Assembly: GCA_019636695.1 (NCBI GenBank)
Contig: JAHBXD010000001.1
Span: 613,661 to 677,660, forward strand
DNA: 64,000 nucleotides
DNA from: Phycisphaeraceae bacterium
GTDB lineage: Bacteria; Planctomycetota; Phycisphaerae; Phycisphaerales; UBA1924
Direction: 5' to 3'
The translations under genes were made by a program, and so were the position numbers. Positions 1-64,000 of the stretch are shown one piece after another. The notes below the pieces were generated by a model. The model was not told the origin of the DNA. It saw only the letters and a list, made by a program, of their open reading frames with translations, and did no database searches. Within the stretch, counting starts at the first letter, position 1. Each line of letters begins with the position of its first letter.

Positions 1-74
1 GCTTGCCCGATCGTCTTCGAGTCGGCATTGAAAGAGAGAATTTGCTTGCCGCGCAGGCGGCTGTTGGCGCATGA
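1..74 (+). CDS. C-terminal end of an unidentified protein (partial)
   Basis: The frame starting at base 3 is open from the window edge and stops at TGA 72-74; its last residues read GIERENLLAAQAAVGA. The composition looks coding and the stop lies about 40 bases before the next ribosome binding site. Too little is visible to name a family. The frame of the next gene is also open to the edge, so which of the two frames is coding here is not certain. Confidence 0.35.
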   Translation, partial: LPDRLRVGIERENLLAAQAAVGA

Positions 75-114
75 AGGGGGCCACGGCATCGTCACATCAA
101 CAGGAGCACCTCCC

Positions 115-651
115 ATGCACGCCATGCTTCGAAGCATCCCATCACGGTTTCCTTCGCTTCCGCAACTCGGGTTTGAAATCGAAATGCCGGCCGACTTCGC
201 CGAGCCGCCGATTCCCGAGGAAACTCCAAAGTTCGAACAGCCCGCATTCATGATGCCGCTCTGGCTCTCATCTGCCCAAGTGGCCCTGGCCCTTCTGGCG
301 GTTTCGGCCCGACCGGCGTATGACGACGGAAGCGTGATCGAGTGGGTCCAGTTTCTCGCGCACGATCAGGGCCTGACTCTGCTCAACTGCGCTCAGCGAA
401 TGCTCGGGCCGCATCCTGCCATCGTGTTCGACGCATCTCAGGAGCAGGACGGCGTGATGCTTCGGTTCCACATGGCCGCCGTGCAGGATGGCGACATGCT
501 CTTTGTCATCATGGCCATGACCCCCGAGGCCCTCTGGCCGAGTTTCGGAGAGCAACTCTCCGCCGCTATCGCCTCATTCCGTCTGATGCATCCAGCGGGG
601 CCGCGAGCGCCGCTGACGCCCGCGGCGTCTCCGCGACCCGAGATCATGTGA
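115..651 (+). CDS. Hypothetical protein, DcrB/PsbP-like fold suspected
   Basis: A 178-residue protein of unknown function. The start at 115 is chosen because AGGAG lies at 102-106, 8 bases upstream; the frame is open further up but without a ribosome binding site. There is no clear signal peptide. The last third (GDMLFVIMAMTPEALWPSF followed by an amphipathic helix ending ASFRL) resembles the C-terminal strand-helix of DcrB/PsbP-like domains, which is an impression rather than a proven match. The extreme C-terminus is Pro/Ala-rich. It is followed 12 bases later by another small gene and then by a membrane protein, so the three probably form one transcription unit. Confidence 0.7.
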   Translation: MHAMLRSIPSRFPSLPQLGFEIEMPADFAEPPIPEETPKFEQPAFMMPLWLSSAQVALALLAVSARPAYDDGSVIEWVQFLAHDQGLTLLNCAQRMLGPHPAIVFDASQEQDGVMLRFHMAAVQDGDMLFVIMAMTPEALWPSFGEQLSAAIASFRLMHPAGPRAPLTPAASPRPEIM

Positions 652-663
652 ACGGAGTCTCCA

Positions 664-1047
664 ATGGACAAAAAGTCATACGACCGTTGGCTCGCCGAAC
701 GCGCGCTGCGTCGTGAACCTGCCGAACAGAAAGCCAGGAAGCTCATCATCGAACAACGATTCGACGATGCCGCCGAGGCCGTTCGCACTGTCGATGATTC
801 GATCTATGGCATCGTCGCCATCGGCCGCCTCTTCCGTGAACGACTCGAAACGATCATGGCCGAGGGATTGAACAATCGCAACCGCGGAGAGGCCGAAGCC
901 GTCTTTCGGCACGCGATACTCTGGATGCACTCGGCCTATCCCGATCCGCATACCGATTATGAAGCCGAGGACTATGCCCGCGGACGCGCGGAGGATACCG
1001 CCCGGCTGGTGCACATCCTCGGATATCACCCGGGACCAAGGAAATAA
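664..1047 (+). CDS. Hypothetical protein, 127 residues, helical
   Basis: A soluble, charged, predicted all-helical protein rich in Arg and Glu with no family I recognise. The start ATG at 664 is preceded by CGGAG at 653-657. It sits between two other uncharacterised small genes with gaps of 12 and 4 bases, so it is very probably co-transcribed and perhaps translationally linked to the membrane protein downstream. No catalytic motif, signal peptide or metal-binding cluster is visible. Confidence 0.7.
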   Translation: MDKKSYDRWLAERALRREPAEQKARKLIIEQRFDDAAEAVRTVDDSIYGIVAIGRLFRERLETIMAEGLNNRNRGEAEAVFRHAILWMHSAYPDPHTDYEAEDYARGRAEDTARLVHILGYHPGPRK

Positions 1048-1051
1048 CCCC

Positions 1052-1483
1052 ATGCCGATCGCATCGCTCGCGGGGTTGACGGGGGTCTACTTGTGGGGCG
1101 TGGCCGTCCTGGCCCTGCTGGTGAGTCTGCTCGCAGGATTGTGCCTGCTCGCCGGCTCGACATCGCGCTTCAACACGCGCAAGGCCTATCTGGGCATCAC
1201 CGCCGTCGCCGTCGTGGTGCACGCGGGATATTTTGCAGCGCCTCTGGCCGCGGGCACAAGTAAGTGGCCTTGGGCGTTCTGGAGCATGATCCCCCTGGCA
1301 ACGTGTGTGCTCTTCGCGCTCCTGGCCTCGACCTACTGGCCGCTACGAGCACTTGTCCGCAGTCCCGAAGCGCGGGGAGCCTCCTTGGGCGGTCTTGTGC
1401 ACCGCGTGCTCTTCGCTCTCGTGTTCCTCGGTGGGGTCTATATTGTGCCCGTGATCGTCGTATGGACGACACGGCCGACGTGA
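1052..1483 (+). CDS. Hypothetical integral membrane protein
   Basis: A 143-residue protein with four likely membrane segments (about residues 8-30, 45-65, 75-95 and 120-138). The start at 1052 is used because AAGGAA at 1039-1044 is a suitable ribosome binding site and the previous stop ends at 1047. No domain is recognised. It closes a run of three small genes and faces the convergent pyruvate dehydrogenase gene; the 112 bases between them show no obvious terminator. Confidence 0.65.
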   Translation: MPIASLAGLTGVYLWGVAVLALLVSLLAGLCLLAGSTSRFNTRKAYLGITAVAVVVHAGYFAAPLAAGTSKWPWAFWSMIPLATCVLFALLASTYWPLRALVRSPEARGASLGGLVHRVLFALVFLGGVYIVPVIVVWTTRPT

Positions 1484-1595
1484 CTTGTGCTGATCTGACT
1501 TGTCCCAGAGCGCTGACAGGCAAACCGCGCGATGGCCGCTAGAGCGGAACCAAACGCTGCTCGCGATGTCGCCGACGGCCCGGAGACGAAGCAAA

Positions 1596-2570
1596 TCAGT
1601 ACGCCAGCACCTGACGAATCGCCTCGGCGATCCGCGGCGCTTCGGGCATGTACTCCAGTTCCAGCTTGTAATACGGCATCACCGTGTCAAAGCCCGCGAC
1701 CCTTTGGACCGGGGCCTGCAGATGCAGGAAGCACTGCTCCTGGATCGTGCTCGAAATTTCCGCGCCGAAGCCGCAGGTCTTGGGGGCTTCATGCACCACG
1801 ACGCAACGTCCCGTCTTACGAACGCTCTCGACCACGCAGTCGATATCCCAAGGATAGATCGATCGCAGGTCAATCAGTTCAACGCTCACGTCTTCAGGAA
1901 GTTCATCCATCGCTGCAAGGCACTGAAATACCGGAGCGCCCCACGTCACCACGGTCACGTGCTCACCCTCGGAAACGACCTTGGCCTTCCCGATCTCGAT
2001 CGTGTAATCCTCGTCTGAGACATCTTCCTTGAACGAGCGATATACGCGTTTCGGCTCGAAGAAGACCACCGGATCAGGGTCGCGAATCGCCGCCAGCAGC
2101 AGCCCCTTGGCGTCCGACGGGGTGCTCGGCATGACGACCTTCAGGCCCGGGTGATGCGCATATATCGCCTCAGGCGAATCCGAATGCAGTTCCGGAGCAT
2201 GGATGCCCCCGCCCACGGGCACACGCACCGTCAGCGGAATCGTGATCGCCCCGCGGCTGCGGGTGCGATATCTCGCGGCGTGATTCACCAACTGGTCATA
2301 CGCCGGCCCGAGAAACCCCTCGAACTGGATCTCGGGCACCGGCCGCATCCCCGCCATCGCGAGGCCGACCGCCGAACCCATGATCCCCGATTCGGCAAGG
2401 GGCGTATCGACGACGCGCTCGGCCCCGAAACGGGCCTGAAGCCCCTCGGTCACGCGAAAGACGCCGCCGTTGAGCCCGACATCTTCCCCGAGCACGACGA
2501 CACGTTCGTCTCGTTCCATCTCGTGGGCAAGGGTCGAGTTGATGGCCTGAACAAGGTTCATTTCGGGCAT
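1596..2570 (-). CDS. pdhB: Pyruvate dehydrogenase E1 component, beta subunit (first copy)
   Basis: A 324-residue 2-oxoacid dehydrogenase E1 beta chain, the usual length. It forms the thiamine diphosphate-dependent decarboxylase with an E1 alpha chain and passes the acetyl group to E2. Visible family features are GEDVGLNGGVFRVTEGL near the N-terminus (cofactor-binding Glu), DTPLAESGIMGSAVGLAMAG, the VPVGGG loop and the C-terminal transketolase domain with VVHEAPKTCGFG. It resembles the Gram-positive/branched-chain-like E1 beta type and differs clearly from the second E1 beta at 15294-16349. The matching E1 alpha lies upstream on the same strand at 3103-4230, separated by one small gene, so these two chains probably work together. 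Confidence 0.93.
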   Translation of the reverse strand: MPEMNLVQAINSTLAHEMERDERVVVLGEDVGLNGGVFRVTEGLQARFGAERVVDTPLAESGIMGSAVGLAMAGMRPVPEIQFEGFLGPAYDQLVNHAARYRTRSRGAITIPLTVRVPVGGGIHAPELHSDSPEAIYAHHPGLKVVMPSTPSDAKGLLLAAIRDPDPVVFFEPKRVYRSFKEDVSDEDYTIEIGKAKVVSEGEHVTVVTWGAPVFQCLAAMDELPEDVSVELIDLRSIYPWDIDCVVESVRKTGRCVVVHEAPKTCGFGAEISSTIQEQCFLHLQAPVQRVAGFDTVMPYYKLELEYMPEAPRIAEAIRQVLAY

Positions 2571-2662
2571 GGTGTGCTCTCAAAGGTGGAGTCGGTGTTG
2601 TGTTTCGCCGGCGATCTGACTGCGTGAAATCGTCGTCTCGGTCCTGACCTGAGGCTGCTCAG

Positions 2663-2920
2663 CTACACGGCGGTCGTCGTCCCGTGCGAGCCGCTGATAA
2701 GGTCGTCATCCGGAATAAAGCCGAGGTTGTCCGGCATCGAGGCATTGATGAGTGCCGCGATGGTGTCGATCGGCTCCTTGATCTTCAGCGTCGGGCTTGG
2801 CCAGCTCGGATTCATGGTGATGAATACCTCGGTCACCCCTTTTTTCTCACGCAGCATCTTTACGTGAAGCGGGTTCACCCAGTGCGTGATTCCTTTGGCG
2901 TCGATGAGTTTGAGGAGCAT
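2663..2920 (-). CDS. Small FlbD-like protein
   Basis: An 85-residue protein between the E1 alpha and E1 beta genes on the same strand. The first half (LLKLIDAKGITHWVNPLHV, then alternating hydrophobic strands) resembles the short FlbD/YlzI-like family, in which a conserved Asn follows a beta hairpin; this is a weak resemblance. The ATG at 2920 is preceded on the minus strand by AGGAGAGAAACGG, a good ribosome binding site. No link to pyruvate dehydrogenase activity is known to me; its position may simply reflect read-through of the same transcript. Confidence 0.65.
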   Translation of the reverse strand: MLLKLIDAKGITHWVNPLHVKMLREKKGVTEVFITMNPSWPSPTLKIKEPIDTIAALINASMPDNLGFIPDDDLISGSHGTTTAV

Positions 2921-3102
2921 CCGTTTCTCTCCTGATCCTCAGCGCCGGCGACGTTGAGCGGCTGGTGCAGGCGCTCGCGCCCTGGTTCCACGACTCGTTG
3001 CCGTCCGCTCGGTCTGCCTGCGAGCGTGCTACCTACTGGATTCTTCGAGCAGCGTTGATCCGGATGCGATGCAGCCCGACGGCTGCATCCGAAACCTGAC
3101 CA

Positions 3103-4230
3103 TCATGCGACCTCGACGCTCGATCCCGTCAGCCCCGCCTGCTCGGGGTTCTGCCCCAGGCTGCTCGTCCGCATCGTGTCCCGTTGGCGAATCAGATCAG
3201 TGGGCAGTTCCGCGAACGTGTAATCAAAGATGTCCGTAATCGCGGGTTTGGCGATGCTCTCGGCGGTCTTCACGATTTCGCTGACGATGGTCTTGGCTTT
3301 CGCTTCAGCCGCGGCCTGCTTGGCGTCATCCCAGAGACCCTTGCTTTCCAGGTACCGGCGATGCCGGATGATCGGGTCTTTCGCCACCCAGGCCTCGACT
3401 TCCTTCGGGTCGCGGTAACGCCGGGCATCGTCGGCGGTGGTGTGGTCGGCCAGGCGATAGGTCACGCATTCGATGAAACTCGGCCCGCCGCCCGCCCGCG
3501 CGCGATCAAGCGCTTCACGCGTCGCTTTATACACCGCGAACAGGTCGTTCCCATCCACCTGAATGCCCGGCATCCCGTAGGCCAGAGCCTTCTGGGCCAC
3601 CGTCTCCGAATTCATCTGCACTTCCCGAGGCACGCTGATGGCCCATTGGTTGTTCTGGCAGATGAAAATGCACGGAGCCTGAAGCACGCTCGCGAAGTTC
3701 ATCGCCTCGTGGAAGTCGCCCTCACTTGTTGCACCATCCCCGAAGTACGTCAGCGCGCACCGAGGCTCCTTGCGAATCTTGTACGCCCAAGCGATCCCCG
3801 CCGCGTGGAGCATCTGCGTCCCGATCGGAATCGACAGCGGCGTGCAGTGGACCCCCTCCGGAATCTGGTTGCCGCGCTCATCACCCATCCAGTGCAGCAG
3901 GATGTAGTGGGGGGGCAGGCCGTGCATGAACAAGGCAGCGTTCTCGCGATAGCACGGCACGAGAAAATCGATGCCCTTCTTGGCCGCGAAAGCCGTACCC
4001 ATCGCCGCCGCTTCCTGCCCCTTGTTCTGCGGGTATGTCCCCATCCGCCCCGACCGCTGGAGCTTGAACGCCACTTCGTCAAGATGGCGATAGGTGACCA
4101 TCTGCTCATAGAGCGAGAGCACTTCCTCGTCTGTGAGGGTGTCTTTGGCGAGGTTCTTGTCCAGATTCCCGTTCTCGTCGAGAATCTGGAGATACTCGAT
4201 GGCGGCTTCGTATACGACCTTCTTGGGCAT
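3103..4230 (-). CDS. pdhA: Pyruvate dehydrogenase E1 component, alpha subunit
   Basis: A 375-residue E1 alpha chain. The thiamine diphosphate motif runs from GDGATSEGDFHEAMNF near residue 160 to the closing NN (CQNNQWAIS) about 30 residues later. The phosphorylation-loop region YRLADHTTADDARRYRD and the GTYPQNKGQEAAAMG segment are typical. The protein is of the Gram-positive type. The frame is open upstream into the neighbouring VOC gene, but homology begins at MPKKVVYEAA, so the start at 4230 is used although its ribosome binding site is poor. It heads the run E1 alpha - FlbD-like - E1 beta. No E3 (dihydrolipoamide dehydrogenase) gene is in the window. Confidence 0.93.
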   Translation of the reverse strand: MPKKVVYEAAIEYLQILDENGNLDKNLAKDTLTDEEVLSLYEQMVTYRHLDEVAFKLQRSGRMGTYPQNKGQEAAAMGTAFAAKKGIDFLVPCYRENAALFMHGLPPHYILLHWMGDERGNQIPEGVHCTPLSIPIGTQMLHAAGIAWAYKIRKEPRCALTYFGDGATSEGDFHEAMNFASVLQAPCIFICQNNQWAISVPREVQMNSETVAQKALAYGMPGIQVDGNDLFAVYKATREALDRARAGGGPSFIECVTYRLADHTTADDARRYRDPKEVEAWVAKDPIIRHRRYLESKGLWDDAKQAAAEAKAKTIVSEIVKTAESIAKPAITDIFDYTFAELPTDLIRQRDTMRTSSLGQNPEQAGLTGSSVEVA

Positions 4231-4313
4231 GCCGCCAGTATATGCCCAGGAACCGCGGAACCGACCCGACGAGGCTGCCTGGGCCTGCGCCGGGCCTCGT
4301 TCCACGTTTGATT

Positions 4314-4667
4314 TCAGGCGTTCATCGGCTTCCACATGCCGAAAACAGTGCCTTCGGGATCGGTGATCCAGGCGAAGTGACCCATGCCGGGAACTTCTGT
4401 CGGCGGGATCATGATCTTGCCGCCGAGGCTCTCGGCCTTCTTGAGCGATGCATCGAGGTCGTCGACGTGGGCATAGACCGTCATGTAGTTGTGGGGTGGG
4501 TGACCGAGAGACGAAATGTGCCCCTGAATGCCTTGGTTGCTTCCGGTGTTGAGCATGGCGGTGGGGCCGTAGGCCTCGGAACTCCACCCGAAGAGCTTGG
4601 TGTAGAACTCGACCGTTTTCGCGGAATCGCGGCAGCCGATTTCAAAGTGGACAACGGGATGCGGCAT
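4314..4667 (-). CDS. VOC (glyoxalase/bleomycin-resistance-like) family protein
   Basis: A 117-residue protein with the paired beta-alpha-beta-beta-beta modules of the vicinal oxygen chelate superfamily: HFEIGCRDSAKTVEFYTKLF at the N-terminus and GHFAWITDPEGTVFGMW at the C-terminus. Candidate metal ligands are the His in HFEIG and the Glu in DPEGTVFG. The start at 4667 is supported by GGAGG five bases upstream on the minus strand; a longer in-frame start at 4703 lacks this. The substrate cannot be deduced. It ends 83 bases before the pdhA start, so it may share a transcript with the dehydrogenase genes. Confidence 0.85.
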   Translation of the reverse strand: MPHPVVHFEIGCRDSAKTVEFYTKLFGWSSEAYGPTAMLNTGSNQGIQGHISSLGHPPHNYMTVYAHVDDLDASLKKAESLGGKIMIPPTEVPGMGHFAWITDPEGTVFGMWKPMNA

Positions 4668-4836
4668 GGTTGCCTCCACAGGTGCGCGTAAGCGCGGTGA
4701 CAAAGATCACCCGGCCAACAGCGGCGGGTGGTCGGGGTTTGACGTATGTCCTGGGGATGAGTTCGGGGTTCTTCAGCATTTCTTTTTGTACGGAATTATC
4801 AAAACATTCTAGAACAAACATCAAACTTACTGTGAG

Positions 4837-4864
4837 AGCATAGTTTCCCTTGGGTATCTGTCAA
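4837..4864 (-). promoter_or_regulatory. Sigma70-like promoter in an AT-rich spacer
   Basis: On the minus strand a perfect TTGACA (4864-4859) is followed after 16 bases by TATGCT (4842-4837). It lies in an AT-rich stretch (about 4770-4915) that contrasts with the GC-rich surroundings. Transcription would run left into the VOC gene and on towards pdhA, with a leader of roughly 160 bases before the VOC start. The rest of the 4668-4978 spacer holds no convincing gene. Confidence 0.55.
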
Positions 4865-4924
4865 GAGAATAATAGGGTAATTTTTGAAAATATTCTGGGA
4901 TAGTACGTTAAAAACCCCATGGTG

Positions 4925-4964
4925 CCGCGCCCCCCTTGAATGAGGGGGTTCGGGTGTGGCGCGG
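4925..4964 (-). terminator. Strong hairpin after the methyltransferase gene
   Basis: CCGCGCC at 4925-4931 pairs with GGCGCGG at 4958-4964, with an inner CCCCT/AGGGG stem. On the minus strand it begins 15 bases after the stop of the methyltransferase gene and is followed about ten bases later by TTTTT. It is plausibly an intrinsic terminator, though the T-run is set back from the stem. Confidence 0.5.
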
Positions 4965-4978
4965 AAATCACATTGGGA

Positions 4979-5806
4979 TCAGTGTTTGACCGCGATGGTT
5001 TCGAAGACGGGGGGGAGGCAAATCCACGCGTCGGGGTCATTTGATGCGGCGTTCCAGTCGGCGTCGAAGGCCGCACGGTCGGCTTCGCTGAGGTAGCCGG
5101 CCTGGACGAGGCGAGGGAGAAAACTCTTCCAGAAAATGGTCGGCCAAGTCCACATCTGGTCGCTGGAGCGGGCGACTCGATGGGTTGAGGCGAGATGGCG
5201 AACTTCGAGGCCGCAGGCGCGGAGCCAACCGGGGACATGGCCCATGACGTCGGGGTCGCCGCCGCTGGCGGCCCAACTGCGCGTGATGGCGTCAGTGATG
5301 GGTTTCATGCTGGGGCGACGCGGGGCGATGGTGAAGCAGCCGAGGTAGTTGAAGTAGTCCTGAATGATGAATCGGCCGCCGGGCTTGAGGTGTGCGGCAA
5401 CACCTTCGATGACGCTGCGCGGGTTTCGTGTGAAGCAGAGCACCCAGCGCATGTAGGCGACATCGAAGGGCGGAAAGCCGTGAAGGGCGTCGGTGAGATT
5501 GTGAACATCCGCAAGCACGCATCGCAGGTGGTCTATGCCGCGTTCGGCGGCGACGCGGGTGAGATGGTCGATGTACATGGCGCTTTCGTCGACACCGACG
5601 AGGGCGCCGGTCGGCCCCACGAGTTGCGCGAGGTCAAGCGAGGCAAAGCCTGGGCCACAGCCGACGTCTAGAACGCGAGCGCCGGGGCCGACGCGGGCGG
5701 CTTCCCAGAGGCGGTGCGCGCTTTCGGCCCAGAGCCGGTGCTGAACGCCGAGTCGTTCGAGTTCCTGGGCATCGGTGCCGAGGAGGTAGGCGCGTTCTGA
5801 TCTCAT
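4979..5806 (-). CDS. SAM-dependent class I methyltransferase
   Basis: A 275-residue methyltransferase. Motif I reads VLDVGCGPGFASLDLAQ near residue 40, the acidic motif II residue is in VGVDESAMY, and a motif IV-like FDVAYMRWVLCF follows, as in UbiE/COQ5-like small-molecule methyltransferases. The substrate is unknown. The start at 5806 is chosen because its ATG overlaps the TGA of the upstream GNAT gene in an ATGA arrangement, indicating translational coupling; a longer frame begins at 5851 inside that gene. Confidence 0.85.
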   Translation of the reverse strand: MRSERAYLLGTDAQELERLGVQHRLWAESAHRLWEAARVGPGARVLDVGCGPGFASLDLAQLVGPTGALVGVDESAMYIDHLTRVAAERGIDHLRCVLADVHNLTDALHGFPPFDVAYMRWVLCFTRNPRSVIEGVAAHLKPGGRFIIQDYFNYLGCFTIAPRRPSMKPITDAITRSWAASGGDPDVMGHVPGWLRACGLEVRHLASTHRVARSSDQMWTWPTIFWKSFLPRLVQAGYLSEADRAAFDADWNAASNDPDAWICLPPVFETIAVKH

Positions 5807-6804
5807 GCTGAAGGGTAGGAGGCGGGGGCATCGCTTCGGCGGGATTCCCATTCCTCACGCCTGAGGGCGAAGAGCCATTCGTCCACGGGGCGGCCGGCCT
5901 TGGATTCACGGCAGCGGCAGGTGCCTTCGAGGGTGAAGCCCAGGGAGGTCAGGAGGCGTCTGGAACGGTCGTTGCCGACGAAGACATCGGCCTCGATTCG
6001 GAAAGGGCGTCTGATGGAGAACACCCAATCGACAAGGGCGCCCACGGCCTGCTTGCCGAGTCCTTTGCCTTGCCACGCGGGGGAGATGGTGTAGCCGATA
6101 TCGCCGCGGTGAGGCCCCATCGGGGAAGGGCGCCACGAACAGCCGCCGATGCGTTTCTGGGTTTTGCGGTCAATGATGGCGAAGTGTGCGGGAGCGGCCT
6201 GCCCGGAGGCGAAGCGGCGAAGGGCCATCTGGTCATATTCCCAGAGTTCTTCGACCGAGGCCGGGCCGTTCCAGCAGAGCGTATCAAACATCGTTGTGCC
6301 GACAATATCGTGGTAATAGCCTTCGGTCTGCTCAGGTGTCGGCGCCGTGAGCAGCAGGTGCTGAGTCTGGATGCGGGGAACATCGGGCTTCCAGGTCTTG
6401 AGTCGGATTTTTTCGTCGTCGCGGCGGACGCGCTCGGCAGCCCACAACCCCCATTCTTCAGGCTGGGCCGGGCCGTCGCTTGCGCGCAGGATGTAAGCGC
6501 GGTCGGTAGATCGACGGAGAAGCCAGAAGGCGACTTCGGAAGCACGCGGAGCCATTTCGGGGGTAAGGAGCACAACGATCGAATGCACATCGGCCGCGTG
6601 GTAGCGTTCGGCGAGGGCTTCGAGTACGCGGCAGGCGGATTCGTGGCTCAGGCTGAGAGGGAAGACGGCATCGCCTTCGAGGTAGATGGCCGCATCAAGA
6701 GAGCGGCGAAGGTGTCGGCCGTGAAGAAAGGCTTCGGGAGCAGAACGGGGGTCGATGAGCACGAGCATGCGAGGGGAGTGTAGTCGGCAGGGGGTCTTGG
6801 GCAT
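5803..6804 (-). CDS. GNAT-family N-acetyltransferase with an extra N-terminal domain
   Basis: The C-terminal half (about residues 145-310) is a RimJ/RimL-type acetyltransferase domain: IQTQHLLLTAPT at the start, GDIGYTISPAWQGKGLGKQA as the acetyl-CoA loop (Q/R-x-x-G-x-G/A) and VGNDRSRRLLTSLGFTLEG as the late helix. The first 130 residues are a separate region rich in aliphatic and Ala residues that I do not recognise. The start is uncertain: ATG 6804 gives 333 residues, ATG 6768 gives 321, and neither has a good ribosome binding site. It is coupled to the downstream methyltransferase by an ATGA overlap. The acetyl acceptor is unknown. Confidence 0.8.
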   Translation of the reverse strand: MPKTPCRLHSPRMLVLIDPRSAPEAFLHGRHLRRSLDAAIYLEGDAVFPLSLSHESACRVLEALAERYHAADVHSIVVLLTPEMAPRASEVAFWLLRRSTDRAYILRASDGPAQPEEWGLWAAERVRRDDEKIRLKTWKPDVPRIQTQHLLLTAPTPEQTEGYYHDIVGTTMFDTLCWNGPASVEELWEYDQMALRRFASGQAAPAHFAIIDRKTQKRIGGCSWRPSPMGPHRGDIGYTISPAWQGKGLGKQAVGALVDWVFSIRRPFRIEADVFVGNDRSRRLLTSLGFTLEGTCRCRESKAGRPVDEWLFALRREEWESRRSDAPASYPSA

Positions 6805-6841
6805 CCGTGCGGTATGATCGGGCGATCACACGGAGATCGTG

Positions 6842-9800
6842 ATGCTGAACAGACTCGCCGCCTGCGTCGTCGCCGCCCTGGTCTTTGCCGTTCGCGCGGA
6901 TATTCGCCTTCCGGCGATCATCGGCGATCACATGGTGCTGCAGCAATCGACGGAAGCGGTGCTGTGGGGATGGGCGGATCCGGGTGAGGGGATCACGATC
7001 ACGCCGACCTGGCCTCAGGCGGCGCCGGTGCGGCTGGCGGCCGGGCCTGATGGGCGCTGGCGGGCGACGGTGCGTACCCCGGCGGCATCGGGGCCGTTTG
7101 AGATCACGATTGAAGGGAAGAACTCAATCAGGCTGCGAGACGTGCTGATCGGTGAGGTATGGTTGTGCTCAGGGCAGAGCAACATGGAATGGTCGGTACT
7201 TCAGTCGCGTGATGGTCGCGAGGAAGCAGCGAAGGCTACTGATCCGGGGTTACGATTTATTACGGTGCCGAACCGGTTTTCGCTTGAGCCGGAGTCTGAT
7301 GTCCAGGGTTCGTGGGTGGTGTGCACGCCCGAGACGGCGGGGCGGTTCTCCGCGGTGGGGTATTACTTCGGGCGTGATCTTCGCGAGCGATTGCAGCGAC
7401 CGGTGGGGTTGGTGAGCGCTGACTGGGGCGGCACGCCGGCGGAGGCGTGGATGCCTGAGGAAGCGCTTCGAGCACACGGGGGGTTCGAGCGAACGCTGGA
7501 TGCCATGGCGGCATTGCGGGCAGACCCGCAGGCTCTGGCGTTGTTGCACGCCGAGGCTCTGGCCGAATGGTGGGCGACATCGGTGCTTGGGTCGGCGGCG
7601 TGGATCAAGCCGGAGTTTGATGACAGCTCGTGGGGAGAGATGGAGTTGCCGGCGACGTTCGCGGGTGACTTGGCGTGGTTTGACGGGATGGTGGCCTTTC
7701 GGCGCGAGTTTGAGGTACCGGCAGAGTTTGCGGGCGAGGAACTAGTGCTGACGCTCGGGCCGATCGACGACGAAGATACGGTGTGGATCAACGGCCGGCA
7801 TGTCGGGGGCACCACCGAGCCGAATCGCTGGAATGTTGCCCGGCGTTACGTGATTCCGCCTTCGGTCGTGCGAGCCGGCCGGAACGTGATTGCGGTAAAC
7901 GTGCTGGATACGGGGGGCGCTGGGGGCATTAACGGCGCCCCGGATCAGATGGCGCTGACCGGTCCGGGGGGGCGGCGGGTATCGCTGGCGGGGGCGTGGA
8001 AGTTCAAGGCCGGGACGCGTGCGGCGGCGCTGCCGCCTCGTCCGACTGCGCGCGGATTCGGGCCGCAGTGGGCCAGCGCGTTATATCAGGGCATGATCGC
8101 TCCGTTGACGCCGATGCGATTTGCCGGGGTGATCTGGTATCAGGGTGAGTCGAACGTCGGTCGTGCTGAGCAATACCGGACGCTGTTTCCGGCATTGATC
8201 GGATCGTGGCGGAGCGCATTTCGTGTGCATCTGCCATTCTACTTTGTGCAGATCGCGCCGTACACCTATCGGGGCGACACCGGGCAGACAGCGCTCTTGC
8301 GTGAAGCCCAGGCGATGGCCCTTCGGGTGCCGGGCACCGGCATGGTCGTGACGATGGACATCGGCGATCCTGATGACATCCATCCCGCGGACAAGCAGTC
8401 GGTCGGGCAGCGGCTTGCGCTTCTGGCGCTCGCGAAGACGTACGGGATGGCGGATGTGGTCTTCAGCGGGCCGATGTTCCAGGACATGTCGGTGCAGGGA
8501 TCACGGGCGAGGATTCGCTTTGCGCACGCCCACGAGGGTCTGGCCGCCAAGGCCCCTGGAGGGGCGGCGGTCGAGACGGGCGCTGCGCGCGGAGCATTGC
8601 AAGGTGGGCGCCGGGTGGAGGGTGATGCAAGAAGCCCGGCACTGACCGGGTTCTGGATCGCGGGCGAAGACCGCGTGTTTCACGTCGCACGCGCGGAAAT
8701 CGACGGAACGAGCGTCTTGGTCCATCACTCGAGCGTGGCAAGGCCGGTCGCGGTTCGATACGGCTGGGGGGCGGCGATGCAACCGACACTGGCCAACGGC
8801 ATCGGCCTGCCGGCAGCGCCGTTTCGTACCGATGCGTGGGAGGATGCCCGATTCCCGGATGAGGCGGACGAGGTTGCGCGATATCGCGCAACCGAGCCGG
8901 GGTTTGTCGATCTCTTCAACGGGCGCGACCTTGCGGGGTGGAAGCCGGTGAATACGGGCGAGGCGACATGGCAGGTTCGCGATGGGATGATCGTGTGTTC
9001 GGGCAAGCCGATCGGCTTGCTGCGCACGGATAGGCAATACGAAAATTTCATTCTCGAGTTTGAATGGAAGCACCTTGAAAGCCCCGGCAACGCCGGGTTG
9101 TTTGTGTGGAGCGATGCGCTGCCGGTGCGCGGCCAGCCCTTTACGCGGTCGATCGAAGTGCAGGTGATGGTGGGGGCCGAGGGCGATTGGTATACCAGTG
9201 ACGGTGACATTTTCCCGATTCACGGGGCGAGGCTGACGCCTGAGAACCCGCGGGGGGCCGGTTCGCGGGCCTTCCCGACAGAAAAGCGCATGAAGCCTGC
9301 GGGCGAGTGGAACCACTATCGCGTGACATGCCTGGATGGATCGATCAGCCTGGCGGTGAACGGCAAGGTCGTGACGCGGGGGCACGATGCGCTGCCGCGG
9401 AAGGGATATATCTGCCTTGAGAGTGAAGGGACCGAGATTCATTTCAGGAAGATTCGGATCAAGGAGTTGCCGCCCGCGCGCGAGCCGCTGCGTCCGGAGA
9501 TGATCGCGACCGCGGCGGAGGGGTTTACGCCGCTGTACAACGGGCTGGATTTCTCGGGGTGGGCGCACGGCCCAGAGCACGAGGGGCATTGGCGCGCAAC
9601 AGATTGGACGATCTCGTTCGACGGCAAGGGGGCGGATCTCTGGACCGAGCAGTCGTACGGCGATTTCGTGCTGATCGCCGACTGGCGGTGGACAGGCCCC
9701 GCCGTAGAGCGGGCGCGGCCGGTGATTCTGCCTGATGGATCGATACAGCGCGATGTCGAGGGGCACGACGTGATGGTGATGGTGCCCGATGCGGGGGACA

Positions 9801-10135
9801 GCGGGATTTATCTTCGCGGCAGCAGCAAGAGCCAGGTCAACATCTGGTGCTGGCCGATAGGGTCTGGAGAGGTCTACGGCTATCGAACGGACCCGAACAT
9901 GCCGCCGGAGGTTCGCGCGGGGGTGACGCCGCGAGAAGTCGCCGATGCGCCGATCGGGCAGTGGAATCGTTTTGAGATCACGATGCAGGGGGAATATCTG
10001 ACGGTTGTGCTGAACGGCAAGGTGGTGATCGAGCGGGCGCACTTGCCGGGCGTTGCGGCGGAGGGGCCGATTGCGCTGCAGATGCACGGAGATCCGATTC
10101 AGTTTGCGAATCTGTACATCAAGGAGTTGAAGTGA
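6842..10135 (+). CDS. Secreted sialate O-acetylesterase fused to two DUF1080 domains
   Basis: A 1097-residue protein with a signal peptide (residues 1-20, cleavage near VRADIRLP). Residues 100-640 form a SASA-type esterase: the nucleophile motif CSGQSNMEW near 108, WYQGESNVG near 432 and the D-x-x-H site in DIGDPDDIHPADK. A jelly-roll sugar-binding insert (FDDSSWGEMELPATF to LTGPGG) sits near 245-380, as in other esterases of this family. It is followed by two DUF1080 (3-keto-disaccharide hydrolase/LamG-like) domains beginning FVDLFNGRDLAGWKP (about 687-875) and FTPLYNGLDFSGW (about 893-1097). CGGAG at 6831-6835 supports ATG 6842; a GTG at 6839 is an alternative. The likely role is extracellular glycan deacetylation or binding. 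Confidence 0.9.
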   Translation: MLNRLAACVVAALVFAVRADIRLPAIIGDHMVLQQSTEAVLWGWADPGEGITITPTWPQAAPVRLAAGPDGRWRATVRTPAASGPFEITIEGKNSIRLRDVLIGEVWLCSGQSNMEWSVLQSRDGREEAAKATDPGLRFITVPNRFSLEPESDVQGSWVVCTPETAGRFSAVGYYFGRDLRERLQRPVGLVSADWGGTPAEAWMPEEALRAHGGFERTLDAMAALRADPQALALLHAEALAEWWATSVLGSAAWIKPEFDDSSWGEMELPATFAGDLAWFDGMVAFRREFEVPAEFAGEELVLTLGPIDDEDTVWINGRHVGGTTEPNRWNVARRYVIPPSVVRAGRNVIAVNVLDTGGAGGINGAPDQMALTGPGGRRVSLAGAWKFKAGTRAAALPPRPTARGFGPQWASALYQGMIAPLTPMRFAGVIWYQGESNVGRAEQYRTLFPALIGSWRSAFRVHLPFYFVQIAPYTYRGDTGQTALLREAQAMALRVPGTGMVVTMDIGDPDDIHPADKQSVGQRLALLALAKTYGMADVVFSGPMFQDMSVQGSRARIRFAHAHEGLAAKAPGGAAVETGAARGALQGGRRVEGDARSPALTGFWIAGEDRVFHVARAEIDGTSVLVHHSSVARPVAVRYGWGAAMQPTLANGIGLPAAPFRTDAWEDARFPDEADEVARYRATEPGFVDLFNGRDLAGWKPVNTGEATWQVRDGMIVCSGKPIGLLRTDRQYENFILEFEWKHLESPGNAGLFVWSDALPVRGQPFTRSIEVQVMVGAEGDWYTSDGDIFPIHGARLTPENPRGAGSRAFPTEKRMKPAGEWNHYRVTCLDGSISLAVNGKVVTRGHDALPRKGYICLESEGTEIHFRKIRIKELPPAREPLRPEMIATAAEGFTPLYNGLDFSGWAHGPEHEGHWRATDWTISFDGKGADLWTEQSYGDFVLIADWRWTGPAVERARPVILPDGSIQRDVEGHDVMVMVPDAGDSGIYLRGSSKSQVNIWCWPIGSGEVYGYRTDPNMPPEVRAGVTPREVADAPIGQWNRFEITMQGEYLTVVLNGKVVIERAHLPGVAAEGPIALQMHGDPIQFANLYIKELK

Positions 10136-10136
10136 A

Positions 10137-11141
10137 TCAGCCTGCCTTGGCGAGGGTGGAACCGCTCATCAGATCGGTGATGATGGTGCGGTTGCGGCCC
10201 GTTTGCTTGGCGGTGTAGAGATTCTTGTCCGCGGTTTCGAGCCATTCGGCGGCGGTCAGTTCGTGCGAAGGCTTGCGTGCGCCCACGAGGCCGACCGAAA
10301 CCGTGATCGAGCGCTCGGGGTGGCGGGGCCAGACCATTGCGCCGAGATTCTGACGGATGCGCTCGCAGACGCGGAAGGCATCGTCTGGCGGGGTGTCGGG
10401 CATGATGAGGCAGAATTCTTCGCCGCCGTATCGGCAGGGAATGTCGGATGCCCGGCATTCTCTCTGGAGCGTTTCGGCAATGCCGATGAGGACTTCATCT
10501 CCGGCGGGGTGGCCGTAGGTGTCGTTGATCTGCTTGAAGAAATCGCAATCGAAGACGGCGAGCGACAGACTGCGGGCGTGCCGCTGACAACCGGAGAGTT
10601 CATCTTTGAGTCGGGCGTCGAAGTGGGCGCGGTTATAAAGTCCGGTGAGGCCGTCGATCTGGGCGCGCTGCGCCAACATCTGCACGAGCCGGCTTGAGCG
10701 AACCGCGGAGCGCACTCGGGCGCGGAGTTCGGTGAGATCGAAGGGTTTACAGATGTAATCGACAGCGCCGAGGTCGAAGGCGGTGACTTTATCCTGCGGG
10801 CTTTGCATGCCAGTGAGCATGATGACGGGGATATCGTGGGTGGGGGTGTCGTCTTTAAGCTGCCGGAGAACTTCAAAGCCATCCATGCCGGGCATGTCGA
10901 TATCGAGCAGGATGACGGTCGGGCGAAGTTCGCGGGCCATGCGCAGGCCCATGGCGCCGTCGGCCGCGCAGATCAGGTCGATCGGCTCGGACTTCAGCCG
11001 AGCACCGAGCAAGCGGTGCACGTCGGGCGAGTCATCGATGACAAGGATGACCGCGTGCGAGGATTGAAGCTGTGTGGGTTCGCTGCTCATGGAAGGCTCG
11101 ATACGGGCGAATCGGCGAACGAAAGGACGATCCGGGAGCAT
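10137..11141 (-). CDS. Response regulator-GGDEF diguanylate cyclase
   Basis: A receiver domain (about residues 30-150) with the phospho-acceptor in VILLDIDMPGMDGFEV and the Lys in CKPFD is joined to a GGDEF domain (about 165-325). The active site is RYGGEEF, with an RASD inhibitory site five residues upstream, so c-di-GMP synthesis with product inhibition is expected. ATG 11141 overlaps the stop of the upstream Hpt gene as TGATG, which favours coupled translation; MSSEPTQ at 11090 is a shorter alternative. With the adjacent Hpt protein it forms the output end of a phosphorelay whose sensor kinase is not in the window. Confidence 0.92.
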   Translation of the reverse strand: MLPDRPFVRRFARIEPSMSSEPTQLQSSHAVILVIDDSPDVHRLLGARLKSEPIDLICAADGAMGLRMARELRPTVILLDIDMPGMDGFEVLRQLKDDTPTHDIPVIMLTGMQSPQDKVTAFDLGAVDYICKPFDLTELRARVRSAVRSSRLVQMLAQRAQIDGLTGLYNRAHFDARLKDELSGCQRHARSLSLAVFDCDFFKQINDTYGHPAGDEVLIGIAETLQRECRASDIPCRYGGEEFCLIMPDTPPDDAFRVCERIRQNLGAMVWPRHPERSITVSVGLVGARKPSHELTAAEWLETADKNLYTAKQTGRNRTIITDLMSGSTLAKAG

Positions 11142-11491
11142 CAGGCGGTTGCGCGTCGGCAGAGGGAGGTCACCTCGTCAATGGCAACCTTGGCCCGTTC
11201 GGCGGCGTCGGCGGCGCGGTCGGTCTGGAGGGATTTGAGCGCGAGTTCGAGGCGTGCGGCCGCGGCGCTGATCTGGTCAAAGCCGTATCCTCCGCCCGCC
11301 CCTTTGAGCTGGTGCGCGAGGTGGAGCAGATCAAGGAGTCGTTGCTCGGAAAAGGCGGAACGCATGGCGTGGATGCGCTGGGGAAGCTCGGCGACGAAGT
11401 CTCGGATAATCTCACCCATTTCCGGGTCGTCGTGGTAGGTTGAGGTAATGGGTTTTTCGGATGAACCACCGGATGAAGGGGGAGGTGTCAT
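11141..11491 (-). CDS. Histidine phosphotransfer (Hpt) protein
   Basis: A 116-residue four-helix Hpt domain. The phospho-accepting His is in AHQLKGAGGGYGF, followed by the helix IDEVTSLC near the C-terminus. It would relay phosphate between a histidine kinase and the receiver of the diguanylate cyclase encoded immediately downstream, whose start codon overlaps its stop. The ribosome binding site AGGAG lies eight bases upstream of the ATG on the minus strand. Confidence 0.88.
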   Translation of the reverse strand: MTPPPSSGGSSEKPITSTYHDDPEMGEIIRDFVAELPQRIHAMRSAFSEQRLLDLLHLAHQLKGAGGGYGFDQISAAAARLELALKSLQTDRAADAAERAKVAIDEVTSLCRRATA

Positions 11492-11847
11492 GGCGTCACT
11501 CCTGCTCAGAAAGAAGGATCGGCGATCCGGAAGGGGGAAATCACCCGAGTCGGCGGGTTGCTCAGAAATGGCCAGATCTGATCAGGGCCGGCGGCACGCG
11601 GGTAATCGGTCTGGACGAGAAATGGTCGCCGCGAGCATGCCACTGAAGCAGGAGTTGAGGCCGAACCCCGAAACGGGGGGCCTACGTACGCGGCAGGGCA
11701 GACCCCCCAAAAAGCGCAGTTTGTGCGCGTGGGGGGCGAGGGCAGAATAGGTATATGTTCGTATAACGGGCTACCGGGGGCGCTGCGAGCCGGTTGAGCC
11801 TGGGGATGAGACTTGCGGAGAGGGGGGTCTATACTGGTGCCTGATTC
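11492..11847. other. Gene-free spacer with GC-rich hairpins
   Basis: No convincing gene is seen in these 356 bases between the Hpt gene and tRNA-Ala. Two hairpins stand out: CCCCG/CGGGG near 11663-11675, and a two-tier one with CCCCCC 11703-11708 pairing GGGGGG 11731-11736 around GCGCA/TGCGC. TATACT at 11830-11835 is a good -10 element for the tRNA, with no clear -35. Confidence 0.5.
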
Positions 11848-11920
11848 GGGGCGGTAGCTCAGTTGGTAGAGCGCATCGTTCGCAATGATGAGGTCGGGAG
11901 TTCGACTCTCCTCCGCTCCA
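11848..11920 (+). tRNA. tRNA-Ala (CGC)
   Basis: A 73-base cloverleaf: acceptor GGGGCGG/CCGCTCC, D arm GCTC/GAGC, anticodon stem CATCG/TGATG with loop TTCGCAA giving anticodon CGC, and T arm GGGAG/CTCCT with loop TTCGACT. The discriminator is A and the CCA end is not encoded. A -10-like TATACT lies 12 bases upstream and an intrinsic terminator follows directly. Confidence 0.95.
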
Positions 11921-11928
11921 CTTCGTAG

Positions 11929-11954
11929 AAAACCCCTGAAAATACAGGGGTTTT
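11929..11954 (+). terminator. Intrinsic terminator of tRNA-Ala
   Basis: A perfect ten-base stem, AAAACCCCTG at 11929-11938 and CAGGGGTTTT at 11945-11954, with a six-base AT loop. The 3' arm ends in a T-run and a second T-run follows at 11959-11963. Confidence 0.85.
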
Positions 11955-12112
11955 CGCGTTTTTGGGGATCGACGGAAAACGGCCCGAAAACGGGTCGGGG
12001 AAGAATCGGGGAAGAATGGCAGCGTCCGATTCAACCCGGCCACTCCGCCGGGGGCGCGTCGTGGCTCAGTTACCACGTCCACGGGTTCGATGCGCAAGCC
12101 GTGGCCGACTAC

Positions 12113-12448
12113 ATGGGCAGCGGCGTCGCTGTCTCGGGCGGAGCAATCTCCGGCTGCGAAGTCTACCTGAACACGAAGCACAACAGCATCAACGCCGTGT
12201 CCAAGCTGCCCCTTGGACAGATTCAAGGGTCGGGCATCACACCCACTGGACAGTACGCGGCGCATCATGCCACCCTCTGCGACCTTGAAGGCAAGTCCGG
12301 TGACGGCCCGCACTACTTCTTTGAGAGTGACGCGGACGTAGCGCGGAAGATTGCGGATGGCACCTACGCCCTGCTGCCTCTGTGCTCGGGTTGCGGACTT
12401 GTCCGATGGCGGGCGGGTCAACTGTGCCCGCGCTGTGCAAAGCCGTAG
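12113..12448 (+). CDS. Small zinc-ribbon protein, unrecognised
   Basis: A 111-residue frame ending in a zinc-ribbon-like cluster CSGCGLVRWRAGQLCPRC. The frame is open upstream through the tRNA, so the true start is uncertain; ATG 12113 and GTG 12101 are possible and neither has a strong ribosome binding site. The text before the cluster (ISGCEVYLNTKHN, DLEGKSGDGPHYFFESDAD) has no family I know. It lies just behind tRNA-Ala and nine bases before the next gene, in what looks like a small inserted islet. It may be the tail of a longer gene that was cut on insertion. Confidence 0.45.
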   Translation: MGSGVAVSGGAISGCEVYLNTKHNSINAVSKLPLGQIQGSGITPTGQYAAHHATLCDLEGKSGDGPHYFFESDADVARKIADGTYALLPLCSGCGLVRWRAGQLCPRCAKP

Positions 12449-12457
12449 CAGCAACAT

Positions 12458-13639
12458 ATGATCCCGCACAGAATGCCCGCATCGCCCACTACTCCGGATG
12501 ACCGCTTCTTGGTCCACTTCGACCGGATCGTTCTCTGTCGCTATCGTTCGCGCCCCGACCTGTTCAACGTCAAAGAAGACGACATGGGCGGTGAAGTTGA
12601 AGCAAACGTCACCTACAACGATGCTGGCGATGCTCGCTCTCCCTACTTCCGCGTGCGGTTCGGCTTCCGGGAACTTGCTGACGGGCGCGTGTGCGTTGCG
12701 GCGTTCAGACCCGACCTCAACTCACTCCCTGAAGCCGAACGCTCCGCTTGGGCAGCCGACTTGATCGAATCCCCGGCGTTCGCACCGAACGATCCCGCAT
12801 TCACACGCTGGAGTCAGCGGTACCTTCACGGAAGTTGGGCGTCTGACGACGGACCAATCCGCAATCTTGAACGCGAACTGACGCTGATCGAGTCGATGAC
12901 TCGGTTCGATCTTGGGGAGTCGCTCTTTGGCGACGTTCACAACCCAGCATTGCGGTATCCAGTTGCGGAGAACTCGGAAGCATTCACGCTCGCTCAACTC
13001 GAACTGTTCCGGTTGGTTGTCGATGGACTTTCGCTTGATGCGCTGAAGGCACTGGCAGTCAAGTTGAATACACCACTGCGGACACTGCAAACGGGCGAGA
13101 AACACGGGACCATGAACACGCTGAAGGCACTGCTCCCCTCGACTCTGCTCGCGACCGTCTACGAACCCTTGCGTGCGTGTTCCAAAGACCGAAACAAGTT
13201 GCACGGCGTTCCCAGCAATCCCGCTCATTCGTGCGCGGCATTCCGGGACTTCCACGCACACGCAACGGCTGTTCACCTAGCGATTCGTGAACTCCGCCGT
13301 TGGCTGGAAACTGTGTTGAAGCTGACCGCCGAACAATGTCTCCGAAGGGATGAAGTGATGAAGTGGTTTCCACGATTCAACGGCCCGTTGCGCCCTGACT
13401 TCAAGCATGGCGAGTTTGAGAAAGCAGTCGGGAAGACCATCGCAAAGATTGAAGCCGGGGAGATTCAGCCGGGCGAAGGATGCCATTGCCGCGAAGCGAT
13501 CATCTTCCACTTCACTGACGGCACGGCGTTGGCGATTGACGTTGGATCGAATGCGGGGAACTTCGAGTCCGAAGGCTTCGATGCGGCCAAGTTCTCATCG
13601 GACTTGATCCCGATTTGGGCACCGAATCCGCGTGCCTGA
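12458..13639 (+). CDS. Uncharacterised 393-residue protein
   Basis: The frame is clearly coding but belongs to no family I can name. The N-terminus reads DRFLVHFDRIVLCRYRSRPD with VKEDDMGGEVEANV after it; the centre has long helices (TLAQLELFRLVVDGLSLDAL) and a DRNKLHGVPS segment faintly like the RN...H motif of HEPN nucleases but with non-standard spacing; the C-terminus has two Cys (EGCHCREAIIFHFTDG) and a repeated DG/GSN pattern. No signal peptide or membrane segment is present. Codon use is less GC-skewed than in its neighbours. It is the last gene of the tRNA-Ala islet and follows the zinc-ribbon frame by nine bases. Confidence 0.75.
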   Translation: MIPHRMPASPTTPDDRFLVHFDRIVLCRYRSRPDLFNVKEDDMGGEVEANVTYNDAGDARSPYFRVRFGFRELADGRVCVAAFRPDLNSLPEAERSAWAADLIESPAFAPNDPAFTRWSQRYLHGSWASDDGPIRNLERELTLIESMTRFDLGESLFGDVHNPALRYPVAENSEAFTLAQLELFRLVVDGLSLDALKALAVKLNTPLRTLQTGEKHGTMNTLKALLPSTLLATVYEPLRACSKDRNKLHGVPSNPAHSCAAFRDFHAHATAVHLAIRELRRWLETVLKLTAEQCLRRDEVMKWFPRFNGPLRPDFKHGEFEKAVGKTIAKIEAGEIQPGEGCHCREAIIFHFTDGTALAIDVGSNAGNFESEGFDAAKFSSDLIPIWAPNPRA

Positions 13640-13810
13640 CTACCGCCCCACCCGCTTTCGTACATGTTCCGCCACCTCTGGCGTCAGGGCTTCCGGGTGC
13701 GAACCCGCCAGTTCGCACAGCAGCCGTGCCGCGCTCAGTTCACCACCGTCTCGCCCCAAAGCGGGCGGATCGTCAACTGAGCGAGGCCGTCATGCAGGGC
13801 ATCGGCCGCG

Positions 13811-15121
13811 CTATACCAGCAGCGTCGCCGGTTTCTCAAGATAATCTTTCACGGTCGCCAGATACTGCGCGGCCATGGCGCCGTCGATCACGCGATGATC
13901 GCTGCTCATCGTCATGCTCATCACATGGCCCGAGGTGATCTGGCCCTTTCTCGACACCGGCCGCTCGAGCGCAGCACCCACCGCGAGAATCGCCGTATTC
14001 GGCGGGTTGATGATCGCCGTGAAGTGGCTCACCCCGAACATCCCGAGGTTCGAGATCGTGAAAGTGCTGTCGCTCATCTCCTCGATGGATAGCCCCTTCC
14101 CTCGGGCCTTGTCTGACAGCCGCTTGCTCTCAGTGCTGATCGCCCGCAGACCGATGCGGTCCGCATCGCGCACGGTGCCCACCACCAGCCCGCCGCCTTT
14201 CTCCATCGGCAACGCCACCGCGATGCCGATATTCACCCGATCGAGCAGCTCGATCGCCGCTTCGCTGCCTTTGCTGATCCACCGGCTGTTGACGTACGGG
14301 TGCTGGTGCATCGCCAGCGCGCAGGCACGCACCAGGAAGTCGTTGATGCTCAGTTTCACCCCCTGGGGGGCCAGTTGCTCGTTCAACTGCCCGCGCAGCA
14401 GAACCAGAGCATCCATATCCACTTCCACCGTCACCTGATAATGCGGAATGGTCGTCTTGCTCTCGACAAGCCGCTTCGCGATCACCCCGCGCATGCTCGA
14501 CAGCGCCACCGTGCGCCCTGCAAGCGCCGCACCCACCGCCGGAAGCGCGCTGGCCGCTTTCTCCGCCGGGGCCGCTGCGCCGCCCGAGGCAATCGCGGCC
14601 TCGACATCCTTCCTGACAATCCGTCCCCCCGGCCCGCTTCCCCGAATTCCTGCCAGGTCTACCCCTTCGTCCGCCGCGATCTTCTTCGCCAGCGGCGAAG
14701 CAAACACCCGGTGTCCGTTCTCGGCGTGCCCGCTTGCGGCCTCGGCCGGCCGCTCGCGCACGGCAGTGGGGGCAGGGCTGCCCGCGCGATGCGATGCTGC
14801 CGCCCCTTCCGACATGGCGCTTGCGGGGGCTTGTTCCGGAGCCGACGTTTCGGTGTCATTCCCCGCGGCCGCGGGGTCTTCCCCCTCGCCCGCGAGCACG
14901 AGAATCACCGCCCCGACGCCGACGCTCTCTCCCTCTTTCACGGCCAGTTGTGCCACGGTGCCGTTGTCAAAACTCTGAAGTTCCATCGTCGCCTTGTCGG
15001 TTTCGATGTCCGCCAGCACTTCGCCCTGGCTGACTTTGTCGCCGGGCTTGACGTTCCACTTGACGACAGTGCCCCGTTCCATGGTGTCCGAGAGGCGAGG
15101 CATGGTCACTTTGATGGGCAT
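13811..15121 (-). CDS. pdhC: Pyruvate dehydrogenase E2, dihydrolipoamide acetyltransferase
   Basis: A 436-residue E2 chain with one lipoyl domain (residues 1-80, lipoyl-Lys in DIETDKATME near 43), an Ala/Pro/Glu-rich linker, a peripheral subunit-binding domain (VFASPLAKKIAADEG to GRIVRKDVE, about 137-175) and a catalytic domain (about 205-436) with the active-site motif DHRVIDG near 408. It transfers acetyl groups from E1 to coenzyme A and forms the core of the complex. It resembles the mitochondrial/proteobacterial E2 with a single lipoyl domain. The second E1 beta gene lies 172 bases upstream on the same strand, suggesting a common operon. Confidence 0.94.
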   Translation of the reverse strand: MPIKVTMPRLSDTMERGTVVKWNVKPGDKVSQGEVLADIETDKATMELQSFDNGTVAQLAVKEGESVGVGAVILVLAGEGEDPAAAGNDTETSAPEQAPASAMSEGAAASHRAGSPAPTAVRERPAEAASGHAENGHRVFASPLAKKIAADEGVDLAGIRGSGPGGRIVRKDVEAAIASGGAAAPAEKAASALPAVGAALAGRTVALSSMRGVIAKRLVESKTTIPHYQVTVEVDMDALVLLRGQLNEQLAPQGVKLSINDFLVRACALAMHQHPYVNSRWISKGSEAAIELLDRVNIGIAVALPMEKGGGLVVGTVRDADRIGLRAISTESKRLSDKARGKGLSIEEMSDSTFTISNLGMFGVSHFTAIINPPNTAILAVGAALERPVSRKGQITSGHVMSMTMSSDHRVIDGAMAAQYLATVKDYLEKPATLLV

Positions 15122-15293
15122 ACTCAGATCTCCAGTGCGCAGTCGACCAGGCCGGCAGCGATCAAGGCACGAGAAGCATGGGGTGCATGATGCATTTTTG
15201 CCGATCCAACCTGCTCCGAGTCGTGTTTCGGGGGGGCATTCTGTCCGGCTGAGAAAGTCAACTCACGAGTTCCGCCGCGGCGATCGGGCCGCA

Positions 15294-16349
15294 TCACAGC
15301 CGCCCGAGGGCCGCCTTCACCGCCTCCACGATCTTCCCCTTATGGGGCAGATACGCCGCTTCCAGGTTCTTGGCATACGGCGTCGGCACGTCTTCGGTGT
15401 TGACCCGCAGCGGTTGATGGTCGAGATAATCAAACGCCCGCTCGCATACCTGCGTGCACACTTCGCTCGCCACGCTGGCAAACGGCCAGCACTGATCCAC
15501 CACCACAATCCGCCCGGTTTTCTTCAGGCTCCGCACGATGCTGTCTATATCGAGCGGACGAATCGTCCGCATGTCCAGCACCTCGATGCTGATCCCTTCC
15601 TTCGCAAGTTCCTCGGCCGCATCCATGCAGAAGTGCACCGGCCTGCCGAAACTCACCACCGTGCAGTCGTCGCCCTCGCGCGCAATGCGTGCCCGCCCGA
15701 AAGGCACGTAATATTCCTCCGCCGGCACGTGCGCCTTGTCGCCGAGCATGCGCTCGCTCTCAAGAAAGAACACGGGGTCGGGATCACGAATCGCGGTTTT
15801 CAGAAGCCCCTTCGCGTCGTATGGGTTGCTCGGGATCGCGATTTTCACACCCGGCACGTTGCTGTACAGCCCCTCGACGCACCAGCTGTGCGTCGAACCG
15901 AGCTGCCCTCCCGCGCCGTCATTCCCCCGGAAGACGATCGGGCAGCCCCATTGCCCGCCCGACATATACAGCATCTTCGGGGCGTTGTTCAGAATCTGGT
16001 CCGCCGCGACAAGACTGAAAGACCAACTCATGAATTCCACGATCGGGCGCAGCCCATACATCGCCGCGGCAATCCCCAGCCCTGCGAACCCGTTCTCGGA
16101 AATCGGGCTGTCGATAATCCGCTTCGCGCCGAACTCTTCCAGCATCCCCTGCGAGATTTTGTACGCCCCGCTGTACTGCGCCACTTCTTCGCCGATCAGA
16201 AACACCCGCTGGTCGCGGCGCATCTCTTCGCTCATCGCTTCCCGCAGGGCTTCGCGGAACTGGATGACCCGGTCACCCTCGCGGCTTGGGGCATACCCGA
16301 AGTCAGGGGCCGGAAGTTCGATATCAGGCAGCGTCGTCGTCATGGTCAT
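15294..16349 (-). CDS. Pyruvate dehydrogenase E1 component, beta subunit (second copy, mitochondrial-like type)
   Basis: A 351-residue E1 beta chain: IGEEVAQYSGAYKISQGML (cofactor-binding Glu), DSPISENGFAGLGIAAAMYG, the FRGNDGAGGQLGSTHS loop and VDQCWPFASVASEV. These signatures match the mitochondrial/alphaproteobacterial PdhB group, not the Gram-positive-like copy at 1596-2570. The start at 16349 (MTMTTTLPDIE) is preferred over 16385 because homology begins later; the ribosome binding site is weak. It precedes the E2 gene. No E1 alpha of the corresponding type is in the window, so its partner is either the PdhA at 3103-4230 or encoded elsewhere. Confidence 0.92.
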   Translation of the reverse strand: MTMTTTLPDIELPAPDFGYAPSREGDRVIQFREALREAMSEEMRRDQRVFLIGEEVAQYSGAYKISQGMLEEFGAKRIIDSPISENGFAGLGIAAAMYGLRPIVEFMSWSFSLVAADQILNNAPKMLYMSGGQWGCPIVFRGNDGAGGQLGSTHSWCVEGLYSNVPGVKIAIPSNPYDAKGLLKTAIRDPDPVFFLESERMLGDKAHVPAEEYYVPFGRARIAREGDDCTVVSFGRPVHFCMDAAEELAKEGISIEVLDMRTIRPLDIDSIVRSLKKTGRIVVVDQCWPFASVASEVCTQVCERAFDYLDHQPLRVNTEDVPTPYAKNLEAAYLPHKGKIVEAVKAALGRL

Positions 16350-16560
16350 CCCAGTTCGGTGGTGGGGGAAAGTACGGGGGTACAATGCCGTATGCCGGGG
16401 CCGATCCCGCGCTGCGACAGCGGCGATTCTAGATGCCCGGCTCTCTCAAAGTCGCGGCGGATCCGCATTCTCGACACACCAACTTGTAGCACAAGAAGGG
16501 ATCGGTTAGAGTGCGACCTGTCTTGGGGGTTTCTCTGGTTCTGACATCATGGAGTGTGAC

Positions 16561-17577
16561 ATGGCTCCTTCCGCCCGACGCCGTGCCTTCACCCTCATCG
16601 AGTTGCTCGTTGTCATCGCCATCGTGGCGATTTTGATGGGGATCATGCTTCCCTCGCTGGCCAAGGCCCGCAAGGGGGCCAAACGCGCAACGTGCTTCAA
16701 CAACCTGGCCACCCTCGGCCGGGCAGCCGGCTCCTATAACGTCGAGTTCAGCGACAAGATCCCCGCCTACAGCTGGCGGCGGAACATGTCGTACCAGAGT
16801 CGCTACCCCGATCTCAACAACGCCCCGACCGACTCTCGCGCGATGATGGATCAGTGCATCTACATCCTGCGCGAGCGCGCCGGAAGGACCGACCTTCCGC
16901 GCATGACCGACCGCATCCCCACACGCCACTACTCGCACCTTGTGCTCAACGATTTCCTGGCCCAACGCCTGCCCGAAACCGGCATGGCCTGCCCTGAAGA
17001 TGACGTCTTGCTCGAATGGCAGCGCGATCCGGTCGACTTTTCGCCACGCCCGCCATCCACGCGACCCTATCAGGACATCTGGCCCTACAGCTCCTCATAC
17101 CAGATCGTTCCGGCCGCGTGGTCGCCTGATGCACGCAAAGGAAGCGTCACGACCTATACCCAGGTCGAGTATGACCACAACCTGATGTGGGTCGGCTCCG
17201 GTCGCCTCGGCGATCGCCGCATGGCTGATGTGATCTTCCCCAGCCAGAAGGTCTTGTACTTTGACTATTTCGATCGTCACAGCGGTCGCAAGCCCATGTT
17301 CTACGGCTATGCCCAGGCGGTCAGTTCGCTCCTCTTCTTTGATGGCTCGGTCTCGATGCATCGCAGTTCCGAGACCAACCGCGGCTTCCTGCCGGATTCT
17401 CCCCAATCCGCTGGGTGGACCAATTACAGTTACGCGCCCAACATCCTCGGGTTTGAGCCGCCCACCCTCTCCGGTCGTCCGACAGACCCCGTGATCGGGT
17501 ATTACCGCTGGACTCGCGGCGGCCTTCGCGGCATCGACGTCAACGGTCGAGAGATCAACACCTCACGCTGGCGTTGA
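16561..17577 (+). CDS. Pseudopilin-like secreted protein with prepilin N-terminal motif
   Basis: A 338-residue protein whose N-terminus carries a prepilin-type cleavage/methylation motif, [20 protein letters not shown], followed by the usual long helix (GIMLPSLAKARKGAKRATC). The remainder is a globular domain of the type II secretion G-like class abundant in planctomycetes, ending with an H-x-G-like strand region (VSSLLFFDGSVSMH). GGAG at 16551-16554 supports ATG 16561. Processing by a prepilin peptidase and display at the cell envelope are expected; the specific role is unknown. A weak promoter-like pair (TTGTAG 16484-16489, TTAGAG 16506-16511) precedes it. Confidence 0.88.
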   Translation: MAPSARRRAFTLIELLVVIAIVAILMGIMLPSLAKARKGAKRATCFNNLATLGRAAGSYNVEFSDKIPAYSWRRNMSYQSRYPDLNNAPTDSRAMMDQCIYILRERAGRTDLPRMTDRIPTRHYSHLVLNDFLAQRLPETGMACPEDDVLLEWQRDPVDFSPRPPSTRPYQDIWPYSSSYQIVPAAWSPDARKGSVTTYTQVEYDHNLMWVGSGRLGDRRMADVIFPSQKVLYFDYFDRHSGRKPMFYGYAQAVSSLLFFDGSVSMHRSSETNRGFLPDSPQSAGWTNYSYAPNILGFEPPTLSGRPTDPVIGYYRWTRGGLRGIDVNGREINTSRWR

Positions 17578-17663
17578 CCCCACCGGTCGGCCCTGCTGGG
17601 CCGCACAGGGGGAGAGGCACGTCGTTCTCCCGGTTTTGGCCGGAGGTCTATCCTCCCTTCCCC

Positions 17664-18311
17664 ATGGGGCGACTTGTCGACATTTTTCTCGCTGGTGGGC
17701 CGGTCATGTGGCCCTTGCTCGCGATGAGTGTGCTCGCTGTGGCGCTCTGCTTCGAACGTGCGGCGTTCTGGCTCGCGTTGCGCCGCCAGGCCTCTCCGCA
17801 ATGGTTCGAATCGATCGCGGAAGCCCTCGCCCGGGCAGATTGGAATAAGGCCGCCGATCTCCTGAATCGGCGTAAAGGTCCGCACGCGGCCTTTCTTGAG
17901 CCTTTGCTCACCGCCGGACGCCGATCGGCCGACCCCGCGGTCATTGAGGGTGTTGCGCGAGAAAGGGTCGAATCCCTTCGCCCGATCGTCGAGCGGTTCA
18001 GCGTGACCCTCTCCGCAATCATCACTGCCGCACCGATGCTCGGCATCCTTGGAACGGTCATCGGGATCATCGTCAGTTTTCAAGTGCTCGCCGGTGCTGA
18101 AATGCGCGATCCGGGCGCCGTCGCGGGCGGCATCGCCCAGGCGCTCATCACGACCGCCTTCGGGCTTACCGTCGCCCTCATCACCCTGTTCCCGTATACC
18201 GCGTTTCGTGCCCAGGCAGACCGCTGCTTCAATCGCTTCGAGGTGCTCACGGGCATGGTGATCGCCGCGACGGCCCACCACCCCTCGGCTGTACCTTCCG
18301 CGAAATCGTGA
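17664..18311 (+). CDS. MotA/TolQ/ExbB-type proton channel protein
   Basis: A 215-residue membrane protein with the family layout: a first membrane segment (VMWPLLAMSVLAVALCFERA), a cytoplasmic helical region, and two further segments ITAAPMLGILGTVIGIIVSF and AQALITTAFGLTVALITLF. The LGILGTVIG and AL.TTA.GL motifs are diagnostic. It would couple the proton gradient to an ExbD/TolR partner, but no such gene is adjacent in the window. ATG 17664 is used; the frame is open upstream to the end of the pseudopilin gene, with GGAGG at 17642-17646 rather far away. Confidence 0.88.
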   Translation: MGRLVDIFLAGGPVMWPLLAMSVLAVALCFERAAFWLALRRQASPQWFESIAEALARADWNKAADLLNRRKGPHAAFLEPLLTAGRRSADPAVIEGVARERVESLRPIVERFSVTLSAIITAAPMLGILGTVIGIIVSFQVLAGAEMRDPGAVAGGIAQALITTAFGLTVALITLFPYTAFRAQADRCFNRFEVLTGMVIAATAHHPSAVPSAKS

Positions 18312-18426
18312 CGCCGAGCATGGAATGGCCACGCGATCGGGCATGGTGTCACGATGATGCCGCCGGGGCCGCGCCACTGGTCTAAAGCCTGAGCCGGGAC
18401 TTCGCCGCGCTCAGGCACCATGCATA

Positions 18427-18993
18427 TCACCGAACAGTCCATCGTCCGACGCGCCCCGTCGTCGTTCCCAGCCCGAGGATCGGTGTCAGCGGAAGCAGCG
18501 CAAATGCCGTGATCACTCCGGCGACGCCCGAATACACCGCTGCGCCCATTCGCGTCGCCAGTTCGCTTCCGGCTCGCCACACGATCGGGTCATAGGTCGT
18601 GCGAAGGGTCATCATCGCCACCACCAGCACCCCCGCGATTACGCCCGCGATCAGAGTCACCGCTCCCAATGTCAGCGGGTTGCGCCGAATAAGGTTTCCC
18701 CTGATCGACACAATCGCTTGCGCGCCGAGCACATATCCCAAGGCGTGCGGACCGAACACCGGAACTGCGCTGCCGCCCGGTCGCGCCACTGTCCACGTCA
18801 GATCCGTCACCAGCCCGAGCAGAAATGCTGTCCAAAGTGCTGTCCGCACGGGGGCCTGAAGCGCTGCAAAAGCCGCCAGCACAAGCAGCAGGTCCGGAGC
18901 AGGGCCGGAGATCCCGAGCCGAAGCGTCTCCGACAACCCGAGTTGCAGCCCGAGCAGCACCCACGCCACCACGAGGAATGCAATCGCATTCAT
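18427..18993 (-). CDS. mreD: Rod-shape determining protein MreD-like
   Basis: A 188-residue polytopic membrane protein (about five segments) beginning NAIAFLVVAWVLLGLQLGL. Its identity rests on size, topology and its position directly behind mreC, as sequence conservation in this family is low. The start at 18993 overlaps the mreC stop in an ATGA arrangement and has GGGGGG just upstream. It would act with MreC and MreB in organising lateral wall synthesis; mreB is not in the window. Confidence 0.75.
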   Translation of the reverse strand: MNAIAFLVVAWVLLGLQLGLSETLRLGISGPAPDLLLVLAAFAALQAPVRTALWTAFLLGLVTDLTWTVARPGGSAVPVFGPHALGYVLGAQAIVSIRGNLIRRNPLTLGAVTLIAGVIAGVLVVAMMTLRTTYDPIVWRAGSELATRMGAAVYSGVAGVITAFALLPLTPILGLGTTTGRVGRWTVR

Positions 18994-19868
18994 GGCGAAT
19001 CCCCCCTGGATTGGGGAATTCGCAGCACGACCTCGCTCAATCGCAGCAGGTCGTGTGCCGGACGCACCACCACCACCCGGCGCATCGGCGCATCTGCCGC
19101 CGGGCGAATCGCCTCGACCACCCCGAGCCGGAGCATCCGCGCCGCGGCGGGCCACGCAGGGTCATCAAGCCGAACCTCCTGCCCGATCGCTGGCTCAAGA
19201 AGTGCTGAATCGGGTCGATGCGAAAGGTCTTCCAGCGGGCCGACGAGTGTTCCATCCCCGGCCGGCGTCAGCGTGCAGGCGGGGCCTTCGCCGGTCTGCG
19301 TCACCATCACGCGAGCCAGCATCGGCGGAGAGGCAGGATCGATGATCGGACGCACAAGCGAGGTTGAACGCCCGGCCTCGACGACGCGACCGACAAGCTG
19401 CGCTCCGCGGATTGTTGCCACCGTCGAAAGATCAACCCCGTGCGACATCCCGGCCCGCACCTGCATGACGCCGCCCGATGCGTGCCGCGAGTAGCCGATC
19501 ACGGGCGCTGCTCGCACCCGCACCGGGAGCGAGGGCATCAGGTCAAGGCCTTCCTGCAACTCCAGCAGCCGCTTATGCAGGTCCGCGCTCCGGGCGAGTT
19601 CCTGAAAGTACAGCGTCCGAAATGAGTCCAATTCATCCTTGAGCCGCAAGAGCTCTTCCGGCTGGGGCGCTTCGGGCGCAGGGTCAATCCACCGCGCAAA
19701 CAGGCTCACCGGATGACTGATCGGACCGCTGATGCGCCGGACCAGTTCGCCGGGGGCCGTCAGTTTGCCCGTTACGCTCGTGGGCAAAAAAGCGACAACC
19801 GCCGCGCAGACGATCACCCCCGGCAGCGTGTACTTCGACGTCAGGATGCTTTGCAACGGACTACGCAA
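18990..19868 (-). CDS. mreC: Rod-shape determining protein MreC
   Basis: A 292-residue protein with one N-terminal membrane anchor (YTLPGVIVCAAVVAFLPTSV), a coiled coil (about residues 68-108, EELLRLKDELDSFRTLYFQEL) and the paired beta-barrel periplasmic region including VIGYSRHASGGVMQVRAG and GLVGRVVEAG-like strands typical of MreC. The start appears to be TTG at 19868; a second TTG four codons later is possible and no ATG is suitable. It is followed by mreD with overlapping start and stop codons. The upstream 185 bases are a divergent spacer shared with a GNAT gene. Confidence 0.85.
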   Translation of the reverse strand: MRSPLQSILTSKYTLPGVIVCAAVVAFLPTSVTGKLTAPGELVRRISGPISHPVSLFARWIDPAPEAPQPEELLRLKDELDSFRTLYFQELARSADLHKRLLELQEGLDLMPSLPVRVRAAPVIGYSRHASGGVMQVRAGMSHGVDLSTVATIRGAQLVGRVVEAGRSTSLVRPIIDPASPPMLARVMVTQTGEGPACTLTPAGDGTLVGPLEDLSHRPDSALLEPAIGQEVRLDDPAWPAAARMLRLGVVEAIRPAADAPMRRVVVVRPAHDLLRLSEVVLRIPQSRGDSP

Positions 19869-20053
19869 CGATCTCGCCCGCCGAGTGCACCATCGGCCAC
19901 CACATCCCTCTCGACATCATGCCGCCTCCATGCGGCCACGCCTGATCCGGCTGCCGCGCTGTGCGCGGGCCGACAACACCAAGATAGCCGCTTGCTCGAT
20001 ATCTGCCGCTCTTGACCATCCCGGGGATAGGATGCCCGCCGCGAGTGCCAGCA

Positions 20054-20599
20054 ATGACCCATCCGAAGAGCCACCCCGTGCCTTATATTCCCGCCGACTG
20101 GTCGGGGGTCGTTGCGCTCATCGGGCAGTGTTACACCGAGTACGGACTGTCGCTCAACCTCGACGATGCATGTGAGCAGCATCTGCGCGATCCCGGGGCC
20201 TACTTCCGTGATTCCGGGGGTGAGTTCTGGGTCGTCCGCGATGCCGAAGGTCAGGTTCGCGCAACGGCGGCCCTCGCAGTGCACCATGAACTTCAGCCGA
20301 TGCGCGGCGAACTCAAGTCGATGTACGTGCATCCCGATTGGCGGCGACGCGGCTGGGGTGCTCGCCTGACCAAGCTGGTCATCGAGACCGCGCGTGACAA
20401 AGGGTGCTCGATCATGGAACTCTGGTCTGACACGCGTTTTCTGGCGGCACACGCGCTCTATCGGTCACTCGGGTTTACCCCAATTGGAGAGCGAGTGATC
20501 GAAGACTCGAACGCTTCACGCGAATACGGGTTTGTCCTGAGCCTTGACCCCCGAAACGACGATGTCGCGAGTCCTCTCGAAGATGTCAAGACAAGTTGA
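20054..20599 (+). CDS. GNAT-family N-acetyltransferase
   Basis: A 181-residue acetyltransferase with the acetyl-CoA binding motif A: GELKSMYVHPDWRRRGWGAR (R-R-G-W-G-A loop), followed by HALYRSLGFTPIGER as motif B. It belongs to the small-molecule/amino-acid GNAT group (ELKSMYV type); the substrate is not deducible. ATG 20054 is chosen over the TTG at 20012. It converges on the agmatinase-like gene with only eight bases between the stops, with no separate terminator visible. Confidence 0.85.
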   Translation: MTHPKSHPVPYIPADWSGVVALIGQCYTEYGLSLNLDDACEQHLRDPGAYFRDSGGEFWVVRDAEGQVRATAALAVHHELQPMRGELKSMYVHPDWRRRGWGARLTKLVIETARDKGCSIMELWSDTRFLAAHALYRSLGFTPIGERVIEDSNASREYGFVLSLDPRNDDVASPLEDVKTS

Positions 20600-20607
20600 C
20601 ACGGGTG

Positions 20608-21594
20608 TCAGATATTCTTGACACGTCGCACGGCATCAAGCGCGAGGATCTCGAACGCGATGTGCCCTGCCAGGAGCGCGGTATTCTGGGCAACGTCACG
20701 ATCAGGCAGCACCTCAACCACATCGGCCCCGACGACGTTGATACCCCGCATTCTTCGGAGCAAGGCGAACGCTTCGCCGCTGGTCAGCCCCCCAGGACAG
20801 GGGGTGCCTGTTCCTGGGGCATACGCCGGGTCGATCACGTCAATGTCAAACGTCAGGTAGACTGGTGTTTCCCCCAGCGTTTCGAGAAAACGGTCGATCG
20901 TCGCGGTCCCTTCCCGCTGCAACTGCTCATATGTCACGAGGGTTACGCCGTTGTCTCGGGCGTAGGCCAGATCGTCCGCAGTGTTCAGCGGGCCTTTGAT
21001 GCCGATGCTCAGCATTCGCTTGGGGTCGAGCAGGCCGGCCTCGACGGCCCGTCGGAACGGCGAGGCATGCGACCAGCGCTCGCCGAGGGTCATGTCTACC
21101 GTGTCGACGTGGCTGTCAAAGTGGATCATGGGTAACCCACCTTGGGGTTTTCCTTGTCGCTCCCAGGTCGCCCGAATGTTGGAAAACGCGATGGAATGAT
21201 CGCCGCCGAGCGCGAGCAGGCGTGTCTGAGGCGCTTTGCCGAGTTTGGCGGCGAACTCGTGCACAACCCCGGCGTTGGCCTCACAATCGAAGGGATTGAC
21301 CGGCGAATCCCCGCCGTCGGCGAGGCTGAGGATGGAGCAGAGGTCGATGCCATGCTCGACATGAAAGCGTTTTACATACTGGGAAGCGTCGCGAATTGCG
21401 CGCGGGCCGAAGCGAGCGCCGGGTCGGTAGGTCACCCCAGAGTCAAACGGCACCCCATAGATCACCCAGTCCACGGGTGAACGCTCGGGCGGGACATCCT
21501 CAAGGCGGGGGTAGCGCCCGAAGGTGGCAATGCCTGCAAACCGAGGGGAAACCCTGGCATCGGGAAGGATGGTTCTGGGCGTGATTGGATCCAT
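20608..21594 (-). CDS. Agmatinase/arginase-family ureohydrolase
   Basis: A 328-residue ureohydrolase. The manganese-binding motifs are GGDHSI, FDSHVDTVD (with Ser replacing the common Ala in DAHxD) and TFDIDVIDPAYAPGTGTP near the C-terminus. It should hydrolyse a guanidino compound to urea and an amine; agmatine is the commonest substrate, but guanidinobutyrate or other compounds are possible, so no gene symbol is given. ATG 21594 is supported by GAGG eight bases upstream. An upstream in-frame extension passes through tRNA-Phe and is not real. Confidence 0.88.
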   Translation of the reverse strand: MDPITPRTILPDARVSPRFAGIATFGRYPRLEDVPPERSPVDWVIYGVPFDSGVTYRPGARFGPRAIRDASQYVKRFHVEHGIDLCSILSLADGGDSPVNPFDCEANAGVVHEFAAKLGKAPQTRLLALGGDHSIAFSNIRATWERQGKPQGGLPMIHFDSHVDTVDMTLGERWSHASPFRRAVEAGLLDPKRMLSIGIKGPLNTADDLAYARDNGVTLVTYEQLQREGTATIDRFLETLGETPVYLTFDIDVIDPAYAPGTGTPCPGGLTSGEAFALLRRMRGINVVGADVVEVLPDRDVAQNTALLAGHIAFEILALDAVRRVKNI

Positions 21595-21626
21595 GCAGCG
21601 TTCCTCGGTTGGACGGTAGCGTAGGC

Positions 21627-21660
21627 TAAAAACGCCCTCGGGCCTTTGCAGGCCCGAGGG
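21627..21660 (-). terminator. Intrinsic terminator of tRNA-Phe
   Basis: A perfect 11-base stem, CCCTCGGGCCT 21635-21645 with AGGCCCGAGGG 21650-21660, and a four-base loop. On the minus strand it is followed by CGTTTTTA. It lies 26 bases after the tRNA-Phe 3' end and before the agmatinase-like start. Confidence 0.85.
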
Positions 21661-21686
21661 AATAACCGCGTGTGATTCAGTGGAAA

Positions 21687-21759
21687 TGGGCAGAGCCAGA
21701 CTTGAACTGGCAACCCCGGCATTTTCAGTGCCGTGCTCTACCAATTGAGCTATCTGCCC
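21687..21759 (-). tRNA. tRNA-Phe (GAA)
   Basis: On the minus strand a 73-base cloverleaf: acceptor GGGCAGA/TCTGCCC, D arm GCTC/GAGC, anticodon stem CGGCA/TGCCG with loop CTGAAAA giving anticodon GAA, T arm GCCAG/CTGGC with loop TTCAAGT. The discriminator is A and CCA is not encoded. Confidence 0.95.
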
Positions 21760-21770
21760 GGCAGAGGTCA

Positions 21771-21798
21771 ACGATACCGCTTCCGGAGCGTCCGTCAA
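21771..21798 (-). promoter_or_regulatory. Promoter of tRNA-Phe
   Basis: TTGACG (21798-21793) and TATCGT (21776-21771) on the minus strand, spaced by 16 bases, with the -10 element ending 11 bases before the tRNA 5' end. Confidence 0.65.
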
Positions 21799-21858
21799 CT
21801 CCACGCGCTGGGAGGTCGAGGCGGGGAAGTGGACGTGAGACGTTCGTAGGATCTGGGC

Positions 21859-22437
21859 GTGGCGATTGAACCCTCATCGTTGAAGATCGTTTTCTATCCG
21901 GACCCGGTGCTCCGCCGCAGGGCGCAGGAGATCCGGGAGTTTTCGCCCCGCCTCGGCGAGATCGTCGAGCGGATGGTTTTCCTGATGCGGGAGGCGAGGG
22001 GGATCGGACTTGCGGCGCCGCAGGTGGGCCTTGGGATCCGGTTGTTCATCGCGGATGTGCCGGCATCGGAGGGCGGAGAGGGGCCGGCGGGCACGATGAC
22101 TTCGACCAACGGGGTAGAGGTCTACATCAATCCGGTGCTCAGTCATCCTCGCGGGGAGGTGACGCTGTCTGATGAGGGGTGTTTGAGTCTTCCGTGCATT
22201 CGCGGAGAGGTGCCTCGGCCGCCGATGGTTCGGATGACGGCGCAGGGGCTGGACGGCACACCGTTTACACGTGAGGGCGCGGGCCTTCTTGCGCGGTGCT
22301 GGCAGCATGAATGCGACCACCTGGACGGGGTGCTGATTCTCGATCGTTTCACGGCGGAGTCGAAGATGAAGAATCGCCCGTTCGCCAAGGCTCTCGAGCG
22401 GGCGTACAAGCCCGGTCGGGGCGGCAGGTCGGCGTGA
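21859..22437 (+). CDS. def: Peptide deformylase
   Basis: A 192-residue deformylase with all three signature motifs: GIGLAAPQVG, EGCLSLP and HECDHLDG, whose Cys and two His bind the catalytic metal and whose Glu acts in catalysis. It removes the formyl group from nascent proteins. The start is GTG at 21859, behind AGG at 21848-21850. Its TGA overlaps the ATG of fmt (TGATG at 22435-22439), so the enzyme that adds and the one that removes the formyl group are translated as a coupled pair. An insert (ASEGGEGPAGTMTSTNG) between motifs 1 and 2 is slightly longer than usual. Confidence 0.95.
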   Translation: MAIEPSSLKIVFYPDPVLRRRAQEIREFSPRLGEIVERMVFLMREARGIGLAAPQVGLGIRLFIADVPASEGGEGPAGTMTSTNGVEVYINPVLSHPRGEVTLSDEGCLSLPCIRGEVPRPPMVRMTAQGLDGTPFTREGAGLLARCWQHECDHLDGVLILDRFTAESKMKNRPFAKALERAYKPGRGGRSA

Positions 22438-23384
22438 TGCGCATCGCGTTTTTCGGTTCAAGCTCCTTCGGTATTCCGACGCTGGAGTACCTGTGCAGGG
22501 AGCATGAACTTGTCGGCATCGTGACCCAACCCGATCGGCCCGCCGGTCGAGGCGGGCGTGTGCGCGCTACGCCTGTCGGGACGTGGGTCGAGAGGCATGC
22601 GGCGGGGAAGGAGATGCTCAAGCCTGAGCGGGTGAATGCTGCCGAGGTGATTGCGCAGATCCGTGGATGGGGCGCTGAGGCGTGGGTGGTGATCGCCTAT
22701 GGGCAGAAGCTGGGTCGAGCGCTGCTTGAGGGGGTTTTTGCCATCAACCTGCATGCTTCGCTCCTTCCTCGGTGGCGCGGCGCTGCGCCGATTCAGGCGG
22801 CGATGCTGGCGGGTGATGAAGAGACCGGGAATTGCGTCATCACGTTGGCGGATCGAATGGACGCGGGGTTGATTCTGGCGGAGGAGCGGTTGCCGATCGA
22901 GCAAACGCAGACGGCCGGCGAGATGCATGATCGGCTTGCCGCGATGGGGCCGGGGCTTGTGGGCAAGGTGCTTGAAGCGCACTTGAGCGGGAAACTGGCG
23001 CCAGTTGCGCAGGATGAGGCTCGCGTGACGATGGCGCCGAAGATTTCGTCTGCGGATGGTTGGGTGGATTTTGCGCACTCGGCGAAGCAGTGCCGCCAAC
23101 GGATCAACGGGCTTAGTCCTTCGCCGGGGGTCACGGTATGTTTTCGCGGCGAGAGTTTGAAGTTGTTGCGCGCGGTCGAGATTCCGGAGATGGCTTCGGG
23201 CGGGGGTGAAGTGCCGGGAGCGTTTGTGGATGGGATGGGGGGTTGCGTGGCGTGCGGGGGTGGTACTGTGTTGCGCCTGCTGGAGGTGCAACCGGCGGGT
23301 AAGCGGGCTATGTCATGGGCCGAGTTCGCCAACGGGCGAAAACCTCGACAGGGAGAACTGCTGGGCCAGAGGCCCGGCAACTGA
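22437..23384 (+). CDS. fmt: Methionyl-tRNA formyltransferase
   Basis: A 315-residue enzyme that formylates initiator Met-tRNA. The N-terminal domain shows FFGSSSFGIPTLEYL, VTQPDRPAGRG and the formyl-transfer core INLHASLLPRWRGAAPI with the catalytic His and, further on, ITLADRMDAG; the C-terminal domain is shorter and follows WVDFAHSAKQ. It starts in a TGATG overlap with def and ends in a second TGATG overlap with the next gene, so all three are coupled. Confidence 0.95.
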   Translation: MRIAFFGSSSFGIPTLEYLCREHELVGIVTQPDRPAGRGGRVRATPVGTWVERHAAGKEMLKPERVNAAEVIAQIRGWGAEAWVVIAYGQKLGRALLEGVFAINLHASLLPRWRGAAPIQAAMLAGDEETGNCVITLADRMDAGLILAEERLPIEQTQTAGEMHDRLAAMGPGLVGKVLEAHLSGKLAPVAQDEARVTMAPKISSADGWVDFAHSAKQCRQRINGLSPSPGVTVCFRGESLKLLRAVEIPEMASGGGEVPGAFVDGMGGCVACGGGTVLRLLEVQPAGKRAMSWAEFANGRKPRQGELLGQRPGN

Positions 23385-23917
23385 TGCTTTGGCCATCGGG
23401 GAAGTCGAACACGCACAAGGCGGAGGCCGGGCGAAGGCCCATGGACGCTTCGAGGGTTGAGGGGGGCGTCGAAGGCACGATGCAGGATCGGTATGCCCGG
23501 ATCACCCGAGAGATGCTTCAGAGGTATGGGGTTCGGGTGCGCAAGTGGCGTACGAGCATGTCGGGCGTGGCGTGGCAATTGACGTATGCGGACGGCACGA
23601 TTCGTCGGCTGATCGAGGCCCCGAGGCCGCGCGGGCCGATGTCGGCGGCGGTGTTTTTGCACGAGATCGGTCATCACGCGATCGGGTTCAACATTTATAA
23701 ACCCCGGTGCCTTGAGGAATATCACGCCTGGGTATTTGCGCTGCGCACGATGGAGGAACTGGGGTTGCACGTGACGGAGCGTGTCCAACGGCGGATGGCC
23801 GAGAGTCTGCGGTACGCGGTGGCCAAGGCGCGCCGGCGGGGGTTGAAGGAACTGCCACCGGAACTGGCGCCTTTCGAACGTCGAGGGCATGGGCAAGGCG
23901 GAGCAATGTGCCGATGA
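23384..23917 (+). CDS. Putative metallopeptidase-like protein with HEIGHH motif
   Basis: A 177-residue protein of unknown function. FLHEIGHHAIGF contains the HExxH zinc-binding signature of gluzincin-type peptidases; a third ligand could be one of the Glu residues in CLEEYHAW. The start at 23384 is suggested by a TGATG overlap with fmt, but the first 32 residues look poorly conserved and ATG 23480 (MQDRYARITREML) is a good alternative. The coupling to def and fmt hints at a role connected with protein maturation, which is inference only. Confidence 0.65.
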   Translation: MLWPSGKSNTHKAEAGRRPMDASRVEGGVEGTMQDRYARITREMLQRYGVRVRKWRTSMSGVAWQLTYADGTIRRLIEAPRPRGPMSAAVFLHEIGHHAIGFNIYKPRCLEEYHAWVFALRTMEELGLHVTERVQRRMAESLRYAVAKARRRGLKELPPELAPFERRGHGQGGAMCR

Positions 23918-23996
23918 ACGTGGGCATTCGGGCCGGCATGTCCGCATGCTCTTCACCCGATGAAGTGGGAGATGACAGAGTGACCGGCGAGACGCC

Positions 23997-26900
23997 ATGG
24001 CACAGAGGTCTGGAGGGCGCGTTGTGACTGTCTCCGGAGGGCAGACACCCGAGCCTGTCGAGCGCGGTCGCGCTGAGCGCACGCGGCCGCAAGGCGGCAT
24101 CGGGCGTGTGGTGTGGCCAAGGGGGCGGTGGGGGCGCCTTGCGCGGATCGGGCTTGTCGTGGTGATCTTCTGCTTTGCAGGGGCGTGGGTCGTCCTTCGC
24201 GGGCCGGTGGCCAAGGCGCTCGTGTTGCCGCGGATCGCCGAGGCGCTGGGGGGCGAAGTGACAGCGCGCAGCGTTTCGATCAACCTGAACGGGACGATCG
24301 TCGTGCGCGGGCTGGTGGTGCGTGCCCCTGGGCTGGAAGGACCGGCGGGCGAGGTGTTGCGCGCACGGCGGAGTGTGATCGTGCTCGATGGGCTGCACGA
24401 AGGTGCTCAGCCTCGATCGGTGTTCATCCGGCGAGCGTCGTTGCGGGTAAGTCAGGATCTGGCATCGGGCGTGGTGAACCTGGAGCGGTTGGGGATCTTC
24501 CGCCGCGAGAAGGACGTGTTGGGGCAGCCTCCGGTGGTGCAGATCGAACAGGTCGAGGTGGAGTTGGGTGAGCACGAGCGGGAGATGTATCGGCCGCTGA
24601 AAGTCATCATGGTGGATGGCATGGTGCGGCCGGGCGATGCGCCGGGATCAGTCTTCATCGACCTTGAAGAGCGGGCAGGGCCGGGTGTGCCGCTGGTGGT
24701 TCGCGGGCGGGCCGACGGGCAGGGGATCGAAGTGCTCGTCGAGGGGGTTGAACTCTCGGACTGGCCTCCGAGTGCGGTGCCTGGATCCCTGCGCGAGACC
24801 TTTGCGCTGCTGAATCTCCAGGGGCGCGTGGGCGGAACTCGGCTGGAGATCGATGCACGCGGGGAGATCTCGGTGCGGGCGGAACTGCTCGGCGTCGCGG
24901 TGACGCTTCCGTTTGACGTGGAGGGAAACTATGCCCCCTCAGGACCGCTGGCGCGGATGACCGAGGTTCGCGGCACGGTCGAGTTCGCGGCGGACGGGGT
25001 GCGCGCGGAACTGACGGGAATGCTGGAGGATCTTCCGTATGAGGTCGATCTGGAATATGCGGGCCTTGCGGCAACAAGCCCATTTTCGTGCGTGCTTCGA
25101 ACACGGGGATATGCCCTGTCGCAGGATCCGCGGCTTGTTCCTCTGCTTCCGTCGATCGTGGGTGAGCGTTTGCAGACCTTCACACAACCGACAGGCGTGC
25201 TGGATGCAGACGTGGTGATCGAACGAAGGGCAGGACAGGACGGGGCGACGATTGATGTGCGCGGTTGGATCGAGATTTCAGGAGGGATCGCGTCGTACGA
25301 GCGGTTTCCGTATGCCTTTTCCGACATGACGGGCCGGGTGTACTTTGACAACTCGGTGATCGTGATCGAAGAGATCACCGGTGTGGCGGCGACCGGGGCC
25401 AGGTTGCGCGCGACGGGCATGATCGTGCCGCCTTCCGATTCGGCGGAGATCGATCTGACAATCCGCGTCGAGGATGTGCCGCTGGATGAAACCCTGCGGT
25501 ACGGCATGCAGCGCAGGGGCAGGGTGCTTGATGCCCTTGTCTCATCGTCGCGAGAACGTGAACTGGTAGAGGCGGGCCTGCTTGACGCAGGCTTTGTGCC
25601 GGGGGGGGATGCGGATCTGGACATATTTGTTCACAGACCGCTCGGGCCGGATGTGGAATGGACATATTCGGTGGGGATTTCGCTCGATCGCGTCGGGGTT
25701 CTGCCCGAGGCTTTTCCGTACCCGTTGATCGGCGAGGGGGTGGTCATCGGTCTGAAAGGCGATGAAGCGAGGCTGATCAGGGGGATGTTCTACGGCCTTG
25801 CCGGCGGGATGGTGCGGCTGGGCTTGACGGCGGATATCGGGGCGGAGGATACGGAAGTCTCCGTGAGCGTGGTTGCGCATGATGTTCCCGTCGATGACCG
25901 CCTGGTGCATGCAGTGGATGCGACGATGGGCGATGGCTCGTGGAGCGTGCCAGCGCGCGGGCTCGGGTTGGGCGGGGTGATCGATGCCGATCTGCACGTG
26001 CTTGATCGGGATGACGGCGGCATCGACCTGACGGGGGTGGTCGAGGGGAGAGGGATGCGGCTTGCGCCGCCGGGGGGGGCGATCGGTGTCGAGTCGCTTG
26101 AACTTCGAGTGGGGATCGGTTCAGGTGCGATCGAGGCGGATGCCATCGGCGTGCTGGCGGATTTTGTGACCGGAGCGGTTTCGCCTGTCTGGGGTGACGT
26201 GCGCATCGACCTTGCGACCAGGTGTTTTGATGGGGTGGTGGTCGGGGGGGGTGTCGAAGCGCACATGCGTGTGGATCAGTTCGTTGAACCCTTGTGGCCC
26301 GAGGTTGCAAGGACATGGCGTGCACTCGTTGAAACGTATCGGCCTTCGGCTTCGGCGGATGTAGTGGTCGATTTTGCGTGCCGCGAGGGGGACACACCGA
26401 GGGTGTCTGCGGCGGTCATCCCTCGTAGCGACATTGAACTTGAGATGCTTGGCGCAGCGGTCAGGCTTGATGCGCCAACCGGGCGGGTGGTGGTGATGCC
26501 TGGTGAAGCGGTGCTCTTTGCAGGGTTCGGTGGGGCCATGTCGGTGGGTGGTGAAACGGCGGGGCGGGTTTCGATTCAAGGTAAGTGGCCGCTGACGAAT
26601 CTGCCGCGGCTCGATGACGACGCGGTGCGGGTGTTCGTGGATGGGGCCGGATTTGCTTCGGCGTTTGCCCATCGAATTGTGCGTGAGGCGGCGGGTGAGG
26701 AGGCACATGCACGCTATGCCTTGGCCCAGCCCGCGGGGTTGTTCGATGCGACGGCGGTGATGCGAATGGGCTCGGGGGGGGTAGAGTTTGAAGGAAGCGT
26801 TCGCCCGAGATCGCTGGCATTTGCGATGAGCGGGAAGCGCATCGAGTTCGAGCGTCTGAGCGGGTTTGCTGAGTTGGCGCTGGATGGCTCGATAGTTGTG

Positions 26901-28178
26901 GACGTTGTGGGACACGCGCCGACGTGGGAGGCGACAGCGCGCGGTGTGGTCGAGGGAGATTCCGGGCAGGGATATCGGTTTGAAGGATCGGGGACGATCC
27001 GGAGTGAAGGGCTTTCAGATGATCTGAAGGCATTGCTGCCGCAAGCGTTGGTGGATGCGGCTCGGGCGATCGATCTGGATGTTGAGCGGCTTGAGGTGCG
27101 AATTGACGCGCTGGCGGGGCACTGGGGGCATGAAGGCTCTCAATCGTCGGAGGTGACCGCGCGCGGTTCGGCGTGGTTCGCGGGGGCAAAGATCGATGCC
27201 GGCATCGAGATCGCGCAGGCCGACGGTCGTTTGGTGTTTTCGGCGGTGGATTGGGAAGGTGCAGGCTCTTCGGCGGAACTCGTCGTGCTGATGGATCGAT
27301 GCACGCTTGGGGGCATGCGGGCAACCCAGGCCGAAGTCCAGATCTTGGTGGAATCGGGCGGGGGCGTGGTGCAGATCGTCGGATTTGAAGCGGATTGCCA
27401 CGGAGGAAGGATCTCCGGGAGCGGCCGTGTAGAACCTGCGGAGGGGCGCGGGAGGCGGTATCAGGTGGATGTGGCGGCGTCAGGGGTGCGGCTTGCCTCG
27501 GTGTTGGCCGACATATCAGAAAACGGTCGGAATGATGCCCGAGCGGTTGACCGTCCGGATGATTCTCGTGGCACGATGAGCGGGTCGCTCTCGCTTCGAG
27601 GAGAGATGGATCGTGCGGGATCGAGGCGAGGAAGGGGAAATGTGCTCATCGGTCAGGGGGCGGTAGTGGATATGCCGCTGCTGATGCCGCTGATCAAGAT
27701 GGGGAACCTCCAGATGCCGACTACGGGTGAAGTCGATCTGGCCATGGCGAGTTTTTTCATCCAAGGGGATGTGGTGACATTCGATGAGTTGTCAGCATTT
27801 GCCGACACGGTGGAGGTGTTCGGGTTCGGAACGCTGCATTGGCCGGATCGGGAGTTGGACTTGATGTTTATGTCGCGATCGGTCCGGGAGATTCCGGTGG
27901 TGAGTCGTCTGGTGGAAGGGTTGCGGGATGAACTGTTTGCGGCGAAAGTGACGGGGCGGCTTGGCGCTCAGCGGATCGAGGGTTCTACGCTCCGGGGCGT
28001 TCGGTCGGCTCTCGGCATGCTCTTCCGCGATACGCCGACGGCCCAGGATGAGCGGCTCGCAGAGATCGAACGACGAGCAAGGGAGAATCGCGATCGGGCG
28101 CGAAGGGCGAGCGATCGAATCCGGCGGTCAGGGGATGGATCGACTGTGCTCGGGCAATCGCCCCATGAAGGCCGATGA
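23997..28178 (+). CDS. Large AsmA/YhdP-like envelope protein
   Basis: A 1393-residue protein with a single N-terminal membrane anchor (about residues 45-65, RIGLVVVIFCFAGAWVVL) followed by a very long, mostly beta-strand region. The N-terminal part (LPRIAEALGGEVTARSVSIN) and the AsmA C-terminal-like part (LLMPLIKMGNLQMPTTGEVD, VEVFGFGTLHWPDRELDLMF) place it in the AsmA/TamB/YhdP group of bridge-like proteins thought to carry lipids between inner and outer membranes. A charged coiled tail follows. The ATG at 23997 has GCGAG seven bases upstream. It precedes the LOG gene by 15 bases, so co-transcription is likely. Confidence 0.8.
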   Translation: MAQRSGGRVVTVSGGQTPEPVERGRAERTRPQGGIGRVVWPRGRWGRLARIGLVVVIFCFAGAWVVLRGPVAKALVLPRIAEALGGEVTARSVSINLNGTIVVRGLVVRAPGLEGPAGEVLRARRSVIVLDGLHEGAQPRSVFIRRASLRVSQDLASGVVNLERLGIFRREKDVLGQPPVVQIEQVEVELGEHEREMYRPLKVIMVDGMVRPGDAPGSVFIDLEERAGPGVPLVVRGRADGQGIEVLVEGVELSDWPPSAVPGSLRETFALLNLQGRVGGTRLEIDARGEISVRAELLGVAVTLPFDVEGNYAPSGPLARMTEVRGTVEFAADGVRAELTGMLEDLPYEVDLEYAGLAATSPFSCVLRTRGYALSQDPRLVPLLPSIVGERLQTFTQPTGVLDADVVIERRAGQDGATIDVRGWIEISGGIASYERFPYAFSDMTGRVYFDNSVIVIEEITGVAATGARLRATGMIVPPSDSAEIDLTIRVEDVPLDETLRYGMQRRGRVLDALVSSSRERELVEAGLLDAGFVPGGDADLDIFVHRPLGPDVEWTYSVGISLDRVGVLPEAFPYPLIGEGVVIGLKGDEARLIRGMFYGLAGGMVRLGLTADIGAEDTEVSVSVVAHDVPVDDRLVHAVDATMGDGSWSVPARGLGLGGVIDADLHVLDRDDGGIDLTGVVEGRGMRLAPPGGAIGVESLELRVGIGSGAIEADAIGVLADFVTGAVSPVWGDVRIDLATRCFDGVVVGGGVEAHMRVDQFVEPLWPEVARTWRALVETYRPSASADVVVDFACREGDTPRVSAAVIPRSDIELEMLGAAVRLDAPTGRVVVMPGEAVLFAGFGGAMSVGGETAGRVSIQGKWPLTNLPRLDDDAVRVFVDGAGFASAFAHRIVREAAGEEAHARYALAQPAGLFDATAVMRMGSGGVEFEGSVRPRSLAFAMSGKRIEFERLSGFAELALDGSIVVDVVGHAPTWEATARGVVEGDSGQGYRFEGSGTIRSEGLSDDLKALLPQALVDAARAIDLDVERLEVRIDALAGHWGHEGSQSSEVTARGSAWFAGAKIDAGIEIAQADGRLVFSAVDWEGAGSSAELVVLMDRCTLGGMRATQAEVQILVESGGGVVQIVGFEADCHGGRISGSGRVEPAEGRGRRYQVDVAASGVRLASVLADISENGRNDARAVDRPDDSRGTMSGSLSLRGEMDRAGSRRGRGNVLIGQGAVVDMPLLMPLIKMGNLQMPTTGEVDLAMASFFIQGDVVTFDELSAFADTVEVFGFGTLHWPDRELDLMFMSRSVREIPVVSRLVEGLRDELFAAKVTGRLGAQRIEGSTLRGVRSALGMLFRDTPTAQDERLAEIERRARENRDRARRASDRIRRSGDGSTVLGQSPHEGR

Positions 28179-28193
28179 AGGGAAGATGAATCC

Positions 28194-29306
28194 ATGAGTG
28201 AACATCGACAGGAACTTGACCCCGCGCCGACAACCCAGCCACGGGATGAATCCGCCGCGCCGCCGGAAGCAGCCAACCAGCGACGAGCAGACAGCCCCGA
28301 GATCGCCGAGCGATTGTATGGGTTGATTCGTGAGGTGGGTGGTGATCCGGAGAGTTTTGATGGCCGGCTGATTCGCGAACTGCTGACAGCTGGTCTGAAA
28401 CTGATTCCGGACGGGCGTGAGACGGGCGAGTTGAAACTGATGACAGCCGCGCTGAAGGAGCTGCGGTATGCGCATCGTGTCTTCGGGCAGTATCCGACGG
28501 CGATGAAAGTCACGATCTTCGGCTCAGCCCGGACGCCGCCGGAGCATCCGGATTATGCGGCGGCGGTGACATTCGGCCGCCTGATGGCCGAGGCGGGGTG
28601 GATGAGCATCACCGGGGCCGGCGACGGGATCATGAAGGCGGGGCACGAGGGGCCGGGACGAGCGGCGAGTTTCGGGGTCGCGATTCGGCTGCCGTTTGAA
28701 ACGACGGCGAACACGGTGATCGCCGGAGACGAGAAACTGATCCACTTCCGGTATTTCTTTACGCGGAAGTTGATGTTCCTCAGCCAGTGTGATGCGGTCG
28801 CGCTGTTTCCAGGCGGGTTCGGAACGATGGATGAAGCATTCGAAACGCTGACGCTAGTGCAGACCGGGAAGGCTTCGATGCTGCCGATCGTGTTGGTGGA
28901 AGGCGAAGGGAACGGATATTGGGAGGAGTGGATTCGCTTCAGCCACGATGCGCTGCTGACGCGCGGGCTGATCAGCCCTGAAGACCGGCACCTTTTCTAC
29001 CTGGCGCGGGATCCGGCTGACGCGGTCGAGCACATCTGCCGGTTCTACCGAAATTATCACTCTTCGCGGTATTTTCGAGACGAACTGATCATCCGGCTGC
29101 GGCATCGGCTGCGCGACGCGGACGTTGAGCGGCTCGCCGACGAGTTCGGGATGTTGATCAAAAGCGGCACGATGGTGCAGCGAGCAGCGCTCGAGATCGA
29201 GGAAGATCACCTGGATCTGCCGCGGCTCGTCTTCACGCACACGCGCCGGAATTTCGGGCTTGTGCGACTGCTGATCGACCGGATCAATGAGTGCGAACCG
29301 GCCTGA
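28194..29306 (+). CDS. LOG-family (lysine-decarboxylase-like) protein
   Basis: A 370-residue protein with a central LOG domain: VTIFGSARTPPEHPDY, GGxG-type ITGAGDGIMKAGHEG and the signature PGGFGTMDEAFETL near residue 206. Family members release free bases from nucleoside monophosphates (cytokinin-activating or nucleosidase activity); they are not lysine decarboxylases. The domain is flanked by about 100 N-terminal and 90 C-terminal residues, giving a longer protein than the simple LOG enzymes. The C-terminal region (RRNFGLVRLLIDRIN) is helical and uncharacterised. It is 15 bases behind the AsmA-like gene. Confidence 0.85.
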   Translation: MSEHRQELDPAPTTQPRDESAAPPEAANQRRADSPEIAERLYGLIREVGGDPESFDGRLIRELLTAGLKLIPDGRETGELKLMTAALKELRYAHRVFGQYPTAMKVTIFGSARTPPEHPDYAAAVTFGRLMAEAGWMSITGAGDGIMKAGHEGPGRAASFGVAIRLPFETTANTVIAGDEKLIHFRYFFTRKLMFLSQCDAVALFPGGFGTMDEAFETLTLVQTGKASMLPIVLVEGEGNGYWEEWIRFSHDALLTRGLISPEDRHLFYLARDPADAVEHICRFYRNYHSSRYFRDELIIRLRHRLRDADVERLADEFGMLIKSGTMVQRAALEIEEDHLDLPRLVFTHTRRNFGLVRLLIDRINECEPA

Positions 29307-29370
29307 GTGCCTAGGCGTCAAGCGTCTCGATTCGTGGATGATCTGGTCAATACGCGTTGAAGAGTGATGT

Positions 29371-31050
29371 TCAGGCGGTCAGTGCTCGGAGTACTTCGCT
29401 GATTGTTGTGCTGCCGGCGCGGACCTTGGCATAGCCATCGTGTTTCAGGAGCGTCAGGTCGCGATCGGCAATCGCTCGGGCAGCGATCTCGTGCGCGTTT
29501 TTGCGCGCCATGACGAGTTCACGCAGGGGATCGGTCATCGCGAAGAGTTCAAAAACGCCGATGCGGCCACGATATCCGGTCTGGCGACATTCGCGACAGC
29601 CGACTCCGCGCATCAGCGTGGCATTGTCGAAGGGGAAATCGGCGGGTACATCGGCGCGATCGACAGGCTGCGGCGCAGCGCAGTGGCGGCAGATGCGCCT
29701 CACCAGCCGCTGCGCCAGCACGCCCTCAACGCTCGAAGCCACCAGGAAGGGTTCGACCCCCATGTCCAGCAGGCGCGTGGTCGCCCCTGCTGCGTCGTTG
29801 GTGTGCAGCGTGCTGAAGACAAGATGGCCGGTGAGTGAAGCCTGCACGGCGGTTTCCGCCGTCTCCTGATCTCGAATCTCGCCGATCATCACAACGTCGG
29901 GGTCGTGCCGGAGCACGCTGCGAAGGCCTGCGGCGAAAGTCAGCCCGACCTTGGGATTCACTTGAATCTGGTTGACGCCGGGGACGTGATATTCGACCGG
30001 ATCTTCGACGGTGATGACCTTGACCTCATCGCTGACAATGCGATTGAGCGAGCTGTAGAGCGTGGTGCTCTTGCCGCTGCCGGTCGGGCCGGTGACAAGC
30101 AGGATGCCGTGCGGGCGATTGATCATCGCATCCCACCGGCTGAGCATATCGGCGGGCATGCCGAGATCTTCAAGGTTGAGCAGCACCGCGCTCTTGCTGA
30201 GAACACGAAGCACAACGCCTTCACCGAAGAGCATGGGAATGATGCTGACGCGAAGGTCGAATTCCTGAACACGCCCCTCGATGCGGTGTCGGATGGTGAT
30301 GCGCCCGTCCTGGGGCTTGCGCTTCTCGGCGATGTTCATGTTCGCCATGATTTTCAGGCGGCTGATGATGGCATTGCCGAAACGGTTGATCGTGGCAGGC
30401 ACATTGGCGCGCTGCAGGACGCCGTCAATGCGATAGCGCACGACAAGGTCATGCTCGTAAGGCTCGATGTGCACGTCGGTCGCTCGTTCTACGACGGCCT
30501 CGCCCAGCAGGTCGTTGACGAGCTTGATGACCGAGGCTTCCTGGGCCTGCTCGACGTCGGCATCGGCCGCGTCCGTCGCGACCGAGGTATCAAATTCCTT
30601 TCCGGCGGCCATCTGCTCGAGGGTGTCGCTCCCGACGCCGTAGTGCGTGCGGATGAACCCCTGGAGTTCCTCCTCATCGGCGAGCACCACTTCGATTGTG
30701 AAGCCCGTGAGCAGGCGCAGTTCGTCTAGCTCGAACAGGCCGGCGGGGTCGCTGGTGGCGACCGTGAGTGTGCCGTTGCGCTTCGAAATCGGAACGCACA
30801 TCTGGCGCGTCACGATCTTGGCGGGCAGCAGGGAAAGTACTTCGCGATCGACCTCGGCAGTGCTCAGGTCAACGACGGTCATGTGAAACTGCTCGGCCAT
30901 GGCCTCGAGCACCTGTGCCCGAGTAACAGCCCCAAGACGCAGAAGCACCTTTTCCAGGCGTTCGCCGGTCAGACGTTCCTCATCGACGGCGCGGTCGAGC
31001 TGCGCCCGGTCGATCAGGCCCTTTTCAAACAACAGAAGGCCGATGCTCAT
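29371..31050 (-). CDS. Type II secretion/type IV pilus assembly ATPase (GspE/PilB)
   Basis: A 559-residue hexameric assembly ATPase. An N-terminal GspE/PilB-type regulatory region (LLFEKGLIDRAQLDRAV, RLGAVTRAQVLEAMAEQF) is followed by the motor: Walker A GPTGSGKSTT near residue 320, Asp box VITVEDPVEYH, Walker B MIGEIRDQETAE, His box STLHTNDA, and a zinc-binding CRHC...CREC pair near residues 460-500. It would power assembly of pseudopilins such as those encoded at 16561 and 34550, though no other secretion genes are adjacent. It is six bases downstream of the OppF-like gene on the same strand. Confidence 0.93.
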   Translation of the reverse strand: MSIGLLLFEKGLIDRAQLDRAVDEERLTGERLEKVLLRLGAVTRAQVLEAMAEQFHMTVVDLSTAEVDREVLSLLPAKIVTRQMCVPISKRNGTLTVATSDPAGLFELDELRLLTGFTIEVVLADEEELQGFIRTHYGVGSDTLEQMAAGKEFDTSVATDAADADVEQAQEASVIKLVNDLLGEAVVERATDVHIEPYEHDLVVRYRIDGVLQRANVPATINRFGNAIISRLKIMANMNIAEKRKPQDGRITIRHRIEGRVQEFDLRVSIIPMLFGEGVVLRVLSKSAVLLNLEDLGMPADMLSRWDAMINRPHGILLVTGPTGSGKSTTLYSSLNRIVSDEVKVITVEDPVEYHVPGVNQIQVNPKVGLTFAAGLRSVLRHDPDVVMIGEIRDQETAETAVQASLTGHLVFSTLHTNDAAGATTRLLDMGVEPFLVASSVEGVLAQRLVRRICRHCAAPQPVDRADVPADFPFDNATLMRGVGCRECRQTGYRGRIGVFELFAMTDPLRELVMARKNAHEIAARAIADRDLTLLKHDGYAKVRAGSTTISEVLRALTA

Positions 31051-31056
31051 CGCCGG

Positions 31057-31917
31057 TCATTGTATCGCGCCGACGACCGGTGCCGTTCTCCGTCTTTTCG
31101 GATCGGGCACCGGCACCGCCCGAAGCAGCGTCCGGGTATATTCCCGGGTCGGGGCGCTGAGAATGCCGTCTCGGGGGCCTTCCTCGACGATCTTGCCGGC
31201 GTACATCACCGCGATGCGCCTGCAGACATGCTGAATCACCGACATGCTGTGGCTGATGAACAGGTACGAGAGTTGAAATTCTTTCTGAAGATCCATCAGC
31301 AGGTTGATGATCTGGGCCTGAATCGAGACATCCAGCGCGCTCGTCGGCTCATCGCACACGATGAACTTGGGCCGCAGCGCCAACGCCCGCGCCACCCCGA
31401 TGCGCTGGCGCTGGCCGCCGCTGAACTCGTGCGGATAGCGATCAGCGGCCGATCGGGGCATGCCGCAGCGTTCGAGAAGCTGTTCGGCCTCGTGTCGCAG
31501 GGCGTCGCGACCCTTCACAAGCCCGTGGATGACAAGCGGTTCAGAGACGATCTCCGCAATCCGCATACGCGGATTCAGCGAACCGGCAGGATCCTGAAAA
31601 ATTATCTGCATGTCCGCACGAAGCGCCCGCAACTCGCTGCCCTTCGCTTCCAGCACGTTGCGGCCGTCGAACAGCACCGTCCCCGATGTCGCCGGAATCA
31701 GCCGCAGAATGGTCCGCCCGACAGTGGTCTTGCCGCAACCCGACTCGCCGACAAGGCCCAGGGTTTCACCTGGCGCTAGGGCCAGTGAGACGCCATCAAC
31801 GGCTTTGACGTGCGACCTCACGCGCTGGAACAGGCCCGAGCGCACGGGAAAGTACGTGCAAAGGTCGCGGACTTGAAGCAAGGGTTCGGGTGCAGCGGCG
31901 GAGCCGTCATCAGCCAT
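31057..31917 (-). CDS. Peptide/nickel-type ABC transporter ATP-binding protein (OppF/DppF-like)
   Basis: A 286-residue ABC ATPase with Walker A GLVGESGCGKTTVGR, Q-loop IIFQDPAGSLNPRM, signature FSGGQRQRIGVARAL, Walker B KFIVCDEPTSALD and switch His in FISHSMSV. The extended C-terminal region (REYTRTLLRAVPVPDP) is typical of the oligopeptide-uptake ATPases OppF/DppF, which normally pair with OppD and two permeases. None of these partners is in the window. The gene begins almost back to back with the coaX transcription unit. Confidence 0.92.
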   Translation of the reverse strand: MADDGSAAAPEPLLQVRDLCTYFPVRSGLFQRVRSHVKAVDGVSLALAPGETLGLVGESGCGKTTVGRTILRLIPATSGTVLFDGRNVLEAKGSELRALRADMQIIFQDPAGSLNPRMRIAEIVSEPLVIHGLVKGRDALRHEAEQLLERCGMPRSAADRYPHEFSGGQRQRIGVARALALRPKFIVCDEPTSALDVSIQAQIINLLMDLQKEFQLSYLFISHSMSVIQHVCRRIAVMYAGKIVEEGPRDGILSAPTREYTRTLLRAVPVPDPKRRRTAPVVGAIQ

Positions 31918-31969
31918 GGCCGAGATGGTACCAGACCGTCGGGTGGGCGACGATCGCTACCATGCCACC

Positions 31970-32743
31970 ATGGACGCAGAGCCGAGCATTTTGGCCGTGG
32001 CTGTGGGCAACACACGGACGCGATTCGGGGTTTTCCTGGGGGACGCATTGCACCACCCGCGCAGTGCGCTGAACTCGACCGGGGAATTACTGGTTCGCAG
32101 TCTTGAAGAGGCCGAACTGCCGCGGGAACGTTCGGCCATCGTGATCGCTTCGGTGAATCAGCGGCTGGCCGATGAGGTTGAAGCGGGGTTAAAGACGAGT
32201 TCACTGCGTGGGATCGAGTCGTACCGGCTTGGGCGGGATTTACCGATTCCTATCGAGAACGCACTCGAAGATGACAGCACCGTCGGCGCTGACCGACTGT
32301 TGGTCGCCCTCGGAGCCTATGCCCGGGCCTCGCAGGCTTGCGTGGTCGTCGATGCGGGCACGGCGATTACCGTCGATTTTGTTGATGGCGCTGGGGTTTT
32401 CCAGGGCGGAGCGATCTTGCCCGGAGTGCAGATGATGCTCGACTCGTTGCACTCAGGAACATCGGCTCTGCCCAAGCTGGTGTTCCAGCCTCCCGCGATG
32501 GAAGAAGCCTTCGGAAAAGACACTCGCCGAGCCATGCTGCTTGGCGTAGCGGCGGCGGCACGGGGGGCTGTCCGGATGCTCCTGGATCGTTACGCGGAGG
32601 CGTATGAGGCCTACCCGCAGGTGATTGCTACCGGGGGCGATGCCGCCGCACTGTTTGAAGGGGATGGGATCGTCGAGCACATTTCGCCTGACCTTCAGTT
32701 GGTCGGAATCCGCGAGGCGTGTCGTCGCGTGCTCGAAACTTAA
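31970..32743 (+). CDS. coaX: Type III pantothenate kinase-like protein
   Basis: A 257-residue ASKHA-fold kinase matching CoaX, which phosphorylates pantothenate in the first step of coenzyme A synthesis. Visible motifs are VGADRL, VVVDAGTAITVDFVD and GGAILPG (pantothenate/phosphate regions). The first phosphate motif, normally D-x-G-N-[TS], reads AVAVGNTRTRFG: the conserved Asp is Ala. The other motifs are intact, so this may be a lineage-specific form, but activity should not be assumed. ATG 31970 is used because the frame before it runs into the promoter region of the divergent OppF-like gene. Confidence 0.85.
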   Translation: MDAEPSILAVAVGNTRTRFGVFLGDALHHPRSALNSTGELLVRSLEEAELPRERSAIVIASVNQRLADEVEAGLKTSSLRGIESYRLGRDLPIPIENALEDDSTVGADRLLVALGAYARASQACVVVDAGTAITVDFVDGAGVFQGGAILPGVQMMLDSLHSGTSALPKLVFQPPAMEEAFGKDTRRAMLLGVAAAARGAVRMLLDRYAEAYEAYPQVIATGGDAAALFEGDGIVEHISPDLQLVGIREACRRVLET

Positions 32744-32864
32744 ACCGGTTCGCGAGAGATTCCGCACGTGCGTTGAGGGCACCCACGGAGTGCCTTTCTG
32801 CGCATCCGAGGGGCGGTAGGCCACCGGCATCGGTGCCGCGCGCAGGCGGTCTCTGCGTAAAGAA

Positions 32865-32890
32865 GGGGGACGAGCCGAAGCCCGTCCCCC
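32865..32890 (-). terminator. Hairpin between convergent genes
   Basis: GGGGGACG 32865-32872 pairs with CGTCCCCC 32883-32890. On the minus strand the stem is followed by TTCTTTA. It lies 34 bases past the stop of the secreted repeat protein and after coaX, so it may serve one or both genes. The remaining spacer from 32744 shows no gene. Confidence 0.55.
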
Positions 32891-32923
32891 CCAGAGCAGG
32901 TGGATGCGATAATACGGTGAGAT

Positions 32924-34480
32924 TCAGTTGCAGCCTTCGGTGAAACGATCAAGGTAGTAGAAGAAATCGGCGGCATCGAGTGCGTGATCGGGCGCGCCAT
33001 ACCCGGCGTCGGCAGGGTCGGAACTCGAACTGAAATCGACTTCAAGGTCGCCCGCGGCGAAACGATCGAGGAAGTAGAAGAAGTCCGCGGCATCGATGAC
33101 GCCATCGGGAACGCCGTAGGCTGGATCAGATGGGTCGCTCGAACCCGAAAGATCGGCCATACACACAAGAAGGGAGAGGGCTTTGATGTCCTGCGGCGTG
33201 ACGCTGGTGGCGTTGGTGCCGCCGGGGCCGTCGAGCGGATCGAGGTTCATCATCGCCATGACGCTGTTGAAAGCGCGACCCTCAAATTTCCAGGCGGTAT
33301 ATGTGAAATCGTCAGAGGGGTCATCAGGCGTCCCGTTGTCATGCACACGCAGTTCGGTTTCATCAAGGTCGGGGGTGGCATCAAAGAAGCGTGCCTGCAG
33401 GTGGGCGTGGGCGGCACGATAATCTTCGTAATAGGTCACCTGCTGGTCAAAATTGACATCCCCTCGAATGAAGCGGTGCTGTTGATACCCTCCTGAGTCG
33501 TTCAGCGCGCCTGGGGTCATGAAGAAATTGGAGAGATTGATATCGGTGAAGAGGTACGGGCCGCCGGTGGGTTGGCAGTTGGGTTCGGCATCAGGATTGC
33601 AACTGCCGTCATACCCCGGTGCGTTGAGATCGGTCGGTCCCTTCGAGCGGGCGGGGTCAAACTTGAGCGGATTGGATGCGCCGACCATATCGCCGTAGAC
33701 CCATTCTTCATCGGCCATGCGGGTATTGCGGAGCTGGCCGCTGCTGTTGAAGCGCCAGCCGTGCTGCGGGTTTGAACCGTAGTAGTAGAGTCGGCTGATT
33801 CCATCCGGATTGAAGCCGGGTGTATCGCTGATTTCCTGCTGGCTCGAGCGGGTGTATTCCTTCCCGCTGTTGTTGCTCCATGCGACGTCATCGACCATCT
33901 GGTAGGGCTGAAGGGGCATGGTACCGGGTTGGAAGGGGTCGCCGAAGGTCAGTTGTCCCGTGAAAAAGGGGTCGGGGTTGATGTCTTTGCGCCACGCGGT
34001 GCCGAAAGGATCGTTCGGCGCCGGGGGGCGTTTACGCACGAGGACATATGTCGAAGAATCGTCGTTGGCGAGTTTGCCGGCGACATCGCCGGAGGGAATG
34101 TGTGTTTCGTTGAATGACCGAAGCACGACACCGGGATCGGTGACCAGGCCGGGGATGAGACTGATCGAGGCCCCGGCGGTGTCATTCCAGAGTACGACCA
34201 GTCCGGAAGGACCGATGACGATGCCGTCAAGGCTGAAGGCTTCGTCGATCTCCGGAACGGCTTCTGGAATTCCGTCGCCGTCGATGTCGGATCCGCCCTT
34301 GATGAGGACGATGGCGAAGCCGGTGAGGTCGGTTCCCGGAATGCCGTACAGCTCGATGTATTCATAACGTTCGTCGATCGAACCGGGCGGGTTCTCGTAG
34401 ACCTCGTTGATGATGACTTGCGCCTGGGCTAGGCCGGCCAGGCCCAGAAGCATCGCGATCGCCGCGTGACGTGATTTCAT
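32924..34480 (-). CDS. Secreted lamin-tail-like protein with two C-terminal dockerin-like repeats
   Basis: A 518-residue exported protein. Residues 1-20 are a signal peptide (AIAMLLGLAGLAQA). The N-terminal part (VIINEVYENPPGSIDERYEYIELYG) looks like a lamin-tail domain; the middle is Gly/Asn/Pro-rich with an EF-hand-like DVNFDQQVTYYEDY. The last 75 residues contain two copies of a repeat of about 37 residues, each with SSDPxDxxYGxPD followed by DAADFFYxLDRF, ending CN. Such Asp-rich C-terminal repeats are common on secreted planctomycete proteins and resemble type I dockerin calcium loops. It is preceded on the same strand by a pseudopilin-like gene 69 bases upstream. Confidence 0.82.
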   Translation of the reverse strand: MKSRHAAIAMLLGLAGLAQAQVIINEVYENPPGSIDERYEYIELYGIPGTDLTGFAIVLIKGGSDIDGDGIPEAVPEIDEAFSLDGIVIGPSGLVVLWNDTAGASISLIPGLVTDPGVVLRSFNETHIPSGDVAGKLANDDSSTYVLVRKRPPAPNDPFGTAWRKDINPDPFFTGQLTFGDPFQPGTMPLQPYQMVDDVAWSNNSGKEYTRSSQQEISDTPGFNPDGISRLYYYGSNPQHGWRFNSSGQLRNTRMADEEWVYGDMVGASNPLKFDPARSKGPTDLNAPGYDGSCNPDAEPNCQPTGGPYLFTDINLSNFFMTPGALNDSGGYQQHRFIRGDVNFDQQVTYYEDYRAAHAHLQARFFDATPDLDETELRVHDNGTPDDPSDDFTYTAWKFEGRAFNSVMAMMNLDPLDGPGGTNATSVTPQDIKALSLLVCMADLSGSSDPSDPAYGVPDGVIDAADFFYFLDRFAAGDLEVDFSSSSDPADAGYGAPDHALDAADFFYYLDRFTEGCN

Positions 34481-34549
34481 GAGTCTCCTCCGGGAATGGT
34501 GCGTGCGGCGTATCTGCCGCGGGGTGGGAAATAACCAAGGAACGGACGG

Positions 34550-35506
34550 CTACCGAGGGCTTCCGTAGCGGCCCGAGGAAAGAACTCCGCCGTACACAAG
34601 GCTCTCGATATCCGGGTAGCGACCGGCAGGGGGCGAAGTGCCAGGCCCCCAGCCGAAATGGCCGTTTCGATCAGCGTCGCGAGCATTGGCGACATGGCCG
34701 TCTGCGAAAAGAAAATTGCCGATGACACGGTCGTGGTCGTAGACGGCGAAACTCAGGCGCGGCCCCTTGCCGTGGGCTGGGCCGAAGTCGGAGTAGTCTT
34801 GTCTTGCCCAGTGCAGACCGTCGGGATATGGCCCGTCGGTGGTGGACTTGACGCCTCGCACGATCTCGGTCCCGATATCAACCTGATCGGCGGAGTCTTT
34901 CTGCGTGGTGCCATCGGCCATCAGCGGCACGGTCGAGATGTTGGCCTGGCCGAGATAACGCTCGGTCAACGGGCCGACAACATCGGAGATGCGCTTCGGA
35001 TCGCCGACATTGCCGAGCCGGCCGGGCTTCATTTCGGTATACGCCATGAACCACGATTGGGTGTAGTTGCTGTTGTAACCGGCGGCGATGAGCGCCTTGC
35101 GGTCTTCATCGCTGAAGGGTTTGTACGGATCCTGCATGACGCGAGACTGGCTCAGGTTCTGGTTCGAGCGTGCGATGTTGCCCGGGCAGAGCATATTGCC
35201 GGGAAGGTAATACTCGCCGTTCACCATGTCGGCGATCCATCCTTTGTCGTCGATCGCGCCGTATGAACTGCGCCGACGGTTATCGACCGGGCCGGTGCTG
35301 TACGCCTCGCGGTTCGATTGAGCGAAGGCCAGAAAACCGATACCCATCTGGCGCAGATTGCTCTGGCAGAGGGTCGTGCGGGCGGCGTCGCGTGCGCCCG
35401 CGAGCGAGGGGAGCAGTATGCTCAGCAGCAAGGCGACGATAGCGATGACGACAAGCAGTTCGATGAGCGTGAACGCCCGTCGCGGTCGCGGCGAGTGTCG
35501 CGGCAT
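34550..35506 (-). CDS. Pseudopilin-like secreted protein with prepilin N-terminal motif (second)
   Basis: A 318-residue protein with the prepilin motif [20 protein letters not shown] and following helix [18 protein letters not shown]. The rest is a globular domain with the late H/D-rich strand [19 protein letters not shown] typical of the planctomycete G-like pseudopilins. ATG 35506 is supported by AGGAA eight bases upstream; the frame extends further without a ribosome binding site. A TTGACA promoter lies upstream and the secreted repeat protein follows downstream, so the two are likely co-expressed. Confidence 0.88.
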
Positions 35507-35562
35507 GATGGGTTCCTGTTGCGAGGCCCGGGGTGGGTCGGGCGCATTCTTAACATTGATGC

Positions 35563-35702
35563 GGCGAAGGCTAGACGAGGCCAGCGGAGCATTTGTCAAG
35601 AAACAACAAAGACCGCGCTAAGGAACGGCTGCTTCACGCGATCTTTGCGCAACGTTGATCTCATCTCGACGCAAGCATGAGCGTCGTGATCTAGCCTTCG
35701 CC
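35563..35702. repeat. 13-base inverted repeat in a divergent promoter region
   Basis: GGCGAAGGCTAGA at 35563-35575 is the exact reverse complement of TCTAGCCTTCGCC at 35690-35702. The arms sit 57 bases and 66 bases from the starts of the two divergent genes, and the left arm overlaps the -10 region of the leftward promoter. They could be paired operator sites. Confidence 0.6.
35570..35599 (-). promoter_or_regulatory. Promoter of the pseudopilin-like gene
   Basis: On the minus strand TTGACA (35599-35594) and TCTAGC (35575-35570) are separated by 18 bases. The -35 element is perfect, the -10 element weak. The expected leader to ATG 35506 is about 57 bases. Confidence 0.45.
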
Positions 35703-35768
35703 CCGAACGCCGCAGGATTGCCCCGCGGCACGAGTTCAGCCTGATTTCATACGAGAGAGGCGATCATC

Positions 35769-36434
35769 ATGCGAATTGCACCCTTGGCATCAGTTGTGGC
35801 CGTGGCCGTTGCGGCCGGATCGGCTTCCGCGCAGATGCGGATCACCGAGTGGATGTATGACAGCACGACCGGAGGGTACGAGTTCATCGAGTTTACGAAT
35901 ATCGGGAACTCGCCGATCGACATGACCGGTTGGGCGTTCGACGATAATCATTTCGGTGGCTCAGACCCGGATCCGTATGACCTTTCCGCGTTCGGTGTCG
36001 TGGCGCCGGGCGAGAGCGTGATTCTTACGGAAGGCACGGTTGCGCAGTTTCGTGCCGAATGGTCGCTGCCGTTGGCCGTCAAAGTGATCGGCCTGCTTGG
36101 TGACGCGACCACCGGCGGATACAACATCGGCCGCAACGACAGCCTGGTGTTGATCGACAATTTCGGCGTGGTTGCCGATCGGCTCGACTACGGCGATCAG
36201 ACATTCCCCGGCACGATTCGCACTCGCGACATCAGCGGCGTGCCGATGTCGATGGCGGCCCTCGGCGCGAATGATGTCACGCAGTGGCGTTTCTCTGTTG
36301 TGGGTGATGAATATTTCAGCTATGCATCGGCCACCGGCAACATCGGCAGCCCGGGATACTTCATCCCCGCACCGGCTTCGGCTGGGGTGCTGTTGGTCGC
36401 GGGGCTGTGCGGCATGCGTCGCCGTCGCGCCTGA
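35769..36434 (+). CDS. Secreted lamin-tail domain protein with C-terminal sorting-like anchor
   Basis: A 221-residue protein with a signal peptide (residues 1-21, ending GSASA), a lamin-tail domain (MRITEWMYDSTTGGYEFIEF, then IDMTGWAFDDN) and a C-terminus of the PEP-CTERM-like kind: PAPASAGVLLVAGLCGMRRRRA, i.e. Pro/Ala motif, hydrophobic stretch and basic tail. This suggests export and sorting or anchoring at the cell surface. The ATG at 35769 has GAGAGG about eight bases upstream. The related lamin-tail protein with dockerin-like repeats is encoded divergently nearby. Confidence 0.82.
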   Translation: MRIAPLASVVAVAVAAGSASAQMRITEWMYDSTTGGYEFIEFTNIGNSPIDMTGWAFDDNHFGGSDPDPYDLSAFGVVAPGESVILTEGTVAQFRAEWSLPLAVKVIGLLGDATTGGYNIGRNDSLVLIDNFGVVADRLDYGDQTFPGTIRTRDISGVPMSMAALGANDVTQWRFSVVGDEYFSYASATGNIGSPGYFIPAPASAGVLLVAGLCGMRRRRA

Positions 36435-36464
36435 ATAACTGATCCATATTTACGCTGACCCCTT

Positions 36465-36491
36465 CACCCGCATCGGGTTTCGATGCGGGTG
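36465..36491 (+). terminator. Strong hairpin between convergent genes
   Basis: A perfect 11-base stem, CACCCGCATCG 36465-36475 and CGATGCGGGTG 36481-36491, loop GGTTT, followed by TTGTAATTT. It ends the lamin-tail gene and, as it is symmetrical, may also serve the convergent methyltransferase gene whose stop is at 36512. Confidence 0.75.
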
Positions 36492-36511
36492 TTGTAATTT
36501 CCAGGACACGA

Positions 36512-38044
36512 TCAGGTCGCGGCATCCGCTGCCGCGCTCGGAGCCAGGAGAAACCCGCGTTCGAGCAGCGCCCGAATGATCTTCAGCCCTTCAACACGAA
36601 CGCGATCGATTTCCTGATCGAGATCAGCGGCGAGGGCGTCAAGCAACGAAGCCACCGGGCGTGTGCCGTCGCACGAGGTGATGAGCCGGGCCATGTAGGC
36701 ATCCAGCGTGGCGTAAAAGGCAAAACCCGAGGCGAGCCGAATGCGGCAATCCGTGAGTGTCCATTGCCCCTGAACCGGGGTCAGTTCGTGCATGATGCGG
36801 GCATCGGGCGCGGCCATGAGGCGCGCCTGGAGGAGCTGCTCATCGCTCTGTTCGTGCAGGAAAGTGCAGTTGTCAAAAATGCGGAGAACATGGTCGCCCG
36901 CGGGGCCGAGCATGGTGAAGCGTTCGGGAGCGGAATCCATGTGCGTCCACGTCGAGCCGCAAGCACGTTTGCGGGCGTTGATCATGCCGATGCTCATGCC
37001 TTCAATACCGCGCTCGTGGTAATACGTCAGCCAGGAGCGCAACTGCCGGCCGCCGTCGGCGCGGCTGCCCGAATCGGTGTTGCTGAGCCAGGTTCGGGCG
37101 TATTCATCGGCGGGGGTGTACGCCGATTCATGAATCCACGTGTCGCAATGCTGATCATCAAGCCAGGATCGCAGGCGATCGCTTGTATTCGTTCCGTGTT
37201 TGTGGCACCAGTTGCACAACATCTGCAACATGCCGCCATCGTTCAGAAGCGGGCACGCGTTGCGAACGACGTGTTCGACGATGCCGTCGTCAGGAAGCGT
37301 GCTGTCGCGATATATAAACTTGGTTTCGGGTGAGATGACAAACGGAGGGTTGCTCACAATCAGGTCAAAGCGTTCGCCCGCGACGGGGTCGAACATGTCT
37401 CCCTGGCGGGCTTCGACATTGTCAAAGCCGTTGAGTCGGGCGTTGAAGCGCGTGAGCGCGACCGCCCGCGGGTTAATGTCGACCGCGATGACGCGATCGG
37501 CATGCCTGGCGGCGAGCAGGGCGTGCGTGCCGCATCCTGTTCCCAGATCGAGCATGCTGCCCACGGGTCGACGGATGGTGATATTGGCAAGGGTCTGGGT
37601 GGAGCCGCCGATGCCCATGACATAATCGTGTGCCATCGGCTCGCCTTCGGCGTGAAGACCGCGCGGTTTATCGACGACAAAGTACAGACCGAGGAACGGC
37701 AGAACCTGGAAATTGGTGGAGATGCCGGTCTCGCATTTGGTCAGCAGGCCCGATGCAAGCACTCGCGAGAGGTCGATGGTCGTCAACGCATCTCGAGCAG
37801 AGTCGGTGGTGAGCGTCTTTCCCATCAGAAAGAGGCGGATCAGGTTCGACAGCGGGGATCCGTCGGCAGTGCGATTCAGTATGCCGTCAACACCGAGTTC
37901 TCGCAATCGGGTGAGGTCGGCAAGGCCAAGCTGCGTGAGCACGCCGCGATCGGTGAACCCTGCCGCGAGGAAAGATTCCCGCAGGTGATGAAAATCAGCG
38001 TGGTCGTGGAACCAAACCGGGCGAAATGTGGCGTGTTCGGGCAT
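36512..38044 (-). CDS. N-type class I methyltransferase (NPPF motif)
   Basis: A 510-residue SAM-dependent methyltransferase. Motif I is MLDLGTGCGTHALLAARHA, motif II VIAVDINPRAVAL, and the catalytic motif IV is VSNPPFVIS, the N/D-P-P-F/Y type that methylates exocyclic or side-chain nitrogens (as in RlmG, TrmN6 or PrmC). An N-terminal region of about 165 residues (GILNRTADGSPLSNLIRLFLMG) and a C-terminal region of about 200 residues resemble the actinobacterial DUF7059-type methyltransferases. Whether the substrate is rRNA, tRNA or protein is open. ATG 38044 is used; the divergent astD-like gene begins 122 bases away. Confidence 0.85.
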   Translation of the reverse strand: MPEHATFRPVWFHDHADFHHLRESFLAAGFTDRGVLTQLGLADLTRLRELGVDGILNRTADGSPLSNLIRLFLMGKTLTTDSARDALTTIDLSRVLASGLLTKCETGISTNFQVLPFLGLYFVVDKPRGLHAEGEPMAHDYVMGIGGSTQTLANITIRRPVGSMLDLGTGCGTHALLAARHADRVIAVDINPRAVALTRFNARLNGFDNVEARQGDMFDPVAGERFDLIVSNPPFVISPETKFIYRDSTLPDDGIVEHVVRNACPLLNDGGMLQMLCNWCHKHGTNTSDRLRSWLDDQHCDTWIHESAYTPADEYARTWLSNTDSGSRADGGRQLRSWLTYYHERGIEGMSIGMINARKRACGSTWTHMDSAPERFTMLGPAGDHVLRIFDNCTFLHEQSDEQLLQARLMAAPDARIMHELTPVQGQWTLTDCRIRLASGFAFYATLDAYMARLITSCDGTRPVASLLDALAADLDQEIDRVRVEGLKIIRALLERGFLLAPSAAADAAT

Positions 38045-38165
38045 GGTGGTCTCGATGGGCCTGCATGGAGTGTACCGGTTTTGACTTGGGCATTTCGCCC
38101 TGGGAGGTTTCGCGGGATGCGGCGTGCAGGGCTACCGTCCGGTTGACTCTACGCGGAGAACCCTG

Positions 38166-39749
38166 ATGCATGCTGTTGCGTCGTTTGCCGATCAACCTGC
38201 CGACCTTGTCGCGGGAAAGTGGAAGCCGATTCCGGGGGCCGCGATGCAGTGGCGCAATCCCGCACGGCCGGACCAAGTCGTCTGGAGTGGTTCCCCCGAG
38301 CCTGCACATGTCGAGCAGGCGATCGAGGCTGCGAGGATGGCGTTTCTCGTTTGGTCGAAGTGGCCGCGAGAGAGGCGATACGAGGTGCTCCGGCATTTTC
38401 AGAAGCGGTGCACCGTTGCCGTTGAGGCGATGGCATCACTCATCTGCGATGAAACAGGCAAGGTGATGTGGGACGCCCGGGCCGAGGCCGGGCTGCTCGG
38501 CGCAAAGGTGGATATCACGCTTGATGAAGATCAGCACGGGGGACTGGCCCGCGTACGGCCGTTTGATCTGGAACTTTCGGCGACGCGACAGGGCCGGTGC
38601 TGGTTCCGCCCGCACGGGGTGATGGCCGTGCTCGGGCCGTTTAATTTTCCCGCGCATTTGCCCAATGGCCACATTGTCCCCGCATTGGCGATGGGCAACA
38701 CCATCGTCTTCAAACCGAGCGACAAGGCGCCGGGCGTAGGCCAGCTGCTGGCCCGCTTGCTTCAAGAGGCTCTGGACGACGCGGGCGCTCCGCCCGGTGT
38801 GGTCAACCTGGTGCAAGGAGGGCCAGAGGTCGCCCGTCTCCTCGTCAGTTCTGAAGGGCTTGACGGGATTCTGTTCACAGGCTCTTGGCCGGTGGGAAGG
38901 GCTATTCTCGCGGCGAATCTTGATCGTCCGGGGCGCATCATCGCTCTCGAAATGGGCGGGAACAACCCCGCCGTAGTTCTTCCCGATGCCGATCTGAAGC
39001 AGGCCGCGATCGAGTGTGTCCGCAGCGCGTTTGTCACCACGGGCCAGCGATGCACATGCACGCGGAGGGTGATAGTGCACCAAGCTGCCGCGGCGGCGTT
39101 CATCCCGCTTCTTCAGAAGCTTGCAAGCACGCTGATTGTCGGCCCGCCTCGAGCAGAGCACCCGGTTTTCATGGGGCCGGTGATTTCGGGTGCATCTCGC
39201 GACGCGGTATTGGGATTTCAGGCCGCGGCGGCCGCGCGGGGTGGGCGGATTCTGCTGGAATCGTCGCGGATGGAATTGGAGGGTGGGGGACATTTCCTGA
39301 CACCTGGGATTCTTGAGGTCGAGCGTTTCACTCTCGGCTCAATTGACCCCATGGCGCCGATGAAAACCCCAGGTGATGACCTGGAGATTTTCGGGCCCAT
39401 GCTGCGGGTTTCGATTGCTTCGAGTGTTGACGATGCCCTTGAACAGGCGAACGCGACGCGGTTTGGGCTTGCGGCGTCGATTTTCACACACGATGATTCC
39501 GCCGTGGCGCGATTTACGGCCGAAGCGAAGGCGGGGTGCATCAACGTCAATACCGGAACGGCCGGGGCGAGCAGCAAACTTCCGTTTGGAGGGCTGGGGT
39601 TATCGGGCAACCACAGACCGGCGGGGGCTTTCAGCCTTGATTACTGCGCCTATCCGGTAGCCGGGATGGTGGAGGTCGGCGCGAGCGCCCAGATGCTCCC
39701 TGGAATGCACTTTGAGGAGGCCTGGGTTCCCGCGCAGCCTTTAGGGTAA
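38166..39749 (+). CDS. astD: Succinylglutamate-semialdehyde dehydrogenase-like aldehyde dehydrogenase
   Basis: A 527-residue aldehyde dehydrogenase. The catalytic Glu is in LEMGGNNPAVV, the nucleophilic Cys in TTGQRCTCTRR, and the cofactor region reads GPFNFPAHLPNGHIVPALAMG and FTGSWPVG. The SKLPFGGLGLSGNHRP ending and the GQRCTC motif are those of AstD of the arginine succinyltransferase pathway. No other ast gene is in the window, so the physiological aldehyde is uncertain. ATG 38166 has GGAG seven bases upstream. The protein runs slightly past the usual AstD C-terminus. Confidence 0.82.
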   Translation: MHAVASFADQPADLVAGKWKPIPGAAMQWRNPARPDQVVWSGSPEPAHVEQAIEAARMAFLVWSKWPRERRYEVLRHFQKRCTVAVEAMASLICDETGKVMWDARAEAGLLGAKVDITLDEDQHGGLARVRPFDLELSATRQGRCWFRPHGVMAVLGPFNFPAHLPNGHIVPALAMGNTIVFKPSDKAPGVGQLLARLLQEALDDAGAPPGVVNLVQGGPEVARLLVSSEGLDGILFTGSWPVGRAILAANLDRPGRIIALEMGGNNPAVVLPDADLKQAAIECVRSAFVTTGQRCTCTRRVIVHQAAAAAFIPLLQKLASTLIVGPPRAEHPVFMGPVISGASRDAVLGFQAAAAARGGRILLESSRMELEGGGHFLTPGILEVERFTLGSIDPMAPMKTPGDDLEIFGPMLRVSIASSVDDALEQANATRFGLAASIFTHDDSAVARFTAEAKAGCINVNTGTAGASSKLPFGGLGLSGNHRPAGAFSLDYCAYPVAGMVEVGASAQMLPGMHFEEAWVPAQPLG

Positions 39750-39809
39750 TAGCGGGTGCGAGCAATGCCGGGGATTCCCCTGGTATTCGGAGTGTTGAAT
39801 CTCAAGATC

Positions 39810-39838
39810 TTGCACGAAGGTTGTCCGAACTGGATAAT
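39810..39838 (+). promoter_or_regulatory. Promoter of the intergenic RNA unit
   Basis: TTGCAC 39810-39815 and GATAAT 39833-39838, spaced by 17 bases. The -10 matches consensus at five of six positions, the -35 at three. Transcription would begin near 39845, in the 644-base spacer between astD and the rhomboid gene. Confidence 0.5.
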
Positions 39839-40011
39839 GCGATATCACGAGGGTTCGCTCCAGCCGCGGTTGCTGCGAATGACTTTCGTGACGACCGGGT
39901 TTTCCCGGGCGGTGTGCCCTAGGCGACGGCCTAGGGGAAAGGAGCCTGGCGCCGGACCCGTACAGCGTCCGAGGCGGCCGGGGAGGCCTTTCGAAAGGAG
40001 GTGATCCAGTG

Positions 40012-40047
40012 ATGACATGTGACTGTACGAGAGGGCTGCGTAGCTGA
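40012..40047 (+). CDS. Eleven-codon leader-like ORF behind a maximal Shine-Dalgarno sequence
   Basis: Reads MTCDCTRGLRS and stops at TGA 40045-40047; a GTG at 40009 gives one extra residue. The preceding GAAAGGAGGTGATCCAG (39993-40009) is a perfect complement of the usual last 17 bases of bacterial 16S rRNA. The ORF is followed by the partly exclusive hairpins and the terminator. Translation is likely on these grounds, but nothing shows that the peptide itself matters. Confidence 0.4.
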   Translation: MTCDCTRGLRS

Positions 40048-40101
40048 CCGTCGCCCGACGGGGCTGCGGAAGCGCAGTCCTCAGCAGGAGCTTGCTCCGA
40101 G

Positions 40102-40137
40102 GACCGTCACTCCGATATGGGGTGGCGGTCTTTTTTT
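40102..40137 (+). terminator. Strong intrinsic terminator of the RNA unit
   Basis: A 12-base stem (40102-40113 with 40119-40130, three G-U pairs), loop GATAT, followed by seven T (40131-40137). One of the clearest intrinsic terminators in the window. Confidence 0.88.
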
Positions 40138-40144
40138 CAGCAGA

Positions 40145-40193
40145 GGCAATGGGCAACAGGCAATGGGCAATAGGCAACAGGCAATGGGCAATT
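40145..40193 (+). repeat. Seven tandem heptamers GGCAAYN
   Basis: Seven consecutive 7-base units: GGCAATG, GGCAACA, GGCAATG, GGCAATA, GGCAACA, GGCAATG, GGCAATT. The tract starts eight bases after the terminator and lies in the leader region of the rhomboid gene. The remaining spacer up to 40393 is purine-rich with no gene. Confidence 0.85.
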
Positions 40194-40393
40194 GGGAGGG
40201 GCAAGGGGGAAGCGCAAGGGAGAAGGGGGTGGTTGCTGCGGGGAGCGTTGGAAGTGATGGGCGTGCAAATGCGGAATACCCAAGTCGTTGCGCGTGGAAG
40301 GTGAGAAAGAAGCAAGAGAGGGGAGTCGCGAAGCGATGTGGATGGGCTGGTTCGATCGTGGCGTTCACGTTTGAAGCCGTGATGTGCTGAGCC

Positions 40394-41569
40394 ATGTACG
40401 ATCGGGATGTGATTATTCCATTAGGGACAGACCGACCACTCTCTCGTTCGCCCAAGGTGACGTCATGGCTGATTGCCGCAAATGTCCTGGTTGCGATCGG
40501 GATGCTGCTTCTGGCGCGTTTCGATGCTCAGCGAGCGGAAAACGTGATCCAGATGTTCGCGGTATGGGGGGGGGACTTCAAAGTCCACACGTTGCTGACG
40601 AGTGCGTTTCTGCATGGTGGATTCCTGCACCTTCTTTTCAACATGCTGACGCTGTGGGTCTTCGGGCCGAATGTCGAGGACCGTCTCGGGCGGCTGGGCT
40701 ACCTCGGGTTGTATGGGGCGGGGGCCGCGGCTTCTGGCGGGCTGCACGCGGCATTCGAGGATGCCGCGGCGATCGGGGCTTCGGGGGCGATCGCGGCAGT
40801 GGTGGGGGCGTATCTCGTGCTGTTTCCGAGAACGCAGGTGCGGGTGCTGTTTTTCTTCATCATCATCGGTGTGTTTTCGATTCCGGCGTGGTGGTTCATT
40901 GCGGCGGCGATCGCCAAAGACCTGTTGGCGCAGGGTCTGGGCCAGCAGAACGGCATCGCCAACCTCGCGCACTTGGGTGGGTACGGCTTCGGGTTTACCA
41001 CGGCGTGGCTGTTGCTGGCAACGGGGAGGCTATCGCGCGAGCCGTATGACCTGTTCACGGTGGTCCGGCAAAGCAGGCGCAGATCGGCCTTACGCGATGC
41101 GCAGTTTCATGCTCAAGCCCAGAAGACGCGGTTGGAGCGAGAAGCGCAACGCGTCGCGGAATCGGGAAGGGCGGATGCACGGATCGAGGCGGTCTCGCAG
41201 GCACGAAGGCGGGTTGTCGAGCGGCTTTCGCGTCGGGATCTGGACGGCGCGGCCGCAGGCTATCGAGCACTGATCGAGGAGTTCGGCCGGGATGCCGGGA
41301 CGCTGGGAAGCCAGCACATGATTGAACTTGGCAAGCACTATTACGCCGCAGGCGATTACGAGATGAGCGTGTTGGTGTATGAGAGGTTTCTCGCGGCGTA
41401 TCCGCTGGATATCGAGGCCGCCAGCGTGCGGCTGCTGCTCGGGGTGCTGCATGCGCGGTATCTGAACGACCCGGTACGCGCAAAGGTGCTGCTCTCGGAG
41501 GCGAGGGATCTGGGCTTGGATGAAGAGCATGACGCCTTGGCGGCCCAGTTATTGCGTGATCTCGGGTGA
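40394..41569 (+). CDS. Rhomboid-family intramembrane serine protease with C-terminal TPR-like domain
   Basis: A 391-residue protein. Residues 20-215 form a six-segment rhomboid core with HGGFLHLLFNM, the nucleophile Ser130 in GASGAIAAVVGAY and the catalytic His193 in NLAHLGGYGFG. The cytoplasmic C-terminal part (about 225-391) starts with a charged coiled region and continues with TPR-like helical pairs (DLDGAAAGYRALIEEFG, GDYEMSVLVYERFLAAYP). The catalytic dyad is complete, so proteolysis within the membrane is expected; the substrate is unknown. ATG 40394 lies 256 bases after the terminator of the RNA unit. The trpF-like gene follows after 33 bases. Confidence 0.9.
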   Translation: MYDRDVIIPLGTDRPLSRSPKVTSWLIAANVLVAIGMLLLARFDAQRAENVIQMFAVWGGDFKVHTLLTSAFLHGGFLHLLFNMLTLWVFGPNVEDRLGRLGYLGLYGAGAAASGGLHAAFEDAAAIGASGAIAAVVGAYLVLFPRTQVRVLFFFIIIGVFSIPAWWFIAAAIAKDLLAQGLGQQNGIANLAHLGGYGFGFTTAWLLLATGRLSREPYDLFTVVRQSRRRSALRDAQFHAQAQKTRLEREAQRVAESGRADARIEAVSQARRRVVERLSRRDLDGAAAGYRALIEEFGRDAGTLGSQHMIELGKHYYAAGDYEMSVLVYERFLAAYPLDIEAASVRLLLGVLHARYLNDPVRAKVLLSEARDLGLDEEHDALAAQLLRDLG

Positions 41570-41602
41570 AGAGTGACTACTGATGATCGGGAAGGGGCGG
41601 AC

Positions 41603-42241
41603 ATGGCGCGGACGAGGATCAAGATTTGCGGCATTCGTGACGAGATAGGTTTGCAGGCGGCGGTTTCGGCTGGGGCTGATGCGGTCGGATTTGTGTTTGT
41701 GCCAGGTTCACCGCGTTATGTTGAGCCGGTGGAGGCGTGGGCGCTGGTTTCGGCGCTGCCACCGTTTGTGACGAGCGTGGGCGTGTTTTGCGATATCGAT
41801 GTGGACGAGTTCTGCGAGATTGAGGAAGTGTGTCCGACGGGGTTGTCGCAATTGCAGGGGATGGAGCCTGAGCACGTGGTGCAGGCCTGCGGTCCCGGAG
41901 TGCTCAAGACGGTGCGATATGATGCGAGGACGATTGATGCGGAACTCACGCGATGGTCAAGGGTGGATGAGGTCGATGCGATCGTGGTTGAGGTTTTTCA
42001 GGGTGAGCACGGGGAAGCGGACGGCTGGCGGGGATTGCGCCTTGCGCTCGATCGCCTCGCGTTGAACAAGCCCATTGTTCTGGCAGGCGGGTTGGATGCG
42101 GGCAACGTGGCCGAAGCCATCCGCATTGTGTATCCGTATGGTGTTGAAGTGTCGATCGGTTCGGAGGATGAGACGGCGAGCACGGCATCGGAGCTGATCG
42201 AGGCGTTCTGTGCGGCGGTCAGGAAGGTGGATGCCGGCTGA
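41603..42241 (+). CDS. trpF: Phosphoribosylanthranilate isomerase-like protein (divergent TrpF)
   Basis: A 212-residue TIM barrel. The N-terminus RIKICGIRD carries the catalytic Cys, and ADAVGFVFVPGSPRYV is typical of TrpF, which isomerises phosphoribosylanthranilate in tryptophan synthesis. Later motifs deviate: where TrpF has a catalytic Asp (LLDS..GGTGKTFDW) this protein reads VVEVFQGEHGEADGW, and the phosphate loop SSGVE is SIGSEDE. It may have reduced or altered activity. The start at 41603 has a GA-rich ribosome binding site; GTG 41573 is an alternative. No other trp gene is in the window. Confidence 0.75.
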   Translation: MARTRIKICGIRDEIGLQAAVSAGADAVGFVFVPGSPRYVEPVEAWALVSALPPFVTSVGVFCDIDVDEFCEIEEVCPTGLSQLQGMEPEHVVQACGPGVLKTVRYDARTIDAELTRWSRVDEVDAIVVEVFQGEHGEADGWRGLRLALDRLALNKPIVLAGGLDAGNVAEAIRIVYPYGVEVSIGSEDETASTASELIEAFCAAVRKVDAG

Positions 42242-42254
42242 GTGTGGAAATCGA

Positions 42255-44906
42255 CTATGTATCGAGCGTGTTGACGCGGAACTCGATCGACCGCTTGAAG
42301 GCTGTTTCAAAGAAAAGCCCTTTGCGGTGTGCGCCCCAAATGTCGGTCGTGGGGTCGCCGCGGGCGGAGAGATTGAAGACGACGGCGGTTTGTGTGAAAG
42401 TGAGGCGAACAGATTCGATGGTGCGGCTGTGGGCGCGGTCGAGCCCGTCGGCAACGCGAAGAATTGCCGCGAGGCGCCTGACGAGGCGGCGGTCTGGGGG
42501 CGTAAGCGGGGCAAGGGCGGGGTGACTTCGGCGAGGTTCGGCACGGCGGTGGAAACGCGCAATCAGGGCGATGAGTTCGATCTGGCGGCTGGTCAGGCCC
42601 GGAAGGTCGCTGTGTGCGATGATCTGCTCGCTGTGCTTGTGGTGGCGTGCATATCCGATGGCGTAGCCGATATCGTGGAGGACCGCGGCCGCTTCGAGCA
42701 AGAGCCGGGCTTCGTCGGTCATCCAGTCTGTGCGGTGGCCGTGCGAGGCGAGTTGATCGAAGATCGAGAGGGCGAGCATCGTGACGTGCTCACTGTGATC
42801 GCGCTCGTAAGCGAGTGAGTGCGCGAAGCGGCGGACGGCATCCATCACGGAACCTGGGCCGCGGGATCGGGGGGCTGCGTCGCGGCCGAGGGCCTGATCG
42901 GCCATCATTCGAAGGAGACCCGCTCGGATGCCGCCCTGATGCACGACGACCTCGTGAACATCGAGGTGCTTCATGATGCGCTCGGCGACGATCAACCCCG
43001 GGACGATGATGTCCGCGCGATCGGGGGGCATGCCTGGCGCCCGCGCGCGGGCGGCGAGAGGAAGATCTGCGAGGCGGTCAATGAGCCGCAGAACGGTTTC
43101 TCGCGAGATGCGAAGGCCCTGGACGCGAAGGGGCGCGCGGTCATCGATGCGGCCGGGAGATTCCATGTGTCTTGCGAGGAGGGCGAGGGTTGAGAAAGTT
43201 CCGCCGGTGCCGATCATGAGACGAGGGCGAAGCGGCAGCGGGCCGACCTGATCTTTGAGGGTTGCGCGGACGAACTTGCGAAGTTCGGCGCGACGTTTTC
43301 GGGAAGCGCTCTTCGGGCCACCGAATCGTTCGGTCATGCGCACTGCGCCGAGCCGCAGGGGGTATAACTGCTCGATGGCGTTGCGGGCGGTCAGGATAAT
43401 CTGGACGCTGCCGCCGCCGATATCGACGACCGCGGCAGGGGCTTCGGAGAGATCGAAGGCTTCGGAGGCGGATCGGAAGGCAAGGCGAGCTTCTTCCTCC
43501 GCGGAAATGACTTCGAGGTCAATCCCGGTGGCCTGGCGGATGCGGTCGGCGAAGAGGGTGCCGTTTTCGGCATCGCGGACGGCAGAAGTGGCGATGGCGC
43601 GGATGTTGTGCGCGCCGTATCCGCGGGCGATTCCGGCCATTCTTGTGATGACCTCGACGGATTGATCCATGGCTTGCTGTGCGAGCGCAACGCCTGAACT
43701 CAGCCCGGCGGCGAGGCGGGTGGTTTCTTTCTCATCGTCGATGATGCGAAGGCGACCATCAGGCAGGGCTTCGGCGACGAGCAATCGTATGGAGTTGGAG
43801 CCGACGTCGATCGCAGCGAGTCGGATTGAGGGGAAGAGCGACACGGTTTCAGCGGGTGCTGGGGGGATGACGTCGTCAGCGGTGGGGTGAGTGGGGGCCA
43901 CCGTCGTGTGGGAAGCGCCGTTGCGATGCGAAGAATGGAGGGGGGGGTAAGACATGGGATCGTGTGGGTGATCGGTATCGCGAACTGCATCGTAGAGCAT
44001 GGCGCTGCCCTGGGTGTTCCACCATTGCATAAAGCGATTGTGGCGAGCGAGGCAGAGCCTTCGGTATCGATCGGCAAGTTGACGGATGCCGCGGGTGATT
44101 GTCTCGTCGGATGGCTCGCCGGATTTCAGGGCTTCGCGTTCGAGTCGGCAAGCCAGGGCATCGGCATCGTGGACTTCTCCGAAGTGCTCTTGGAGTGTGC
44201 GCAGGATGGCCAAACGTGCATCTGAGGGGGTTGCGACGTCGAGTTCCAAGAGATATCTGAGCCGCTTGAGACTGATGCGGAGGCGGTGAAGGGCCTGAAT
44301 ATTGCTCAGGTCGTTCGCGGCGTCAGCAAGCACGCGTTTGCGAAGTTTGTCAAGCACATCGGAAGACGGCGAATGCAATTCGTCAAGATGGGGGAGGCAG
44401 ACTTCGGCACGATCGTGGAGCTTGCCGATCCACCCTCTACGCCAACATTTCGCGAGCGTTTGCAGTTGTGCGCGGCGTTCGGATTGCAGACGGTCGATGA
44501 GGGCATCGAGTGCGGGGGTGGTGTGCACGGGTGCGGCTCGGCGGATGTGCTGAAGTACGGCGAGGGCAACGTCGGCGTCGCGCACGGCGGCGGCTTTTCG
44601 GCGAAGTGTGCGAAGAGCGAGGCGCAAGGCTTGGGTGGTTTGATGCTCGCTATCGGAAGCGCGAAGAATCGCCCCGCAGCGGCGGGTCAGGACACGGAGG
44701 CGATGAACATCCTGCGGAGTTGCATGGTCTTGTCTGCGGCAGCGTCGGAGGGTGGTTTCAATCATCCGGACGCGACGTTTGAGCAGCGCACGGAGCGGCC
44801 GCGGGCGATCCGAGGCGCCACGGGGCGATGCCTGTGGGGCGATGGCGCCCGGGGGGGTAGGTGAAGACGCAGGCATGGGTGCAATTGTAGAGGGAACAGG
44901 AGGCAA
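42255..44906 (-). CDS. CHAD - exopolyphosphatase (Ppx/GppA) - HD fusion protein
   Basis: An 883-residue fusion. Residues 35-300 form a CHAD domain (conserved basic/His helices such as VHRLRVLTRRCGAILRA and LHRLRISLKRLRYLLE), known to bind polyphosphate. Residues 360-670 are a Ppx/GppA phosphatase with AAIDVGSNSIRLLVAE, the acidic ISAEEEARLAF motif and VVDIGGGSVQI. Residues 690-860 form the HD-type C-terminal domain of long Ppx/GppA proteins, with HD in AVLHDIGYAIGYARHH near 744. Binding and hydrolysis of polyphosphate, or of pppGpp, in one chain is the natural reading. No polyphosphate kinase gene is nearby. The ATG at 44906 may be preceded by alternatives; M11 is one. Confidence 0.9.
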   Translation of the reverse strand: MPPVPSTIAPMPASSPTPPGAIAPQASPRGASDRPRPLRALLKRRVRMIETTLRRCRRQDHATPQDVHRLRVLTRRCGAILRASDSEHQTTQALRLALRTLRRKAAAVRDADVALAVLQHIRRAAPVHTTPALDALIDRLQSERRAQLQTLAKCWRRGWIGKLHDRAEVCLPHLDELHSPSSDVLDKLRKRVLADAANDLSNIQALHRLRISLKRLRYLLELDVATPSDARLAILRTLQEHFGEVHDADALACRLEREALKSGEPSDETITRGIRQLADRYRRLCLARHNRFMQWWNTQGSAMLYDAVRDTDHPHDPMSYPPLHSSHRNGASHTTVAPTHPTADDVIPPAPAETVSLFPSIRLAAIDVGSNSIRLLVAEALPDGRLRIIDDEKETTRLAAGLSSGVALAQQAMDQSVEVITRMAGIARGYGAHNIRAIATSAVRDAENGTLFADRIRQATGIDLEVISAEEEARLAFRSASEAFDLSEAPAAVVDIGGGSVQIILTARNAIEQLYPLRLGAVRMTERFGGPKSASRKRRAELRKFVRATLKDQVGPLPLRPRLMIGTGGTFSTLALLARHMESPGRIDDRAPLRVQGLRISRETVLRLIDRLADLPLAARARAPGMPPDRADIIVPGLIVAERIMKHLDVHEVVVHQGGIRAGLLRMMADQALGRDAAPRSRGPGSVMDAVRRFAHSLAYERDHSEHVTMLALSIFDQLASHGHRTDWMTDEARLLLEAAAVLHDIGYAIGYARHHKHSEQIIAHSDLPGLTSRQIELIALIARFHRRAEPRRSHPALAPLTPPDRRLVRRLAAILRVADGLDRAHSRTIESVRLTFTQTAVVFNLSARGDPTTDIWGAHRKGLFFETAFKRSIEFRVNTLDT

Positions 44907-45164
44907 GAAGAACGGATGTTTCGGGGAACCGGGGCCTATCGCGCTGCGAACAGATTGTCACGCCAGGCCTCCCCGTGGCTGCGATGGCGGCGGCTCGCTG
45001 GACCTGTGGTTTCGAGCGAGTATCCTCTAGACCTGGGTGAGTGGTAGGGCTTCGGCCGATGCCGGCCGGTTGTGCCCCGCAGGAGTGCCCCTGGCGCGAG
45101 TTGAGGGATGGTCCCTTGGTTCGCCATCCGGGCTGACCCAGATCCCGAACGAAAGGTTGGACGC

Positions 45165-45491
45165 ATGAGTGAGGCCAAGCCCGGCGAAACCCGTCAGATT
45201 CAGCTCCGCATTGACGAGTCGAAGATGACGCAGACCTACGCGAACACGATTCGCACTTCGACGACGCAGGATGAGGTCGTAATGGATTTCGGCATGAACC
45301 TGCCCATGCAAGGGCCGGACAACAACCCCATGCTGATGTTCAACGTCGGATCGCGCGTGGTAATGAACTGGGCCGGCGCGAAGCGGCTCGCGATCAGCCT
45401 GGGCCAAGTGATTCGCCAGTACGAGGAGCGTAATGGCGAAATCCAACTGAACCGTCCGGAGGCCGGCGGACCCCGCCTGGCGCAGGACTGA
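45165..45491 (+). CDS. DUF3467 family protein
   Basis: A 108-residue protein fitting the DUF3467 family: TYANTIRTSTTQDEVVMDFG, then a strand-helix region VVMNWAGAKRLAISLGQVIR and a closing YEERNGEIQL. Function unknown. AAGG at 45153-45156 precedes ATG 45165. It begins 258 bases after the divergent CHAD-Ppx gene and 82 bases before the GAF-HlyD gene, so it could be the first gene of that cluster. It is soluble with no signal peptide. Confidence 0.82.
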   Translation: MSEAKPGETRQIQLRIDESKMTQTYANTIRTSTTQDEVVMDFGMNLPMQGPDNNPMLMFNVGSRVVMNWAGAKRLAISLGQVIRQYEERNGEIQLNRPEAGGPRLAQD

Positions 45492-45573
45492 GACCGTTCT
45501 TGCGGGCGGAGTGTGCCGACGGACGCCATGACCTGATGCCGCCGGCTTACGCCGCGCGACATCACGAGGTGGT

Positions 45574-47493
45574 ATGAGCACGGCACAGACTTCGCCCAGT
45601 CGAGCAGAGACCGACCGCAGCGGCAGCCCGACGGGGGCGGCTGTTTCGGGCGAAGTGCAATCGTTTCTCGCGGGCCTGCTTGAGTCGCAGTGTGCGGCGA
45701 CAGGGGGCATCGCGGGTGTGATTTATCTGACCGGCTCGGACATCCGCCGAGCCGGTTTTGCTGCGCACGTCGTGCGTCGGGGGGGCGAGGGGATCATTGA
45801 TGGGCCTGCCGCAATGCGGCTGGAGCGGATCGGGTTGGAGGTGTGTCGTCGCGGGGCTGAAGGGCAGGCATGGGCCGGTGTTGAAACGCTGACGTATTCG
45901 CGGCCGGGGGACTTGTACGGATCAGAGCGCACGCACACCGTGCTGTGTGCGACGTTGGGTGCGGGCGGTGCGGCCGAGGGCGCTTCGCTCATTGTTCTTC
46001 CGGCTGATCGACGCGGGGATGCCACAGAGTCGCTTGAGCGGCTTGTGCTGACGTGCGCGAAGTTTGAGGCCTTTTTGTGGCGTCAGCAGGCGATTGCCGA
46101 GGCGAAGCACAAGATCCTGCTTCGAGAAACGCTTGAACTGCTCGATGCAGCCCAGCAAGGCGCCGATGCGCGATCGATGGGGGCGTTGATTTGTCATGAG
46201 CTGGCGCGTCGTTTCGGGTGCTCGCGGGTTTCGATCGGTCTGATTGACGGCCCTTCGGCACGAATCAGGCTTGCGGCAACGAGCGGGAGCGATCAGGTCG
46301 ATCGCAAAAGTGAAGCAGCCGGCGCGATCGAGGCCGCGATGGAGGAATGTGCACTTCAAGATATCGAACTGGTCTATCCCGCGCCGGAGGATGCGCAGAT
46401 GGACCCGGGGCTGCGACGGGTTCTGCGCGCCCACGATGAACTCAGCAGGCGGCACGGGCCGGCGGCGATGCTGAGCCTTCCGTTGCGGGTAGAGGGAGAT
46501 CTTGTCGGCGTGGTGCTGCTGGAGCGGCCACAGGGAGATCCGTTTCCTGCCTCCGCCGCAGGCCTCCTGAGACTGGTGGCTGAGTTCATCGGTCCGGCGA
46601 TGTGGACGCGTCGGCTGGCCGATCGCGGCCTGCTCGCGGTCGTACGCGACCGGACGCGAGCGCTGGCGAGTCTGGCTGTGGGGCCGCGGCACACGGGGTG
46701 GAAGCTGCTCGGGGTTACGGTGTTATTGATCTTGATCGGGTCGGCCTTCGTGCCGATTCCTCGGAGAGTGACCGCGGAAGCGGAGATGCGAGCATCTGTT
46801 TCGCGGACCATCGTGCCGCCGTTTGTCGGGTATCTCGATGAAGTGCTGGTGGAGCCTGGTAGCCGAGTTGCTCGCGGGGATGTACTGGCCATGATGGACA
46901 CTTCGGCCCTGCGGCTTCAACTGGCGGAGTTAATCGCGAGGGAGGCGTCGCTGTCGGTGCAACGGGATGAGGCGCGGAACCGGGGTGAGATCGGCCAGGC
47001 GCTTGAGGCCGAGGCGATGATCGAAGAAATCAAGGCCCAGGCGCGGACCAGAATTGATCAGATCGCCAAGGCTGAAATACGAAGCCCGATCGACGGGGTG
47101 GTCAGTCGGGGCGATCTGAAGGACTTTGTCGGAGCGCGAGTCGAGCCTTCGCAGGCGCTGCTCGAGGTCGTCGGCTCGGGAAGGGTGGCGATGCTGCGGG
47201 TTGATGAGCGGTCCATAGATCGCGTGTATCTCGAGCAGGTGGGCACCCTGATGGCTCGAGCTCGACCCGGTGAGCGTGTGCCGATTCAGGTGACCAGGAT
47301 CAACCCTGCGGCGGAGGCCGTGCAGGGAGCGAACGTGTACTTGGTGGAAGCGCATATTCAGGGCATCGATGAGCTTGCATGGCTGCGCCCGGGAGAAACC
47401 GGGCTTGCAAAGCTGCACGCAGGAAGCACCACCGTTATGCAGGCGGTGATCGGGCCGTTGGTCGACGCCGCACGAATGCGGTGGTGGTGGTAG
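45574..47493 (+). CDS. GAF domain - HlyD-type membrane fusion protein
   Basis: A 639-residue protein with unusual architecture. The first 370 residues are cytoplasmic and include a GAF domain (about 190-345; MGALICHELARRFGCSRVS, then LPLRVEGDLVGVVLLERP). One membrane segment follows (about 375-395, LLGVTVLLILIGSAFVPI), then a periplasmic HlyD-type adaptor with barrel-sandwich strands (GYLDEVLVEPGSRVARGDVL and IRSPIDGVVSRGDL) and a short helical hairpin. Adaptors of this kind normally link an inner-membrane pump to the outer membrane; no pump is encoded beside it. It is followed after 103 bases by the M50-HlyD gene, so joint action is likely. The GAF part may sense a ligand. Confidence 0.88.
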   Translation: MSTAQTSPSRAETDRSGSPTGAAVSGEVQSFLAGLLESQCAATGGIAGVIYLTGSDIRRAGFAAHVVRRGGEGIIDGPAAMRLERIGLEVCRRGAEGQAWAGVETLTYSRPGDLYGSERTHTVLCATLGAGGAAEGASLIVLPADRRGDATESLERLVLTCAKFEAFLWRQQAIAEAKHKILLRETLELLDAAQQGADARSMGALICHELARRFGCSRVSIGLIDGPSARIRLAATSGSDQVDRKSEAAGAIEAAMEECALQDIELVYPAPEDAQMDPGLRRVLRAHDELSRRHGPAAMLSLPLRVEGDLVGVVLLERPQGDPFPASAAGLLRLVAEFIGPAMWTRRLADRGLLAVVRDRTRALASLAVGPRHTGWKLLGVTVLLILIGSAFVPIPRRVTAEAEMRASVSRTIVPPFVGYLDEVLVEPGSRVARGDVLAMMDTSALRLQLAELIAREASLSVQRDEARNRGEIGQALEAEAMIEEIKAQARTRIDQIAKAEIRSPIDGVVSRGDLKDFVGARVEPSQALLEVVGSGRVAMLRVDERSIDRVYLEQVGTLMARARPGERVPIQVTRINPAAEAVQGANVYLVEAHIQGIDELAWLRPGETGLAKLHAGSTTVMQAVIGPLVDAARMRWWW

Positions 47494-47596
47494 CCGCCCA
47501 GGCCTGAGACGGTTGGACGTTGTATGCGGCGGGCGAACGGGCGATGGGTACGGAAATAGGCTGGAATGAGCGCCGTGCGAGCGGGATGGACAGCAC

Positions 47597-49798
47597 ATGG
47601 TTCTTCGACGTGAAACAAGTGCTTCATTCAGCGATTTGTGGTATCGCGTCGCCGCACGCACGCCCTGTCTGAGTGTGCATGCCCGCGTCATTCGTCAGCA
47701 ATACGGGCCGGAAATCGCGTACATCATCGAAGACCCGGCGAGCGGGCATTATTATCGGCTGACGGCTTCAGCCTATTTTTTTCTCGGCATGCTCGACGGG
47801 CGATGCACGGTCGAGCATGCGTGGCAGGCGTGCTGCGTACAACTCGGCGACGATGCCCCGACGCAAAAAGAGTGTATCGATCTGTTAGCGAAACTGCAGC
47901 TCTATGGACTGCTCGTCGGGGCAGATCCGCTGAGTGCGGACATGCTCGAAGAACGGCAGCGGCAGGCACGTTCGGAAAGGGTTGCGCGGAGAACGGGCAA
48001 GGGGTTGTTCTGGAATGTGCCCCTGTTGAATCCTGAGCGGTTCTTGGCGGCGACCGAGCATGTGTGGAGAGCGGTCTATTCGCGCGCGATGGGAATCGTC
48101 TGGTGTCTGGTGGTGTTTGGTGCGATCATCGGTGTGCTTCGACATGCCGATGAGCTGGGCAGCAACCTGAACTCGCTGCTTGACCCGGCGAATCTCGCGA
48201 TCATGGGTCTGCTGTTCCTCCTGATCAGGATTATTCACGAGTTCGGTCACGCAACGGCGTGTAAGGCGATGGGCGGCCGATGCACCGAACTCGGCGTGAT
48301 CATGATCGCGGGGATTCTGCCGTTGCCGTATTGCGATGCCACCAGCGCATGGCGGTTTCCGGAAGTGCGCAAACGCGTGCTGGTTTCGGCGGCAGGTATG
48401 ATGGTGGAGGGGTTTCTGGCCTCCATCGCCGTATTTGTCTGGATATTTACGGAGCCTGGGCAGCTGGCCCACGCGATTGCGTTTCAAGCGATGGTCGTTT
48501 CCGGGGTGACAACGATTATATTCAATGCCAACCCGCTGCTGCGTTACGACGGCTATTACATTCTTTCTGACTTGACGGGGATTCCGAATCTCGCGATGCG
48601 AGCCCGCGACCTTTGGAAGTATTTCATTCAAAGATTTGCGTTCGGCGTACGCGGACTTGCCGTGCCGAGGATTCGTGATCATGCGGAGTTCTGGACGCTG
48701 ACCATTTACGGGGCGCTGGCCCCGCCCTATCGGCTGTTAGTGATGTTCGCAATCGTCATGGTTGTGTCGAGTCAGTTCCTGACGATCGGTCTGGTGCTCG
48801 CGGTCATTCTTCTGGTCGTCGTGCTGGTTGTGCCACTGGTCAAGGCTGCTACGTATTTGTTGACGTCGGTGACGCTGATGGGAAGGCGTTCACGGGCGCT
48901 CGCGATCTCGGGCGGGTTCATCGGGCTGATCGTTGGGTGTTTGGGATTATGGCCGGTCGGCGCGGGTGCATATGCCTCTGGTGTTCTGGAGCCATCGAGT
49001 CGAGCCACCTTGCGTACCGGTGAGGATGGTTTTCTTGTCAGGGTTCACGCGCGGCCGGGAGATCGAGTCTCGAAGGGGCAGGTGCTCCTGGAGTTTGAGA
49101 ATGATTTCCTGCGTGCCGAGTTGGACGCCCTGCACGCCAAGCGTAAGCATGCTCTTCTGCAACGAGATCGGGCCGCCGAACGAAATCCGGCTGAGCGTGA
49201 AGCCCATGAAGCCCGATTGATGCACCTTGACGAGCAGATCGGCAGGTTGCAACACCGCGTATCCCAGTTGACGATCGTCGCCCCGTTTGACGGTGTGCTC
49301 ATCGCCCAGGGCGCACCGGTGCTCGATCTCGATTTTCTCGTCGGGCGTTTTCTGACACGAGGCACGGTTCTGGCGACCCTTGCCGATCTTGACCGCCTCG
49401 AAGTGACGGCTGCGCTCTCTGATCGTGATCGGGCGTATGTCTTTCGAGGTGAGGACGACCAGATCGATATGGTGCCGGCGAGTTTACGTGTGCGTGGGCG
49501 CGCGGCGAAGGTCATTCCAGCGCAGGCCGTTCACATGGCGCCTGTTGCATCACGTGCGCTGACGAATCCAGCGCTCTCGACCGATGCGGGTGGAGATCTC
49601 TTGATCGATCCGAGTGATCCGGACCGCCGGAGGACGATTGAGTCGTTTGCCGCGGTTCGGGTGCTTCCCGCGCCTGATACGGATGGTCTGCGTGCAGGAC
49701 AGCGGGTGCGTGTGCGGTTTGCGGCGCCTGCACAACCGCTTGCGGCGCAATGGTGGCGCCGCATCGCGAGCGCGATCGAAAGGCGGTTCAGCCTGTGA
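47597..49798 (+). CDS. PqqD-like - M50 intramembrane metalloprotease - HlyD adaptor fusion
   Basis: A 733-residue membrane protein. Residues 25-110 resemble a PqqD/peptide-binding wing (YYRLTASAYFFLGMLDGRC). The central membrane part is a site-2 protease domain with HEFGH at 214-218 and the second metal site NANPLLRYDGYY at about 310-321. Further membrane segments lead to a C-terminal HlyD-like periplasmic region (GFLVRVHARPGDRVSKGQVL, then TIVAPFDGVLIAQGAPVLD). The nearest known relatives are putative peptide zinc metalloproteases of the YydH type. The stop overlaps the GTG start of the SecA-like gene (GTGA at 49795-49798), so the protease-adaptor and motor are translationally coupled. Confidence 0.9.
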   Translation: MVLRRETSASFSDLWYRVAARTPCLSVHARVIRQQYGPEIAYIIEDPASGHYYRLTASAYFFLGMLDGRCTVEHAWQACCVQLGDDAPTQKECIDLLAKLQLYGLLVGADPLSADMLEERQRQARSERVARRTGKGLFWNVPLLNPERFLAATEHVWRAVYSRAMGIVWCLVVFGAIIGVLRHADELGSNLNSLLDPANLAIMGLLFLLIRIIHEFGHATACKAMGGRCTELGVIMIAGILPLPYCDATSAWRFPEVRKRVLVSAAGMMVEGFLASIAVFVWIFTEPGQLAHAIAFQAMVVSGVTTIIFNANPLLRYDGYYILSDLTGIPNLAMRARDLWKYFIQRFAFGVRGLAVPRIRDHAEFWTLTIYGALAPPYRLLVMFAIVMVVSSQFLTIGLVLAVILLVVVLVVPLVKAATYLLTSVTLMGRRSRALAISGGFIGLIVGCLGLWPVGAGAYASGVLEPSSRATLRTGEDGFLVRVHARPGDRVSKGQVLLEFENDFLRAELDALHAKRKHALLQRDRAAERNPAEREAHEARLMHLDEQIGRLQHRVSQLTIVAPFDGVLIAQGAPVLDLDFLVGRFLTRGTVLATLADLDRLEVTAALSDRDRAYVFRGEDDQIDMVPASLRVRGRAAKVIPAQAVHMAPVASRALTNPALSTDAGGDLLIDPSDPDRRRTIESFAAVRVLPAPDTDGLRAGQRVRVRFAAPAQPLAAQWWRRIASAIERRFSL

Positions 49799-51828
49799 TC
49801 GCCAGACTGCTCGATGACGTTGCGCGGCGGGCCGCCGCGAGCGGTACGCGAGACGCCCCCGGACGACGTTTGTGGCCGGCGCTTGCGCAGCCGCCGGTCC
49901 GTCCGTTGCCGCTCAAAGGTCTGGACGGTGTGGCAGCACGATTCCGGGGCGCAGTCGGTCGCAGAAGAGTTTTACGATCGGAGCGGAGTCGCGCGTTTCA
50001 GATTCTTGATGCTGCGCAGGCGTTGTCGAGTCGCTCTGAGGGATCTCTTGATGCAGCGATCAGGGAGGCTCGTGGATGCGTGATAGCGAGTCGTCATGAT
50101 CCAAATGCCATTGATCGTGCGTATGCCGTCATAGTCGAGGTTATCCGGCGAGAGGCAGGGATCACGCTGCACCCTGAGCAGGTCATGGGGGCGATTGTGA
50201 TGGCGTGCGGACGGTGCGCGGAAATGGCCACCGGCGAAGGCAAGACCATCACGGCCGTTTTGCCCGCCGCTATCGACGGCTGGATCGGGCGGGGAGTGCA
50301 TGTACACACGGTGAACGATTATCTTGCCGATCGCGATGCCGGGATCACCCGTGCATGCTATCGACGACTCGGGCTTCGCGTCGGCGTGGTGCGAGATGCT
50401 TCAGACAACGCTGCGCGGCGCGAAGCCTATGCCTGCGATGTGACGTACGGCGCGGATAAGCAGTTTATCTTTGATTATCTTCGGGATCGTCTGATCACGC
50501 CGCTGCGACCGCGGCTTGTCGGGGCGGTTCTTGAGGATCTTCTGGCGGACAGCGCCGCGACGTGGACTGAACGCACCGTGCAGCGCGGGCTGTATTCGGC
50601 GATAGTTGACGAGGCCGACAGCGTGCTGATTGATGAGGCGGTGACGCCGGCGATCATAGGTCAGGATGTTCCCCCGGCCGGCGATCACGAGCGGCACTAT
50701 CGCATTGCAGCGGAGATCGCCCGCGAGTGCCTTGCCGAAACGGATTACGTAGTCGATCGCCGGCTCCATCGTGTGCGCCTGACCGATGCCGGGCGGGCGA
50801 AGCTGGCTGAGCAAGCGGCGTCGTTGCCTCCGTTCTGGTCCGGGCCGAATCGACGCGAAGAGTTGCTGGTGCAGGCGCTGACCGCGAAGGAACTGTATCG
50901 ACGCGATGAGGAATATGTCGTCCAGAACGGGAAGATTGAGATCGTCGATCTGGCGACAGGCCGTGTACTCAGCGGCAGGCAATGGCAATTGGGAATTCAC
51001 CAGGCTGTCGAGGCCAAGGAGGGGTTGGCGCTTTCTGACGAGCGGCGTACGGCGGCAAGGATCAGTTATCAGAGGTTCTTTCAGCGATATCGACGCCTTT
51101 GCGGCATGTCGGGAACGGTGTGGGAAGTGGCCCCGGAGTTGTGGCGAGATTATGCCTTGGGTGTCGTACGGATTCCCACGCATCGTCCGGTGCTTCGAAA
51201 GCACGTGCCAGACCGCGTGTATTGCACCCACGGGGCGAAACTTGACGCCATCGTTGGTCGAATCATCGAGTTGCACGACTCGAAGCGCCCGGTGCTGGTA
51301 GGTACGCGAACGGTCTCGGCCAGCGAAGAACTCGCCGATCGGCTTGCCCAGAAGGGCATAGTGTGCCGCGTGCTCAACGCCAATCGAGAGGCCGAGGAGG
51401 CCGCGATCGTTGCCGAAGCGGGTGTCGAAGGCGCGGTCACCGTCGCCACGAACATGGCCGGGCGGGGTACGGACATCGTCCTGACCCAAGGCTCACGCAT
51501 TCTCGGAGGTCTGGTGGTGCTCGCGACCGAGCGCAACGATGAGCGACGAGTAGATCGCCAGCTCTACGGTCGCTCGGGGCGCCAGGGTGATCCCGGACGG
51601 GCGGAATCGTACGTATCGCTCCAAGATCGGCTGATTGTTCAGTGCGGCTGGAAGCCGCTTGTCTGGGTCTGCCGCATAGCGCCATCGGCGATGCGGGGTT
51701 ACCTCACACGGCATCTGCTGCTCAGGCAGGCGCAGTGGGCGGCCAGCCGCAAGTTGGCTGTGCGTCGATCCGAATCGGCGAAACAAGACGCCTGGATCGA
51801 CGTCGCCCTCCACGAAGAGAGCCGATAA
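49795..51828 (+). CDS. C-terminally shortened SecA paralogue
   Basis: A 677-residue SecA-type motor. Nucleotide-binding domain 1 has Walker A MATGEGKT (residues 144-151) and HTVNDYLADRD; Walker B is VDEADSVLIDEA (DEAD at 272-275, where SecA usually has DEVD). A preprotein cross-linking-like region follows, then domain 2 with VLVGTRTVSASEELA, TNMAGRGTDI and the arginine fingers YGRSGRQGDPG. After SLQDRLI only about 70 residues remain, so the helical scaffold, wing and C-terminal zinc tail of housekeeping SecA are missing. GTG 49795 overlaps the stop of the M50-HlyD gene. It is probably a dedicated motor for this cluster, not the general secretion ATPase. Confidence 0.88.
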   Translation: MIARLLDDVARRAAASGTRDAPGRRLWPALAQPPVRPLPLKGLDGVAARFRGAVGRRRVLRSERSRAFQILDAAQALSSRSEGSLDAAIREARGCVIASRHDPNAIDRAYAVIVEVIRREAGITLHPEQVMGAIVMACGRCAEMATGEGKTITAVLPAAIDGWIGRGVHVHTVNDYLADRDAGITRACYRRLGLRVGVVRDASDNAARREAYACDVTYGADKQFIFDYLRDRLITPLRPRLVGAVLEDLLADSAATWTERTVQRGLYSAIVDEADSVLIDEAVTPAIIGQDVPPAGDHERHYRIAAEIARECLAETDYVVDRRLHRVRLTDAGRAKLAEQAASLPPFWSGPNRREELLVQALTAKELYRRDEEYVVQNGKIEIVDLATGRVLSGRQWQLGIHQAVEAKEGLALSDERRTAARISYQRFFQRYRRLCGMSGTVWEVAPELWRDYALGVVRIPTHRPVLRKHVPDRVYCTHGAKLDAIVGRIIELHDSKRPVLVGTRTVSASEELADRLAQKGIVCRVLNANREAEEAAIVAEAGVEGAVTVATNMAGRGTDIVLTQGSRILGGLVVLATERNDERRVDRQLYGRSGRQGDPGRAESYVSLQDRLIVQCGWKPLVWVCRIAPSAMRGYLTRHLLLRQAQWAASRKLAVRRSESAKQDAWIDVALHEESR

Positions 51829-51947
51829 CTCTCGATGCAGAGCAAGAGCATCCGAGGGAAGTGCTGCGCCACGGGCTGTACTCGGTACACTGTTTCAACC
51901 CGGTCGGGCGGGCCGTACGGGGTTTTGCGTATTCCTATCAGGATTCC

Positions 51948-54900
51948 ATGATGTCGAGATCTTTTGCGCGAGTTCTGGTGCTATCTCTGGCATTTTCGGC
52001 CTGCTCTGCCGCGGCGGAAACCGCTCGAATGGACGTCATCGGTTTTCCCGAGTTTCCATCGGTAAGCCCTGATGGATCACTGATTGTCTACATGTGGGCG
52101 GGCGATTTGTGGGCAGTGCCGCGGGAAGGCGGGGTCGCCTCGCGATTGACAAGCCATCCGGCGGATGAGCGGGCGAGCGCCTTCAACCCAGATGGGACGA
52201 TGCTGGCGTTTGAATCAGACCGGCATGGCGCACGCAACATCTACATGATGCCGATATCGCGTCAGGGGAATGCGATTCTCGCGGGGGAAATGACGCGCAT
52301 CACCAGGAGCGACCGGGCGCAATCGCTCAGCGGCTTTTCATCTGATGGCTCCAAGGTGCTGTTCTCGGGGATGATCGAGCCTTCGATTTACCGCCATGAG
52401 CGGATGTATGCCGCGCCGATTGCGGGCGGACCGGTGGAGCGTCTGACCGATGCCTTCGGCGGCTCGCCGCAGATGAGCCATGATGGTTCGCACCTCGTAT
52501 TTACCCGCGGGCGATGCGAATGGGAGCGGCCTGCCTATCGGGGAACCGGCGAGCGGCAGGTCTGGCTGCATCGTTTTGATGACGGCACGTTTCACGAACT
52601 GACGACGTGGGACGGGAATGATGGCGATGCGTTCTTCTTGCCTGACGGTGCGATTGTCTTTGTATCATCTCGCGATGGTCAGAACAATCTATATCGTCTT
52701 GCGCGTGGCGCCAGTGATCCGGGAACACCTGTCGGACCGGGTCTGACGCAACTGACGCGATTCAAGCCGGCGGAGGGTGAACTTTCGATCGGGCACGGCA
52801 TTCGTGATCTATGTGTTTCGCGCGATGGCTCGACCGCTGTATTTTGTGTATGGGATTCGCTCTACACTTTGGATCTTCGTACACCCGGGGCGGCGCCGAG
52901 GCCGGTCGAGATTCGGGCAACTCCGGACGTCAACCGGTCTGACACCGAACGCATCACGCTTGATCGATTGATTACGGAAACGGCGATCAGTCCGGATGGC
53001 AAGGCGATTGCCGTCATCGCTCGCGGCGAGGTCTTCGTACGTTCGACGGAGACGGATCGACCTACACGCCGCGTGACCTATACCGCCGGTCGTGAACGCG
53101 ATCTGGTCTGGTCACCGGATGGTCGTTCGCTGTACTTTGTCAGTGACGAAAGCGGTACGCTGGGCATTTATGAGGCCCGCGTGGCGTTAGCGCTTGAAGA
53201 CATTGTTCCGCTCAAAGCAAACGCCGTTTCGGAAACCCAAGGGACGGCAGGGCAAGAGTCGCCAGTCGTTGAACCCATTGCAGAACCAGGACACGATCTG
53301 ATTGTGGGCACATGGTCGTGCACAGCGAGCGGAGCACCGCCGATTCCGCCGGCCGGGCTTGCGTTTGTTTTGACGATCACGCGGAGTGACGCAGGGTATG
53401 CGGCAAATGTAAGCGCTCCCCCTATGTTTGATGGTGCAGCGCAGGACGTGCAGTTCGATCCCGCGGCCAAAGTGCTGACGTTCTCGGTGAGCGTTTCAGC
53501 GGACGAAGTCGCTGTGTTCAGGCTTGAGGTTGCGAATGGCACGATAAGCGGTACGGCAACGATCGGGGCAGCTTCGGCGGCGATTAACGGCCGCAAGGCG
53601 GATGTCGTATCCCTCGATATCGTAGAGATAGATGCGGGTTCGAGTGAAGAGTTCGCGATGGTCACGGAGTATACATGGCCTTCGACAGGCTATGCATTTT
53701 CTGCGGCAACCGATCCGGTAACCGGCACGTGGGATTGCAAGGCGACCGGGCCTGCGCCGTTGCCTGAAGAGGGCGTTGATTTTGTACTTCGTCTGAAGCT
53801 CAACGGCCAATCAGTCACCGGTGAACTGATCGCTCCGAACTGGTATCAAGGGGCATTGACGGGAGCATCCTGGGATGCGGAATCGCGGCGATTGTCCGGC
53901 ATGCTCACGACACCGGCCGGCCCCGGTTCGCTTGCCGTCGAAGTGACCGAGGCGGGGTTGGAAGGAACGGTTACGGTTGCGGACATGGTCTTCCAGGTGC
54001 GGGGGGCTCGGCGTCCCGAGCCGACGCCTCAGGCTCTGGCACGAGCGACCGATTCACGGCCGGCGGAACGTCAGACGCCCAGGCAGGCAGAGAGCAAGCC
54101 GAAGATCGACTACGGCAAGCGCTGGGCCGAATCGTTGCGATATGAAGTGCGGCCGTTGATTGACACCCCCGCGCAGGAATACGGGCCGACGCCTTCGCCT
54201 GATGGTCGGCACATGCTCTATATCCGGGACCATGGCGATCTGATCTTGGTATCAATGAAGGACGGGTCTGAGCGCGTTGTGATGCCGGGGTGGAATGCAC
54301 CTTCTGTGCAATGGGCAGGCGACTCGCGCCACATCGTGTACGAAGTCTCGGATTTAGATTTCAATTCGGACATCTGGCTGTTGGATGTGCTTGATGCGGA
54401 TGCCGCACCGGTCAACCTGACGCGTCATCCTGATCTGGATCGCGCTCCGAGGTTGAGCGCCGACGGCCGTGTGCTGGCATTCGTTTCGGACCGTGCCGGA
54501 AACAATTTCGAGTTCAGCGTCTACGCCGTATTTCTTGACAAGTCGCTGGAAGGCTTGACGAACTATGAACTCGCCGATCATTTCAAAAAGGCTGCGGATG
54601 AGGCCAGAAAGACACGGCCGATCGAGCCGGTCGATTTCGAAGCCGAATACACGCCGCCAAAACCGTTGACATTCGACGTCGAAGATGCGCACTTGCGTGT
54701 GCGGCGGCTGACGAATATGCCCGGATCACAGAGTAACCTTGCGATGACACCGGGGGGGGATCGGATTCTCTTTACAGGAACGGTTGACGGCAGTTTCGGT
54801 TTCTATTCGATCGATTACAAAGGCGAAGATCGCAAGTCGATCACGTCTGGCGGAGTGAGTGATGTCCGCGTAAATGCCAAGGGCGATATGGTCAGCTTTG

Positions 54901-56192
54901 TGGCATCGGGCCAGGCGAGATCGGCGGGCCCGGCCGGCGGGCGCAGCGAGAATTATCCGATACGCGCTTCCATCGTCATTGATATCGCGTCGCAGCAGCG
55001 TCAGAAATTCCTCGAAATGGCCCGCATCCTTGAAATGCAGTTTTACCATCCGACGCTCAAAGGCCTGAATTGGCGAGGGTTAACGGCACGATATGTCAGC
55101 CTTGCCGAGAAGACCCGTGATTCAAACGGTTTCAATCGGGTCGGGCGCATCATGATGGGCGAGTTGAACGGCTCGCACCTGGGCATCAGTGGCGGCGGGT
55201 CGCCATTCTCTGCTCCTTCCGAAGGGTATGGGTATCTCGGCGTGGCGGTATCTCCCGTTCCGGGCGGATATCGCGTGGAATCAGTCTTGCCTGGTTCGCC
55301 CGCTTACTTCCGCCATTCAAGGTTGCATCCGGGTGATGTTCTACTCGGCGTCAACGCGGTGCGGTTTGCTCCTGATGAAGCTTCAATTCCCACGGTCGAC
55401 CTAGTCGCCGCGATGGCGGCGACGAACGGTGAGCAGGTGCTGCTCGAACTACGCCGCGAGTATGAGCCGACGCGGAATTATCTCCTCATCACTCCGACAG
55501 GGTACGGCACGATTGTGAATCTCGCGTATGAGCATGAGGTGCAGCAACGCCGTGAACTTGTCGAAAAACTCAGTGATGGACGAATCGGGTATCTGCACAT
55601 CCGGGGCATGAGCCAGCCGAGCGTTCGAGACTTTGAGCGAGACCTGTATGCCGCAGCGCACGGTAAGGATGGTCTTCTCATCGATGTTCGAGATAACGGA
55701 GGCGGATCGACCGCGGACATCCTGCTTGCCTCTCTGACAGCACCCGTGCATGCATACACCGTGCCGCGGGGGGCGAATCAGGCCGATGCGGCCCCTGCGA
55801 GTTATCCTCGCGATCGGCGGTTGATTCATCCGTACCAACGGCCGATTTCCGTGTTGATCAATCAGAACTCATTCAGCAATGCCGAGATCTTCGCACATGC
55901 CATCAAGACCATCGGTCGCGGCAAACTTGTCGGCACTGCGACATTCGGCGGTGTGATTTCCACCGGCTCGGCCAGTCTGATTGACGGTTCGACGGTTCGT
56001 ACACCTTTCCGGGGCTGGTATCTTCCGGATGGCACGGACATGGAAAATAACGGTGCAAGGCCCGATCTCGATGTGCCGCAATTGCCGCAAGATGAAGTCG
56101 CCGGTCGGGACTTACAGATAGAAGCGGCAGTAAAAGAACTTCTTGAGCGGATTTCCGCGACTCCGGATGGGATCTGGCGTCCAGGGCAGTAA
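51948..56192 (+). CDS. Tricorn-type protease (S41 family) with inserted duplicated domain
   Basis: A 1414-residue exported protease. A signal peptide (FARVLVLSLAFSACSAAA) precedes a first WD40-like PD40 propeller (about 30-430; FPSVSPDGSLIVYMWAGDLW). Residues 450-690 hold two copies of a lipocalin-like domain starting VGTWSCTASGAPPIP and TGTWDCKATGPAPLP, not part of standard tricorn. A second propeller (725-1080), a PDZ domain (about 1090-1180; YLGVAVSPVPGGYRV) and an S41 core follow, with LLIDVRDNGGGST and the probable nucleophile Ser in NQNSFSNAEIFAHA near 1308. ATG 51948 or 51951 fits AGGA upstream. It would degrade peptides in the periplasm. Confidence 0.9.
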   Translation: MMSRSFARVLVLSLAFSACSAAAETARMDVIGFPEFPSVSPDGSLIVYMWAGDLWAVPREGGVASRLTSHPADERASAFNPDGTMLAFESDRHGARNIYMMPISRQGNAILAGEMTRITRSDRAQSLSGFSSDGSKVLFSGMIEPSIYRHERMYAAPIAGGPVERLTDAFGGSPQMSHDGSHLVFTRGRCEWERPAYRGTGERQVWLHRFDDGTFHELTTWDGNDGDAFFLPDGAIVFVSSRDGQNNLYRLARGASDPGTPVGPGLTQLTRFKPAEGELSIGHGIRDLCVSRDGSTAVFCVWDSLYTLDLRTPGAAPRPVEIRATPDVNRSDTERITLDRLITETAISPDGKAIAVIARGEVFVRSTETDRPTRRVTYTAGRERDLVWSPDGRSLYFVSDESGTLGIYEARVALALEDIVPLKANAVSETQGTAGQESPVVEPIAEPGHDLIVGTWSCTASGAPPIPPAGLAFVLTITRSDAGYAANVSAPPMFDGAAQDVQFDPAAKVLTFSVSVSADEVAVFRLEVANGTISGTATIGAASAAINGRKADVVSLDIVEIDAGSSEEFAMVTEYTWPSTGYAFSAATDPVTGTWDCKATGPAPLPEEGVDFVLRLKLNGQSVTGELIAPNWYQGALTGASWDAESRRLSGMLTTPAGPGSLAVEVTEAGLEGTVTVADMVFQVRGARRPEPTPQALARATDSRPAERQTPRQAESKPKIDYGKRWAESLRYEVRPLIDTPAQEYGPTPSPDGRHMLYIRDHGDLILVSMKDGSERVVMPGWNAPSVQWAGDSRHIVYEVSDLDFNSDIWLLDVLDADAAPVNLTRHPDLDRAPRLSADGRVLAFVSDRAGNNFEFSVYAVFLDKSLEGLTNYELADHFKKAADEARKTRPIEPVDFEAEYTPPKPLTFDVEDAHLRVRRLTNMPGSQSNLAMTPGGDRILFTGTVDGSFGFYSIDYKGEDRKSITSGGVSDVRVNAKGDMVSFVASGQARSAGPAGGRSENYPIRASIVIDIASQQRQKFLEMARILEMQFYHPTLKGLNWRGLTARYVSLAEKTRDSNGFNRVGRIMMGELNGSHLGISGGGSPFSAPSEGYGYLGVAVSPVPGGYRVESVLPGSPAYFRHSRLHPGDVLLGVNAVRFAPDEASIPTVDLVAAMAATNGEQVLLELRREYEPTRNYLLITPTGYGTIVNLAYEHEVQQRRELVEKLSDGRIGYLHIRGMSQPSVRDFERDLYAAAHGKDGLLIDVRDNGGGSTADILLASLTAPVHAYTVPRGANQADAAPASYPRDRRLIHPYQRPISVLINQNSFSNAEIFAHAIKTIGRGKLVGTATFGGVISTGSASLIDGSTVRTPFRGWYLPDGTDMENNGARPDLDVPQLPQDEVAGRDLQIEAAVKELLERISATPDGIWRPGQ

Positions 56193-56364
56193 ATGCCAAG
56201 GGAAAGACTCGGCTTAGGAAGAACCTGCTGGCCCGGATGGGCGAACGTTGGGTACGAGAACCATCGTACGGATTTCTTGAGTATTGTGCGGAATACTGTT
56301 CCGTACCAGTCGCGCCACGACACGGCGGACCGGCGCACCCGAGGAACACGCGTGGCAACTTGCT

Positions 56365-56982
56365 CTATCCGAGCGTGCGAGAACGCCGCGAGCGAGCGAT
56401 ACGTACGGCCTCGACCGCTTTCTCGATGGCTTGATGCAGATCTTTGTTGATAAGGAACAGGTCGTAGGCGCCGCTGCTGTGTGCAAGTTCGATCTCGCGT
56501 CGGGCCTCGGCAAATCGTCGCTGAATGGTCCGTTCATCTTCTCGCTTACGATCGCGTAAGCGCTGCAAAAGCACATCCTCTGACGGCGGAAGAATGAATA
56601 CGGCAAAGGCATCGGGAATGGCACGCTTGACCTGAATCGCGCCCTGCACATCGATTTCCAGGATGACCAGCCTTCCGCGTGCCAGATGCTCTTCGACCCA
56701 CGGGCGAGGCGTGCCGTACAGATTCCCGAATACATCGGCCGATTCAAGGAATTCGCCGCGAGCCTGCATCGCCAGAAACTCATCCCGGGAGACAAAGTGA
56801 TAATCCACACCTTCGACGTCCGCGGGCGTCCTTGGGCGAGTCGTGCAGGAGACACTGAAGACCGAGCCGGGGATCGACCGCTCGACGCCGCGTGTGATGG
56901 TCGTTTTCCCGACTCCGGATGGCCCGGAGATGATCAGGAGCATGCCGTCATCGGTATCGGTGGGCAAACGGGGGTGAGGCAT
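56365..56982 (-). CDS. gmk: Guanylate kinase
   Basis: A 205-residue kinase converting GMP to GDP. The P-loop is ISGPSGVGKTTI near residue 19; the GMP-binding region SCTTRPRTPADVEGVDYHFV and the lid YGTP...EIDVQGA...RLRDRK are all present. The extra 13 N-terminal residues before MLLIISG may not be real, as neither start has a good ribosome binding site. The convergent tricorn gene ends 172 bases away with no clear terminator between. Confidence 0.93.
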   Translation of the reverse strand: MPHPRLPTDTDDGMLLIISGPSGVGKTTITRGVERSIPGSVFSVSCTTRPRTPADVEGVDYHFVSRDEFLAMQARGEFLESADVFGNLYGTPRPWVEEHLARGRLVILEIDVQGAIQVKRAIPDAFAVFILPPSEDVLLQRLRDRKREDERTIQRRFAEARREIELAHSSGAYDLFLINKDLHQAIEKAVEAVRIARSRRSRTLG

Positions 56983-57061
56983 GGGGGGAGCGTAACCGCC
57001 AGCTTGGATCGCGTCACGCCGACTTCAGGCAGTCTTTGGGAGAGGGCCGCTCCCGGCTTCG

Positions 57062-58087
57062 TTACTGCGGTGGCCGCACCAGCGTACGGAAAACTGCCAT
57101 CCGCACGGCCACGCCACGGGAAACCTGCCGCAAAATTACGGAAGCCCCGGAGTCCGCGACGGCGTGATCGAGTTCGAGCCCACGGTTCATGGGGCCTGGG
57201 TGCATGATGATGGCGCCGGGCCTCAGGAGCTTGACCCGGGCCTGCGTGAGAGCGTGAAACGCCCGGAACTCACGCAGGGAGCCGGTGCGGCCGGTGGGTG
57301 CTGCGGCGGGGGCTGTAGGCCCTGTGGTTGCATCGCCATGACGCTCAAACTGGATCCGAAGCATCATGACGCCATCGACCTCGCGGAGCACACTGTCAAA
57401 ATCGTTCTCGACTTCGCATCCTAGGCACGCAAGGCCCTTGGGAGCCATGGTCGGCGGTCCGACGCAGATGACTCGGCAGCCAAGCGTGGTGAACGCGGCG
57501 ATGGCCGAACGGGCTACGCGCGAGGAAATGATGTCGCCGACGATCGCGAGGGACAGACCGGAAAGCTCGAAAGTGTCTAGGCGCCCCTTGGCCTCAGCAA
57601 AGGTCAGAACATCGAGCAGGCCCTGGGTGGGATGCTCGTGCCTGCCGTCACCGGCGTTGATTACGGGGCATCCTACGCTTTCGGCAACCAATGCCGCACC
57701 TCCACTAGCCTTGGTGCGCACGACGATGGCATCAACGCCCATCGCCTCAATATTCCGAGCCGTGTCGCGGAGCGTCTCGCCTTTGCTTGCCGACGAACCG
57801 GCACCGGTAAGGTCGATGGTGTCGGCCCCGAGGCGTTTGGCGGCAAGGGTGAAGCTCAGGCGCGTACGAGTGGAATCCTCAAGGAAAAGATTCGCGATGA
57901 TCGCGCCGCCCAGAGCGTCACGATGCATGCCTTTGCCAGAGGCGGATGGAATCAGATCGCGTGCTGTAGCGAGATAGGCTCGGATGTCGTCGGCGTGCAA
58001 CCCTTGCAGACCAAGAAGATCTCGCCGCAGCGCAGATGAGGCGGGTGGGGCACCTGCATGGCCGGTGGTTGCCATGGTCATGGTCAT
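57062..58087 (-). CDS. pyrB: Aspartate carbamoyltransferase catalytic subunit
   Basis: A 341-residue enzyme of pyrimidine synthesis. The carbamoyl-phosphate motif is LEDSTRTRLSF, with SKGETLRDTARN, HEHPTQGLLD and the C-terminal HPGPMNRGLE also diagnostic. It contains a short Ala/Thr/Pro-rich insert (about 258-272, TTGPTAPAAAPTG) in the aspartate domain not common in the family. No pyrC or pyrI follows in the window. The start is ATG 58087; M3 or M5 are also possible. Confidence 0.94.
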   Translation of the reverse strand: MTMTMATTGHAGAPPASSALRRDLLGLQGLHADDIRAYLATARDLIPSASGKGMHRDALGGAIIANLFLEDSTRTRLSFTLAAKRLGADTIDLTGAGSSASKGETLRDTARNIEAMGVDAIVVRTKASGGAALVAESVGCPVINAGDGRHEHPTQGLLDVLTFAEAKGRLDTFELSGLSLAIVGDIISSRVARSAIAAFTTLGCRVICVGPPTMAPKGLACLGCEVENDFDSVLREVDGVMMLRIQFERHGDATTGPTAPAAAPTGRTGSLREFRAFHALTQARVKLLRPGAIIMHPGPMNRGLELDHAVADSGASVILRQVSRGVAVRMAVFRTLVRPPQ

Positions 58088-58145
58088 AGGGTAGCGGACG
58101 GTTGTTGAGCGTGCTCAGCACGCCCTGAAACCTTTCGCCTTGCGT

Positions 58146-58877
58146 TTAAAATGGGGGAGAGCTGCGGGCCTCGACCAGCAGGCCTGTTTCCGGATCTCGA
58201 AATGCGATGGAGGTTGCATGCAGCATGAGCCTCGGGGCGCTCGCCGGGTCGCCGTAAAGTGCATCCCCGAGGATCGGGGCATGCAGGCCCTCGGGATGGG
58301 CAGCGTGAACCCTGATCTGGTGCGTGCGGCCGGTGATCGGCATGAACTCGATCCTTGACCACCCAGGCCCGGAGTCGATTACACGGTAGTGCGTCTCGGT
58401 TGGTTTGCCCTCGGCATTATCGACCTTCTGGCGCGGGCGGTTCGGCCAGTCTTTCGCGATGGGCAGCCGGATGATACCTGATGTGTGCGGGCAGAGTCCG
58501 GAGACAATTGCGGTGTACATCTTACTAATTCTTCGGCGTTCAAATTGCTGGTTGAGGTCGCGATGCGCACTCTCACTCAGTGCGACGATGATGACGCCGC
58601 TGGTTTCCCAGTCGAGTCGGTGCACGGTCAGGGCTGTCAGGCTGGGGAACATTTCCTGAACGCGAAGACGAACGCAATCATGCTGGTTCGGTGCTCGGCC
58701 AGGAACGCTGAGCAGCCCGCTCGGTTTCTCGACAACGACCCACGACGAGCCCTGAAGAATGATCGGCAGAGCACGATTCAGGCGGGAAGGTGGGGGGGCG
58801 TGCGGCGAGGCGGGCCAATTCGACTGGGGGATTTCCTCGGGCGGCGTGCCTGGCGCGAGGTTCCTAGCGTTGTCCAT
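58146..58877 (-). CDS. RluA-family pseudouridine synthase
   Basis: A 243-residue pseudouridine synthase with the catalytic Asp in VHRLDWETSGVIIVAL and the downstream FMPITGRTHQIRVHAAH motif. It isomerises uridine in rRNA or tRNA; which site cannot be told. There is no S4 domain, as in the shorter RluA/TruC type. ATG 58877 is used; it overlaps the start of the divergent propeller gene, so the true start could be a little later. A long in-frame upstream extension runs antisense to that gene and is not real. Confidence 0.88.
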   Translation of the reverse strand: MDNARNLAPGTPPEEIPQSNWPASPHAPPPSRLNRALPIILQGSSWVVVEKPSGLLSVPGRAPNQHDCVRLRVQEMFPSLTALTVHRLDWETSGVIIVALSESAHRDLNQQFERRRISKMYTAIVSGLCPHTSGIIRLPIAKDWPNRPRQKVDNAEGKPTETHYRVIDSGPGWSRIEFMPITGRTHQIRVHAAHPEGLHAPILGDALYGDPASAPRLMLHATSIAFRDPETGLLVEARSSPPF

Positions 58878-60270
58878 GCCAAGACTGTCTGCATTGGAAC
58901 AGGGCCGGTCAATCGGGATGATCTTCGCGGCATCGTTGTGTACGTGCACCGCGGCGCAAGTCGATGAGCCGGAATGGGCGCTGCTGGAAGCTCCGCTGCT
59001 TCGTGATGCTCGACAGTTGACGTTTGATACCCAGTTCGTCAAGGCGGGCGAAGCGTATTTCTCTCCTGATGGTCGATGGGTGATTTTTCAGGCCGTTCCC
59101 GTGCCACCGAAGGGCGATGCGCCCAGCCCACACTACGGCATGTACCTCGCACGGGTGCAGTTCAATTCCTCCGGTGAGATCACGGGGCTTGGGCATCCGG
59201 TTCGTATCTGCCCTGAAGGCAGCGCATCGACGTGCGGGTGGTTTCACCCCACACAGCCGGGAGTCGTGATATTCGGAAGCACGCTTCGGCCGCCGGAGCA
59301 TGCGGATGCTCCTGGGTATCAACGAGCAGGCAGCCGATATGCTTGGAGTTTTCCCGTAGAAATGGAAATCTGCATCGCCGAATTTGACCCGGAACTTGAG
59401 AATCCGGCGATGCGTTCATCACCTCGACCGATGTTCGAGCGCCCCGGATATGACGCGGAATGCTCATTTTCTCCTGATGGGCGACACGTCCTCTATGTAA
59501 ATGTTGATCCGACCAAAGTCGATAAGCCAGATGCGGACATCTGGGTATTCGACGTGACGACGGGTGTGCATACACCTCTGGTGACGGCTGAAGGTTATGA
59601 CGGCGGACCGTTTTTCTCGCCTGACGGACGAATGATCTGTTATCGATCGGATCGCGACGGGAATGATCTGCTCCAGTTGTTTGTCGCTGAACTCAAATTT
59701 GATGCTGACGGCGCAATCATCGGGATCTCCCGGGAAACCAAGATTACAGACAATCAGCACGTCAACTGGGCTCCGTATTGGGATCCATCCGGGAGATACC
59801 TGCTGTACACGACTTCTCATGTCGGTCACCACAACTACGAACTGTTCGCCGTCGATCTTCCTCTTGCAAACGAGGCAACCGCCGCGGCGATCCAGCCCCG
59901 AAAGCGGCGCATTACGTTCGCCGAGGGATTTGACGGGCTGGCGGTGTTCAGTCCGGATGGGAATTACCTGATGTGGACAAGCCAGCGAACGCGCGATGGC
60001 GGCCGCGGCTCAAGCCAGCTCTGGGTTGCCAGCTATCACCCGGATACGGAGCCTGGTGAATGGATCGGCGGCCTGACGGCTATTCAGGCTGAAGAAGTGA
60101 TTCGCCGCATGATTGCACATCGGCAGGACGAGGAAGCCGCCATGCTCGCACTTGTTGTTGTGGAATCGAAAGACGGCGAAGCATGGATTGTGAAGCATGC
60201 CCATGTCGGCGGTGCGCATCGTTACCGCGTAACCAACGACGGACATGTCGAGCCGATTGGGGCTGAATAG
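58876..60270 (+). CDS. Exported TolB-like beta-propeller (PD40) protein
   Basis: A 464-residue protein with an N-terminal signal sequence (IGMIFAASLCTCTAAQ) and a run of PD40/TolB-like blades: AYFSPDGRWVIFQAVP, CSFSPDGRHVLYVNVD, PFFSPDGRMICYRSDRDG, LAVFSPDGNYLMWTSQRT. The C-terminal 90 residues are helical. Such propellers act as periplasmic scaffolds or bind sugars or peptides. The start at 58876 keeps a basic n-region; ATG 58918 is an alternative. It is similar in style to the propellers of the tricorn protease but carries no protease domain. Confidence 0.82.
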   Translation: MPRLSALEQGRSIGMIFAASLCTCTAAQVDEPEWALLEAPLLRDARQLTFDTQFVKAGEAYFSPDGRWVIFQAVPVPPKGDAPSPHYGMYLARVQFNSSGEITGLGHPVRICPEGSASTCGWFHPTQPGVVIFGSTLRPPEHADAPGYQRAGSRYAWSFPVEMEICIAEFDPELENPAMRSSPRPMFERPGYDAECSFSPDGRHVLYVNVDPTKVDKPDADIWVFDVTTGVHTPLVTAEGYDGGPFFSPDGRMICYRSDRDGNDLLQLFVAELKFDADGAIIGISRETKITDNQHVNWAPYWDPSGRYLLYTTSHVGHHNYELFAVDLPLANEATAAAIQPRKRRITFAEGFDGLAVFSPDGNYLMWTSQRTRDGGRGSSQLWVASYHPDTEPGEWIGGLTAIQAEEVIRRMIAHRQDEEAAMLALVVVESKDGEAWIVKHAHVGGAHRYRVTNDGHVEPIGAE

Positions 60271-60298
60271 AGTCGAATACTCGGGAAGCACCGCAGGC

Positions 60299-62893
60299 TC
60301 AGAACGGCACATCGACCGTAAACATGAATATGCGCTCGCGGTCGCCGTCTTGCTTGATAAGCGGGAATCCGAAATCGAAGGCGATCGGCGCCGGGCTGAG
60401 CATCGGAATCACCAGGCGGATACCCAGACCCACCGAAAGCCGGAAGTCATCGAATCCGGGGTCGTTGGTGACTGTGCCCATATCGACGAAGGCGACGCCG
60501 AACAAGGTTTCTTCAAAGAGCGGTTGCATCACCTGAATGCTCTGAAAAAACTCCCAGGTTCCGCCGACGCTTTCTTTCGACCGCTCTCCATTGTCCTGGC
60601 GAATGCCCTTGGGCGCCACCGTTCGATACTGGAACCCGCGGAAAGATGACCCACCACGATACAGTCGCTCGAAAACGGGGACATCGTCAGGCCCCTGGGG
60701 GATGTACCCGATCTCGGTCGTCAGCGAGAGCACGGTGTTGCGGCCGTAGGTGTCGGTAAAAATCGGCAGATAGACCTGACTTTCCGCACGAAGTTTTGTG
60801 TAGTCAAAATCGCCGAGCAACCCAGCCTGTTCAATCGCAAGATTCACATATACGCCTCGGCTGGGCAGCAGATTCGAGTTCAAGGTCGATCGCTGAAGGC
60901 CGAACCCGATCACGGCAAGATCATTACTGCCTTCAAGGTCAAAGACATCCGTCGGAGCGTCAGACGAAATATTCTCCAGGCGGATTTGTTCGAGTCGAAG
61001 CATGCCGGTGCCGTTCCATCGTTGGCCGAAGCGCCGGCTGACACCGAGACGAAGGCTCGCCCGCTCTTCGTCATATTTGTCAAACTCACGCACGCGATAG
61101 GCGATCGAGCCGTTGCCCGAGTAATCCGAATCAAAAAGGCTCGGTTCAGTCAGCGACACCCGATATGTCTGCACATCTGTTCCGGGAAGCAGGTCGATGC
61201 TCAACGTCTGACCGCCGCCGCGAAACGATCGTCCGGCGATGAATTCAGAGAAAGAATCCGGGAAATCGGTGATGTCGAAATTCCGCTGAGTATAACTCAG
61301 ACGGCCGACCAAGCCGCTGTCGGATGACACGCTTCCGCCGATGTTGAACTCGGCCGTCGAAGTCTCTGCGACTTCGATCAACACGTCGCGATATCCGGGA
61401 AAGTCCGGGTCTTCGGGCTGGATCGTGATCGAAGACATCGGACGCCCAGTCTGAAAATCCGTCGCAAATATGCGCGAACGCTGCACGCGTCGCTCCGCAT
61501 CCTGCACTTTGGTCCAGTCCAGTGGACGATCGGGTTTGAGATCCGCAAAACGGCGTGGGACTTCATGCCGTGTGATCTCATTCCCCGAAACGATCACTTC
61601 GCCCGTGAGTTTCGGTTCGCCCGGGCGAATCAACAGCAGCAGATCGACAAGTTGCGGATTGTCAGGATCGCGCAATTCCCGCCTGTCAAGCCGCTCTCCG
61701 CCCTCGCGGACCTGCACATATCCGAGTGCAGCAAAAGCCTGCTCAATCCGTCTCATGGACAAGTTGACGCCCAGAACTCCATACACATCACCGCGTTTGA
61801 GTTCCATGAGTCCGGCTATCTGCGCCGAACTGAACGGCCGTGCCGCGTACACGGCATATTGGCCGGGGCCGACCGCGAGATACTCCTCGCCGGGACGCAG
61901 TGCAGCCTCGGCCGCCGCGGCGGAGGTCACGACTTCGCGGATCGTGTCGGGATAGAACACCTTGATGCCGCGGAACGTGTAGACCGGGCCTTCGTTGATC
62001 ACGAACGTCACAATGGCTTCGCGGCCGTCGGGGCTGAGCCGGGGGGGCAGTCGATCGACTTCAACGTCGAGATAGCCGCGGTCCTGATAGAAGCGGATTA
62101 GCGTGGAAATGTCTTCTTCAAGAACCTCTTCATTCAGCGGAGCCTTATTGATGATGGTCCACGTCTCGGTCTTGATTTTGCTCCGTAATTCGGACGAACT
62201 GAACGCCGCGTTGCCTTGAAACCGGATATCCATGACGCGAACACGCTCGCCTTCAATCACCCGGTACAGCACGATGCCTTGCGCAAGTTCATCAGGATCC
62301 CACGTGACACTGACCGAGGCATAGCCTCGTTTCTGGTAGAGGTTTTCGATGATCCGGGCATAGCGGTCAAGTTGGTAGGTGTCGATGGTGTGTCCGCGAA
62401 GCAGGTCGATTTCTCGGGCGATGTCCGCCGTCGGAATCCGCTTATTGCCCGTCACCTGCACATCTTGGATGATCGGCTGCTCCTGTAGGACGAAAGTCAC
62501 TTCCACACTGCCGTCCGGAAGCAGAGACGTTCGAAGTTCCGACAACCCGAAGCGGCCCAGCCTGTTCAGTCTGGCCTGATCCTGCACCGCGACCGCGCCC
62601 CGGTACACCCCCCCGGGCACCGTCCGCAATTGGTTTCTGGCGAGCTGCCCGAGGTTGCCTTCGACAGGTTCGAAATACCCTGGGCGGCCCTGAACTGGTC
62701 GGAGCAGCCGCACCGAATGGATCGGGCGGCCCTCCAGAGCAGGGTCGAGCGGCTGCACGGTCGTTGCCGGTACCGTTTCGGAAAGTGCCGGTGCGGGCAG
62801 GCCCGCCGCGAGTGCCACCGCCAATGCCAGTGTGGGGAAAGTCAAGCCTCGTTGCCCCTTTGGATCACGCACAGAGGCAGGACAATATCCCAT
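60299..62893 (-). CDS. bamA: Outer membrane assembly factor BamA (Omp85)
   Basis: An 864-residue Omp85 protein with a signal peptide (TLALAVALAAGLPAPALS), POTRA domains in the first half (IIQDVQVTGNKRIPTADIA, VRVMDIRFQGNAAFSSSEL, TFRGIKVFYPDT, LTGEVIVSGNEIT) and a C-terminal barrel ending in an aromatic residue (MFTVDVPF). It inserts barrel proteins into the outer membrane and is evidence for a diderm cell. There is an unusual insert before the fourth POTRA domain (AAEAALRPGEEYLAVG). ATG 62893 is preferred; 62953 is also in frame. Confidence 0.9.
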   Translation of the reverse strand: MGYCPASVRDPKGQRGLTFPTLALAVALAAGLPAPALSETVPATTVQPLDPALEGRPIHSVRLLRPVQGRPGYFEPVEGNLGQLARNQLRTVPGGVYRGAVAVQDQARLNRLGRFGLSELRTSLLPDGSVEVTFVLQEQPIIQDVQVTGNKRIPTADIAREIDLLRGHTIDTYQLDRYARIIENLYQKRGYASVSVTWDPDELAQGIVLYRVIEGERVRVMDIRFQGNAAFSSSELRSKIKTETWTIINKAPLNEEVLEEDISTLIRFYQDRGYLDVEVDRLPPRLSPDGREAIVTFVINEGPVYTFRGIKVFYPDTIREVVTSAAAAEAALRPGEEYLAVGPGQYAVYAARPFSSAQIAGLMELKRGDVYGVLGVNLSMRRIEQAFAALGYVQVREGGERLDRRELRDPDNPQLVDLLLLIRPGEPKLTGEVIVSGNEITRHEVPRRFADLKPDRPLDWTKVQDAERRVQRSRIFATDFQTGRPMSSITIQPEDPDFPGYRDVLIEVAETSTAEFNIGGSVSSDSGLVGRLSYTQRNFDITDFPDSFSEFIAGRSFRGGGQTLSIDLLPGTDVQTYRVSLTEPSLFDSDYSGNGSIAYRVREFDKYDEERASLRLGVSRRFGQRWNGTGMLRLEQIRLENISSDAPTDVFDLEGSNDLAVIGFGLQRSTLNSNLLPSRGVYVNLAIEQAGLLGDFDYTKLRAESQVYLPIFTDTYGRNTVLSLTTEIGYIPQGPDDVPVFERLYRGGSSFRGFQYRTVAPKGIRQDNGERSKESVGGTWEFFQSIQVMQPLFEETLFGVAFVDMGTVTNDPGFDDFRLSVGLGIRLVIPMLSPAPIAFDFGFPLIKQDGDRERIFMFTVDVPF

Positions 62894-63101
62894 CCTCGAC
62901 GACTCTACAAACCGCTCAGCGCTGGGCTGCGGCAAGGTCTGCTCCAAACCCACTCCAACTCGGCCTGCCTTGTCAGGTTTCGAGAGATCCGACGCCCCGA
63001 TCGAGGAAGGCCCCGGTAGAGGGGGCTATCCTTGCCACCCCTGGGAAAACCCGTAGGCCCAGGTTGCATCGTGATGACCGACTGGATGAGGACGCCTTCC
63101 C

Positions 63102-63443
63102 ATGGATGGGTTTTTTCGTTCCGCCCGACGTTTGGGCATGCTCGGGGTAGCGGCACTCTCCATCGGGGCAGGGATCGTGCTCGTCCACGCGCTTGTTACT
63201 CCGAAACAAATTCAGACCGTACAGACGGCCGGGCTTCTGGTCATCGTGGCGCTCTTCGTGCTTCCCGTCCTTTCCATCGCGGCCCTCTGTCTGGACAGGG
63301 TCGTTGTGCGGAGACGTCCGCATCCGCGTTCGGCCTCTCCGGATGTACGGAAGCAAAGCGCGGGTCGTCGCCGCCCGCAGGTGCAGCCGCGGAGGACGGA
63401 TGGCCGCTCGGCCGAAAGGATCAGTCGTACCCCAGGCGTGTGA
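63102..63443 (+). CDS. Small membrane protein with basic tail
   Basis: A 113-residue protein with two membrane segments (LGVAALSIGAGIVLVHALV and AGLLVIVALFVLPVLSIAAL) and a strongly basic, disordered C-terminus (VVVRRRPHPRS onward). No family recognised. It starts 208 bases from the divergent bamA start and its 3' end overlaps the convergent zincin-like gene by 23 bases. Confidence 0.55.
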   Translation: MDGFFRSARRLGMLGVAALSIGAGIVLVHALVTPKQIQTVQTAGLLVIVALFVLPVLSIAALCLDRVVVRRRPHPRSASPDVRKQSAGRRRPQVQPRRTDGRSAERISRTPGV

Positions 63444-63843
63444 GATCGTCTTCGTCAAGACCCATCTGATGCCCGATTTCGTGCAGCAGCGTGACCATGA
63501 TTTCTTCGAAGAGCGCATCTTGCCCTTCCGGATCAGCCCTGATCGCCTCCCAGCCGCCAAGGTGGGTCACTATCCCGCGTCGAAAGAGATGAATCTGCGA
63601 AGGCAGTTCTCCGGAATGTTCGACCGAGGCCTCCGTGATGGCCGTGCCGCTGTGCAGGCCTAAGAGCTCTTCTCGTTCTTGCTCATCCCGTGGATCCAGC
63701 CCGAGATCGCGAAGGATGTCGGACGTCGGCTCATCAACGACGACCAGCGGAACATGATCGAGCAAAGCGCGAAACTCCTCGGGCAGTTGCTCAACAGCCT
63801 CATGGACCAGCTCATCAAAATAAGCCCGTTCAGATTCGGTCAT
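63421..63843 (-). CDS. Minimal zincin-like metallopeptidase family protein
   Basis: A 140-residue protein of the small gluzincin-like family (Zincin_1 type). The HExxH motif is in VTLLHEIGHQMGLDEDDL near the C-terminus, and LFRRGIVTHLGGWEA and VVVDEPTSDIL are usual for the family. Activity has rarely been shown for these proteins. Its ATG overlaps the TGA of the upstream gene in an ATGA arrangement, pointing to translational coupling. Confidence 0.85.
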   Translation of the reverse strand: MTESERAYFDELVHEAVEQLPEEFRALLDHVPLVVVDEPTSDILRDLGLDPRDEQEREELLGLHSGTAITEASVEHSGELPSQIHLFRRGIVTHLGGWEAIRADPEGQDALFEEIMVTLLHEIGHQMGLDEDDLTRLGYD

Positions 63844-64000
63844 GGCGGATTTGGGTTGCCCTTCGTGGCATGCGGTGCCGAGAACACTTCTTGAACCCCC
63901 AGGGCTGGCTGGCGGATCACCGGAGCCAACCGGAACGAATCGCGCAAGACGCCAAGCAGCCCCAGGGTAAACAGCACCGACCCGACACCCACCATGAACG
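63840..64000 (-). CDS. C-terminal end of an unidentified membrane protein (partial)
   Basis: The frame is open from the window edge to a TGA at 63842-63840. It starts with a hydrophobic segment (MVGVGSVLFTLGLLGVLRD) followed by a polar tail ending KGNPNPP. An ATG at 63995 could make it a complete 51-residue protein, but more likely the gene continues beyond the window. It is coupled to the zincin-like gene by an ATGA overlap. Confidence 0.55.
   Translation of the reverse strand, partial: FMVGVGSVLFTLGLLGVLRDSFRLAPVIRQPALGVQEVFSAPHATKGNPNPP

Follow-up and report, generated by a model that had tools for sequence, protein, structure and literature searches.

SgrS, Spot 42 and rnTrpL, the last encoding the 14-aa peTrpL, are short independent RNAs with a translated ORF (PMC10117765, PMC7298713), similar in length to the one described here. 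The CC2171 sRNA (RF01867), found in Caulobacter and other Alphaproteobacteria, is also an independent small RNA, whose model ends with a terminator; its short ORF, reading MSHCHQ... with lineage variants, is opened by a ...GAAAGGAGGTGATCCAGTG element, in which a complement of the 16S rRNA tail is joined to a GTG codon. A pseudoknot, a reading frame of 10-15 codons and a single gene copy are features of tmRNA (RF00023), another structured RNA. In Staphylococcus aureus, the helix formed between Shine-Dalgarno (SD) and anti-SD sequences continues past the CCUCC core in the direction of the start codon, at sORFs and at GUG starts (PMC13009471). The Rhodopirellula-1 RNA motif, from Planctomycetes and Proteobacteria, is classed as probably cis-regulatory in the motif's published description, which lists no Rfam accession for it (Weinberg et al. 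2010, PMC2864571).

The RNA considered here partly resembles each of these systems. It lies in a 64,000-nucleotide stretch of a Phycisphaeraceae bacterium genome (hereafter the window), where an initial annotation had proposed either a new structured RNA or an attenuator of the downstream rhomboid and trpF genes. The CC2171 model gives 27.4 bits in the window and 25-31 bits in its relatives, below the gathering score of 75; the value of about 27 bits arises because CC2171 contains the same 16S-complementary GTG element. CC2171, however, has no P2-P4 domain or pseudoknot upstream, and its peptides are unrelated to the planctomycete ones. Models built from the planctomycete RNA score alphaproteobacterial loci at the level of the SD only (15-22 bits), and those loci lack the planctomycete structure; the loci of Alphaproteobacteria, Myxococcota and Krumholzibacteriota, which may or may not be homologous to the planctomycete RNA, reach only such SD-level scores.

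Compared with SgrS, Spot 42 and rnTrpL, structure and SD are here built around the ORF, no biosynthetic operon lies downstream, and the peptide is not conserved phylum-wide. The S. aureus cases are mRNAs or uORFs of the ordinary kind that gain a few extra pairs, whereas here a complement of the whole tail is embedded in a conserved structured RNA. Unlike tmRNA, the RNA possesses an SD and a start codon, ends with a terminator and has no detected tRNA-like domain; identity with tmRNA was rejected, as ARAGORN finds none in the window, Rfam gives no match at threshold and the genome carries its bona fide tmRNA elsewhere (C1:41907-42257, 137 bits). 6S RNA (RF00013) was also discarded, with no match above threshold in the window or the genome. 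As for the Rhodopirellula-1 motif, which was compared by description only, its host groups are the two in which the SD element occurs.

No Rfam family reached its gathering threshold in the window or in the relatives, a permissive search returning only weak CC2171 matches through the SD segment, and a literature search found no publication with these sequences or peptides. From these relations to known RNAs, namely the absence of an Rfam family at threshold, the SD-based nature of the CC2171 match, the lack of the planctomycete fold in alphaproteobacterial loci and the separate tmRNA of the genome, we class the RNA as a putative new family within the broad group of small RNAs that carry a translated ORF, unusual in design and possibly distinct from the Rhodopirellula-1 motif. 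Thus the first of the two options initially proposed is strongly supported, the RNA being conserved, covarying and provided with its own promoter and terminator signals.

Occurrence in Planctomycetota

Simple DNA comparison detected similar sequence in 34 of 61 genomes, counting the one that holds the window. A covariance model of the 155-nt core of the RNA (R1) matched 132 of 150 family genomes, with one copy in almost every case, and also other orders and classes of Planctomycetota. When broadened with members from these orders and classes (R2), the model matched at E<=1e-4 in 66 of 392 genomes sampled evenly over the phylum. Detection is patchy outside the family; the strict filters of large searches drop weak matches.

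Transcription Signals and Gene Neighborhood

The features of the locus are collected in Table 1. The promoter and the 12-bp terminator with seven T, both described in the initial annotation, are present, and their counterparts recur in the homologues: a promoter-like pair (TTGNNN-N15-19-NA[TC][AG]NT) occurs at the equivalent place in 64 out of 76, compared with 12 of the 217 control windows, while an intrinsic terminator follows in 77/77, 96-171 nt 3' of the SD. A simple promoter/terminator pattern scanner detected neither signal in the window; both were accepted nonetheless, because the comparison of homologues supports them. Conservation of the two signals points to an independent transcription unit, one mark of a dual-function sRNA, and we infer from the sequence that the RNA is transcribed as a stand-alone gene.

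Table 1. Features of the RNA locus, in positions of the window.
Feature	Start	End	Strand	Description and basis
Promoter	39810	39838	+	TTGCAC (39810-39815), 17-nt spacer, GATAAT (39833-39838); read from the sequence
Whole RNA, about 294 nt	39844	40137	+	Runs from a start predicted by the -10 box to the end of the predicted terminator
P1, 5' hairpin	39845	39891	+	TCACGAGGGTTCGC..GCGAATGACTTTCGTGA; predicted in the minimum-energy fold; GCGACGACC on the 3' side conserved
P2	39895	39908	+	CCGGG/CCCGG hairpin, apex variable; helix 1 of A2/A3
P3	39917	39936	+	CCCTAGGC-GACG-GCCTAGGG; helix 2 of A2/A3
P4	39945	39982	+	Two stems, CCTGGC/GCCGGG outside and CCGGA/GTCCG inside; GTACAG in the apical loop; helices 3 and 4 of A2/A3
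Pseudoknot, 5' strand	39959	39965	+	P4-loop segment CGTACAG; partner strand at 40023-40029
Extended SD	39994	40009	+	AAAGGAGGTGATCCAG; same as the antisense of the genome's own 16S rRNA 3' end
Mini-ORF	40009	40047	+	GTG..TGA, 12 codons, MMTCDCTRGLRS; TGA at 40045-40047; conserved ORF length
Pseudoknot, 3' strand	40023	40029	+	CTGTACG inside the mini-ORF (codons 5-7); covariation
P6	40033	40080	+	GGGCTGCGT (40033-40041) with GCGCAGTCC (40072-40080); covariation, arms permuted
Intrinsic terminator	40102	40137	+	12-bp stem, GACCGTCACTCC (40102-40113) paired with GGGGTGGCGGTC (40119-40130), 5-nt loop, seven T (40131-40137); in the minimum-energy fold

The attenuator proposal, by which the RNA would be a cis-acting leader of the genes that follow, draws on its position 256 nt upstream of the start of the rhomboid protease gene, on the same strand, and on the three-base overlap of the last hairpins, which does exist in this one sequence; the rhomboid gene is followed by the gene for phosphoribosylanthranilate isomerase (trpF). 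However, relatives of the window's five neighboring proteins are found beside 0 of 76 homologous RNA loci, and the downstream gene is variable, the commonest one (threonine-dehydratase-like, identity read off the protein sequence) being common to only 17/77 loci. The terminator, moreover, is kept at every locus, and the antiterminator pairing matching the overlap, between the 3' arm of P6 and the 5' arm of the terminator, is no feature of the family and not above chance (cognate arms 10.5, permuted 10.8, with 962/1000 permutations at or above the cognate value). A cis-regulatory role on rhomboid-trpF is largely refuted and must be considered extremely improbable.

Upstream, the window has an aldehyde dehydrogenase gene (astD-like), whereas 48 of the 77 family loci have a gene for a znuB-like ABC-3 metal permease (identity read off the protein sequence) on the same strand. 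The RNA might hence be a transcriptional companion of znuABC-like zinc-uptake genes, its Cys codon(s) sensing metal or cysteine; CxC is indeed found in about half of the family peptides, and this neighborhood, which could point to metal or cysteine physiology, counts against the ribosome gating proposed below. Yet the permease is missing from 29/77 loci, the window included, the RNA has a promoter of its own, and Cys-free peptides exist in other classes, so that this role appears improbable.

Directly 3' of the terminator, positions 40144-40192 of the window hold an array of seven-base units (A/G)GGCNNN (AGGCAAT GGGCAAC ...), and heptamer arrays of other unit sequence lie near the RNA at loci L017, L008 and L204.

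Secondary Structure and Pseudoknot

The hairpin-dense character of the unit, noted in the initial annotation, is borne out by its minimum-energy fold, which beats 200/200 dinucleotide shuffles (-153.9 vs -126.9 +/- 5.2 kcal/mol, z -5.2); the relative L007 likewise folds better than its shuffles (z -5.5). Covariation analysis also confirmed that hairpins P2-P4 and P6 are conserved in relatives. In an alignment of 80 family sequences (A2), 96.3% of the cells are paired and 24 of the 25 core pairs show compensatory changes, none of 500 shuffles reaching any measure, and shifting the partner by one column collapses the pairing. In the alignment of 42 sequences across classes (A3), compensatory changes affect 25/25 core pairs (0/500 shuffles). 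A2 and A3 were fitted to the structure, which favors it; the slid and shuffled controls nonetheless score much lower, and compensatory changes were present even in the initial MAFFT alignment. The RNA can be regarded as almost certainly real.

Among the single helices, P2 has 91.7% (A2) and 90.4% (A3) of cells paired, with compensatory changes in 5/6 and 6/6 pairs, respectively; in both alignments the corresponding figures are 99% and 8/8 pairs for P3, and 91-98% and 11/11 pairs for the helices of P4. P6, which is outside the covariance model, was tested separately: its cognate arms score 21.99 vs 20.85 +/- 0.17 for permuted arms, a value that 0/1000 permutations attain. This helix encloses GCCC-GACG-GGGC (40053-40064), and its 5' arm coincides with codons 9-11 of the mini-ORF.

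A further pairing, absent from the initial annotation as was the 16S complementarity, is a pseudoknot between the apical loop of P4, 5' of the SD, and codons 4-7 of the mini-ORF; in the window, GUACAG pairs with CUGUAC. Cognate loop/ORF pairs score 13.69 vs 12.59 +/- 0.24 when permuted (0/2000 permutations, 67 distinct pairs), and compensated variants include GTACATG/CATGTAC (L220, L236), CGTACAA/TTGTACG (L253), GTGCGCA/TGTGCAC (L016), GACAA/TTGTC (L235) and AGTCACG/TGTGACT (L007); a few members, such as L011 and L245, have little loop/ORF pairing. Given these pairings, a ribosome translating the mini-ORF would have to open both the pseudoknot and, in P6, the 5' arm. The earlier suggestion that the fold depends on whether the mini-ORF is translated therefore stands in part, as the ORF is conserved and its codons constitute one strand of the pseudoknot and of P6, but not in the form of an attenuator.

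The Mini-ORF and Its Peptide

The first in-frame stop occurs after 10-14 codons in 76/77 family loci, against 9.1 expected from shuffled sequence. The three stop codons interchange (TAA in 43, TGA in 19 and TAG in 15 of the 77 loci), and the length differences correspond to whole codons, that is, 3-nt indels within the range of 10-14 codons. All 20 weak distant matches of R2 that were read carry an SD followed by a start codon, and their frame closes after 10-14 codons; 19 of these matches come from genomes not used to build R2, and since the model ends before the stop codon, their ORF represents an independent check. For L275, which has CTGGGAGGTGATCC as its SD, the ORF was identified in the sequence by eye. 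By this comparative evidence the mini-ORF is very probably translated, as is typical of a dual-function sRNA.

The family consensus peptide is M-x-x-x-D-C-T-K/R-G-L-R-x, with the motif D-C-T-x-G-L well conserved within the family. A 10-14 residue peptide could thus be the active product of a small mRNA or dual-function sRNA, whose fold only tunes translation; SgrS/SgrT and Spot 42 are the models for such a role. Of the 53 family members with 12 codons, 52 retain Cys, all 53 retain Gly and 51 retain Leu, some of the codons varying synonymously (ACG/ACC/ACT/ACA, CTG/CTC/TTG), and DCT-G-L recurs in other classes. However, these nucleotides also build the pseudoknot and P6, a constraint that by itself accounts for much of the conservation, and many other classes keep the ORF with an unrelated peptide. 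Distant members have, for instance, MSKDDCRKRGGQG, MGSPNRRPSS, MTLNRRWLSL and MEYVCTSRRGGSA, unrelated to the family consensus; conservation of the translated frame therefore reaches further than that of the peptide. Probably the product is not the peptide itself, since ORF length, frame and stop persist in distant members but the peptide sequence does not, and since 10-14 residues would not leave the ribosomal exit tunnel before termination. An active peptide is accordingly an unlikely explanation, albeit one of some weight, and a role restricted to the family may exist, since D-C-T-x-G-L is well conserved there.

Complementarity to the 16S rRNA Tail

The sequence AAAGGAGGTGATCCAG and the G that precedes it form a 17-nt contiguous complement of the genome's own 16S 3' tail; from the position of helix 45, we take this match to cover the full single-stranded tail beyond that helix. 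The core GGAGGTGATCCA occurs in the genome only at this locus and in the rRNA. The final G of AAAGGAGGTGATCCAG doubles as the first base of the GTG start, which is located seven bases past GGAGG, an ordinary initiation spacing. In other classes the SD is sometimes shorter and ATG replaces GTG as the start, at a corresponding distance and without loss of the frame; SD and start codon move as a unit, as in L062, L066, L067, L070 and L075 (AAAGGAGGTG..ATG). Because of this shortening in some classes, full 16S complementarity is not universal.

Such a match raises the question of a 30S/16S antisense RNA, which would sequester small subunits (hibernation, quality control) or guide 16S 3'-end maturation, translation being incidental. 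A contiguous complement of the entire single-stranded tail, unique apart from the rRNA itself, speaks for such a function, but sequestration needs neither start codon nor frame nor in-frame stop, all of which are conserved, and some classes keep the ORF with a reduced match to the 16S tail. We judge an antisense function unlikely. A local CUCUUUC/GAAGGAG hairpin sequestering the SD, possible in many members, was dropped as a mechanism because it is absent, by eye, in some of them (L009, L014, L018, L020).

Proposed Mode of Action

The reading that we prefer, to which we give an even chance from the sequence comparisons, is that of a stand-alone, trans-acting structured RNA whose conformation would be gated by the ribosome and which would act on putative targets. 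The extended SD would capture the 30S subunit with very high affinity. As long as the pseudoknot is intact, codons 4-7 would be tied to the P4 loop and the subunit could not thread the message fully, and for this reason it would wait. Once initiation proceeds, the elongating ribosome would open the pseudoknot together with the 5' arm of P6 and come to a halt at a defined position within that hairpin, leaving the P4 loop, the 3' arm of P6 and flanking segments exposed. The RNA may thus exist in two states, free or 30S-captured on one hand and ribosome-occupied on the other, which would report the capacity for initiation or termination and act in trans on a putative partner.

The SD-GTG Element in Other Lineages

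A pattern scan of species genomes found the 16S-complementary GTG element mainly in Alphaproteobacteria, among the matches listed, with a separate short ORF in each lineage. In Rhodobacterales (members of L080-L196), this is an 18-codon ORF of the MSRVILERGVGTVGG type, again among the matches listed; here the element lies between a gene for a VUT-type transporter and arfB, coding for a ribosome-rescue hydrolase, in about 37 of 42 loci among the matches listed (identities read off the proteins). A translated leader or an sRNA upstream of arfB is possible in this group. A general link with arfB was rejected: it holds in Rhodobacterales only, the neighbors of other alphaproteobacterial elements vary, and the planctomycete loci have no such link.

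The same SD is found in Bradyrhizobium-type loci (L109, L115, L121, L122, L134, L144, L145, L162, L178, L179), with an almost invariant ORF of 14 residues, MSxxKRCHLAGIAR, below the Rfam CC2171 threshold where tested. At L136 (SAR92-cluster) and the similar L167, the extended SD and GTG lead, in about 10 codons or fewer, to a hairpin with a T run, and no stop codon precedes it; these loci are possibly non-stop mini-mRNAs. Loci of Lujinxingiaceae/Myxococcales and Krumholzibacteriia (L118, L131, L097, L160) combine the SD with ORFs of 14-15 codons, one of which has DCT as in the planctomycetes.

Significance

In a large bacterial family, an almost universal RNA kept in single copy thus sits unannotated in intergenic space, with patchy detection across the phylum, and the CC2171-type 16S-tail GTG mini-ORF element is far wider than a single Rfam family suggests, with separate ORFs in Rhodobacterales, Rhizobiales, Bradyrhizobium and others. 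Tentatively, Planctomycetota may possess an undescribed class of ribosome-gated RNA, in which a ribosome recruited by complementarity to the whole 16S 3' tail would open the pseudoknot and the hairpin, with the CC2171-type RNAs of Alphaproteobacteria as unrelated analogs. If this is true, bacteria would have evolved several times small RNAs that directly read the state of the translation machinery. The direct question is whether a free RNA can sense, through its fold, ribosome availability or the state of initiation and termination; it can now be tested, because the conserved elements all concern the recruitment of the ribosome and the translation of a very short frame.
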